Shown one piece after another: positions 1 to 38,446 of a DNA stretch of 38,446 nt. The DNA is taken from positions 1-38,446 of the IMG/VR virus record IMGVR_UViG_3300048837_001175, one strand, 5' to 3'. The notes under the pieces are model-generated. The model searched no databases, had not been told where the DNA came from, and was given only the letters and a program-made list of their open reading frames with translations. A program made the translations under genes and the position numbers. This stretch comes from a virus. How positions within the stretch are numbered: position 1 is the stretch's first letter; each line of letters begins with the position of its first letter.

Positions 1-111
1 GCGGTGATCTTAGCGGCGCGTTCTCAAACCTTCAAATTGTAAACAATGCCGTGGATAACGCCACGATGGCGGACAACGCTGTAAACACAGCGGAGATCAC
101 GAATGGTGCGG
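1..111. repeat. Left copy of the 111-bp terminal direct repeat
   Basis: Bases 1-111 are identical to 38336-38446 and each copy touches an end of the window. The fibre reading frame passes through both copies in the same phase. This is what an assembler leaves when it walks once round a circular or circularly permuted genome. A genuine packaged terminal repeat is possible, but it would be odd to find it inside a fibre gene. Confidence 0.95.
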
Positions 112-1685
112 TAACCATGGCTAAGATTAACCAGGCCGGTGCGACAAACGGCCAGGTGATTAAGTGGAACAACACATTGGGCGTATGGGAGCCATCGGCA
201 GATAACACAGGTTCTGGTGGATACGCAACGCTGCAAGACGAAGGGACGTCCCAAACACCACAAACGACGGCCAGCTTTAACCAAACCAATACAATAGATT
301 TCTCGTTGTCGGATGGCGGAACCAAAACAAATGTGACCGCATTTGTAAGGCAAAACTCCTTGGATGATTTCCATATTGCTCCCGATGCTATCGGCACAGA
401 TGAACTAGGCATCGCCGCCGTAGAAGCGGAAAATCTTGCCCAGATGGGGGCAACTAATGGGCAAGTACTCAAGTGGAATAATACGCTTTTAACATGGGAG
501 CCGTCGGCTGACGCATCCGGTGCGCCGGCCGGCACCAACACACAAACCCTTCATTACAGCGACACCACATTAACAGCAACCAATGCCATTCGAACCGACG
601 GCAGCACCGTCGGTATCGGGCAAGCACCATCCGCATCCTACGAGCTGGCGGTGGCCGGTAATATGGTTTCATCTGGGAAAATCGAATCAATTGGTAACGG
701 TGATATTTTCTCTACCACTACAGCATCTGCATTCGAGGCATTTAATACTACGTCAAGCTTGGCTACTACCATCGGTAGTACCAATGCCGGCAAAGCCGAA
801 GTAAGATTAAATGGAACAGTGGCTACGGAATACGACCCAACGGTTGGCACCGTAACACAGAACCTTGCACCGGTGTATAGCAAAGTCAGAACGGTGTCTA
901 CAACCCAAACGCTTTTAAATAGCGATGATTTAATTTTTGCCACTACCGGGCCGATAGCCCTTACATTGCCAAGCCCGGTTATACCAGGCAAGGAGTTTAT
1001 CATTATTAACGGTAGCAATGATGTCATTACAATAAATGGCGGCGGCAACCAAATATCTGGTAATGCATCAGTTCAACTGCTAGACCCAACTGGTACGGAG
1101 CAACCAAGCTTTCATATCAGGGGTGTTACAGCGTCTACGTGGGCAATTGTGGGGGCAGAAATCCTTCCTGGAACAGTAAAGCTGAGTGACTTTTCTGAGT
1201 CTAACGCCGATGCAGGGGAAGGAATGATTTACGACGGTTCTAACTGGGTGCTTCAAAACGAGTATCGTTTTGCGAGAACCAGTGGTATTGTTACAAACAG
1301 TACCACCACCCTGGCAAACGTTACGGGCCTATCATTCACCGCGGTGAATGGCATCACGTACAAGTTCAAAGCAACGATACGATATAGCGCAGCAGCCAAG
1401 ACAACCGGTAGCGCCTGGACACTTAGCGGGCCGACAGGCACGGTAAGCTTTAAGGTAGAATCACCGCTAACAGCGACTACTGAATTTGTTCAGTATCAGA
1501 ACGCACTATCGACCAATACGCCGTCGGCTACATCAGCCTTCACGGCTAACAATGTTGTAATTATAGAAGGCTTAGTCTCTGCCACAGCAAACGGCACCTA
1601 TCAGGTAAAATTTGCCTCTGAGGTTGGCAGCTCTGCTATTACTGTACAGGGTAATAGCTCCCTGGAATTTATGGAGGTAAACTGA
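1..1685 (+). CDS. Tail fibre protein, C-terminal part (continues from the right end)
   Basis: This is the 3' part of the fibre gene that begins at 37072. Joined across the 111-bp overlap, the protein is about 982 residues; the frame is codon starts at 3, 6, 9 and so on. The segment has low-complexity, Thr/Ala/Asn/Gly-rich sequence typical of trimeric phage fibres. Bases 94-514 encode a second copy of a roughly 140-residue module also present at 37557-37980. The last 250 residues look like a beta-rich tip domain and do not match anything I can name. It probably forms the host-contacting tip. The stop overlaps the start of the next gene (TGATG). The ATG at 51 is internal, not the true start. 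Confidence 0.8.
   Translation, partial: GDLSGAFSNLQIVNNAVDNATMADNAVNTAEITNGAVTMAKINQAGATNGQVIKWNNTLGVWEPSADNTGSGGYATLQDEGTSQTPQTTASFNQTNTIDFSLSDGGTKTNVTAFVRQNSLDDFHIAPDAIGTDELGIAAVEAENLAQMGATNGQVLKWNNTLLTWEPSADASGAPAGTNTQTLHYSDTTLTATNAIRTDGSTVGIGQAPSASYELAVAGNMVSSGKIESIGNGDIFSTTTASAFEAFNTTSSLATTIGSTNAGKAEVRLNGTVATEYDPTVGTVTQNLAPVYSKVRTVSTTQTLLNSDDLIFATTGPIALTLPSPVIPGKEFIIINGSNDVITINGGGNQISGNASVQLLDPTGTEQPSFHIRGVTASTWAIVGAEILPGTVKLSDFSESNADAGEGMIYDGSNWVLQNEYRFARTSGIVTNSTTTLANVTGLSFTAVNGITYKFKATIRYSAAAKTTGSAWTLSGPTGTVSFKVESPLTATTEFVQYQNALSTNTPSATSAFTANNVVIIEGLVSATANGTYQVKFASEVGSSAITVQGNSSLEFMEVN
94..514 (+). repeat. Second copy of a ~420-bp intragenic fibre duplication
   Basis: By eye this stretch is about 90% identical to 37557-37980, including a long run without changes around 205-280. 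In the joined gene the copies lie about 870 bp apart in the same frame, so the protein carries two copies of one module. This indicates duplication, or recombination between fibre modules. Confidence 0.85.
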
Positions 1686-1876
1686 TGAAAAAGGCAATGT
1701 TTACCTACGCCCTGATTCTAAGCACCTTTATTGCCGTTCGCGGCAGACGGGTGCTGGAAACTCTACACAACTGGCCGGCCTGGTGGAAAATACTGATCGC
1801 CGTAGCAGTATCGCTTTTCGCGGGATTCTGTATGCTCTACTCGCTCGACCTGTGGTCTGATTTCCTGCTTATGTAA
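1685..1876 (+). CDS. Small two-helix membrane protein
   Basis: The 63-residue product has a hydrophobic N-terminal stretch (about residues 5-18) and a clear membrane helix at about 35-57, separated by a basic region containing RGRR. The start codon overlaps the fibre stop, so translation is probably coupled. A strong terminator follows at once, so this is the last gene of the tail-fibre unit. Size and topology would fit a holin or a small envelope-acting protein, but nothing specific identifies it; another holin candidate lies at 21739-21972 beside the endolysin. Confidence 0.6.
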   Translation: MKKAMFTYALILSTFIAVRGRRVLETLHNWPAWWKILIAVAVSLFAGFCMLYSLDLWSDFLLM

Positions 1877-1897
1877 AACTGAAGCACGCTCAATAAG

Positions 1898-1929
1898 GCC
1901 CGTCACAAACAGTTGTGGCGGGCTTTTTT
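1898..1929 (+). terminator. Rho-independent terminator after the fibre unit
   Basis: An 11-bp stem (1898-1908 with 1913-1923, one G-T pair) with a 4-nt loop is followed by six T at 1924-1929. It closes the fibre/membrane-protein transcript before the head operon. Confidence 0.9.
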
Positions 1930-1930
1930 A

Positions 1931-1967
1931 TGTCCTATTAGGCCGATAAATAGCGAGGCCACATTTG
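1931..1967 (+). promoter_or_regulatory. Putative late promoter A (TGTCCTA-N22-CACATTTG)
   Basis: TGTCCTA (1931-1937) follows the terminator T-run, and CACATTTG (1960-1967) resembles the Bacteroidota -7 box TAnnTTTG. The box ends 4 nt before the protease ATG at 1972. The same arrangement recurs at 6584, 11995 and 31192. The promoter role is inferred from recurrence and position only. Confidence 0.4.
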
Positions 1968-1971
1968 TGGT

Positions 1972-2877
1972 ATGCAAATGCAAGGCAGCAATCGACACAT
2001 AGACGAATTCATTCTTTCCGGTCAGTTCGAGATCGAGGAAGAGTGGGGCTTTGCACAGCTCGTTGAATACCTAAACGAAATTGCGCTACTCAAAAGCGGT
2101 GCGCCTTATTCAGAGTTGGGTATCGGCCGCAGGCGCGCAGCGTCGCGCCCAGGTTTGATTGTCATGGGCGCAGAGGGACCACGGATGGTGCGCGACAAAT
2201 GGAAGCTGAGCGAGCACGAAGAAACGCCGCCTGGATCCATTGCCCACTTGCGCCTTTCGGGCGTAATGCGGGCAAGTGACGGCGCCAGCAGCAGCGGCGT
2301 GCAATCGCTGGTAGATTCTGTCCACGAGGCCAATATGAACCCAAACATCGAAGGCATACTGATCGAAGCCAACACCGGCGGCGGCGAAAGCCTGGCCGGA
2401 ACAATGCTACAGTCGGTCATTGCTGACTCGCCGAAAGCTGTGGTGGTTTATGCGCATCTGCTGGCCAGCGCGGGCATCAGAGGCACCGTTACGGCCGATG
2501 AAATTATTGGCAGCAGCAATGCCGCCCAGTTCGGAAGCATCGGCAGTTATATGACTTTTTCAAAAGACTTCGCCCGATTGTACAACCAGTGGTACGAAGA
2601 CATCTACGCCGACAAGTCTGTCAATAAAAACGCCGACTTCCGGGAGTTCCTGAAAGGAAACCTTCAACCGCTGAAGGACAACCTGAACCGCAGCAACCAA
2701 CACTTCCTAAACGAAGTACAACAATATCGCCAGCTAAAAGGAGATGTGAACCACACCCTGAGCGGCGCCATGTTTGATGCCAAAGCAGCCCGCAGTCGCG
2801 GCCTGATTGATGGTATCGGATCGTTCACCTATGCCGTGTCTCGCTTGATGGCGAATGTAGAGCGGCGCAAAAAATGA
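1972..2877 (+). CDS. Phage S49 (SppA/ClpP-fold) prohead protease
   Basis: The 301-residue protein matches the S49 signal-peptide-peptidase family that phages use as prohead proteases. The sequence shows a nucleophile motif LLASAG (Ser166), then QFGSIGSYM (about 186-194), and a downstream Lys in ADKSVNK (Lys215 or Lys219) where S49 enzymes keep the catalytic lysine. An NTGGGES loop (134-140) fits the oxyanion region. A tail of about 80 residues may be an assembly extension. It is followed by a coiled-coil scaffold candidate and the major capsid gene, the usual protease-scaffold-capsid order. Met3 is an alternative start. It should cleave the scaffold and/or the capsid protein during maturation. 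Confidence 0.85.
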   Translation: MQMQGSNRHIDEFILSGQFEIEEEWGFAQLVEYLNEIALLKSGAPYSELGIGRRRAASRPGLIVMGAEGPRMVRDKWKLSEHEETPPGSIAHLRLSGVMRASDGASSSGVQSLVDSVHEANMNPNIEGILIEANTGGGESLAGTMLQSVIADSPKAVVVYAHLLASAGIRGTVTADEIIGSSNAAQFGSIGSYMTFSKDFARLYNQWYEDIYADKSVNKNADFREFLKGNLQPLKDNLNRSNQHFLNEVQQYRQLKGDVNHTLSGAMFDAKAARSRGLIDGIGSFTYAVSRLMANVERRKK

Positions 2878-2881
2878 GCAA

Positions 2882-3340
2882 ATGAGCTTAACTACCTGGG
2901 CGGCTGACATTATCCTGGAAGCCAAACGAATTTTTAAAATCGACCACGCCGCGACCGAGCAGGAAGTCCACGAGACACTGCGCGGCGTAAAAGCCGGCGA
3001 AGAAATCGAATCAGCTGTTCGTGCTGAATTCGAAAAGCAGATCACCGACCTGCAAGCGCAGGTAACGGAGCTGCAAGACGGCACCCAAGCACTCCAGAGC
3101 GCCGTAGCCGTATTGGAGGGCGAACGTGATACGCTACAGGCGAATCTCAGCGCACTCGAAACCGATAAAGCCGACCTCGAAAAGCAATTGGCTGACGCGC
3201 AGGCTGAAATCGGAAAGCTGAAGGAAACTTTGGCAGACACGCATACGGGCGGCGAGCCAGGTGGCGGATTAGCCCGCGCCTATGAGAAGAATCCCATGAA
3301 CAAACAGTACTTGAAGAATCGCGCAGCGCGTAACGCGTAG
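2882..3340 (+). CDS. Putative head scaffolding protein (coiled coil)
   Basis: The 152-residue protein is almost entirely charged, heptad-like helix from about residue 30 to 120 (repeated D-L-Q-A-Q-V-T-E-L-Q type segments), with a Gly-rich hinge (TGGEPGGG) and a basic tail ending KNRAARNA. It lies 4 nt after the protease and before the major capsid gene. This is the position and composition expected of a scaffold that the protease removes. The function comes from context; no sequence family is recognised. Confidence 0.55.
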   Translation: MSLTTWAADIILEAKRIFKIDHAATEQEVHETLRGVKAGEEIESAVRAEFEKQITDLQAQVTELQDGTQALQSAVAVLEGERDTLQANLSALETDKADLEKQLADAQAEIGKLKETLADTHTGGEPGGGLARAYEKNPMNKQYLKNRAARNA

Positions 3341-3382
3341 CCTACTTAAACCATATTCGTTCACCAAGACACGCTTCACAAT

Positions 3383-4348
3383 ATGTCTTTATCTGCGAAA
3401 CTCACCGATGTAGCTGCGTACCGCGACTACGTTCAGGATTTTTCCGATGATCTTATCATCAAAGCCTTTTACAGCGGCAAAACTCAGCTGGTAGCTGAAG
3501 TGCTGGAAGGTATCAAGGGCCGTTTGACCCTCACCCGTTTGAAAACTGCCGCAAACAAAGCCGTAGCCTGGTCGAAAGAATTCAGTGCTGCCGCCGACGC
3601 GGTTGAATTCGCCCCCCGACACCTCGATGTGGTCGCCATCAAACGCGACCTGTCGTTTGTGCCGCAGGAATTTGAAGCCACTTACCTGGGCTACATGCGC
3701 CGTCAAGGCCAGAATCCCGGGCAAGATTTGCCTATGGAGGGTTTCATCCTCGACGCGGTTCTGAAAACGCATGCCGAAGAGTTGGAGGCTGCTTTGTGGC
3801 AAGGGGTAAAAGCCGGCACCGTAACCGGCGGCACCACGCCGATGAACCAATGTTTCGACGGTTTCCTGGAAATCATCGCCGACGCCGTTACGGCGGGTAC
3901 CATCCCTGCCGGCCAGGTGATTGCAACGCCGGGCGGCTCTATCACCACCTCCAACATCGTAGCCCTGACCGAAAGCATGTGGAATACCCAGGGCGCAGGC
4001 TACAAAGAAGGGCAGGTGTACGTGTTCATGAGCTGGGCAAACTTTCAGAAATACCAGCAGGGGTACCGTGCGGACTACGGCAAGTATGTCAGCACCAACA
4101 AGGACGCCACCGTCACGCTGGATTTCAGCCAGAACGCAATCCTGATGCCGATGCCTGGCATGGGCACGAGCAACCGGATCATCATGACGCCGGGCAAAAA
4201 CCTGAAAGTGGGCTACGATCAGATCGGTGACCAAATGTTCGAATTCGAGCAAAACAAGCGTGTGGTTGATTTCTGGCTCGACTTCAAAGTAGGCTGCCAA
4301 ATCGCGCAGCTGGATGAAGGCGCACTGGTTGTAAACGACCTGGCTTAA
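3383..4348 (+). CDS. Major capsid protein
   Basis: The 321-residue protein is globular, of capsid-subunit size, and sits directly after the protease and scaffold candidate. It begins MSLSAKLTDVAAYRDY and has mixed alpha/beta composition without membrane or nucleotide-binding motifs. An HK97-type fold is the default expectation for a tailed phage but is not shown by a motif here. The long open frame on the opposite strand (3389-4354) is a codon-usage shadow. Confidence 0.75.
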   Translation: MSLSAKLTDVAAYRDYVQDFSDDLIIKAFYSGKTQLVAEVLEGIKGRLTLTRLKTAANKAVAWSKEFSAAADAVEFAPRHLDVVAIKRDLSFVPQEFEATYLGYMRRQGQNPGQDLPMEGFILDAVLKTHAEELEAALWQGVKAGTVTGGTTPMNQCFDGFLEIIADAVTAGTIPAGQVIATPGGSITTSNIVALTESMWNTQGAGYKEGQVYVFMSWANFQKYQQGYRADYGKYVSTNKDATVTLDFSQNAILMPMPGMGTSNRIIMTPGKNLKVGYDQIGDQMFEFEQNKRVVDFWLDFKVGCQIAQLDEGALVVNDLA

Positions 4349-4383
4349 CCCCATTTTTTCACCGATAAATCTTTCCGAAAATC

Positions 4384-4773
4384 ATGGAGGATATTGAAAA
4401 ACTTCAAGCCGACCTGAAGGCTGCCACTGAACAAGTGGCAGCCCTCCAGGCTGAAAAAGAGGTCGTAGGCAAAGAAGCAAACGAGCTCGTAGCCAAATTG
4501 GCAGCCATCCAGGCTGAAAAAGAAGAGCTGGAGGCAAAAGTCGCCGCCCTCGAAGCGGCTGTCCCAAGCACCGGAAACTCTGCCAAAATCGTGGTCAAAC
4601 CAGAACCCGCAGGCCCGCCGCCAACCTTCACCCTCGACAAAAAGAAATACCGCTTCAAACTCGGTGGTTTCAACCTTGGCGACGGCGGAGTGCTGGCCAC
4701 AAATGCCGTCAAAGATCAGGCGCTGCTCAAACGAATCGTCGCGGATTTTCCCGGCCTCGTTGAAGAGCTGTAA
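4384..4773 (+). CDS. Coiled-coil protein after the capsid gene (unknown)
   Basis: The 129-residue protein has two parts. Residues 1-60 are a heptad-type coiled coil with an internal repeat (AALQAEKE / AAIQAEKE). After a Pro-rich linker (PEPAGPPP), residues 78-129 form a small domain rich in Lys and aromatic residues (LDKKKYRFKLGGF). It lies 35 nt after the capsid gene in the head operon. It could be a second scaffold or a head-decoration/completion factor; I do not recognise the family. Confidence 0.6.
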   Translation: MEDIEKLQADLKAATEQVAALQAEKEVVGKEANELVAKLAAIQAEKEELEAKVAALEAAVPSTGNSAKIVVKPEPAGPPPTFTLDKKKYRFKLGGFNLGDGGVLATNAVKDQALLKRIVADFPGLVEEL

Positions 4774-4809
4774 CCCACATCCATTCACGCTTCAAACTTA
4801 TTCATACCC

Positions 4810-5304
4810 ATGTGTGATTGCAACTTAGCCACCATCGCCCGCGAATGCGGGCGAAACGCGCCAGGCCTTAGCACCCAAATCAATGTCGGATGCGTTGACG
4901 ACATCACCTCCATCGGCGCGGCCACCAACCACGTGGTGAACACCATCACGATGGCTTCAACCAAAACCTTTTTTACCTTCAACATTACCCGTAAGGACAA
5001 CGACCTGAAATCGACGCCCAATGAAAACGGCGGGTACACCACGGAGTTGAAGGGCTTTATTAGCAAAAAGGCCGCGGCGAAATCAAAGGTGTTGACGAAT
5101 TTGCCTTCCGACGAAAACTTCGTCGTGCTTGCCACCGACCAAAACGCCTACACGGAAATTCTGGGCAGCCTGGCACACCCTGTGAAAATTAAGGCGGAGG
5201 CCGTGACTACTCCCAAAAATGGCTACAACGTAACCGTCATGTGGGAGGAACACGCCGACTTGCCATATCAATTCACCGGCGACATCGCCGACTTACTGGT
5301 TTAA
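4810..5304 (+). CDS. Putative virion structural protein
   Basis: The 164-residue protein starts MCDCNLATIARECG, with four Cys in its first 30 residues (Cys2, 4, 13 and 28), unusual for a virion protein. The rest looks beta-rich with many Thr and Asn and no membrane segment. Its place after the capsid genes and before a short Pro-rich gene suggests a tail-tube, neck or decoration role. No family is recognised. Confidence 0.6.
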   Translation: MCDCNLATIARECGRNAPGLSTQINVGCVDDITSIGAATNHVVNTITMASTKTFFTFNITRKDNDLKSTPNENGGYTTELKGFISKKAAAKSKVLTNLPSDENFVVLATDQNAYTEILGSLAHPVKIKAEAVTTPKNGYNVTVMWEEHADLPYQFTGDIADLLV

Positions 5305-5307
5305 ACG

Positions 5308-5559
5308 ATGGACGCGATCGAAAAGAAAGAACCTGCGGTAATTCCGCCGCCAAAAGCAAAGCAGCCACTTCGTTACGTCGGCCCCGGCTCACCAGGCCAC
5401 GCCGACAAAACGATGCCGACCATCGCCAACCTGCCGCTGTCGCTTAAAAGCCAGGCACAGGGTACCAACCCGCAAGTGTACACGGCTGATGAGCTACCAG
5501 AAAAATATATCGAGTATGTGCGCACCACATGCCCGAATACCAAAGACTGGTGGCAGTAA
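5308..5559 (+). CDS. Small Pro-rich protein, last gene of the head operon
   Basis: The 83-residue protein has a Pro/Lys-rich N-terminus (EPAVIPPPKAKQP), a middle region likely to be extended, and a C-terminus ending PNTKDWWQ. It starts 3 nt after the previous stop, so it belongs to the same transcript, and a terminator follows. It is a probable structural accessory protein; no function can be assigned. Confidence 0.55.
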   Translation: MDAIEKKEPAVIPPPKAKQPLRYVGPGSPGHADKTMPTIANLPLSLKSQAQGTNPQVYTADELPEKYIEYVRTTCPNTKDWWQ

Positions 5560-5588
5560 CCCATTTGAGTATAGTTTTTTGGAAGAGC

Positions 5589-5621
5589 GCCCCTCTCTGC
5601 TATGGCGGGGAGGGGCTTTTT
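5589..5621 (+). terminator. Terminator after the head operon
   Basis: A 7-bp GC stem (5589-5595 with 5610-5616) is followed by TTTTTATT. Confidence 0.85.
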
Positions 5622-5647
5622 ATTAATCCGTAAACACGCATCACCGT

Positions 5648-5905
5648 ATGAATCCGGAAATCTTAAACCAGAGCTATGAGCAGATCGACAACCAAATCCT
5701 GCGCATACTCCTTTATTTTGGTGCTGTAGTGATTGTTGCATTATCGTCTGCGCTGGCTTACCTTTGGCAATCCTGGCGCGCGGAGCAGCGTGAACGAATG
5801 GAGCTGGACAAGCTCAACGCATCGGCACTGAGCGCCGTCACCATCACACTGAACGAATTCAGGGAAGAGGTTGAACGCCTCGCTGAAAAAAGACAACAGC
5901 CATGA
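5648..5905 (+). CDS. Single-pass membrane protein (holin/spanin-like topology)
   Basis: The 85-residue protein has one strong membrane helix at about residues 18-42, after a short polar N-terminus, and a charged helical C-terminus likely to form a coiled coil (EFREEVERLAEKRQQP). Its last codons overlap the next gene (ATGA). The topology would suit a spanin-like or holin-like protein, or an envelope anchor. It lies in the structural region, far from the endolysin at 21986, so a lysis role is only a guess. Confidence 0.55.
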   Translation: MNPEILNQSYEQIDNQILRILLYFGAVVIVALSSALAYLWQSWRAEQRERMELDKLNASALSAVTITLNEFREEVERLAEKRQQP

Positions 5906-6063
5906 AGAAAGAAAACCAATCCGCGCTGGAGCAACGGCGCGATGCGACTAAAGAGTTGCTTAAATCGGTAAAAAAGTCGCCGGCGCCTCGCCAAGTAGAA
6001 TTCGAGGTGACGCGCCGCCCGGCAAAAAAAGTGCCTGCCTTTACAAAGCTGGCCACTGTTTAA
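5902..6063 (+). CDS. Small basic protein, 53 residues
   Basis: The start overlaps the previous stop by 4 nt (ATGA), a strong sign of coupled translation. The product is Lys/Arg-rich (MKKENQSALEQRRD at the N-terminus, RRPAKKVPAF later) with no hydrophobic segment. A terminator follows, making a two-gene unit. Function unknown. Confidence 0.5.
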   Translation: MKKENQSALEQRRDATKELLKSVKKSPAPRQVEFEVTRRPAKKVPAFTKLATV

Positions 6064-6090
6064 CGGTAATGGGGTTTTTAGGTGTTCTCG

Positions 6091-6125
6091 GGTGTGTTGG
6101 GGTTTCCCCTGGCACACCTTTTTTT
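6091..6125 (+). terminator. Terminator after 5902-6063
   Basis: The stem is GGTGTG (6091-6096) with CACACC (6113-6118), extended inside by GGGG-TTT-CCCC (6099-6109), followed by T7 at 6119-6125. Confidence 0.85.
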
Positions 6126-6128
6126 ATT

Positions 6129-6159
6129 TTGTTCAATTTGTACAATTAATATACCTTTG
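6129..6159 (+). promoter_or_regulatory. Bacteroidota-type promoter TTG-N20-TACCTTTG
   Basis: TTG at 6129-6131 and TACCTTTG at 6152-6159 match the TTG / TAnnTTTG consensus of Bacteroidota housekeeping promoters. The 20-nt spacing equals that of the early promoter at 20188-20218. Transcription would begin near 6164, at the base of the folded leader. Confidence 0.65.
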
Positions 6160-6163
6160 CAGA

Positions 6164-6262
6164 GACGACCCTTTACTGTTGGTTAATTCCGACAAAAAAT
6201 ATTTTTAAGATCAGGCACTCCCGGGAGTCCTTTTACTTGCCTACAGCAGTAATTGGGTCGTC
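6164..6262 (+). promoter_or_regulatory. Long folded 5' leader (14-bp closing stem)
   Basis: GACGACCC (6164-6171) pairs with GGGTCGTC (6255-6262), and TTACTG (6173-6178) pairs with CAGTAA (6247-6252), separated by a small internal loop. The enclosed 68 nt contain the 12-bp palindrome ACTCCCGGGAGT (6217-6228). The structure starts at the predicted transcription start and ends 34 nt before the ATG at 6297. It could be a cis-regulatory leader or a small RNA. I match it to no known riboswitch. Confidence 0.5.
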
Positions 6263-6296
6263 CTCTCGGGTAGTGCCGCTTAAATTCCATCCATTT

Positions 6297-6542
6297 ATGA
6301 CGACCAATGAGATTACTCCAGCCCAGCACGCTTTACTCCAATTTATCGAAACAGAAACAGCCACCACCCTGCACCACAGCATTGCCGACGCTTTATCGGA
6401 TTGCATGGTGAATGGTGCGAATCAGCCAGGCCCCAACTCAGAGGGTGTGACGCCCAGTATGTCGAACTCATGTTATTACCTGGTCGCGCTCATGCGGCAT
6501 TTACATGACCTGGAGACAGAGAATAAAAAACGTACAGCATAA
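6297..6542 (+). CDS. Small protein with its own promoter and leader
   Basis: The 81-residue protein starts MTTNEITPAQHALLQF. The ATG at 6297 is preferred over an in-frame TTG at 6237 because the latter lies inside the predicted leader fold. The sequence is mostly helical with no recognised motif. It has its own host-type promoter and terminator, a stand-alone moron-like layout inside the structural region, so expression outside the late phase, perhaps from the prophage, is plausible. Function unknown. Confidence 0.6.
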   Translation: MTTNEITPAQHALLQFIETETATTLHHSIADALSDCMVNGANQPGPNSEGVTPSMSNSCYYLVALMRHLHDLETENKKRTA

Positions 6543-6554
6543 AGCTGGAGAAAA

Positions 6555-6580
6555 GCCACCTCACACCAGGTGGCTTTTTT
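6555..6580 (+). terminator. Terminator after 6297-6542
   Basis: A perfect 7-bp stem (6555-6561 with 6568-6574), a 6-nt loop and T6. Confidence 0.9.
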
Positions 6581-6583
6581 GTT

Positions 6584-6618
6584 TGTCCTACCTCGCCCTG
6601 CAATGGCCCCGGATTTTT
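6584..6618 (+). promoter_or_regulatory. Putative late promoter B (TGTCCTA-N20-GGATTTTT)
   Basis: TGTCCTA (6584-6590) again follows directly after a terminator, and GGATTTTT (6611-6618) lies 20 nt downstream. Unlike the other three copies, the ATG (6656) is a further 37 nt away, so a short leader is expected. This is the weakest of the four. Confidence 0.3.
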
Positions 6619-6655
6619 ACATCCGAATTCATTTTTTCATCAAAACACCATTGCA

Positions 6656-7021
6656 ATGGACAATCCAAATTTGGGTGTAGAAACCCTGAAACAAGTGGCC
6701 CTCGACGCGGTAAACGTGGTAGAAGAAGTAGCGGAAGCCGCCGGCGACGGCGTGCAGCTGACCGACGCTATCGTGGTATTCAACAATCTCGGCCGCATTC
6801 AGCGCGTAGCGGCCAATGCCAAACAAGCCCTTGCCGAGCTGAAAGACCTCACGCCGGATGAAACCAGCGACGTGGTTGAACACGTAGTGGCCAACTCCAA
6901 CCTCGACGACGACGGCGCTGAAGGCAAGATCAAACGCGCACTGCGCCTGGTTGCCCGCGCGCACCGCGTAGCCGATGACGCCATTGACCTGGTCGGCGAC
7001 GCGAAAGCGATTTTTGCATGA
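6656..7021 (+). CDS. Acidic helical protein, first gene of the neck/tail operon
   Basis: The 121-residue protein is acidic and strongly helical with Val/Ala/Glu-rich segments (NVVEEVAEAAGDG; DDDGAEGKIKRALRL). It overlaps the next gene by 4 nt (ATGA). Opening the unit that ends with the tape-measure gene, it is probably a structural or assembly factor; I do not recognise it. Confidence 0.6.
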   Translation: MDNPNLGVETLKQVALDAVNVVEEVAEAAGDGVQLTDAIVVFNNLGRIQRVAANAKQALAELKDLTPDETSDVVEHVVANSNLDDDGAEGKIKRALRLVARAHRVADDAIDLVGDAKAIFA

Positions 7022-7890
7022 CACAGGTTAAAGTCACAGTTAAAGGCCGGCGCTGGATGCTATTCCGGCGCCGGCTTTTTTCATTATCGGTGCCCGACAG
7101 CTGGGACCAGGTGCAACCCATGCGCCGGCGCGTACGCTGGATGCGTTGGATGATGTCGCTGCCGATCGAGGCCGCACGCCGCGCCATGATTCGGGATATT
7201 ACCCCGCGCTGGATGCGCAAGCGCCTGACGGATTTGGATATGGCCGGCCTCACCATGCTGCTTACCTGGATCAACGACGAGCCACAATGCGAGCAGGTAC
7301 CAATCAGCTACTTTAGTCATCGGGGAGTCGTGTACTATTTCCCGCGTGCCAAAGGGCACAACTTGCGCGGCATCGACTTCGCCCTTGCCAGTGATTACTA
7401 CGATGAATTTTTGAGCGGGAAAGCAGAAGCATTGGCGCACCTCGCCGCCGTATTGTGGCGCGAGGAAGACCCAGACGCTGAGCGCGCCGGGATCCGCGAC
7501 GATTTGCGCGTACCTATCTATAACCGCACACAGGCCGAGCAGCGGGCGCATGAAATGCGAAAGGCCCCGGCGTGGGTGTTATTGCAAGCCCTGTTGTATT
7601 TCGGCGGTCTGAAAGCCTTCGTGCATCGCATGTACGGCACCTGGCTCTTCGAGCAGGACGACGAAGATGAAGAGGACGAAAAGCCGGATAACAACGAACC
7701 AAACTTCGGTTGGTGGGGCGTCTTTCAGGACGTAGCCCTCACCGGCGCCTATGGCGATGTACACCAGGTGAAACAAACGATGTTGCACGACCTGTGCGTA
7801 TTCCTGGTAAAACGCCAGGTGGCAGCCCGGGTAACTTCTAACCAACCATCAGCGCCGCCGGCCGGCGATGATGATGAAACTGACGACTGA
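7018..7890 (+). CDS. Unknown protein of the tail operon (290 residues)
   Basis: The N-terminal 65 residues are very basic and aromatic (FRRRLFSL; RRRVRWMRWMM). A mixed middle domain follows, then an acidic linker (DDEDEEDEKPDNNEP) and a C-terminal helix pair. The ATGA overlap with the gene before and the 1-nt overlap with the gene after place it in a tight operon with neck genes and the tape measure. The position would allow a tail-assembly chaperone role, but no motif supports this. Confidence 0.6.
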   Translation: MTQVKVTVKGRRWMLFRRRLFSLSVPDSWDQVQPMRRRVRWMRWMMSLPIEAARRAMIRDITPRWMRKRLTDLDMAGLTMLLTWINDEPQCEQVPISYFSHRGVVYYFPRAKGHNLRGIDFALASDYYDEFLSGKAEALAHLAAVLWREEDPDAERAGIRDDLRVPIYNRTQAEQRAHEMRKAPAWVLLQALLYFGGLKAFVHRMYGTWLFEQDDEDEEDEKPDNNEPNFGWWGVFQDVALTGAYGDVHQVKQTMLHDLCVFLVKRQVAARVTSNQPSAPPAGDDDETDD

Positions 7891-8339
7891 TGTACTTCAA
7901 AACCTACATAGAGCTGGTCAACTACTTCCAGTCGATTCCGACAACGATCACCGCCCTCAAGGGCGTGACCGTCGGCAGCGATGAGGATGTGATTGAGCAG
8001 CAAGGCACGCTGATTAACTACCCGTATTTGCGGGTGGACACGCCTGAAATCGTCTTCATGAATGACGATGAAAACGCTGCAACGCGCTACACGTTTCGCA
8101 TGTACGTATTTTCAAACGAGCCAGCGCAAACAAATGGCGCGGAAAACCAGGTGCTCAGCGACATGGCTACCTTATCGCGACGCATTATAAACAAGCTGTA
8201 CGCCGATGCCGATAACGGCAATTTCGACCTCATCACCGGCAATAAGCAAGGCGACGTCATACGCCGATGGTCGGCCGACAATTGCTTTGGATGGTGGTGG
8301 AACGTCGTGATTGATCTCTACACCGACGAATGCGATTAA
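7890..8339 (+). CDS. Putative tail terminator / neck protein
   Basis: The 149-residue protein has an alternating beta pattern (YTFRMYVFSNEPA; FGWWWNVVIDLY) and the size of phage tail-terminator or completion proteins. The next gene resembles HK97 gp10, which usually sits beside the tail terminator. The assignment rests on size, gene order and general fold appearance. Confidence 0.45.
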   Translation: MYFKTYIELVNYFQSIPTTITALKGVTVGSDEDVIEQQGTLINYPYLRVDTPEIVFMNDDENAATRYTFRMYVFSNEPAQTNGAENQVLSDMATLSRRIINKLYADADNGNFDLITGNKQGDVIRRWSADNCFGWWWNVVIDLYTDECD

Positions 8340-8340
8340 A

Positions 8341-8898
8341 ATGGCGTTGACCGACAAAGCAATTAAGGAGCTTACCAACTACATCGAGCGCGAAGGCCTC
8401 GAATGGGCGAAGCAATTTATTGCCGGTCGGAAGTCGTGGATGGACGCCAAAGGCATCAAGGCCACAGGCGCGTTGGTTCAGTCGCTCCAGGAGCAAGTCA
8501 CGGCGACGCTTGAAGAGGCTGCCCGGGTGCGCATCGACATTGCCTTCGAGCCGCACGGACGCTACGTGGAAATGAAGAACCTGCACGCCCCTGCGGGCGG
8601 CAGCGATTACATCCAAGACCTGGAAGGCTGGATTGAGCGCAAGGGTTTTCGAAGTAAATGGACCAACCGCTTTATGGCCAACAGGGCTTTGCGCACGGTG
8701 CCTACCGACGTGTTAACCAGGTTAGCCTGGTCGGTCGCCGTATCGAGACGTCAGCGCGTAAAACGCCGCCGGCAGTGGTACAATAAGCCAAAACAGGCAG
8801 CTGTTACAGATTTGTATAACCAGATTGCCGCAGGCTTGCCCGATTTGGTGGCCGAGGAAATCAAAAACGCCTTCAATAATGGCAGTAAGACAGGATAA
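8341..8898 (+). CDS. Putative HK97 gp10-like neck protein
   Basis: The 185-residue protein has a helical N-terminus, a KATGALVQSL segment and then FEPHGRYVEMKN. This resembles the TGxLxxS...YxxYVE pattern of the HK97 gp10 head-tail joining family. The C-terminal third is basic (VSRRQRVKRRRQWYNKPK). The ATG at 8341 directly follows the previous stop. Its 3' end overlaps the tape-measure start by 20 nt. Confidence 0.5.
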   Translation: MALTDKAIKELTNYIEREGLEWAKQFIAGRKSWMDAKGIKATGALVQSLQEQVTATLEEAARVRIDIAFEPHGRYVEMKNLHAPAGGSDYIQDLEGWIERKGFRSKWTNRFMANRALRTVPTDVLTRLAWSVAVSRRQRVKRRRQWYNKPKQAAVTDLYNQIAAGLPDLVAEEIKNAFNNGSKTG

Positions 8899-11800
8899 GG
8901 TTCAGCTATCCCTCGATTTTATCACCGACGAAAGCCGGGCGCTGGCAAAGACGTTGCTGCAAACCAAGCAGTACAACGACGAGCTTTCTCAATCCAAACA
9001 GAAGATCGAGGAATATCGCAAAGCCGCGGTCGATGCCACCAAAACCGAAGAGCAGCGCGCCGAGGCAGCGCGCAAACTGGCAGCGGAAGAGCTGAAGGTC
9101 GCGGATAATCTCACCAAGATTGTAGCCGCCGGCAAGCAGGTAGAAGGCCTCGACCTGTCGAAGGTAACACCTGCACAGCTTGTCGATCGAGCCAGGCAGT
9201 TAAACCTGGCTATTCGGCAAATACCACAATCGGCGCCGGAATTCAAACGCCTGCAGGATGAATTGCGCCGGGTAAACGACCAGATCAAAGCGGTGAACGA
9301 CACGGCCAAGTCGGCGCCACCACCGCAGCAAGGCGGCATCATCGGCCGCATCCTGGGCGTTGCGGGCGGTGTCGGGTTATTCGAGCTATTTCGCAGCGCC
9401 ATCACTGGTTTGCGCCAGTTTGGCGCGAACGCCATTGCGGAGGTGGATAAGCAGCTGAAAGCCGACGCGCAGATCAGGGAAGCCATCAGATCGACGTCCG
9501 GGGCTGCCGGCCGCTCGCTGGCTGATCTGAAAGCGCAGGCAGATGCGTTGGAAGAGGTAACGCTGTTTGGTGCGGACCAAACCAATAATGCGCAATCGTT
9601 GCTGCTCACCTTCACTAACATCCGGGGTGAAGTGTTTGACCGAACTATCCCGGCGATTCAGGATTTAAGCCAGCGTTTGGGGCAAGACCTGAACGCGTCA
9701 GCTATTCAGGTAGGTAAGGCGCTGAATGATCCTGTACGGGGTGTGACAGCCTTACGCAAGGTGGGCGTTTCGTTTTCCGAGGAACAGCAGAAGATGATCA
9801 AGCAATTTGTTGATACCAACCAGGTAGCGAAGGCGCAAGCGATCATCCTGGGAGAGCTTGAGACAGAATTCGGCGGATCAGCCCGGGCGGCAGCGGAGGC
9901 CGGCGCTGGTGGCTGGCAGTCGTTTGGGCATATCCTGGGCGCAATACAGGAGAATATCGGCAGGTTGCTGCTCGACCTGGGCTCTAACCTGTTACCTGCA
10001 TTCCGTAGCATCGGCACGGCTATCCGGGATTTCCTTTCAATCCCTGTTTCTGAAACCCTGGAGCAAGAGCGCCAGCAGTTCAACGGACTGACGGTTTCTA
10101 TTATCAATGCCAATGTCGGCACGGATGAGCGAACTAAGGCCATCAACAAGCTTAAACAGCAGTACCCGCAATATCTGGCCAACATAGATGCGGAAAAGGT
10201 GACCAACGAAGAGTTGCTGCCAATTCTGAACAAGATTAACCAGTCGTATGTGGTCAAAATTGCGCTGCAACGGCAACAAGAGAAGATCCAGCCTTTGCTG
10301 GAGAAAGAGGCCGACGCGGCGAACGACCTGGCTGAAAAGCGGGCGGCGGTGAATATACAGCTGGCGCGTGCCGCTGAATTGACCGGGGTCAACATTGCGG
10401 CCTATGGAACGGAAGCTGAGCGTGTCAAAGCTGTCAAAGATGCGTTGGAAGCACGAGTGCGGGCGCAGGGGCCGCAGGGGCTTTTTTCCGGCGCATCTGA
10501 AGAAAGTATATTGCTTGCCAGGCTGGAACAAAGCTCATCTATTATCAACCTGTCCAGCGATATTCAGGTGCGCGCAGCAAACCGCGTTACCGAAGCCGAA
10601 AAAGTACGGCAGCAGGTGTTGGAAGAATTGAAAAAGACCTACGGCGATTTGGTTGATCAGGCACAGGCATTTGAAGGCGTTGCCGGTGGCGGTGGCGGCG
10701 GTGAAGACAACGCTGGGGGCGGTGGGGTTAGTGGTAAATTAAAAGCTGAATCAAAGGCAGCCGCGGGTTCATTGGCTGATTTGCGGGCTCAGATTTCAAG
10801 GTTAAAATCTGAAATCGAAAGCGCTCCGAACGAATCCGCGGTGCTAAAACCCTTGATTGATCAGCTGACGGCAGCCGAAAAAGCCCTGGAATCGCTGGAG
10901 GCCAAAATCGCCGAAATTAAGAACCCGACGATTGACGGGCCTCCAAGTCTGGAGGATACGAATAACGCATTTGGCGGGCTGGCGCCGGCTTCACCTCGCG
11001 ATTTAAAAGCTGCTGAGTTAGAAGCGATCATTGAATTCAATGATTTAATTGAGGAGGATGAGCTCTTAACTATTGATGCCATTACACTTGCCAAATTAGG
11101 CGCTAATGAGGAGATTGATAAAAGCCAAGACCGGAAGACCGAAAAAGAAAAGCAGCGGTTGCAAGAGATAAAAGATTTAGAGCTGTCAGCAGCGGGGTCT
11201 ATTTCAGATGCCATTTTTCAAATACAGGAGCAACAGCTGGCCCAAAGGACTGAGCAACAGTTGGCGGCATTAGATTCTGAATATGCGGCAAAAATCCAAG
11301 CCGCAGAAGGTAATAACCGGGAACAGGAGCGCCTGCAAAAAGAGCTGAACAGGAAAAAGGAGGCTATCGAGCTAGAGGCTGCCAAAAAGCGGAAGAGCCT
11401 GGCTATTAAGCAAGCCATTATAGAAGGAGCGCTTGCAGTGTTAAAAGCGTTGCAGAGCTCCCCATTTGCCGCTATTGCTGCGGGGGTCGCCGCAGCAGCA
11501 CAAATCGCCATTATCAGCCGGCAGCAATTCGCCCGGGGTGGTTATACTGGCAAAGGATATGGCGCGCGGGATTCATCCGGTTTTAAGCCTGCCGGCATCG
11601 TACACGAAGGCGAATACGTGGCGCCAAAGTGGCAGGTAGACGACCCGACCACGGCGCCGGTGATCCGGTGGCTTGAAAACCGGCGACTTCGTGGCTATGC
11701 CGCCGGTGGGCTGGTCACATCCAGCACCAACCCGACAAATATTGCTTCGCCGGCGGTAAACGCCACGGCGACGTTGAACAACCTGGACGTGTTTACCAGC

Positions 11801-11926
11801 GCTGCAATGATGTTTGCGAATGCCGTCGCGACCATGCCGACAGAAGTAAAAGCCCGCGTGGCTTACACCGATATAGAGACGACCGGGGACACCCTGAACA
11901 GGGTAAGATCGGACGCCTCAACATAA
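8879..11926 (+). CDS. Tail tape measure protein
   Basis: The 1015-residue protein has the classic tape-measure make-up. Residues 1-150 are coiled coil. A hydrophobic Gly-rich segment lies near 155-185 (GGIIGRILGVAGGVGLFELF). A long helical middle contains Gly-rich linkers (GGGGGGEDNAGGGG). A second hydrophobic Ala-rich stretch lies near 865-890, followed by the tape-measure C-terminal signature FARGGYTGKG ... GIVHEGEYVAPKWQ. I chose the ATG at 8879 (MAVRQDKVQLSL); an upstream in-frame start at 8825 would lie inside the previous gene. The length suggests a tail of roughly 150 nm by the usual rule. It sets tail length and may help DNA entry. Confidence 0.92.
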   Translation: MAVRQDKVQLSLDFITDESRALAKTLLQTKQYNDELSQSKQKIEEYRKAAVDATKTEEQRAEAARKLAAEELKVADNLTKIVAAGKQVEGLDLSKVTPAQLVDRARQLNLAIRQIPQSAPEFKRLQDELRRVNDQIKAVNDTAKSAPPPQQGGIIGRILGVAGGVGLFELFRSAITGLRQFGANAIAEVDKQLKADAQIREAIRSTSGAAGRSLADLKAQADALEEVTLFGADQTNNAQSLLLTFTNIRGEVFDRTIPAIQDLSQRLGQDLNASAIQVGKALNDPVRGVTALRKVGVSFSEEQQKMIKQFVDTNQVAKAQAIILGELETEFGGSARAAAEAGAGGWQSFGHILGAIQENIGRLLLDLGSNLLPAFRSIGTAIRDFLSIPVSETLEQERQQFNGLTVSIINANVGTDERTKAINKLKQQYPQYLANIDAEKVTNEELLPILNKINQSYVVKIALQRQQEKIQPLLEKEADAANDLAEKRAAVNIQLARAAELTGVNIAAYGTEAERVKAVKDALEARVRAQGPQGLFSGASEESILLARLEQSSSIINLSSDIQVRAANRVTEAEKVRQQVLEELKKTYGDLVDQAQAFEGVAGGGGGGEDNAGGGGVSGKLKAESKAAAGSLADLRAQISRLKSEIESAPNESAVLKPLIDQLTAAEKALESLEAKIAEIKNPTIDGPPSLEDTNNAFGGLAPASPRDLKAAELEAIIEFNDLIEEDELLTIDAITLAKLGANEEIDKSQDRKTEKEKQRLQEIKDLELSAAGSISDAIFQIQEQQLAQRTEQQLAALDSEYAAKIQAAEGNNREQERLQKELNRKKEAIELEAAKKRKSLAIKQAIIEGALAVLKALQSSPFAAIAAGVAAAAQIAIISRQQFARGGYTGKGYGARDSSGFKPAGIVHEGEYVAPKWQVDDPTTAPVIRWLENRRLRGYAAGGLVTSSTNPTNIASPAVNATATLNNLDVFTSAAMMFANAVATMPTEVKARVAYTDIETTGDTLNRVRSDAST

Positions 11927-11959
11927 TTCATGTTGAAAATTTTAGAATGGTAAGATGGA

Positions 11960-11991
11960 GCCCTGGTGATGCAAAATCACGGGGCTTCTTT
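11960..11991 (+). terminator. Terminator after the tape-measure gene
   Basis: A stem of about 10 bp with one bulged G (11960-11970 with 11976-11985) is followed by a T-rich run broken by one C. Confidence 0.7.
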
Positions 11992-11994
11992 GTT

Positions 11995-12030
11995 TGTCCT
12001 ACCCCACCAAAGGTGGCGCCCGAACCTTTG
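11995..12030 (+). promoter_or_regulatory. Putative late promoter C (TGTCCTA-N21-AACCTTTG)
   Basis: TGTCCTA (11995-12001) follows the terminator, and AACCTTTG (12023-12030) lies 21 nt downstream, ending 5 nt before the ATG at 12036. It is the copy nearest in form to the host -7 box. Confidence 0.4.
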
Positions 12031-12035
12031 CTGAC

Positions 12036-12341
12036 ATGAAACCTATCAGCAAGTCTGAAATGCTGGCTAAAATCGTCGAGAGCGGCAACGAGCCGTTCAC
12101 GATCAAGTATGTGAAGGCCACAGGTAAAGACGTCGGGGCCATCCGTATAAAGCGCTGCTACTACGGCGCGCCGAATCCACACCCAAAAGGCGATGCGCCG
12201 GTGGTGGCCCAGCCCAAAGGCAGCCGGAAAACACACCTGGAGAGCAACACTATTCCACTCACCGAATTTGGCTCACGCAAGATGCTGACGCCGTTTATTT
12301 CACACATCATCGAATACAATGGTCAGCAAGTTATCCACTAA
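12036..12341 (+). CDS. Small protein upstream of the portal gene
   Basis: The 101-residue protein starts MKPISKSEMLAKIVES. The ATG at 12036 is preferred over an in-frame TTG at 11994, which overlaps the TGTCCTA element. It is basic with a beta-rich middle (AIRIKRCYYGAPNPHPKG) and overlaps the portal start by 23 nt. As first gene of the portal-terminase unit it is probably a head-assembly accessory; unknown family. Confidence 0.6.
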   Translation: MKPISKSEMLAKIVESGNEPFTIKYVKATGKDVGAIRIKRCYYGAPNPHPKGDAPVVAQPKGSRKTHLESNTIPLTEFGSRKMLTPFISHIIEYNGQQVIH

Positions 12342-13683
12342 GCATTATTTGGTCGACAACGGCTCGGCGGTGATATCCGTAGCATCAGAGGCAGCGCTAC
12401 CCAGCGAGACGAGTGTAGACCGTGGCAAAGTCTACAGCGTCACGGCGCCGGATGAGAAAAGAAGCGTTGAAATTAAAAAGTGGGGGACGAAAAATGACCT
12501 GCCGGATTATCGGGAGGAACTGGTGACCGGGAACAACATCGTGCCGGCACTGATTGAGCGCAAGCGGAATATCATCTGCGGACAAGGTTGGTACGCCTAT
12601 CGCGAGCGCTTTGAAGATGGCCCCAGCGGGGCTATAAAGCGTGTCGTGGATGAGGTGCCTATGCCAGCAGAGGCAGAGGCGTTTTTCAAAAAGTTCACCA
12701 AGGAGGCGCGCCGGATCACTGGCGACCTGCTGAAACATAAAATTGCCATTGTCGAATTTATTCGCAATGGTGAAGGACACGTTGGTAGTAATAAGGCGCT
12801 GGATATGAAATACTGTCGAGCGCAGAAAAAAGACAAGGCCGGCAACATCCCAGCGTGGTGGTGGTCCAACTATTGGACGACTACCAATAGCCGTGACGTA
12901 AAGGCTGATGACCGTGTATTGCGGGAATTGCCGCTTTACACCGGCGATCGCAAGCAGAAACGTTTTTGCCTGGTGTTGCAAGACGACCTGTTTAACGACG
13001 GGTACTACCCGATTCCTGAATACTGGGGCGGGCGGCATTGGATCAACCTGTCGAACATCATTCCGTTGTTTCACCTGGCTAACCTGAAACACGGTGCTGC
13101 GCCGAGGTTTCATATTATAATCCCGCACGATTATTTCTACGATTATGAGCGTATGAATGGCGCGGCCAATGAGGAAGAACGCGCGGCGCTGCTTACCGAG
13201 TTCCAAAGCCGGGAACAGGCGTTTATCGACGACTTAAACCAGGTGATCACCAGCATCGGTAACACCGGGCGCACGCTGGTGACAAAAAGCGAGGTGGTTG
13301 AAGCGTTGGGCGGGAAGTATGATAAGCGTATCCAAATCGAGGAAATCAAGTTCGATATGCGCGACGAAGCGCTTTTAGAGCTGTATAAATCATCCAACAT
13401 TGCAAACGTCAGCGCCCAGGCGTTGCACCCGACGCTGGCCAGCATTGAATCATCAAAAGGCATTGGATCCGGAACTGAGATTCGGAACGCTTTTTTGATG
13501 TACCTCATTATCGCTGCGCCGGTGATCCGGCATTTGCTGCAGGAAGTTGTCGACCTGGTTAAAACTGAGAATAACTGGCCTGCTGACATCAAATACGCAA
13601 TTCGAGATGCGGAAATGACCACATTGGCCGAAAATCCGGCCGGTGTGCAACAAGCAGACCCTAACAATCAACCTGGAGCATGA
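12319..13683 (+). CDS. Portal protein
   Basis: The 454-residue protein has the usual length and features of siphovirus portals. An N-terminal wing segment reads LPDYREELVTGNNIV...IERKRNIICGQGWY, followed by a mixed clip/stem region (about 200-350) and a C-terminal crown helix with SGTEIRNAFLMYLIIAAPVIRHLL. It should form the dodecameric DNA channel at the capsid vertex and dock the terminase encoded just downstream. It overlaps the neighbouring genes on both sides. Confidence 0.85.
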   Translation: MVSKLSTKHYLVDNGSAVISVASEAALPSETSVDRGKVYSVTAPDEKRSVEIKKWGTKNDLPDYREELVTGNNIVPALIERKRNIICGQGWYAYRERFEDGPSGAIKRVVDEVPMPAEAEAFFKKFTKEARRITGDLLKHKIAIVEFIRNGEGHVGSNKALDMKYCRAQKKDKAGNIPAWWWSNYWTTTNSRDVKADDRVLRELPLYTGDRKQKRFCLVLQDDLFNDGYYPIPEYWGGRHWINLSNIIPLFHLANLKHGAAPRFHIIIPHDYFYDYERMNGAANEEERAALLTEFQSREQAFIDDLNQVITSIGNTGRTLVTKSEVVEALGGKYDKRIQIEEIKFDMRDEALLELYKSSNIANVSAQALHPTLASIESSKGIGSGTEIRNAFLMYLIIAAPVIRHLLQEVVDLVKTENNWPADIKYAIRDAEMTTLAENPAGVQQADPNNQPGA

Positions 13684-14294
13684 CGGCGGCTGATTTTGAA
13701 ATACATCTTCGCGAAATAGAGCGAAGAAATCCCAAAGAGCCGCTTTTGCCGACGCTTCGAAAAGGGTATTCGGTACTCGGTGTTATCTACATGCGGGCCG
13801 CGATCGCGCGGCTACCTGAAGATAAACCGGTTTATGAAGGGCCCAAAGAGCCCGCAAATGCTGACGCGACGCTGAGGGAATTGTGGCGCCAGCGCACGGA
13901 GTTGTTTGGCGAGATGAACAAGTGCAGTAACTTGTTTCACTCGATGAAAACTGACACACAGCGCGCCGACAATAGCCGGGCGATTATGCGGATATGGAGC
14001 AGTATTTTGGACGTAAAGGCTAAGATTGCCCATTATGAAGAGAATCAGTCGTTGCCGGAAATTCCGGAAAACGAGGACAATATTGACGGGAATCCCGTCA
14101 AAATGGCAAAGCAGCTGAATTCCATCCGCGCCAGAATCAGCCAGCGCCGTAAAAAGGTCATCGAGCTGGCGCAACTTGACCAGGTGAATAATCAGGCCGA
14201 AATTGACCGCCTGGAAGAAGAAATAAAGCGCCTGAAATACGATGCGGGCGTGCTTGAACAAAAATTGAAAGTGTATGGGGAGGCCAAAGAGTAA
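13680..14294 (+). CDS. Coiled-coil protein between portal and terminase
   Basis: The 204-residue protein is helical throughout, with clear heptads at about 140-200 (IDRLEEEIKRLKYDAGVLEQKL). It overlaps the portal stop by 4 nt and the next gene by 20 nt. Position suggests a packaging or portal-assembly accessory protein. No family recognised. Confidence 0.6.
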   Translation: MTAADFEIHLREIERRNPKEPLLPTLRKGYSVLGVIYMRAAIARLPEDKPVYEGPKEPANADATLRELWRQRTELFGEMNKCSNLFHSMKTDTQRADNSRAIMRIWSSILDVKAKIAHYEENQSLPEIPENEDNIDGNPVKMAKQLNSIRARISQRRKKVIELAQLDQVNNQAEIDRLEEEIKRLKYDAGVLEQKLKVYGEAKE

Positions 14295-14856
14295 AATTTT
14301 CACAGAAAAAGACTGGAAAGATGCCGATCAACTTGATCGCATTTATATGCATATCCTTGAGCCAAATCGATGGGAGCTTAGTTTTCGTGACCAGGATAAA
14401 CTGGATTTACTGAGAGAAACCTGGGCTATCATGTCAAAAAAGGCGACATGGACAAGCCGCTTAAAACTGATGCAGCAAGTCGTAGATGCTCCGGAAGGCG
14501 TTATAAGCAAGCTGTACCGTGATGCTCAGCATGTGTTTGGCGACTTGATGGCAGTCGATATCGAGACTGAATTAAGCGCTTCTTACCAAAGATTCATGAA
14601 AATGTATGAGAAGGCTCAAGAAGTAGGCGATTTTGAGGCTGCCAGACGCTGTCAGGGAGATGCGTTGAAGGTCTTGCAGATGATTGAAGACCGAAAGCCA
14701 AAGCAGGCTCGTGTTTACGCGGAAATTTCATTTACAGACAATCCTCAAGCCCTTCGCGCCCGAAATATGGATGTGGAGGATATAACATACGAAGATGCGA
14801 GCCATTTACTGGAACCCAAAGCAGTTGAACTTCCTGCGGACAATACGGCCGTATAA
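14275..14856 (+). CDS. Putative terminase small subunit
   Basis: The 193-residue protein is helical and starts MGRPKSKIFTEKDWKD, an opening seen in many small terminases (GRP...). A central segment reads SRLKLMQQVVDAPEGVISKLYRDA. It directly precedes the large terminase and overlaps it by 62 nt, as small subunits often do. It would bind the packaging site on the DNA. A C-terminal acidic tail (about 160-193) may contact the large subunit. No clear HTH is visible, so the call rests mainly on context. Confidence 0.6.
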   Translation: MGRPKSKIFTEKDWKDADQLDRIYMHILEPNRWELSFRDQDKLDLLRETWAIMSKKATWTSRLKLMQQVVDAPEGVISKLYRDAQHVFGDLMAVDIETELSASYQRFMKMYEKAQEVGDFEAARRCQGDALKVLQMIEDRKPKQARVYAEISFTDNPQALRARNMDVEDITYEDASHLLEPKAVELPADNTAV

Positions 14857-16270
14857 GATGTTCCTGGGCGGCCGTGGATCGGGTAAAACGACCACGGAGG
14901 GCGGGGAGCAATACCGTTGTATGCAGCAAATGCCGCGTAGCAAGGGTTTTATTGCATCCAGCACGTACGCACAGCTGCTTAATTCAACCCTGCCGGCCGT
15001 AGAGGCCAAATGGGCTGAAATGGGTTTGGAAGAAGGTGAGGACTATGTGGTGGGTATCAAGCCACCCGGGCACTTTGCCAAAGCGTTGGATGAGCCACGG
15101 AGGTATGAAAATGTTATCTCCTGGGCCAATGGTCGACGAATTCAGCTCATGTCGATGGACAGGCCCGATTTGCAGCGTGGAGGCACTTACACCGATGGCG
15201 CCTGTGATGAGGCGGCGCTGGTGAGCCACGAGCACGTGACCAAGGTCATGATCCCGTCTTTGCGTGGATTGATTCGGGAATTTCAGACGCCATTGCGCGG
15301 AACATTCAGGGCATATACTTCTATTCCATGGAAACCTTCTGGCTATTGGTGTCTGGAGTATGAAGAGAAGTGGAAGTCAAACCCAGACATGTACCATTTT
15401 GAGGAAGCGAACGCGCTAGATAATGTGGACGTGTTGGGTGCTGATTATCTGCGCCGGTTGGAGGAGGAATTGCCCTGGTTGGAATACCAGGTTGAGGTGA
15501 TGAATATGAGGGTAAGGAAGGCAAAGGACGCTTTCTACCACAAGTTTGACCCGGAAGTTCACCGGTATTCCGTTCGATACCTGTATGACGAAGGTGATCG
15601 GGGAATTATTACCACCGGAATTGCTGATCCAAACTACAGCCCTGACCGGCTGTTGGATATAAGCTTTGACTTTAGCGGGTACTTTAACTGCGCTACGGTC
15701 TGGCAGGAAGGGATGGTGTCAGATGGGCGTACCAGACGTAAGGCAGAGAACTGCCTGCACCAGTTCTTTGTCAAGAGCAACGAGGGTAAGGTAGCAGAGC
15801 TGGTTGATAAGATATGCGCACACTATAGGGGGCATAAGTCGAAGCTGGTAAGGCTATGGGGTGAACCACGTGGGCACGACCCTAAAGCGGATACGCCGCA
15901 AACACTGTTTCAGCAGATACAGGCGCAATTCGTTCGCAATGGCTGGACGGTGGAGATCAGGGTAAAGCCTGGTCAGGTACGCTCACACAGGGAGCGAAAC
16001 ACCCACATGAATGAGGTGTTTGCTGAAACAGGTGCACACCCGATCGTTAGGTTTAATGATGATACCTGCAAGGATGTGATCATCGCCATGCAGATCACTG
16101 AGATAAATGAGAAGTTTGAGAAAGTAAAAAAGGCCGAATCAAATCGTGAGTTTCCACAGGAGCACGCTCCGCACTTCACAGACACCGTCGACTACTACCT
16201 CATGCAAAAGCATGGACACCTGGTGAGTCGTCGGGGTAGTCGCCCCGCACTGACCGCAGGGATACGATAG
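14795..16270 (+). CDS. terL: Terminase large subunit (packaging ATPase/nuclease)
   Basis: The 491-residue protein carries a Walker A motif GGRGSGKTT (25-33), a Walker B-like TYTDGACDEA with Asp138/Glu139, a motif-III-like AYTSIP (173-178), and an RNase H-type nuclease domain with Asp292 (DISFDFSG) and Asp463/Asp466 (HFTDTVDYY). It translocates DNA into the prohead and cuts the concatemer. Its start lies inside the small-subunit gene; the frame and the MRAIYWNPKQLNFL opening support this ATG. Placing the terminase pair after the portal and tape measure is unusual among siphoviruses. Confidence 0.92.
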   Translation: MRAIYWNPKQLNFLRTIRPYKMFLGGRGSGKTTTEGGEQYRCMQQMPRSKGFIASSTYAQLLNSTLPAVEAKWAEMGLEEGEDYVVGIKPPGHFAKALDEPRRYENVISWANGRRIQLMSMDRPDLQRGGTYTDGACDEAALVSHEHVTKVMIPSLRGLIREFQTPLRGTFRAYTSIPWKPSGYWCLEYEEKWKSNPDMYHFEEANALDNVDVLGADYLRRLEEELPWLEYQVEVMNMRVRKAKDAFYHKFDPEVHRYSVRYLYDEGDRGIITTGIADPNYSPDRLLDISFDFSGYFNCATVWQEGMVSDGRTRRKAENCLHQFFVKSNEGKVAELVDKICAHYRGHKSKLVRLWGEPRGHDPKADTPQTLFQQIQAQFVRNGWTVEIRVKPGQVRSHRERNTHMNEVFAETGAHPIVRFNDDTCKDVIIAMQITEINEKFEKVKKAESNREFPQEHAPHFTDTVDYYLMQKHGHLVSRRGSRPALTAGIR

Positions 16271-16280
16271 CGTCACACAT

Positions 16281-16303
16281 AACGGTACCACGGCGGTACC
16301 GTT
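16281..16303 (+). terminator. Hairpin after the large terminase gene (weak terminator)
   Basis: A perfect 9-bp stem (16281-16289 with 16295-16303) with a 5-nt loop, followed by TTAATTAA and no long T-run. It may be a weak terminator or an RNA-processing hairpin. The rest of the gap to 16435 has a second small hairpin, CTTTGA-TTT-TCAAAG, but no promoter I can defend. Confidence 0.45.
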
Positions 16304-16435
16304 TAATTAATATTGAGCAAAACCGCGCCAGCAGCTCTTTGAGCGTGATTTTCGGCGTTTCAAACTTTAAAAACAATATCGCTTTGATTTTCAAAGTACT
16401 ATGTGTTTGGATTTTAAAGCATAAAACGTAGCAAA

Positions 16436-17482
16436 ATGGACCTTCTTTTCAAAGTCACTACAGTTCCTGCACCGGCGACTCCTTTAGTCGCAAATACCAA
16501 CTTTCAAGAGCACTATTCCGGTGTCAATCGCTCCATGGCCTGGAGTGATTTAACAACAGCGATCAGGCAAGCAACGGAAAAATTTGTGCTGCCATTCGTC
16601 GGCATAGAGTTTTATAATGAACTGGCCGGGCTGTATCAAGCCGGCACCACAATGAGCGAAGAGCAGGAACGAGCGCTGGAGCTATTACAGGATACCATTG
16701 CCTATTACTCCATCTACCACGTGCTGCCTGAAAAAAATACCGTTATAGCCACCAACGGCGCGGTACAAAACCAGCCAGACGGCGGTGCAAACCCGACCCC
16801 ACAGTGGGCATGGAAGGCGACCAGGTGGGCGGCGCTGGAAAATGGCGATACATTCCTCGATAAAACCCTGGCCTATATGGAGGCACAAGTCATTGCGGCC
16901 AATGAAGACTTCAACCTTTGGAAGGAGTCAGACGCCTACGATGTGAAAACTTCCGACTTTTTCCGGCTTACCAGCCAGGTCGATGACTACCTTAACATTC
17001 AAAACAGCCGTCGATCATTTATATCCTTGGTGCGTTATATGCGCCAAATCGAGGAAGATGTGGTAAAGCCGATCCTTTGCGACACGTTGTACAATGCCCT
17101 CTTAATTGCCAGCCCAACCGATAACAACAAAAAGCTGTTACCATTGGTGCGCCGGATAGTAGCATACCTGGGCGCTGCCGAAGCGATCCCACACCACCGG
17201 GTGGTGATTGACGGCGATGGATTTCGCATTGTAAGCCAGGCCGACGGCTTTGATGACCGGAGGAACATGACCAACAACACGCACGAAAGTGCTATTCAGG
17301 CCTTGATGGTGCGTTGTGAAAGAAAAGGGGATGATGCAGTCAAGGCGCTGCGCAAGTTTCTGGAAGATAATATTGCTGATTATTCAGCCTATGCGAATTC
17401 AAGTTGTCGCGAAAAAACCGCAAGCAAAGCGCACTCCATCGTTCAATCTGCCGACGGTATCGGCGCAGTTTTGTTAGGATAA
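16436..17482 (+). CDS. Putative head-tail connector (DUF6712-like)
   Basis: The 348-residue protein resembles a family common in Bacteroidota phages (DUF6712, from memory): an N-terminal domain with KFVLPFVGIEFYNELAGLY, a helical segment DTIAYYSIYHVLP, and a second half with similar helices (VVKPILCDTLYNALL). The two halves look like diverged copies of one connector-type domain. It follows the packaging genes, where head-completion proteins fit. The stop overlaps the next start (TAATG). Confidence 0.5.
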   Translation: MDLLFKVTTVPAPATPLVANTNFQEHYSGVNRSMAWSDLTTAIRQATEKFVLPFVGIEFYNELAGLYQAGTTMSEEQERALELLQDTIAYYSIYHVLPEKNTVIATNGAVQNQPDGGANPTPQWAWKATRWAALENGDTFLDKTLAYMEAQVIAANEDFNLWKESDAYDVKTSDFFRLTSQVDDYLNIQNSRRSFISLVRYMRQIEEDVVKPILCDTLYNALLIASPTDNNKKLLPLVRRIVAYLGAAEAIPHHRVVIDGDGFRIVSQADGFDDRRNMTNNTHESAIQALMVRCERKGDDAVKALRKFLEDNIADYSAYANSSCREKTASKAHSIVQSADGIGAVLLG

Positions 17483-17718
17483 TGGATGGCGGGCACGTAT
17501 ATCTACCTGCTATAGGCGTAGAAAGACTCGATCTGATCAGATACCGTCGGTCGGTATGGGTGGTCGCGTCGATCGACGACCAGTATCTTTACTTGCGCAG
17601 GGGTAAGCTAAAACGAAAAATATATAAAGTCGGCGCCGTCAAATGGCTTGGACGCGGTGCGATGGTAGCCGATTTTGCAGCAACAGTATTACACGAAAGA
17701 CTAAAAAAGCGCTCTTAA
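17482..17718 (+). CDS. Small basic protein ending the structural region
   Basis: The 78-residue protein starts MDGGHVYLPAIGVERL; this ATG is preferred because it overlaps the previous stop (TAATG), while an upstream alternative at 17404 lies inside the previous gene. It is basic and beta-rich (YRRSVWVVASIDDQYLYLRRGKLKRK). Probable minor structural protein; unknown family. Confidence 0.5.
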   Translation: MDGGHVYLPAIGVERLDLIRYRRSVWVVASIDDQYLYLRRGKLKRKIYKVGAVKWLGRGAMVADFAATVLHERLKKRS

Positions 17719-17737
17719 CCTGGGCGCTTTTTTTTTT
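17703..17737. terminator. Bidirectional terminator between convergent units
   Basis: A-run/GCGC (17703-17712) pairs with GCGC/T-run (17724-17733), and a long T tract then an A tract follow. It lies between the + strand structural genes and the - strand integrase, and can serve both strands. Confidence 0.8.
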
Positions 17738-17755
17738 AAAAAAAAGTAACCAATT

Positions 17756-18925
17756 CTATTGACAAGTAAATATTTCATCAAACTTTTTCACCCCCGCAAC
17801 TTTCCTATCGTGGTCAGTGTGCGTATAAACCATGGTTGTTTCAAGTTTGCTATGCCCCATAATTTCGCGTAGCTCTTCAACCTTCCCGCCCATCAGCAAG
17901 TAGAGAAACCCAAAAGTGTGGCGCCCTACGTGCGTCGTCAGCTTCTTTTTAATACCTGCTATGGTGGCAACTTCTTTCAATCTGGCATTGGTAGTGGCAT
18001 CAGCGGGGATGCTAAAAAGCTTGCCACCTTTCCCGCCACCGTCCTGGATTAGTTCTTTAGCCAGCACCGACAACGGAATCCGTACAATCTTGCGATGGCG
18101 CTTTGTTTTTTGCGGGATCAATACCAACATATCTCCCTCAATATCGTCGGTGGTCAGGTTGTGTACATCACTTACGCGCAGAGAGGTAACGCACTGAAAA
18201 AGGAACTGGCAAAGTGCGCGCTGGAGTGGATCACCCAGCGCCTTAGATCGGTACAAGTTCACTAACGTATCTACTTCAAGAACGGTTAGCCAGGTGCGTT
18301 CTACCGCCACCGACCGAATTTTAAACTGGTCGTAAGGGTTTGCAATCCGAAGGCGCTTTTTTTGAGCAAGCAGGATGAACTTACGGAGCACTGTGTGGTA
18401 CTTCGCCCTGGAGTTGTCATTTATCCGTTTTAACCTCAGATGCCGGTCAAAACCCTGTACCAAATCGAAGTTAACATCTGCCAGCGTGACGTTAGGCATA
18501 TATGCCTTCAAGTGGCCGATAGTCGACCTATAGGTATTAATGGTGCTGGGCTCTTTGTCGGCTCGCTCCTTTTCCGTTTCCTTCTCAATAAAAGCGACAA
18601 ATGACTCTAGTGCAGGTCGATTATCTAGTTCAGCAACAAACGTCGCCGGCGATATCACCACCCCCGACATCCGGGATTCAAAAAACATTTCCTCGACGCG
18701 GCTCTTATATTTGGCCAGTATTGCGTTCACTCTCGATTCCTTTTCCCGGTCTTTAGGTATGCGCGCCACCTGTCTGGTATCATCCCATTCAGCCTCCGTC
18801 AGGTACAAATCCATTCGAATTCGTACCCGATGGCCACCTAAAAAGGCTTGCAAGTGCAGGCCATAGGTTCCGTCCGACAATCGGTGATCTTTTCGGAGTG
18901 AAAACTTGCTGGTGTACTTAATCAT
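17756..18925 (-). CDS. int: Tyrosine recombinase (phage integrase)
   Basis: The 389-residue protein has an N-terminal arm-binding domain (about 1-95), a SAM-like core-binding domain (105-205) and a catalytic domain (210-389). All six catalytic positions are present: Arg250 (TSLRVSD), Lys in PQKTKRHRK (about 273), His332 and Arg335 (THVGRHTF), His358 (MGHSKLETT) and Tyr367 (MVYTHTD). The arrangement is typical of Bacteroidota site-specific recombinases. I chose the ATG at 18925; an in-frame TTG at 18970 would run through the TGTGGCG repeats. The adjacent repeats are its probable arm-type sites. It integrates and, with a directionality factor not identified here, excises the prophage. Confidence 0.93.
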   Translation of the reverse strand: MIKYTSKFSLRKDHRLSDGTYGLHLQAFLGGHRVRIRMDLYLTEAEWDDTRQVARIPKDREKESRVNAILAKYKSRVEEMFFESRMSGVVISPATFVAELDNRPALESFVAFIEKETEKERADKEPSTINTYRSTIGHLKAYMPNVTLADVNFDLVQGFDRHLRLKRINDNSRAKYHTVLRKFILLAQKKRLRIANPYDQFKIRSVAVERTWLTVLEVDTLVNLYRSKALGDPLQRALCQFLFQCVTSLRVSDVHNLTTDDIEGDMLVLIPQKTKRHRKIVRIPLSVLAKELIQDGGGKGGKLFSIPADATTNARLKEVATIAGIKKKLTTHVGRHTFGFLYLLMGGKVEELREIMGHSKLETTMVYTHTDHDRKVAGVKKFDEIFTCQ

Positions 18926-18928
18926 TAT

Positions 18929-19190
18929 GTGGCGCGGGGTTGTGGCGTAATTGTGGCGTGTATGCCCCAAAAAGAAACGCTGACAGTATTGACTATCAGC
19001 GTTTTAGGTTGCGGTTTTACCGCTTCGGTGGTACCTCCCAGAATACCACAAAAAATCCCAACAAGTTGACCAACAACCAGTTGTACCAATAAAAATGCAG
19101 GCGTGTGGCGCATCTGTGGCTTATTTTGCAATTCAATGTTTCCGATTAAAAATATTAATCAGTTGGAAATCAATACTTTGTGTTGTGGCG
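18929..19190. other. Probable attP: six TGTGGCG direct repeats around a structured core
   Basis: TGTGGCG starts at 18929, 18941, 18952, 19104 and 19184, with TGTGGCT at 19114-19120, all in one orientation. The groups have 10-12 bp (about one helical turn) spacing. They flank about 145 bp containing inverted repeats (18975-19004; GCGG-tttta-CCGC near 19011-19023). Clustered, helically phased repeats beside an integrase gene are how arm-type sites look. I cannot define the exact core without the host sequence. The left cluster overlaps the integrase leader, so it could also act in autoregulation. Confidence 0.6.
18975..19004 (-). terminator. Inverted repeat, possible leftward terminator or att core
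   Basis: Arms of 9 + 3 bp with one mismatch (18975-18987 and 18992-19004) and a 4-nt loop. Read on the - strand, the hairpin is followed by CTTTTTGG, so it could terminate the transcript of the secreted-protein gene before the integrase. It is also centred between the TGTGGCG clusters. Confidence 0.45.
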
Positions 19191-19200
19191 TACAGCGTTT

Positions 19201-19752
19201 TTATTGTGCCCCATTTTTTTTCATCAAAGCCTTTACTCGTACCACCATCCTAGACACCACATTCACGCTCTTTCGATCCACCGTATATACCGAATCCGAA
19301 TAAACAACCGCCAGTAAGTCATTCGCCTCCAGCACTTGCACCTGTTCAGTACTCAGCGGAAACTCCAGGTAACTATACCAAATCTGTTCCGGTTGCCTCA
19401 GTCGTTCATGGCCCTGTTTTGATCCAGACAAGTCAGGGTTCGGGTTTACCAGCTGGAGCTTCGTATCGCCCGATAGTTGAAGCGTAACCACCATGCCGGC
19501 CGGATAGCTTTGAAAGGTCGGATACTCCAACTTTAAGCCAAGGTGAAAAGTTGATTTACGGTTGAATACAATCGCCTGGGCGTACATCTTGCCCACGTAG
19601 TGGTTCTTGTGATTGTATCCGATCGGGATCAATTCAGAAGTGTAAGTCGTGTCGTTCGTCGTAGGGTCTACAATTTTGCCCACTTTAAATTTCTGCGACC
19701 AAGCCGGCGCGGAAACCACGCCGATCAATAGCGTTAAAATAAGTATTCTCAT
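19201..19752 (-). CDS. Secreted protein coupled to the repressor (lysogenic conversion candidate)
   Basis: The 183-residue protein has a clean Sec signal peptide (MRILILTLLIGVVSAPAWSQ, cleavage likely after A-W-S or nearby) and a mature region of beta-rich soluble sequence with no membrane helix. Its start overlaps the repressor stop by 4 nt, so it should be made whenever the repressor is, that is in the lysogen. This is the classic layout of a moron that alters the host surface or excludes other phages. Nothing in the sequence names the activity. Confidence 0.75.
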   Translation of the reverse strand: MRILILTLLIGVVSAPAWSQKFKVGKIVDPTTNDTTYTSELIPIGYNHKNHYVGKMYAQAIVFNRKSTFHLGLKLEYPTFQSYPAGMVVTLQLSGDTKLQLVNPNPDLSGSKQGHERLRQPEQIWYSYLEFPLSTEQVQVLEANDLLAVVYSDSVYTVDRKSVNVVSRMVVRVKALMKKNGAQ

Positions 19753-20141
19753 TCTTCTTTGTTTTTTCTTAGTTCAGCCACCAGAGCTTCCAGATTCGCA
19801 ATCCGGCGCTCATAGTCTTCCATCTTACCCCGAAGCACATCGAAGGCATCCCAGGCGCTGAGGTATTTGTGCGCAGGCTCTTCAGCCGCCGATAGCTCAA
19901 GCAGCTGAAACTCCATACTTCCGTAACCCGTTCGAAGCCATCCCTCGTTGAAATTTGGATAACGCTCCGTAATTTTTTGAATTAACTGGTGAGTTATTGG
20001 CTTTCGGCCTGAACTCACTCCAGAGATAAGACTTTGTGTTACTCCAACCTGCGCAGCAAATTGTATCCCTTTGAGATTCAGGCTTTTGTAGAATTTTTGA
20101 AGTCTGAGGCCTTGTTCGATTTGACGTTCTTCTTTTGTCAT
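19749..20141 (-). CDS. XRE-family repressor (CI-like)
   Basis: The 130-residue protein has a Cro/C1-type HTH at about 15-65 (GIQFAAQVGVTQSLISGVSSGRK), then NEGWLRTGYGSME, a signature at the end of the HTH domain in many Bacteroidota phage repressors. The C-terminus (90-130) is a coiled coil (DYERRIANLEALVAEL) that would dimerise it. There is no S24/LexA-type peptidase domain, so RecA-stimulated self-cleavage is not expected. It is divergent from the early operon and presumably controls the promoter at 20188-20218. Confidence 0.85.
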   Translation of the reverse strand: MTKEERQIEQGLRLQKFYKSLNLKGIQFAAQVGVTQSLISGVSSGRKPITHQLIQKITERYPNFNEGWLRTGYGSMEFQLLELSAAEEPAHKYLSAWDAFDVLRGKMEDYERRIANLEALVAELRKNKEE

Positions 20142-20187
20142 CTGTACGACATAAGTATTCCTGGCTGAAATATTTATTCACAGGGTG

Positions 20188-20218
20188 TTGCAAAATAGTT
20201 CAGGGCGTAATACATTTG
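20188..20218 (+). promoter_or_regulatory. Early rightward promoter TTG-N20-TACATTTG
   Basis: TTG (20188-20190) and TACATTTG (20211-20218) fit the Bacteroidota consensus with the same 20-nt spacing as the promoter at 6129. It faces the cro-position gene. Confidence 0.7.
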
Positions 20219-20234
20219 TGATAAAATTATACAC
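20218..20234. promoter_or_regulatory. Candidate repressor operator
   Basis: GTGATAA-AA-TTAT-A-CAC is an imperfect inverted repeat just downstream of the -7 box, where repressor binding would block transcription. Its assignment to the repressor at 19749-20141 is inferred from position. Confidence 0.4.
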
Positions 20235-20253
20235 TTTGAACAAAACCAACACA

Positions 20254-20478
20254 ATGAGCAACATTCTTTTTCAAATATCCGCTCACAAGAAAATTGGCGA
20301 ATTCATCAAATGGGCAGCCGGCGTTGGCCACTCATTCAACTACAACATATTCCGCCGGACAAAGGACGGCATAGGGAAAAGAACCACCGATAGGCAAAAG
20401 CTACTGATTGAAGTGGCAGCGCTTTACTGGGAGCAAGAAGTCGAATTCCAAAGGGTATTCGAAGGTCAGGAAGGATAA
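20254..20478 (+). CDS. First early gene (cro position), unknown
   Basis: The 74-residue protein starts MSNILFQISAHKKIGEF; the ATG at 20254 follows the predicted promoter by about 30 nt. It is basic in the middle (NIFRRTKDGIGKRTTDRQK) and helical at the C-terminus. The position opposite the repressor suggests a Cro-like or lytic-switch role, but no HTH is obvious. Confidence 0.6.
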   Translation: MSNILFQISAHKKIGEFIKWAAGVGHSFNYNIFRRTKDGIGKRTTDRQKLLIEVAALYWEQEVEFQRVFEGQEG

Positions 20479-20479
20479 T

Positions 20480-20758
20480 GCCCCGGTTATGCCATGGCCG
20501 GGGCTAATCCCTCACAGCGGTTTTCATTTGGTTAGTTATAAGGTGAGGCTCCCGTGAATTGAAAAATGATCGGGAGCCATTTAACCAACCAATCAAGAAT
20601 AAATCCGGATAAGCCGGGAAGACGTACAATTTTTTTTCATGGGCCGCGCAGTCGCAATGATTCGTGCGGTTTTTTAACCACCAAAAAAAAATGCCGCCCG
20701 GGGACGAAACCGGACGGCAAGCCAAGGACGACACAACGGACGACACCCGTTTGTCGTC
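20480..20758 (+). other. 323-nt gene-free interval packed with hairpins
   Basis: The interval 20479-20801 has no convincing gene. It holds at least five stem-loops: 20480-20486/20498-20504; 20547-20554/20571-20578 with an outer TTGGTTA/TAACCAA stem (20528-20534/20582-20588); 20644-20649/20664-20669 with T6; 20693-20701/20710-20718 with one mismatch; and 20739-20745/20752-20758. GGACGACAC also occurs twice (20726, 20738). This suggests a regulatory or termination/antitermination region between the switch gene and the rest of the early operon. Confidence 0.6.
20644..20675 (+). terminator. Terminator within the hairpin cluster
   Basis: A 6-bp stem with one wobble pair (20644-20649 with 20664-20669) and T6 at 20670-20675. 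Read-through or antitermination would be needed unless a separate promoter serves 20802 onward; I see no good one. Confidence 0.6.
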
Positions 20759-20801
20759 GAACATCAGCAGCACAAAGGTAACATAAATCTACATCAGCGT
20801 C

Positions 20802-21737
20802 ATGGATACTACCACCCGCACAATCACATCTGAAGATCGCGCAAACGGCGCTTTCTACAAAGTCATGGAGTCTGCCCCGATGGGCTTGCTCGTAATGGCT
20901 GCGCTCGGCCTGGCTATTGCCGGCGTGTTCCAGTTCATATTCTACTTCCAGGTGATTCCTTCCGACTGGTCGGCAACACTTCGATCGGTCATGGCCGGCG
21001 CGCTGGCCGTGTTTTTCGAAGGCCTTGGTTTTTACTTTCTGGTGACCACCGTGCGCGACTTTTCCGCAGGTGCGAGGAAAGAAGGTTGGATCGGACTTGC
21101 CGCTACGTTCCTGCTGTGGAGCTACGCGCTATGGGAAGGCACACATATTGCCGCAGCTTTCGACAGCAACACAGCGGAAAGTTACTGGAGCATATTCGGA
21201 ATACTTGGAACGATAATCTGTATTGTGCGCATTGTCGAACTGCGTATCACCCTGACCGTCACTTCCGCAATGAAGCGGAAACAACAACAGATTACAGCGG
21301 AAATAGAATCCGCCGAGCTGCGGAAGCAACTTGCCGCAACAAGCGCCGAACTATTCCGCTACCAATCTGCCGAACAAGCGGAAAGAGAAGCGCAGGCCGA
21401 GGAAGCCAGGCAACGCGCCGAACAGGCGGAAATAGAATTCCGAAACAATGCGGAAAAACAGGCGCAGGAACTTGCCTCGCTTAAGCGGAAAATGTACGGC
21501 TATGATTCAGCCGTTAAAATAACTGGCAGTAACCGAGCGGAAACAATTGAGGAAGTACGCAAGTACATTAAGCGGAATTCATTGCCGCCGTCACAGGCGA
21601 CAATTGCCGCTATACTGAAAATATCGGCCCGGACCGTGCGGAATCAGTTCCCGAACGGAAGCTGGGAAGCGATCATCAACGAAATCATGCAAGCGGAAAC
21701 GCCTGCCGAATCTCACTCTCTTTCATCAGCAAATTAA
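20802..21737 (+). CDS. Polytopic membrane protein with coiled coil and HTH-like C-terminus
   Basis: The 311-residue protein has four likely membrane helices at about 27-50, 60-83, 95-115 and 128-148, then a long Ala/Glu/Gln-rich coiled coil (155-230). The C-terminal segment NSLPPSQATIAAILKISARTVRNQF (about 262-286) reads like a helix-turn-helix. A membrane-bound protein with a cytoplasmic stalk and a possible DNA-binding head could tether DNA to the membrane or sense the envelope. It opens the group with the small membrane protein and the endolysin. Its coding sequence contains an unusual cluster of GCGGAA repeats. Family not recognised. Confidence 0.65.
   Translation: MDTTTRTITSEDRANGAFYKVMESAPMGLLVMAALGLAIAGVFQFIFYFQVIPSDWSATLRSVMAGALAVFFEGLGFYFLVTTVRDFSAGARKEGWIGLAATFLLWSYALWEGTHIAAAFDSNTAESYWSIFGILGTIICIVRIVELRITLTVTSAMKRKQQQITAEIESAELRKQLAATSAELFRYQSAEQAEREAQAEEARQRAEQAEIEFRNNAEKQAQELASLKRKMYGYDSAVKITGSNRAETIEEVRKYIKRNSLPPSQATIAAILKISARTVRNQFPNGSWEAIINEIMQAETPAESHSLSSAN
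21174..21698 (+). repeat. Cluster of twelve GCGGAA repeats
   Basis: GCGGAA starts at 21174, 21275, 21297, 21320, 21378, 21426, 21450, 21485, 21537, 21572, 21638 and 21693. The reverse complement TTCCGC is at 21263 and 21354. Seven copies are in codon phase (Ala-Glu) and five are shifted, spanning codons such as AAG-CGG-AAA, so protein repetition alone does not explain them. Confidence 0.8.
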
Positions 21738-21738
21738 A

Positions 21739-21972
21739 ATGAAGTCAATCATGCACACCCTCGCTAAAAAGTACAACCACGTTTCCTCATGGTTTGCCGC
21801 TAAGTATGCCGCAGCCATCAATTACCTGGGCGTTTCAGACACCGATGAAACCCGCGTGTTTCTGGCTGTTACGGCCAGTGTCGTATTGTACGTGGCACTT
21901 GCCATTATTACCAGAATTTGTTCGCTTGCCTACGATGCCGGTGAACTGATGCTTGCCATTGTTAACCAGTAA
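21739..21972 (+). CDS. Small membrane protein, holin candidate
   Basis: The 77-residue protein has a polar/amphipathic N-terminus and one strong membrane helix at about 40-62 (VFLAVTASVVLYVALAIITRI). It starts 1 nt after the previous stop and lies 13 nt before the endolysin gene, the usual holin position. A single helix and no second hydrophobic segment would make it a class III-like holin. The endolysin carries its own membrane anchor, so this protein could instead be a partner of either neighbour. Confidence 0.5.
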   Translation: MKSIMHTLAKKYNHVSSWFAAKYAAAINYLGVSDTDETRVFLAVTASVVLYVALAIITRICSLAYDAGELMLAIVNQ

Positions 21973-21985
21973 AGCCTCAATCACC

Positions 21986-22702
21986 ATGAGTACGACACAC
22001 TCGATCGCCAACACCACCAGCACCCGTGTATTTGCAAGCGTTGCTACGCTGTGTGTGGCATGGCTGTTGTTTTTTACCGACTGGGCGCCGCTGGCCAACG
22101 CCGAGCTACAGTCTCCGATTCGCCTGGGCGCCGTTGATACCGAAGAGCCGTTCCCAAACGCGATGCCAGAAGAGGAAGCAAAGCCGCGCAGAAAGGTAGC
22201 GGAAGCGACTGTAGAACCGGAAAACGAAGCCGCGCCGATCAGCGCCATAGACCTGCCGCCGGCAGATGTGAAGGAATACATCAAGAAGTATGCAGGTATT
22301 GCAGTAGAAGAAATGCGCCGCACTGGCATTCCCGCCAGTATCAGTATGGCCCAGGCACTGGTCGAAAGCCGTGCCGGTCGTTCAGGCCTGGCATTGACCG
22401 CTAACAATCACTTCGGGATGAAGTGCCACGTCAAAGGGAAGTGTAAGGCCGGCCATTGCATCAACTTCAGCGACGACTCAGACCTTGATTACTTTCAGGT
22501 TTTCCAAAACGCTCATAAGAGCTGGAAGGCACACTCTGAATTATTGATGAAGCCCAGATACGCAAAGTGCCACAAGCAGGCAGACTACAAAGGATGGGCG
22601 CGAGCCCTCAAAGCTGCCGGCTACGCCACCGATAGAAACTACGCCAGCACCCTGATATCGACGATTGAAAGATACAAGCTCCACTTGCTGGACAAGAAGT
22701 AA
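21986..22702 (+). CDS. Membrane-anchored endolysin, GH73 glucosaminidase
   Basis: The 238-residue protein has an N-terminal hydrophobic segment (about 15-38, ending APLANA) that acts as a signal-anchor or signal peptide. An acidic/Pro linker (50-90) follows, then a glucosaminidase domain (95-238). The catalytic region ISMAQALVESRAGRSGLA contains Glu127, and NNHFGMKCH follows, as in GH73/LYZ2 enzymes that cut the glycan strand of peptidoglycan. Export through the N-terminal segment would resemble SAR or Sec-dependent endolysins. I chose the ATG at 21986; the track-length alternative 11 codons upstream overlaps the preceding gene. Confidence 0.85.
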   Translation: MSTTHSIANTTSTRVFASVATLCVAWLLFFTDWAPLANAELQSPIRLGAVDTEEPFPNAMPEEEAKPRRKVAEATVEPENEAAPISAIDLPPADVKEYIKKYAGIAVEEMRRTGIPASISMAQALVESRAGRSGLALTANNHFGMKCHVKGKCKAGHCINFSDDSDLDYFQVFQNAHKSWKAHSELLMKPRYAKCHKQADYKGWARALKAAGYATDRNYASTLISTIERYKLHLLDKK

Positions 22703-22714
22703 GATTCATGACCC

Positions 22715-22772
22715 GCCGCCGGCTCACCAGGAGGAACAGAAGGGAAGTACTCGACTGGCGCCGGCGGCTTTT
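22715..22772 (+). terminator. Possible terminator after the endolysin
   Basis: A perfect 9-bp GC stem (22715-22723 with 22760-22768) is followed by TTTT, but the loop is 36 nt, long for an intrinsic terminator. Confidence 0.45.
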
Positions 22773-22784
22773 AATCGCACGCAA

Positions 22785-22874
22785 ATGATACGGTTTATCA
22801 TGGCCTTATTCGGCCAACGAATAAAAGAGCGCGACCTCGCCGCTCGATTACGCGCCAGGTACTGGCGGTATTAA
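22785..22874 (+). CDS. Possible 29-residue peptide
   Basis: The ORF encodes a short basic amphipathic peptide (MIRFIMALFGQRIKERD then Arg-rich). It overlaps by 4 nt (ATGA) the end of a 26-codon Arg-rich ORF at 22708-22788 that lies in the terminator-like hairpin. The overlap is suggestive, but such short frames arise by chance. Confidence 0.25.
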   Translation: MIRFIMALFGQRIKERDLAARLRARYWRY

Positions 22875-22966
22875 CACCACTTTCCACATTCACCAAGACA
22901 GGCAATACAGCACCGCTGCCACCAGGCAGGGCATGGGCTTCTTTGTCTGTCGCAAACATCCGCAGC

Positions 22967-23161
22967 ATGGACGAAATAAAAAAAGCAATCGCCAAGAACT
23001 ACCCGCTTTGGGTAGCTCAAAAACAAAGTCAGCCACAACCATCCCTGCAACAACGGCAGGTAAACGGTCGGCTACAAAATGCCGCTCAAATGACCGATGA
23101 AGAGGTGCGACGAACAGCCCAATTACAAGCCATTATGGACATCACAACCGCTCAAGCATGA
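22967..23161 (+). CDS. Small early protein, Gln-rich
   Basis: The 64-residue protein starts MDEIKKAIAKNYPLWV; the ATG at 22967 is preferred over an in-frame TTG at 22943. It is rich in Gln (AQKQSQPQPSLQQRQ) with a helical C-terminus. It overlaps the next gene by 4 nt. Between 22703 and 22966 there is otherwise only the terminator-like hairpin and tiny ORFs. Function unknown. Confidence 0.5.
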   Translation: MDEIKKAIAKNYPLWVAQKQSQPQPSLQQRQVNGRLQNAAQMTDEEVRRTAQLQAIMDITTAQA

Positions 23162-23379
23162 ACGCAATTACCACCACCGACATGGAGCTCCTTTTTCAGG
23201 AGCTCCGACTGCGGGTGCAAAACATCCGCCACGGCCTAGCCGACCTCAAACTCCTGGACTATTACCCGGAGATGAGGGGTCCGATATTCAATCGGAAGAA
23301 TATCAACGACGAGATCGGATATAACAACCAGCGAGCGATGGAGATCATCCGGGAAATTAAACGGCGGGATATTCCTTAA
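23158..23379 (+). CDS. Small early protein of unknown function
   Basis: The 73-residue protein is helical and charged (MELLFQELRLRVQNIRHGL; IIREIKRRDIP) and is coupled to the preceding gene by an ATGA overlap. The DNA at 23184-23206 contains two copies of the palindrome GGAGCTCC separated by 7 nt, able to form an 8-bp hairpin in the early coding sequence. It lies just before the replication genes. No family recognised. Confidence 0.55.
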   Translation: MNAITTTDMELLFQELRLRVQNIRHGLADLKLLDYYPEMRGPIFNRKNINDEIGYNNQRAMEIIREIKRRDIP

Positions 23380-23438
23380 CCGTCCTTTCAACGGCCGAGT
23401 AACAACTCCAATTTCGCAATCCATTTTTACTTCGCTTC

Positions 23439-24362
23439 ATGACGACACCTGACAACATCGCCGAAATACCCATCAGTGCTTTCAAAAATGCGCTAAGCAC
23501 AGAGCCAAGTACTGTAAAGCTGGGCGCATTCCTGAATAGCCAGCGACACAAAGAAAATATCATGGCACTGCGGCAGCAATCCGATGTCGATATTCGGAAT
23601 CAGCTGAAAAAAAAACTGCCGGCAGCTACCATCAGCGGCACGTTTACCCGTAGAAACATCGCTGGTATCCACCAGTACAACGGACTGGTTTGTATGGACT
23701 TTGACGGGAAAGAGAACCCAACGCATACCGCCGTTGAAATGCGGAACCTGCTGGCCGGATTTGATGAAGTCGCCTACGCTGCGTTATCGGTCGGCGGCGC
23801 TGGATGCTTTGCCATAGTGCCAACCAATAATACCGACCCGGAACAACATGGAAGGGTAGTAGATGTGTTGGGTAAAATATTCGCACAGTTCAACCTGATC
23901 TACGACCGTACCTGCAAAGACGTTTCAAGACTTCGATTTGTAAGCTACGACCCAGATGCCTGGTGGAATCCAGCCCCAATCGTATTTGATGCCATCAGGG
24001 TACTCAAAAAAATGGATGAAAAAGCGGCTGAAAAACCAATAAGACCACCTCGATCGGTAGTGGTTCGGCAGCCATCTACCAATGATAGAACCCGGCGCAG
24101 AGTGGAAGACTTCATCATGGTGCTGGAGCAATCTTGCCGCGATATCACGAGCAATTATGACGACTGGATCCACATCGGCTTTGCACTGGCCAGCGAATTC
24201 GGCATGGAGGGCGCAGAGTACTTTCATCGCATAAGCTTTTTCAACCCCAAATATGACCGAGCCGAATGTGAAAAAAAATACTACAACCTTATGCGATCAG
24301 GGCGACAAGTGAAAATCGCCACATTCTTCAAAATTCTAAAAGATCAAGGAATAACCTTATGA
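23439..24362 (+). CDS. Primase-like replication protein (VirE_N + PriCT-2)
   Basis: The 307-residue protein resembles the BT4734-like/VirE N-terminal family of Bacteroidota mobile elements. An N-terminal domain (about 30-190) has ISGTFTRRNIAGIHQYNGL, then VCMDFDGKEN (an acidic Dx-D pair as in archaeo-eukaryotic primase folds), ALSVGGAGCFAIVP and RTCKDVSRLRFVSYDP. A C-terminal PriCT-2-like helical domain (about 225-305) has YDDWIHIGFALASEFG and ECEKKYYNLM. It probably primes phage DNA synthesis together with the helicase that overlaps it by 4 nt. Confidence 0.75.
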   Translation: MTTPDNIAEIPISAFKNALSTEPSTVKLGAFLNSQRHKENIMALRQQSDVDIRNQLKKKLPAATISGTFTRRNIAGIHQYNGLVCMDFDGKENPTHTAVEMRNLLAGFDEVAYAALSVGGAGCFAIVPTNNTDPEQHGRVVDVLGKIFAQFNLIYDRTCKDVSRLRFVSYDPDAWWNPAPIVFDAIRVLKKMDEKAAEKPIRPPRSVVVRQPSTNDRTRRRVEDFIMVLEQSCRDITSNYDDWIHIGFALASEFGMEGAEYFHRISFFNPKYDRAECEKKYYNLMRSGRQVKIATFFKILKDQGITL

Positions 24363-26254
24363 AAAAGTCGCTAAACCAAACTGCTGAACAACTGATCGCG
24401 CCACCTGCAGCAGCTAATCAAGATGTACAAAAGCCGGTAGAGTTAGAGGAGGATGTTGAGCAGGAGGAGTATAATGAAGACGAGTATCGATTTTTGAAAA
24501 ACGCCCTTCCGAAAGGCGTATCCATAGAGGATGCAATGAGCTACGGTTTCTATGAACATAAAAATCGCTACTGGATACGGAGGAAAGAAGACAGGTTTGA
24601 ACCCGTCAGCAATTTCACGCTCACCGTAAAATACCTGATCGTCGGGGCGCATCCAAAACGGATTGTTGAAATAAAAAACGTTCATCGCCGCAAAGCCGTG
24701 TTGGACTTTGAGATTGAAGACATGATCTCACTCGATCGTTTCAAAGCGAAGGTTGAAAGCCAGGGTAACTTTTTGTTTGAAGGTAAAGGGCCAGACCTTG
24801 CCAGAATAAAGAACAAACTCTTTGAGTATGAAAAAGCCGCGGTTGAAATATCGCGCCTGGGACAATACCGAAACCAATTCTTTACGTGGGCGAATGGAAT
24901 TTTTACCGGCAATGAGTTCAAGGCCATCGACAATTCCGGAATGGTCGATATTAATGGCGACCATTATTATATCCCGGTTTTTGGTGGCACCACCAGCGAC
25001 GACGACGACGACCTTCGCAACTACCGGCGATTTATGCACAGGGAATCTGCCGTTACATTTCAGGAGTGGTCCAAGCTATTTGTGGAAGTGTACGGAGACA
25101 ATGGCAAACTGGGCATTGCTTTCTTCTTTTTTTCCCTGTTTAGCGACATCATTTTTGAGCGCACAAAAGCCTCGCCAATGCTGTTCCTGTTTGGCCAACG
25201 TGGTTCCGGTAAGGGTACCATGGCCAATAGCTTGATGATGCTCTACGGTCACGCGCAAGACCCGCTCATGTTGGGAGGCGCCAGTACCGTCGTAGGCTTT
25301 ATGCGCAAGCTCGGGCAATTTTCAAACGCCATGGTTTGGCTCGATGAATACAAAAACGACATTGGAGAACGCAAGATCGAAAGCCTGAAAAATATATGGG
25401 ATAGGGTAGGCTACGAACGCGGGGTGAAAGATTCCTCCAATAAAACTCAAACCACACCAGTCACAAGCTCGGCCATTATAAGCGGACAGGAGATACCAAA
25501 CGTTGAGCCGGCGCTATTCAGCCGGTGTGTATTGTGCGAATTCAAAACAATGCAGCGCAGTCAGGTAGAGGTAGACAACTTCAATGCCCTGCGCCGTATG
25601 GAAGATGGCGGCATTACAAACGTCACCCTGGAAACACTGAAACACCGAGAGCTAATTCGGGAAAAGTTTTTCAAAGCATACGCCGAAATCAGTGCCTCCC
25701 TTCGCCAGGCTTTTGGCGACCAAGACGTTATCGAGCGTCAGATTATCAACTACTCCATTCTGGCTTCGACCGTGATGGTGTTGGAAGAAAAGGTAAAGCT
25801 TCCATTCACCAGCTCTGAACTACTCCAAATTTCGGAGCGATTCATCGAGCGCCAGCGCGACATGATGAAGCAATCGAACGAGGTGCAGCAATTCTTTGAG
25901 ATGGTGCAGTTCCTCCTGCAAGGCGGATTAATATCTCCAGAGAAAGACATCCTCATTTCGAAGGGGCATGTCAAGATCAGAATGGTATCGATTATCGGCC
26001 TGTATCGGGAGCATGCGCGCAAGCAAGGATTGCGCGTAATCGACCGTGGGACACTTATGAATTACATCCAAAATTCGGATGCATTCTGCAAAGATGAGTC
26101 AAAACAGGCCTCACACAGGTTCCCGGGACTACAAAATCCTACATCTGCGGTCGTTTTCCTACATTCGGAAATCAAACGTTTGTACGGTGTCGACATAACC
26201 GAAAATCTGCAAGATGTTGACAATCAATCAGATAACACAAAACCTCCTTACTGA
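24359..26254 (+). CDS. Replicative helicase, SF3/AAA-type
   Basis: The 631-residue protein has an acidic N-terminus and a middle domain without known motifs. Its ATPase domain has Walker A FGQRGSGKGT (G279-T287) and Walker B MVWLDE (325-330), followed by a sensor-like region (VTSSAIISGQEIPNVEPALFSRC, about 367-390). This matches the helicase/ATPase paired with VirE_N primases in phages and plasmids. Its start overlaps the primase stop (ATGA), and an iteron-like array begins inside its 3' end and continues downstream, which supports a replication-initiation role. Confidence 0.75.
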   Translation: MKKSLNQTAEQLIAPPAAANQDVQKPVELEEDVEQEEYNEDEYRFLKNALPKGVSIEDAMSYGFYEHKNRYWIRRKEDRFEPVSNFTLTVKYLIVGAHPKRIVEIKNVHRRKAVLDFEIEDMISLDRFKAKVESQGNFLFEGKGPDLARIKNKLFEYEKAAVEISRLGQYRNQFFTWANGIFTGNEFKAIDNSGMVDINGDHYYIPVFGGTTSDDDDDLRNYRRFMHRESAVTFQEWSKLFVEVYGDNGKLGIAFFFFSLFSDIIFERTKASPMLFLFGQRGSGKGTMANSLMMLYGHAQDPLMLGGASTVVGFMRKLGQFSNAMVWLDEYKNDIGERKIESLKNIWDRVGYERGVKDSSNKTQTTPVTSSAIISGQEIPNVEPALFSRCVLCEFKTMQRSQVEVDNFNALRRMEDGGITNVTLETLKHRELIREKFFKAYAEISASLRQAFGDQDVIERQIINYSILASTVMVLEEKVKLPFTSSELLQISERFIERQRDMMKQSNEVQQFFEMVQFLLQGGLISPEKDILISKGHVKIRMVSIIGLYREHARKQGLRVIDRGTLMNYIQNSDAFCKDESKQASHRFPGLQNPTSAVVFLHSEIKRLYGVDITENLQDVDNQSDNTKPPY

Positions 26255-26412
26255 TTTTTCCAGAGTACCTTATTTTTTTTCCTACATTTCCTACAATACC
26301 TACAAAGACTATAACAAATTAAAAATCAAAGAATTGCAAAACTAAAACCTGTAGGAAACCACAAAAAAATGTAGGAAAATGTAGGAAAACTGTCGGAATG
26401 TAGGAATGTAGG
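26138..26412. other. Iteron-like array, candidate replication origin
   Basis: CCTACA occurs at 26138, 26158, 26281, 26290 and 26299 (the last three at 9-bp period). Its complement TGTAGG occurs at 26350, 26370, 26380, 26399 and 26407, with TGTCGG at 26391. The two orientations flank an AT-rich core (26305-26349). The outer pair on each side is spaced 20 bp. The array lies directly after primase and helicase genes. These are the features of an iteron-controlled origin; a regulatory operator is the alternative. The gap 26255-26467 holds nothing else. Confidence 0.65.
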
Positions 26413-26467
26413 AAAAATCGAAGTTTAAAATGGATGGGTCTGAAAAAAAAACAAAAAAAATCTACTC

Positions 26468-26674
26468 ATGAATCACACTGAATTTATCCGCGCTGAGGAC
26501 CTAAAACCCGGTGATCGTTTCAAGATAAATGCCGGCAGCCGGCTCTATTCCCAAGTGCTTGAAATCTTTACCGACAGCACCGATGTAACGGTGGTGACGA
26601 GCACCGGCAAAAAAATCAGGGTTCATTACACTCAAACCGTAATTATAAAAACGCCAAGAAATACTAACTCATGA
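26468..26674 (+). CDS. Small beta-rich protein
   Basis: The 68-residue protein contains RAEDLKPGDRFKINAG and VVTSTGKKIRVHY, a pattern of short beta strands with turns as in small beta-barrel (SH3-like) folds. It starts the operon after the iteron region and overlaps the next gene by 4 nt. Function unknown; a nucleic-acid-binding barrel is possible. Confidence 0.55.
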   Translation: MNHTEFIRAEDLKPGDRFKINAGSRLYSQVLEIFTDSTDVTVVTSTGKKIRVHYTQTVIIKTPRNTNS

Positions 26675-27243
26675 AATCCGTCACCATCCTCTTCACACGC
26701 CAAGACAGCATCTACAAGCAGATGCCCGATTGCGATGTATACGACATCGAGCGCAACGCGCTGACTTTCCCTGGCGGTATGCCTGTTGTGGCTCACCCAC
26801 CATGCCGGTCGTGGGGTAGCCTTCGCGGCTTGGCAAAACCATTGCCAGGTGAGAAAGAATTGGCTATCTGGGCGGTCGATCAGGTACGTAAATGGGGGGG
26901 GGTATTGGAACACCCTGCAGCCAGCCAATTGTGGCCAGTTATGGGCCTTCCTAAAGGCACTGGCCGGGATAATTTCGGGGGCTTTTCGCTTCATATTGAC
27001 CAATCATGGTTTGGTCACCGAGCTCAGAAAAAAACGCTTCTATACATCTGCGGAGTCGAGCCTGTTGATATTCCCGCATACCCTGTACGATTTGATGTTG
27101 TCACCCATGTTGTCACGAATAGAAAGGGCATACGGGCGGGGCATCCCAGATTTAAAAGCGAAATCTCTAAGGCCGAACGCGAACACACACCAAAACAGCT
27201 GGCCGAATGGCTGGTCGAACTTGCTAAAAAATGTAAACGATGA
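26671..27243 (+). CDS. PPC-motif protein related to C5 methylase folds
   Basis: The 190-residue protein has AHPPCRSWGS (PPC at 43-45) and VLEHPAAS (79-85). These resemble motifs IV (catalytic PPC) and VI (ENV) of cytosine-5 methyltransferases, but I see no N-terminal SAM-binding FxGxG and the protein is much shorter than the family. Phages often carry such proteins beside Dam-type methylases. It overlaps both neighbours by 4 nt. A run of nine G at 26894-26902 could cause slippage. It may be a reduced methylase-like enzyme or a DNA-modification accessory. Confidence 0.5.
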   Translation: MKSVTILFTRQDSIYKQMPDCDVYDIERNALTFPGGMPVVAHPPCRSWGSLRGLAKPLPGEKELAIWAVDQVRKWGGVLEHPAASQLWPVMGLPKGTGRDNFGGFSLHIDQSWFGHRAQKKTLLYICGVEPVDIPAYPVRFDVVTHVVTNRKGIRAGHPRFKSEISKAEREHTPKQLAEWLVELAKKCKR

Positions 27244-28055
27244 TAGCTTTTGCATACTACGGAGCCAAAAACAGATTATTGAATCAACTCCTTCAATATC
27301 TGCCGGCATGTGATCACTACAGCGAGCCCTTCTGTGGGAGCGCTGCGGTGATATTGAACCGACCAGCGGCACCGATTGAATCAATCAATGATATAAATGG
27401 TGACATCGTCAATTTTTTCAAAGTATTGCGCGACCGCCCTGATTGTTTAGTCTCAAAGCTATTGCTTACCCCATACGCTTACGAAGAGTTTAGGCAAGCA
27501 TGGCTACCAATTGAAGATGAAATTGAACGGGCCCGGCGTTTTTATATTCGAACACAAATGGACGTTGCAAAGGCCTGCGCATTAAAAGATAAATCGTGGA
27601 GCGTAAACAAAAAGTTTGTTGCTGGAGGTCATTCATACTGTGTCAAGAATTTTCATCACAAAATTCCTGGATTAATGGATGTCGCGAACCGATTAAAGAA
27701 TGTTCAAATTGATAATCGTAGCGCTATTGATCACATTAAAAAGTTTGACACCAAAGAAACTTTATTCTATTGCGATCCACCGTACCTGCCTGACACCCGC
27801 AAGTCAGCAAATGATTACAAGTTTGAAATGGATGTAGATGATCACTATCAGTTAGCTGTAGTGTTGAATGGAATAAAAGGCCGAGCAGCCATATCCGGAT
27901 ACGATAGCCCTTTAATGGGTGAATTTTATCAAGGGTGGATTAAAGTGAAATTCAAATCGGCACAGGTTCCAATGAGCAGGGGTTCCGGACTTGTCCGGCA
28001 AGAGTGTCTTTGGCTAAATTATAAACCTTCAATTCAAACAGAACTATTTTCATGA
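27240..28055 (+). CDS. Dam-type DNA adenine N6-methyltransferase
   Basis: The 271-residue protein shows the D12-class order: YYGAKNRLL at 6-14, the SAM-binding motif SEPFCGSAAV (28-37), a variable recognition region, and the catalytic motif FYCDPPY (DPPY at 179-182). C-terminal motif NGIKGRAAISGYDS fits the family. It would methylate adenine in phage DNA, probably to avoid host restriction or to alter regulation. Sequence specificity cannot be read. It is embedded in the early operon with ATGA overlaps at both ends. Confidence 0.88.
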   Translation: MIAFAYYGAKNRLLNQLLQYLPACDHYSEPFCGSAAVILNRPAAPIESINDINGDIVNFFKVLRDRPDCLVSKLLLTPYAYEEFRQAWLPIEDEIERARRFYIRTQMDVAKACALKDKSWSVNKKFVAGGHSYCVKNFHHKIPGLMDVANRLKNVQIDNRSAIDHIKKFDTKETLFYCDPPYLPDTRKSANDYKFEMDVDDHYQLAVVLNGIKGRAAISGYDSPLMGEFYQGWIKVKFKSAQVPMSRGSGLVRQECLWLNYKPSIQTELFS

Positions 28056-28423
28056 AAGAACTAGAATTCTCCCACAACTGGAACGGCAAACTTGAAAACA
28101 ACGCCTTCACCACGTTCCGTCTCTCATCCCGTTTTGATATTGGCGAATGGGTTAACGTCCGGTTGGACATAAAATCATTAGGGCCACATCTGATCATTGG
28201 GAAAAAGCACCTAAAAGCCGGCGACTTGAATGAGTGGATTGCCTGGCTTGATACAGGATACAGCCTGGCTGAGACAAGAAACATCCTGAACAACATGTAC
28301 AAAAAACGCGGAGGCGTTCAAGACCACGATATGGGTGTGCTGTACTTACTCCGCAAGCCAAATAAAAAGGAGGCGGAGTCTTTTAAAAAAGCTGAAGCTG
28401 AAAAACAAACCACGATTTTTTAA
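28052..28423 (+). CDS. Unknown early protein after the methylase (ASCH-like?)
   Basis: The 123-residue protein has FTTFRLSSRFDIGEWVNV early, then LIIGKKHLKAGDLNEWIAWLDTGYS. The general pattern of a Thr/Arg strand followed by a beta-barrel and a helix recalls small ASCH/PUA-type nucleic-acid-binding domains. I rate this as a loose resemblance. A charged Lys/Glu-rich tail follows (KKEAESFKKAEAEKQ). It is coupled to the methylase by an ATGA overlap. Confidence 0.5.
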   Translation: MKELEFSHNWNGKLENNAFTTFRLSSRFDIGEWVNVRLDIKSLGPHLIIGKKHLKAGDLNEWIAWLDTGYSLAETRNILNNMYKKRGGVQDHDMGVLYLLRKPNKKEAESFKKAEAEKQTTIF

Positions 28424-28441
28424 CCATAAACATTCAATACA

Positions 28442-28654
28442 ATGCACAATGAACCACAAACCGTTGGAGAGCAACGAGTGCGCACACAGTTTAACCCGTC
28501 ACAAGATTCCATCGTTGATCAGATTAAACAACAAACGGCCCATTTAATCAACCTGGTAGAATCGCTCAAAGCTCGCGACCCTCGCTTAGCCTCCATTGCC
28601 CAAACCGCCTATGAAGAGGCCGCAATGTGGGCGGTAAAAGCAGCAACCGCCTAA
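28442..28654 (+). CDS. Acb2/Tad1-type hairpin protein, likely anti-CBASS sponge
   Basis: The 70-residue protein has a short extended N-terminus (TVGEQRVRTQFNPS), a first helix (DSIVDQIKQQTAHLINLVESL), a tight turn with DPR, and a second helix ending YEEAAMWAVKAATA. I associate this two-helix pattern, with a terminal A-x-MWAVKAxT, with the Acb2/Tad1 hairpin family. Its characterised members sequester cyclic oligonucleotides and so block CBASS or Thoeris-type signalling (known for the family, not shown here). It opens the accessory block and is followed by a long hairpin. Confidence 0.7.
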   Translation: MHNEPQTVGEQRVRTQFNPSQDSIVDQIKQQTAHLINLVESLKARDPRLASIAQTAYEEAAMWAVKAATA

Positions 28655-28664
28655 ACTTTCACCA

Positions 28665-28722
28665 CCCACGCTCCCCGGCAGTTATCTGGTTAATGTCTGT
28701 GACGGTGGGGGCGTGGGGTTTT
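28665..28722 (+). terminator. Long hairpin E1 after the sponge gene
   Basis: An 11-bp stem with one wobble pair (28665-28675 with 28707-28717) encloses 31 nt and is followed by TTTT. It is probably a terminator. A TTTTAAAAAC box follows before the next ATG, as also occurs before 30167 and 30639. Confidence 0.55.
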
Positions 28723-28736
28723 AAAAACGAAACATC

Positions 28737-29141
28737 ATGAAACACATTTGTTCTTACCAAACCGCCAAACTTTTAAAAGAGGCTGGATTCCCTGCGCCAG
28801 AGCCTGCCTTTGGGCAGTTTTGGTACTCCAATATTGGCTATTGTTTTGTCTGTCCGAAAGCCATCATACAGATTCTGATCCCGGAGACTTATATCACCGG
28901 GATTACCAATACAAGCGACTCATTAAGTAGATCATCCCACCCGGATGAGATTATTAAAAACTGTACATATACTCCATCGGTAATTGACATCCTGGAACAT
29001 GAACTGATGGAAGGTTATTGGATCACTTATGATGGCAAAGAATGGAGTTGCGGTGATACTTGGACCCCATGGTGTGACAATGAAAACCCAGCCGAAGCTG
29101 CTGCACTTCAATTTTTAAGAATTGTAAATTCAAAAGCATGA
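28737..29141 (+). CDS. Unknown accessory protein (134 residues)
   Basis: The protein starts MKHICSYQTAKLLKEAGFPAPEP, has several Cys and many aromatic residues (WITYDGKEWSCGDTWTPWCDNE), and ends in a helix (AAALQFLRIVN). It is of a type frequent in Bacteroidota phage accessory regions, without known function. The start of the next gene overlaps its stop. Confidence 0.6.
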   Translation: MKHICSYQTAKLLKEAGFPAPEPAFGQFWYSNIGYCFVCPKAIIQILIPETYITGITNTSDSLSRSSHPDEIIKNCTYTPSVIDILEHELMEGYWITYDGKEWSCGDTWTPWCDNENPAEAAALQFLRIVNSKA

Positions 29142-29458
29142 AACACATACTCACTTTCCTCACCCTCCTGGCCTTTGCCACCACTACCACCGCCCAAGAC
29201 ACCATCAGGGTAAACGCCCTGGTGATCGACACGGCGGTAGTATTCTACCCAGGCGCCCGCTGCGCGGGATGTATGATCGGCAATGGCAAGCCGACCGCCG
29301 TGGCGGTAGCGCGGGATATACTACAGGTGATAACCAACTTATCCTCTACGGATAGCTATGGCATTCGAGTTGTTGCACATGGTTACACCTCTTATCAATA
29401 TTTTGAACTTTCTGGCGCTCGCATTGATGAGCGGCGGGTGTTTTTGATTAAAGATTGA
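29138..29458 (+). CDS. Small secreted protein
   Basis: The 106-residue protein has a Sec signal peptide (MKHILTFLTLLAFATTTTAQ, cleavage near A-T-T-T-T-A-Q). The mature part is about 85 residues with one Cys pair (ARCAGCMIG), which could form a disulfide or bind a metal. The start is coupled (ATGA) to the preceding gene. A periplasmic or surface role is likely; the activity is unknown. Confidence 0.65.
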   Translation: MKHILTFLTLLAFATTTTAQDTIRVNALVIDTAVVFYPGARCAGCMIGNGKPTAVAVARDILQVITNLSSTDSYGIRVVAHGYTSYQYFELSGARIDERRVFLIKD

Positions 29459-29464
29459 AACACG

Positions 29465-29737
29465 ATGGAACGAATAAAATTTGAAACACTTGAATACGCC
29501 CGCATTGAAGGGGTAGGGCTCATTAGGCTTGCAACCGATTTCGATAAAATGACCATCCACCAAGCTATAAATGCTAAATCCCACATGGGTGGGCTCCCAA
29601 CCCGATACCAAAAAAACAAAGCCGGCGTTCGCGGACCTGAACACATGAGGGCTTTTATATCAATCTGTCGGTGCGCAATTGATATGTACAAGTCCGCTCC
29701 TAATCGAGATGGATATCTTTTACCTAATTGTTTTTAA
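29465..29737 (+). CDS. Unknown accessory protein (90 residues)
   Basis: The protein starts MERIKFETLEYARIEGVGL. It is basic, with a segment GGLPTRYQKNKAGVRGPEHM and a helical C-terminus with two Cys. It starts 6 nt after the previous stop. Element E2 begins directly after its stop codon. No family recognised. Confidence 0.5.
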   Translation: MERIKFETLEYARIEGVGLIRLATDFDKMTIHQAINAKSHMGGLPTRYQKNKAGVRGPEHMRAFISICRCAIDMYKSAPNRDGYLLPNCF

Positions 29738-29800
29738 GCCCCGGCCAGGCAGCGCGGTGCACAGCCGCGTTTCGGGCGGGATAACATTTCACCTTTTCAA
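29738..29800 (+). repeat. Structured intergenic element E2
   Basis: It begins at the previous stop codon, contains the hairpin CGCGG-TGCACAG-CCGCG, and then GATAACATTTCACC and TTTCAAG shared with E4 at 30551. It precedes the gene at 29810. Confidence 0.65.
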
Positions 29801-29809
29801 GGAAACACG

Positions 29810-30061
29810 ATGATCCCTCTAAATAAAATTAACAAAATCAGGAGAGAAAGACCTGACAAGATTGCCCAGTTTTTGACTAAAAACGGGCAAAGCCTGGTGC
29901 GAATCTGGTCAGATCAGTGGGGTTTATATTGGCGTTCAGGTCGGGCTGGATACACCAAAACCCTTTGCGAAGCCGGAACATACACACTTGAAGAAGCTTA
30001 CCAAGCTACAAGTCACTGCGGCCCAGAAAAAGAGATTCATTACGATTTCATCCGATCTTAA
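29810..30061 (+). CDS. Unknown accessory protein (83 residues)
   Basis: The protein starts MIPLNKINKIRRERPDK. It is basic, with many Trp/Tyr residues (SDQWGLYWRSGRAGY) and ends HYDFIRS. It is flanked by structured elements E2 and E3. Function unknown. Confidence 0.5.
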   Translation: MIPLNKINKIRRERPDKIAQFLTKNGQSLVRIWSDQWGLYWRSGRAGYTKTLCEAGTYTLEEAYQATSHCGPEKEIHYDFIRS

Positions 30062-30079
30062 CTACATCCCGCCCCCGCA

Positions 30080-30147
30080 TAACTCTAAGCCTACCGCCGC
30101 CGCGCATAGCGGTGTACGGTAGGCGACAGTTAGCAATTCATCATTCA
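30080..30147 (+). repeat. Structured intergenic element E3 (attC-like layout)
   Basis: TAAC (30080), 5 nt, GCCTACCG (30089-30096), inner hairpin CCGC-GCATA-GCGG, CGGTAGGC (30117-30124), 4 nt, GTTA (30129), then an AATTCATCATTCA tail. It matches E5 (30868-30935) with 4 mismatches over 68 nt. The TAAC...GTTA boxes outside an unpaired spacer and stem resemble a folded integron attC site, although the full GTTRRRY consensus is not met. Confidence 0.7.
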
Positions 30148-30166
30148 GTATTTAATTTTAAAAACA

Positions 30167-30550
30167 ATGACACCGATAAAGCAAACAATACTATCAAACC
30201 CCGACACTGGCACACGCGGTAATTGCTTTCAGGCCTGCCTTGCATCATTGCTCGATCTTCCAATTGAAAAAGTGCCGGATTTCCACGAAATGGGCACCGA
30301 TTGGGCAGACTCATTCTACGATTTCTTGGATCGCAATGGATGCTATTTTTACGGTACACCATCCTTTAACGCCATTGCTAGCGAAAAAGGGATAGATGGA
30401 TATGTCATCGTCGGGGGCACCAGCCCCAGAGGCATTATTAGTGGGCATTCTGTTATTTACAAGGATGGACAGCCATTTTTTGACCCGCATCCAAGTAATG
30501 ATTTTTTACTTGAGCCACAGGAGGTATATTCGATTGAACGTGACGCATAA
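30167..30550 (+). CDS. Putative papain-like cysteine peptidase-fold protein
   Basis: The 127-residue protein has TRGNCFQACLASLLDLP near the N-terminus (Cys20 on a helix after Gly-Asn), SGHSVIYKDGQPFFDPHPSND later (His94 and Asp106). Cys-His-Asp in this order with these spacings is the pattern of papain/NlpC/C39-like folds, and similar small proteins are common in phages. Whether it is an active protease, amidase or deubiquitinase-like factor cannot be told. It sits between elements E3 and E4. It could counter a host defence protein; this is speculative. Confidence 0.5.
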   Translation: MTPIKQTILSNPDTGTRGNCFQACLASLLDLPIEKVPDFHEMGTDWADSFYDFLDRNGCYFYGTPSFNAIASEKGIDGYVIVGGTSPRGIISGHSVIYKDGQPFFDPHPSNDFLLEPQEVYSIERDA

Positions 30551-30617
30551 TTCCTTGCCTACCGCCACCGCGCACAGCCGCGTTGCCTGGTGGGATAACA
30601 TTTCACCATTTCAAGTT
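30551..30617 (+). repeat. Structured intergenic element E4
   Basis: Its 5' half (CCTTGCCTACCGCC, then CCGCGCACAGC) matches E3/E5, while its 3' half (CACAGCCGCGTT ... GATAACATTTCACC ... TTTCAAG) matches E2, so it looks like a hybrid of the two types. CCTACC can pair with GGTGGG around an inner CGCG hairpin. It begins at the stop codon of the preceding gene. Confidence 0.6.
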
Positions 30618-30638
30618 TTAAAAACTCAAACCACTTTT

Positions 30639-30860
30639 ATGAAAAAGCAAAAATTTAAATTACAAGTTACCATGATTGTCGACGTGGAGATCGATCCCGA
30701 TTTTGCCGTTGTGCAAGAATATGATAGCACGGACGAACTGCTTTCAGATATTGTGTCGTATCGTTTTTCCCAGGTATTGCCAGTAATGCAGCATGCTGTT
30801 AAGGCTGAATTCCATGAAACTGAATTTGAAATTTTAGAGCATAGCATTTGCCTTGTCTAA
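30639..30860 (+). CDS. Unknown accessory protein (73 residues)
   Basis: The protein starts MKKQKFKLQVTMIVDVEID, an N-terminal beta strand pair, followed by an acidic helical middle and a C-terminal strand (EFEILEHSICLV). The ATG at 30639 is chosen because the longer frame upstream passes through the preceding gene and E4. It resembles small ferredoxin-like alpha/beta phage proteins. Function unknown. Confidence 0.55.
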   Translation: MKKQKFKLQVTMIVDVEIDPDFAVVQEYDSTDELLSDIVSYRFSQVLPVMQHAVKAEFHETEFEILEHSICLV

Positions 30861-30867
30861 TTGTGGC

Positions 30868-30935
30868 TAACTCCAAGCCTACCGCCTCCGCGCATAGCGG
30901 TGGACGGTAGGCGACAGTTATCAATTCATCATTCA
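30868..30935 (+). repeat. Structured intergenic element E5 (near-identical to E3)
   Basis: TAAC (30868), GCCTACCG (30877-30884), CCGC-GCATA-GCGG, CGGTAGGC (30905-30912), GTTA (30917) and the AATTCATCATTCA tail. There are four differences from E3 in 68 nt, and none breaks the stems. Confidence 0.75.
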
Positions 30936-30951
30936 CTTCAAAAATGACAAA

Positions 30952-31128
30952 ATGAAAATTCAAAAAAAACAAGTCGCCTTAATAGTCTATATGGTTGTTT
31001 GCTTTTATGGGATAAACTGGATCGCTCACCATTTTTTACCCAAATGGATTGACATTTTGGTAGGATTCACGCTTAGTATATACGCCATTTACAAAGGCTG
31101 TTTATTCTATTTGAATCGTTTTGGGTAA
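30952..31128 (+). CDS. Small two-helix membrane protein (58 residues)
   Basis: The ORF encodes MKIQKKQVALIVYMVV..., with hydrophobic helices at about 8-25 and 33-48 and short basic ends. It follows E5 and precedes a strong terminator, ending the accessory block. Topology is holin-like or like small membrane toxins/exclusion proteins; nothing distinguishes these. Confidence 0.5.
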   Translation: MKIQKKQVALIVYMVVCFYGINWIAHHFLPKWIDILVGFTLSIYAIYKGCLFYLNRFG

Positions 31129-31160
31129 CTCAAAATCTATCTATCACTATAGCCTATCCC

Positions 31161-31192
31161 GCCCCGGCGCCCACCAGCGCCGGGGCTTTTTT
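31161..31192 (+). terminator. Strong terminator ending the accessory block
   Basis: A perfect 10-bp GC-rich stem (31161-31170 with 31177-31186), a 6-nt loop and T6. Confidence 0.95.
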
Positions 31193-31226
31193 GTCCTACT
31201 TCAGCCCCGGATACAGCGGCATTTTC
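31192..31226 (+). promoter_or_regulatory. Putative late promoter D (TGTCCTA-N20-GCATTTTC)
   Basis: TGTCCTA (31192-31198) overlaps the end of the terminator T-run; GCATTTTC (31219-31226) follows after 20 nt and ends 5 nt before the ATG at 31232. It heads the tail-fibre unit. Confidence 0.4.
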
Positions 31227-31231
31227 GTTCC

Positions 31232-31690
31232 ATGAATACCGCTTACCTCATCCGCACCTACCATCAGAACTACACCGCAGGTGTGCTCGTAGCCAGAAAC
31301 GCAACCGGCAAAATCCTGCTCAGCTGCAACGTACTGGAGCTGCCTTGGCGCAGCAACGAGCGCAACGTTTCGTGCATTCCTGAGGGCACCTACGCCGTCA
31401 AACAACGCGAATCAAAGAAGTTTGGACTTCACTACCACGTGCTAGATGTACCAGGTCGTTCTGGTATCCTCCAACACCCGGGCAATTTTACACACCAGAT
31501 CCAGGGTTGCCAGTTGCCAGGCCAATCGCTCACCGACCTGAACGACGACGGCATACTCGACGTCATTGAAACGCGCCTCACGCTCACCCACATGCTTAAA
31601 ACACTGGGCAAAGAGTATCGACTAATCATTTGGAGCGAACAATTGCCGGAATTCCCGTACACCATCAGCCCCAAAAACTGGACGAAATGA
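31232..31690 (+). CDS. DUF5675-like phage protein
   Basis: The 152-residue protein matches my memory of DUF5675. An N-terminal beta region has ATGKILLSCNVLELPW, then CIPEGTYAVKQR, and HYHVLDVPGRSGILQHPGNFTHQIQGCQLPGQ, with a conserved His and Cys as in L,D-transpeptidase-like folds. Family members sit in phage lysis or tail modules and are suspected to act on the cell wall, but the role is unproved. It opens the late tail unit and overlaps the next gene by 4 nt. Confidence 0.65.
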   Translation: MNTAYLIRTYHQNYTAGVLVARNATGKILLSCNVLELPWRSNERNVSCIPEGTYAVKQRESKKFGLHYHVLDVPGRSGILQHPGNFTHQIQGCQLPGQSLTDLNDDGILDVIETRLTLTHMLKTLGKEYRLIIWSEQLPEFPYTISPKNWTK

Positions 31691-33246
31691 GCGCAAACCT
31701 ACTAAGCAACCCGTCCGTGATCGCCTACAATGGCGACGACCTGTTTTTCAAATTCGCTACCAACCTGATCGATGCCGACGTGCAGGCTACCGTATCGCTC
31801 GATATTTCCGGCGCAGGCCCCACAGTAGGGGAGGAGATCAGTATCGAATGGCCTGGAGGCCTTGTCACGTTTACCGTCGCCGCAAACGTGAACGCCACCG
31901 CAACCGCCTGGCCTGCTAAAAGCGGATCAGAAACGCTTGCGGAATACGCCGTACGAGTGGCCGAGGCCATTCGACAAAACGGCCAGATTACCGAATACTG
32001 GCAGGTGCTGACCGAAGGCACCGCCGGAAGCGCGGAGCGCGTACAGCTCAAATTTCGCGACCGTGTAGCCCTCGATGTGGAAGTCGTAAACGATCTGAGC
32101 AATGTGGTCGAAACCGTCACCGACGGCGAAGCGCCCAATACAGAACCCAACCTTGCCTGCATGATGCAGGTGTGGCAAATCAACGAAACCGAAAACGACG
32201 ATAATCTGCTGGGCACCCTGCACAGCCCCTATGAAGCCGAAGCCGGTACCACGTATTTTAATCTTCGTAATTTCTTTAATCTCGCCCCCCATCTTCCCAA
32301 CCCGACGCACATCATTCCAGGTGTGTTTTTGAGCTGGTTGCGCGGAGAAACGACCAGCAACTTCACGCGGTTCTACATCCGTGCCAACGATAAGTACGGC
32401 GCACCGGCCGTACCGCTGGCACTGATCAAAAGTGACGATGAATTCCTCGTAATTCACGGCGCCAGCTCGCTCGATCGTGAACCGATCGACGACAGCAGTG
32501 CGTTGGTACAGGTATTGCACAACTATCGTCGAGCAGACGGCGGTTTTTTTGAGAAACCGGTCGTTGAGTACATGCCGGACTGGCTATATGTTATAGCCCT
32601 GCAGGAATTAACCGACTGCAACGTCGTGTTTGAAGTCACCTGGAGCGATGGCCAAACGAGCACCGAAGCCTACGGCGGCAACGAGTTTACACTCGCCGAA
32701 GGCAAAGGCTACTTCATCCGGTCTACACCGGTCAGCTTTCAGGGTTGGACGGCTCCGGCCGCAGATTTATACCCATGGAAATTCACTTTTAAGTTAATCA
32801 GCGGCGAGGTAGATGTCGCATCGGTGAATTACCGCATTCGCCCTTCCACCGACTGGCAACGCTACATCCTGTTCGATAATGGCCGAGGCGGCTGCGAAAC
32901 CGTCCTGATGGATGGTAAAAATGTGGATGAATATGCCGCCAAACGCCAGCTTTCAGAAACACCAAGAACGCCCGACACGGTCGCCAGTGATGGCGACATT
33001 ATCGCCTACGCTGCCGAAGGCCAACGCAAGTACACTTTCAACACCGGCTGGGTCGACGCCTACTATGTCGAGCACTTGCGCCAGCTGCTGTTGGGCGATG
33101 CATGGCTGATAGATTATTCAAACGAAAGATTCCTGCGGCTGGTGGTCGATACTGATTCCATCGACATCGCGCAAAAAGACCAAGAGCTGTTCAGCCTGTC
33201 GGTCGAATTCGTATCATCCTGGAAAGACCAGGCAGCCAACGTATAA
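31687..33246 (+). CDS. Large tail protein
   Basis: The 519-residue protein starts MSANLLSNPSVIAYNGDD; the ATG at 31687 overlaps the preceding stop. It has beta-rich repeated domains, an NLRNFFNLAPH segment, and a C-terminal part with WQRYILFDNGRGGCETVLMDG that appears in Bacteroidota phage distal-tail proteins. The position before a likely hub protein and the fibre suggests a distal tail or tip component. Confidence 0.6.
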   Translation: MSANLLSNPSVIAYNGDDLFFKFATNLIDADVQATVSLDISGAGPTVGEEISIEWPGGLVTFTVAANVNATATAWPAKSGSETLAEYAVRVAEAIRQNGQITEYWQVLTEGTAGSAERVQLKFRDRVALDVEVVNDLSNVVETVTDGEAPNTEPNLACMMQVWQINETENDDNLLGTLHSPYEAEAGTTYFNLRNFFNLAPHLPNPTHIIPGVFLSWLRGETTSNFTRFYIRANDKYGAPAVPLALIKSDDEFLVIHGASSLDREPIDDSSALVQVLHNYRRADGGFFEKPVVEYMPDWLYVIALQELTDCNVVFEVTWSDGQTSTEAYGGNEFTLAEGKGYFIRSTPVSFQGWTAPAADLYPWKFTFKLISGEVDVASVNYRIRPSTDWQRYILFDNGRGGCETVLMDGKNVDEYAAKRQLSETPRTPDTVASDGDIIAYAAEGQRKYTFNTGWVDAYYVEHLRQLLLGDAWLIDYSNERFLRLVVDTDSIDIAQKDQELFSLSVEFVSSWKDQAANV

Positions 33247-33248
33247 CC

Positions 33249-35009
33249 ATGAATTGGGGCATTAAACTACCGACGGGCGAATTCATGGACACACCGCCTG
33301 ACTTCAACATCGCATTCGAGTTGAACAACCAGGTGTTTACATCTGGTGATACCAGTGTGCTGCCTGGCTCGTACTCCTTTCCGGCCGAACTAATTTTGAC
33401 CCCAAATGTCAAACGCCAGTTGGGCAACCCGCAACGAGTCGACAATGCCCGATACTTCCAGCCAATAGAGGGGGTTTGGGCTTGTATCGGTACCAATCCG
33501 ATATTCAAAGGAATCTTGAAAATCATCAAGGTATCGGGCGAAAAAATTAGCTTGTCGCTGATAGTTAATCCGCTGGCAAACTTCAAAAACACCAACCTGG
33601 ATCAACTGGATTTGGGCGGCGCCCGCACCATATCACCGCACAGCTTTTGGTCGGCGCTGATGATCGACACGGCCAACAACCCGGAGGATTACGACTTTGC
33701 TTTTTTCCCGGTGTTGGGCGCGGAAATAAACAACTGGCCAGATTACTTCAACAACGGAATACCATGGTTTCACCAGAACTTTTTTGAAGTAGGTGGCCCC
33801 GGATTCGATACAGTCGACAGCGGCATTATCAGCCCGTTTGTAAAGCTGGAGTATTTGCTACAGCAGATATTTTCAAACCTGTCTGAAGACTATGTTTTTT
33901 ATAACGCTTGGCAAGGCGGCAGCCTGGAATTAAAGCGCCTGTATGTTTACAATAACGCAGATGTGCGCGATTTTGAAGAGGGCGACACAGAGCCAGGTTT
34001 GCCTACTGAGTTTAACCTGACCAAACATGTACCCAAAATAAAAGTAACCGAATTTATAAAGGCGATATCGGCGCAGTGGTGCCTTGGCATGTTTGCCAAC
34101 CCGTTTAAACGCACGTTTCGACTTGTTCCGCTCAATACCGTACTGAGTGCCGGTACAAACTTGAATTGGACGGCATTTGTGTCGTCTAAAATGAGCATCG
34201 AAAGCCCGGAAGAGTTCCCGAAAAACTTCAACTACATCGGCTCTACCAGCCCGCGCGCCGGCATCCCTCCACCCCACAAAGCCGAGCACTTTGATACTTA
34301 CGAAGACTATCAAGCCGGCACACCAACAAACCGCTATGTGCATATCGAAGCACATACTTTGTTACTCGACAGGTTTACCCCGGGCGGCATCTTTGGCCTG
34401 GATTCTAACCGCTGGAAACTACACGCCGGATACTTTACCGACCCCGACAGTACCGAATTTTTCGACCCCGGCATTGAAGGCTTGTTTGGCACCGATGCGT
34501 TTTCCATGATCCAGTATGAAAGCAGTGTTGAGTTGCCTCGATGGTCGGATATCACTACGCCGGGTGGCAGCACGGAATGGAGCCTGTCTCAAAGCGGGTT
34601 CCCGCTCGCGCTAATGTTGTTCCGTGGCGTACAATCTACCCCTGATCCGGAAACCGGCGATGCGTATCCGCTCGCTTGTAATCACGTTTGGGCTGAACGT
34701 GCCGGCGCTGGCCAGCGGGTTAAGATTATGACTGCGGGTGATATTATTCAGGATGCTGAGTATTCGCTCAACTGGGAGGGCGAATACGGCTTGTACAACC
34801 GGCAGTGGAAACTATGGCACTCTATGCTTCAGGTAGGTAAGCATGTATCGGTACAGTTTTTACTCCCTTGGCGCGAGCTTTTGGAGTTTTCTTTCGAAGA
34901 AAAAATCCGTGTAGAAAACATGGACTACTTTGTTAAACGCCTTCGCGTTCAAAAGCTGCTGCCTGATGGCCGGCTATTATGCGAGGCCTCAATGGTTTCT
35001 GTGATATGA
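33249..35009 (+). CDS. Tail tip/hub-like protein
   Basis: The 586-residue protein starts MNWGIKLPTGEFMDTPPDF and reads like a phage tail-hub protein: an N-terminal beta domain that includes SYSFPAELILTPNVKR, a helical segment (FVKLEYLLQQIFSNL) and a C-terminal beta domain ending LRVQKLLPDGRLLCEASMVSVI. In Bacteroidota phages such genes follow the distal-tail gene. It is followed by a lipoprotein gene that overlaps its stop (ATGA). Confidence 0.55.
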   Translation: MNWGIKLPTGEFMDTPPDFNIAFELNNQVFTSGDTSVLPGSYSFPAELILTPNVKRQLGNPQRVDNARYFQPIEGVWACIGTNPIFKGILKIIKVSGEKISLSLIVNPLANFKNTNLDQLDLGGARTISPHSFWSALMIDTANNPEDYDFAFFPVLGAEINNWPDYFNNGIPWFHQNFFEVGGPGFDTVDSGIISPFVKLEYLLQQIFSNLSEDYVFYNAWQGGSLELKRLYVYNNADVRDFEEGDTEPGLPTEFNLTKHVPKIKVTEFIKAISAQWCLGMFANPFKRTFRLVPLNTVLSAGTNLNWTAFVSSKMSIESPEEFPKNFNYIGSTSPRAGIPPPHKAEHFDTYEDYQAGTPTNRYVHIEAHTLLLDRFTPGGIFGLDSNRWKLHAGYFTDPDSTEFFDPGIEGLFGTDAFSMIQYESSVELPRWSDITTPGGSTEWSLSQSGFPLALMLFRGVQSTPDPETGDAYPLACNHVWAERAGAGQRVKIMTAGDIIQDAEYSLNWEGEYGLYNRQWKLWHSMLQVGKHVSVQFLLPWRELLEFSFEEKIRVENMDYFVKRLRVQKLLPDGRLLCEASMVSVI

Positions 35010-35356
35010 GATATGTCGTTCCATTTTTTCTGCTGCTGTTTGCTTGCCATCACGAACCAACTCCAGCCACGCCTGAATTGGAGGGCTTATGGATTCGAAT
35101 CACCCCGGCCGAACCATCATGGCGTTGGCATTTCTGCGACGGAACCGTCACGCAGTTTATTTTATCGCAGGGCGATACCGTTGAATACCGGCAACATCCG
35201 TACACCCAGCGCGAACACATCCTGCACATCGGCGACAGTCCGGACTACAACCGACTGGTCAAGCTGGCATTTGAAAGCGACACGGTTATTCATTACACCG
35301 ACATAACACCAGGTAATGCCCTGGCCTATACATTGCTTTTAGGAAAGAAAAAATAG
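35006..35356 (+). CDS. Small lipoprotein in the tail module
   Basis: The 116-residue protein has a short lipoprotein signal peptide (MRYVVPFFLLLFAC, lipidated Cys14) and a mature part of beta-rich sequence with one further Cys (HFCDGT). A lipoprotein encoded among virion genes may act at the cell envelope late in infection, for example to block receptor-based adsorption to debris or superinfection, as the T5 Llp lipoprotein does; that analogy is inference. The start overlaps the hub-like gene stop. Confidence 0.65.
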   Translation: MRYVVPFFLLLFACHHEPTPATPELEGLWIRITPAEPSWRWHFCDGTVTQFILSQGDTVEYRQHPYTQREHILHIGDSPDYNRLVKLAFESDTVIHYTDITPGNALAYTLLLGKKK

Positions 35357-35358
35357 GA

Positions 35359-35393
35359 TTTAGTAACCGTTTTATAACATGGCGTTATTTTTG
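35359..35393 (+). promoter_or_regulatory. Candidate promoter before the HTH gene
   Basis: TATTTTTG (35386-35393) is a full match to TAnnTTTG, but the -33 region (TTTAG near 35359) is poor. It lies 56 nt before the ATG at 35450. Confidence 0.35.
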
Positions 35394-35449
35394 CTTCACA
35401 TTTTGTGATAATCCAGCCCCCCGGCACCCACAAAAAGTAAGTAAAAAGC

Positions 35450-36259
35450 ATGCGTCAGATCCAAATTCCAGTACACCCGCTCACTAAGCGGGTATTGCTC
35501 GCCGAATATGGTTGCGAGCCTATTGCATTCCCTAATCAGGATTTCACCTTCAACCTGCTGAGCGCCGACCACCGGCGCGATCGGGCGCCGCAACACGGCC
35601 TCAAGCTCACGGCCAGCATTTCGATCGTGGTCGACGACACCACCGCCAGGCACTTATCCCGGCATTCGGTATCGGTTGGGTTGCGCCTGTTCCGCTACCA
35701 CCAGCAGTTGGTTTGTCGGCATGCCGACAGTGCCAATCGAATTCAAGGCAAGGGCCACATCAAAGCTGCCATTGAGCAATGGCTCGCGGCGTACAAGGTG
35801 GACGAAGATGAGTACGCCGTAGAAACAGCGTACAAACTTTGGCAAAGATGGACGTGGAAAATAACCGAAAATAACCGGGATTTTTTCGGACGCCGGCGCG
35901 GCATGTCGGCGTCGATTTCGTCCAAAAAAATGCGGCTTCGTGCCAAAGCCGCCAAAAGCCATTTCCCACTTCGCGCGACTTTGAAAGAATGCCAGGTCGA
36001 ACTGGCAGCCTCCAGATTTGTGGAAGGTATTCGCCGCTGCTTTTCGGCCCCCGGTAAAAAATGCGCGCAGCATGCGCGTATCTATTACTACATCCATTAC
36101 GGCGGATTAAGCTGTCGGGATGTGGCTCAACGGCTTGGTATCTCCAAATCAACGGCAAGCTATGCCGTTAAAACCATGACTGCCAAAGCTCAGCGCAACC
36201 GAACGATTGGATTACTGCTGGCCGAGGCGGCACAGCATGACCTACCAAAGGCCGGATAA
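35450..36259 (+). CDS. HTH protein in the tail module (sigma-like?)
   Basis: The 269-residue protein has a C-terminal HTH at about 223-255: YYYIHYGGLSCRDVAQRLGISKSTASYAVKTM, similar in form to sigma region 4 or a MarR/LuxR-like recognition pair. The N-terminal 130 residues are mixed with no motif; the middle is very basic (FFGRRRGMSAS; KKMRLRAKAAK). It is the only obvious DNA-binding regulator among the late genes and may control late transcription or its own operon. A perfect palindrome follows its stop. Confidence 0.6.
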   Translation: MRQIQIPVHPLTKRVLLAEYGCEPIAFPNQDFTFNLLSADHRRDRAPQHGLKLTASISIVVDDTTARHLSRHSVSVGLRLFRYHQQLVCRHADSANRIQGKGHIKAAIEQWLAAYKVDEDEYAVETAYKLWQRWTWKITENNRDFFGRRRGMSASISSKKMRLRAKAAKSHFPLRATLKECQVELAASRFVEGIRRCFSAPGKKCAQHARIYYYIHYGGLSCRDVAQRLGISKSTASYAVKTMTAKAQRNRTIGLLLAEAAQHDLPKAG

Positions 36260-36260
36260 C

Positions 36261-36277
36261 GCTGCAAATTTTGCAGC
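36261..36277. promoter_or_regulatory. Perfect palindrome abutting a start codon
   Basis: GCTGCAAATTTTGCAGC has 8-bp arms around one central T and ends directly before the ATG at 36278. It may be an operator for the HTH protein upstream, or an RNA hairpin that controls initiation. Confidence 0.6.
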
Positions 36278-37090
36278 ATGATTCCACTACACGCCATTCA
36301 TCGAAGCTGTGCCCTCGACTTGGCCAGCCTGACACACGTTGCCATGATCGACCCGGCCGAACTCGACGAGCAGCCGGATTGGTATTTATTGAATGACGTC
36401 AGCGAATTGGTTTTCAAACCAGGCAAAGCGCCGTTTAACCTCCAGCCGATTATTTCAACGGCACGGCTGGAAGATGAATCAGATCCCGGCGATATCGCCG
36501 GCGACTATTTCACACACAAACTAACCCTCCAGGTGAAGGGTGTACGCGGCGAGGTGGACATGCTGCGCGCCAAGCTTCGCAATCGGCGGGTTCATTTCCT
36601 GGTGACTTATCAGGATGGCCGCATGCGCTTTATCCCTTCCATGCGGGTCAACTCCAAAGCTGACTCCGGCGCCCGCATCGGCGCCGATCGTAACGGCTAT
36701 CAAATAACCTGCACCTGCAAACTCGACCGCCCGGCACCTTGGGTTGGCGGCACCTATAATATCATCGGCGGCCCCGGTTCAGATCCCGGTGGCGGCACAA
36801 ATCCGATCACCGTGGATACCATCACCACCAGTTCCAGCACATACACACACACGCTACCTGCCGGGGCGCTGCTGATGGCCATTTACATCAGTGGCAATGC
36901 AGCCCAGGAGGTCAGCATTGGCCTCACCTCCGGCGGGCAAGAGTTGGGCGGGCCTATACCGCTCGAAAGCAGCGCCCCTGGCAACCGTGCCACTTTTGAA
37001 ACCATGTATCGAACACCCGCATCAACAGACATTCACTTCTCCGGCCTGGCCGGTACAAACGCGATTGAAATATGGTATTTCGAATCTTAA
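36278..37090 (+). CDS. Tail protein upstream of the fibre
   Basis: The 270-residue protein has an N-terminal domain (about 1-160) with alternating strands (THKLTLQVKGVRGEVDMLRAKLRN) and a C-terminal domain after a Gly-rich linker (GGPGSDPGGGTN) with Ser/Thr-rich beta sequence. It is probably a fibre-attachment or tip protein. The fibre gene begins inside its last codons (19-nt overlap). Confidence 0.6.
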   Translation: MIPLHAIHRSCALDLASLTHVAMIDPAELDEQPDWYLLNDVSELVFKPGKAPFNLQPIISTARLEDESDPGDIAGDYFTHKLTLQVKGVRGEVDMLRAKLRNRRVHFLVTYQDGRMRFIPSMRVNSKADSGARIGADRNGYQITCTCKLDRPAPWVGGTYNIIGGPGSDPGGGTNPITVDTITTSSSTYTHTLPAGALLMAIYISGNAAQEVSIGLTSGGQELGGPIPLESSAPGNRATFETMYRTPASTDIHFSGLAGTNAIEIWYFES

Positions 37091-38446
37091 TCATTTTACT
37101 CAGCTTCATTCCCCTGGCTACTTCGTGCCAGGTCACCAGCGACACCAAGGACTACCAGACCGCCCTAAAGCGGCTGCGTGTCGGCACCGACACCAGTAAG
37201 TACTTCACCACCATTGCCACGGTGATCAACAACGTGGCCACCCACCGCCAAAGCCCGACGGCCAAAGCGGTGTACGATTATATCAAAAGCCTGAATATCG
37301 TAGCCAAGGACACGGTCGCCGGTGGTGACCTTGCCGGCACATACCCAAACCCAACGGTAGATGGGCTTCAAGGCCGTGCCGTATCTGGAACAGCACCGGG
37401 CACCGGCGAAGTATTAAAGTGGAATGGCATCGCCTGGGCGCCCGCAGCGGATGCTACCGGTGGCGGCGGCATCACCGACGGCGACAAAGGCGACGTAGAT
37501 GTGACGAGTAGCGGAGCGGTGTGGACAGTGGATACGAACGCAGTAAATACAGTGAAGATCACAAACGGCGCGGTAACAATGGCCAAGATAAACCAGGCCG
37601 GTGCAACAAACGGCCAGGTGATTAAGTGGAACAACACATCGGGTGCTTGGGAGCCATCGGCCGATAATACAGGTTCTGGTGGATACGCAACGCTGCAAGA
37701 CGAAGGGACGTCCCAAACACCACAAACGACGGCCAGCTTTAACCAAACCAGTACAATAGATTTTTCGTTATCGGATGGCGGAACCAAAACAAATGTGACC
37801 GCATTCGTAAGGCAAAACTCCTTGGATGATTTCCATATTGCCCCCGATGCTATTGGCACAGATGAACTGGGCCCCGCCGCCGTCGAAGCGGATAACATTG
37901 CCCAAATGGGAGCTACCAACGGACAAGTACTCAAGTGGAACAATACATTGGGTGTATGGGAGCCATCGGCCGATAACACAGGCGGCTCTCCTGCATGGGG
38001 CACGATCACAGGCACCCTGTCGGCTCAAACGGATTTACAAGCGGCTTTAGACGGTAAGGTAGACGAGAACGCGCCAATCACCGGCGCCACAAAAACCAAA
38101 ATCACCTACGACGCTAAAGGCTTGGTTACGGCTGGCGCGGACGCCACGACGTCAGACATTGCAGAGGGATCCAATCTATATTATACCGATGAACGTGTAG
38201 ATGACCGTGTGAATGCCTTGACTGTCGCCGGCGCAGGTATTTCCAAAACCTACAACGATGCAGGAAACAGCCTGACGATTACCAACACAGGCGATACCAA
38301 TGCGTCTGACGATATCACAACAGCCAGCACCGCCGGCGGTGATCTTAGCGGCGCGTTCTCAAACCTTCAAATTGTAAACAATGCCGTGGATAACGCCACG
38401 ATGGCGGACAACGCTGTAAACACAGCGGAGATCACGAATGGTGCGG
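37072..38446 (+). CDS. Tail fibre protein, N-terminal part (continues at base 1)
   Basis: The gene starts inside the end of the previous gene and runs off the window; the rest is at 1-1685. The N-terminus (MVFRILIILLSFIPLATSC) looks like a lipoprotein or Sec signal peptide with Cys19, very unusual for a virion fibre. After a helical region, GGDLAGTYPNPTVDGL and EVLKWNGIAWAPAAD mark the repeated modules common in Bacteroidota fibres; module NGQVIKWNNT...WEPSAD recurs several times. It is expected to recognise the host surface. Confidence 0.75.
   Translation, partial: MVFRILIILLSFIPLATSCQVTSDTKDYQTALKRLRVGTDTSKYFTTIATVINNVATHRQSPTAKAVYDYIKSLNIVAKDTVAGGDLAGTYPNPTVDGLQGRAVSGTAPGTGEVLKWNGIAWAPAADATGGGGITDGDKGDVDVTSSGAVWTVDTNAVNTVKITNGAVTMAKINQAGATNGQVIKWNNTSGAWEPSADNTGSGGYATLQDEGTSQTPQTTASFNQTSTIDFSLSDGGTKTNVTAFVRQNSLDDFHIAPDAIGTDELGPAAVEADNIAQMGATNGQVLKWNNTLGVWEPSADNTGGSPAWGTITGTLSAQTDLQAALDGKVDENAPITGATKTKITYDAKGLVTAGADATTSDIAEGSNLYYTDERVDDRVNALTVAGAGISKTYNDAGNSLTITNTGDTNASDDITTASTAGGDLSGAFSNLQIVNNAVDNATMADNAVNTAEITNGA
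37557..37980 (+). repeat. First copy of the ~420-bp fibre duplication
   Basis: It corresponds to 94-514 at about 90% identity by eye. Differences are scattered, many of them at third codon positions. Confidence 0.85.
38336..38446. repeat. Right copy of the 111-bp terminal direct repeat
   Basis: Identical to bases 1-111. Removing one copy gives a circle of 38,335 bp with an uninterrupted fibre gene. Confidence 0.95.

Follow-up and report, generated by a model that had tools for sequence, protein, structure and literature searches.

Two hairpins that lie between small accessory genes of a phage genome, here denoted E3 and E5, are probably (roughly two chances in three, judging by the sequences compared) folded recombination sites of the attC kind that belong to a divergent family and are part of a CALIN-like cassette array without an integrase of its own, the integrase being provided in trans. 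The genome is IMG/VR record IMGVR_UViG_3300048837_001175, analyzed over its entire length of 38,446 nucleotides (hereafter, the window). It contains two attC-like sites 788 bp apart, a collinear relative contains five, and no intI is found; a CALIN is defined as two or more attC sites within 3-4 kb in the absence of intI, and the assignment depends on accepting the sites as attC. Since the relative retains such sites while sharing almost none of the intervening genes, phages may be able to exchange genes in cassette form even though they encode no integron integrase.

The original prediction placed four structured elements, E2 to E5, each filling a gap between small, unrelated genes, and these elements are real: they occupy the gaps between the plus-strand genes 29465-29737, 29810-30061, 30167-30550, 30639-30860 and 30952-31128. 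The gene at 29810..30061 encodes an 83-aa protein matching phrog_7674 (E 1.7e-5), with no assigned function; the product of 30167..30550 (127 aa) belongs to phrog_5845, also of unassigned function, some homologues being annotated as peptidases; and the 73-aa product of 30639..30860 has no database matches. None of the three has a homologue in the relative. The gene at 30952..31128 (58 aa, function unassigned) is followed by a terminator at 31161-31190. E3 (30077..30135) and E5 (30865..30923), both on the plus strand, are copies of a 68-nt repeat with 94% identity, that is, the four differences previously counted, and their RNA folds are far more stable than those of dinucleotide shuffles (z -7.1 and -5.6, respectively). 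Their layout is as described at the outset, TAAC, 5 nt, an 8-bp stem, 4 nt and GTTA, with each hairpin flanked by NNNNAAC and GTTNNNN boxes: in E3, an R''-like GCATAAC (30077-30083) and an R'-like GTTAGCA (30129-30135); in E5, GGCTAAC (30865-30871) and GTTATCA (30917-30923). Compared with the R' and R'' consensus sequences, GTTRRRY and RYYYAAC, the GTT and AAC are present and the rest is matched in part; the R' boxes deviate from GTTRRRY, as already noted against the attC interpretation. The remaining elements, likewise on the plus strand, fold less convincingly: E2 (29735..29803; z -2.4) is a hairpin of a second type, without a GTT box, the 3' half of which is shared with E4 (30545..30617; z -1.0). 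A model of all four elements detected no additional copy in the window, pattern scans of IMG/VR and GTDB genomes and blastn searches of phage and plasmid collections recovered no further copy, and no Rfam family matches the elements. Matches to GGGATAACATTTCACC elsewhere, located in unrelated places, were dismissed as chance.

Several other features of the genome deserve mention. The accessory region opens with a D12-class adenine methyltransferase (27240-28055, plus strand; PF02086, E 1.4e-22), and the 70-aa product of 28442-28654 (plus strand), encoded two genes upstream of the first gene neighbors of the array, contains an Acb2/Tad1 hairpin domain (PF24729, E 1.1e-12, over the cut-off), making it a candidate anti-CBASS protein. 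The first and last 111 bp (1-111 and 38336-38446) are an exact repeat, which would suit a genome that is complete and either circular or terminally redundant, and tandem-like coding repeats near both ends (75-520 and 37537-37982), with blocks 80-93% identical, perhaps represent a repetitive tail or fiber protein.

E4 is a mosaic, as claimed previously, with alignment scores and arm pairing in agreement. Its 5' half resembles E3 and E5 (z about 7.7) and not E2, and its 3' half, which is of the E2 type and lacks a GTT box, resembles E2 (z 14.2) and not E3 or E5. The 5' arm of E2 and the 3' arm of E4 pair at -33.5 kcal/mol, and the 5' arm of E4 and the 3' arm of E5 at -29.4 kcal/mol, compared with only -14.5 kcal/mol for the two arms of E4 together. 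Because the arms of E4 pair far better with the partner types than with each other, the junction is placed in the loop, GCA[C/T]AGC; two types of hairpins thus appear to have recombined within this common loop, and E4 would be the product of a separate exchange there. Gene 30167-30550 has its stop codon inside the 5'-half box of E4, GCATAAT. Neither E2 nor the 3' half of E4 resembles attC.

Behind each of the four hairpins lies a conserved tail, TANCAWTTCAYCATTYCA, 10-25 nt ahead of the next start codon on the plus strand: 29782..29799 behind E2, 30131..30148 behind E3 (two mismatches), 30596..30613 behind E4 (exact) and 30919..30936 behind E5 (two mismatches). The window contains five matches, the fifth with three mismatches, versus 0.67 expected; the tail is not a Shine-Dalgarno sequence. 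The recurrence at all four sites of a hairpin and, at a constant position ahead of the start codon, a conserved tail is what would be expected if the elements were shared regulatory stem-loops acting on mRNA or translation, where homologous recombination shuffles the accessory genes. Other phages have elements of this sort (PMC3203893, PMC7302621, PMC4503421), and the junction of E4 falls in the loop, as homologous exchange would have it. We nevertheless consider this explanation unlikely, given that it does not predict the complementarity of boxes across whole genes that is observed in the relative (see below), that the tail is absent from the sites of the relative, that in another phage a homologue of gene 30167-30550 has no such element beside it, and that neither promoter nor terminator signals exceed chance in a scan of sigma-70 type only. 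Intrinsic terminators at the elements were rejected at the scan level, the stems having no T-rich tail behind them, and so were sigma-70 promoters, for which a scan restricted to this type, as distinct from the Bacteroidota type, showed no excess. A regulatory role of the hairpin and tail, as proposed for the SAS/ESAS elements (PMC3203893), could coexist with the cassette role, and the elements may share a regulatory role, especially the conserved tail and E2. Upstream of the array, another hairpin (28655-28725, fold z -2.9) precedes gene 28737-29141 and is followed by the 10-mer TTTTAAAAAC, whose only two other occurrences are ahead of the genes at 30167 and 30639.

The relative, IMGVR_UViG_3300037189_022718 (40,010 bp), was found by a search with the helicase protein; searches with TerL, a portal motif and a structural protein yielded nothing better than a 16.7-kb fragment, which lacks the locus. 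Its contig starts at about the equivalent of window position 26,271, and the two phages are collinear (72% identity for TerL, 62% for the portal, 69% for the helicase and 53% for the DUF5675 gene). In the interval from the helicase to the DUF5675 gene, a single weak gene pair (25%) is common to both. There, the relative carries five hairpins of the E3/E5 layout, initially marked by eye: a (1684-1748), b (1997-2062), e1 (2784-2848), e2 (3124-3210) and e3 (4075-4139; coordinates of the relative's locus, L042). Site e3 retains the AACTC.AAGCC start of E3 and E5, the GCATA loop and the 5/4 spacers, with changes in the stem that preserve pairing. Across the five sites, five of the six pairs of the L stem are changed on both sides, and 90% of the cells pair, as counted in a MAFFT alignment with the structure assigned by the analyst. 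The genes between the sites include one resembling C5-methyltransferases (under the Pfam cut-off) and one resembling PAPS reductases (L042:3230-4048), which lies between two attC-like sites and has an SspD-like match (PADLOC, E 1.5e-12); the others have no assigned function, and BLAST searches of these cassettes against phages and plasmids gave no useful match. A possible link of L042:3230-4048 to phosphorothioate DNA modification can also be noted. Thus, the elements flank different genes in a related phage, the comparison that had been proposed as a check, and the pattern that was to count against the cassette interpretation, namely, the same genes and elements kept together without structural covariation, is the opposite of what is seen for sites of the E3/E5 type, where genes are replaced and stems covary. 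The same observations make it highly improbable that E3 and E5 are a mere local duplication of one hairpin with no function in exchange, as would otherwise be allowed by their identity (94% across the 68 nt, tail included) and by the presence of only four related copies in the window, because in the relative the same family comes with diverged, covarying stems and other genes. Behind the helicase gene, both phages have a non-coding stretch (26271-26457 in the window, L042:1-194 in the relative; 78% identical) that in the window is full of TGTAGGAA repeats in both orientations and is possibly a replication origin or an operator.

The relationship of these sites to classical attC was assessed with two covariance models. 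R2, built from eight class-1 attC sites of plasmid arrays, scores held-out attCs at 24-29 bits, with some divergent ones at about 12 bits or missed, and recovers all three attCs of phage TJE1 (19-27 bits). In the window, it recognizes none of the elements, which is where the proposed check with an attC model failed: the maximum anywhere is 9.8 bits, the scores at E3 and E5 are below 8 bits and out of register, and E2 is missed, as are all five sites of the relative. Without the relative, the misses in the window and the lack of IntI would have led to rejection of the attC reading. R3, trained solely on the five sites of the relative, matches E3 (21.3 bits) and E5 (20.9 bits) from end to end; these are its two highest scores in the window, the third being 13.2 bits, and it gives nothing comparable elsewhere in the relative's genome. 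It finds no class-1 and no TJE1 attCs, and neither model finds a site in Polaribacter phage P12002L. These results imply that E3, E5 and the sites of the relative make up one family, distinct from classical attC. E2 and E4, which as wholes R3 does not detect, are, by this model, not members of that family.

A second line of evidence comes from the ends of the cassettes. In integrons, a cassette is delimited by the 3' box of one attC and the 5' box of the attC that follows, and these two ends are complementary. In the relative, the complementarity between the boxes of consecutive sites is 7, 7, 8 and 8 of 8 bases, versus 5-6 of 8 for the two boxes within one site; the controls give 8, 8, 8, 8 and 7 for class-1 arrays and 8 and 8 for phage TJE1. 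The probability that both e1-e2 and e2-e3 reach 8/8 by chance is 1e-5 against AAC boxes drawn from the relative's genome, and since the end sequences vary between cassettes, they do not represent the constant terminal repeat that a transposon would have. In the window, only the pair from E3 to E5 fits the rule (7/8, P 0.014), which corresponds to a single two-gene cassette that contains E4; upstream, no partner exists for the 5' box of E3. The R'' boxes GCATAAC and GGCTAAC and the box GTTATGC are also present in genuine attCs. A mechanical scan for sites, run after the by-eye marking in the relative, ranks E5 first and E3 second in the window and, on the plus strand of the relative, e2 first, e3 second, e1 fourth and a eighth; the total of site-geometry matches in the window is no greater than in shuffles, and a loose geometric attC score does not separate E3 and E5 from chance there.

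As stated in the original prediction, no IntI is encoded: the integrase of the window (17756-18970), a tyrosine recombinase of the Phage_int_SAM_5 type, scores 38.6-40.5 bits, and that of the relative 33.1 bits, against the TIGR02249 cut-off of 265. Together with the best plasmid relatives, the integrase domains indicate that the host probably belongs to Bacteroidota. That each of the two phages has its own tyrosine recombinase, that the classical attC model and R3 fail to cross-detect, and that the asymmetries of the sites are mirrored would all fit sites that serve another recombinase, or a single-strand transposase acting on hairpins, and merely resemble attC. We regard this as improbable, considering that the cassette-end rule and the NNNNAAC and GTT boxes are integron hallmarks and that the integrases of the two phages show no significant similarity to each other, so that neither is an obvious common enzyme.

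Under the attC-like reading, a host integron would probably provide the integrase in trans, and this enzyme would recombine the folded single strand of the site, with genes entering and leaving as cassettes with complementary end boxes. The enzyme, the active strand and the mobility of the cassettes at present are what we infer here. E3, E5 and the five sites of the relative are imperfect palindromes with R''/R' and L''/L' arms and unpaired spacers. Bouvier et al. (PMC2727003) place the extra-helical bases of attC on the R''-L'' arm by definition and show that strand choice is governed by the first of these bases, with cutting in R' if the bottom strand is used and in R'' if the top strand is used. 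The aadA1 and TJE1 sites have extra bases on the 5' arm, at +8 after AAC and mostly also at +15. In the E3/E5 family, the 5'-arm extra-helical base is absent and is found only when the opposite strand is read: a, e1, e3 and E5 each have one extra base in the 3' arm, within +13 to +15; in E3 this place is taken by a 1x2 loop, and b and e2 have no clear counterpart. In all seven sites, the 5' spacer is one base longer than the 3' spacer, and the block repeated in E3/E5 and in a/b begins at or after the AAC box and extends past GTT into the next leader. From the mirrored spacers and bulges and this extent of the repeat, we propose, with less confidence than for the array itself, that the sites may point against the genes, each hairpin belonging to the gene behind it and the exchange occurring at the NNNNAAC box. 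Tentatively, and with the odds somewhat against it, they could then form an attC-like lineage with mirror-image asymmetry, in which the other strand would be recombined and the cut would fall at that box, the site traveling with the gene behind and the phages depending on a host integrase.

Taken together, these comparative observations strongly support the proposal that genes were acquired as attC cassettes where E3 and E5 are concerned, through gene replacement, covariation and the cassette-end rule in the relative; this support does not extend to E2 and the 3' half of E4, and given also the misses of the class-1 model, the mirrored extra-helical base and the lack of IntI, the attC reading is supported only in part. 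Should the usual models miss a divergent family of sites, the extent of cassette exchange in phages is underestimated, and collinear phages that keep the same kind of site while nearly all intervening genes are replaced would be direct evidence that accessory genes are renewed in cassette form, among them, in the present case, genes resembling methyltransferases and PAPS reductases. Such mirrored asymmetry, if true, would offer a natural test of strand choice by extra-helical bases.

Among known systems, the SAS/ESAS elements of cluster K mycobacteriophages (PMC3203893) similarly combine an inverted repeat with a short conserved sequence ahead of the starts of accessory genes, as do the 18-bp inverted repeats of cluster EG Microbacterium phages (PMC7302621); complementary boxes across genes are not reported for either, and SAS resembles a ribosome-binding site, whereas the tail described here, 10-25 nt from the start codon, does not. 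The PeSLs of T4-like phages (Arbiol 2010, Comeau 2014), to the extent that they are described in the citing article (PMC4503421), are also stem-loops between exchangeable small genes and are said to mediate modular shuffling; in that description, they are promoter-terminator composites, whereas neither signal exceeds chance here, in a promoter scan of sigma-70 type only. Classical class-1 attC sites, such as that of aadA1, share with the sites described here the NNNNAAC and GTTNNNN boxes, unpaired spacers, an imperfect palindrome of about 60 nt and stop codons at or in the R'' box, which contains a stop codon at two sites of the relative and at E4; the differences are in the spacers (5/6 in classical attC, 5/4 or 4/3 here), the single 3'-arm extra base and an R' box that is not GTTRRRY. 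Integrons appear rare in Bacteroidetes by current tools, with one complete integron, in Salinibacter (PMC9024848), and of the 10,705 phage genomes surveyed in a 2023 study, 21 had integrons or attC clusters (PMC9892861). The closest comparison is with the phage CALINs of that survey, in Tetrasphaera phage TJE1 and Polaribacter phage P12002L. For TJE1, three attCs were reported, and both of those assayed recombined with attI1 (PMC9892861); its sites fit the class-1 attC model and have 5'-arm extra-helical bases, unlike the sites described here. The phage CALINs nevertheless share with the present array small genes between folded sites, the lack of IntI, complementary cassette-end boxes (8/8 and 8/8 in TJE1) and the presence of methyltransferase genes among the cassettes.
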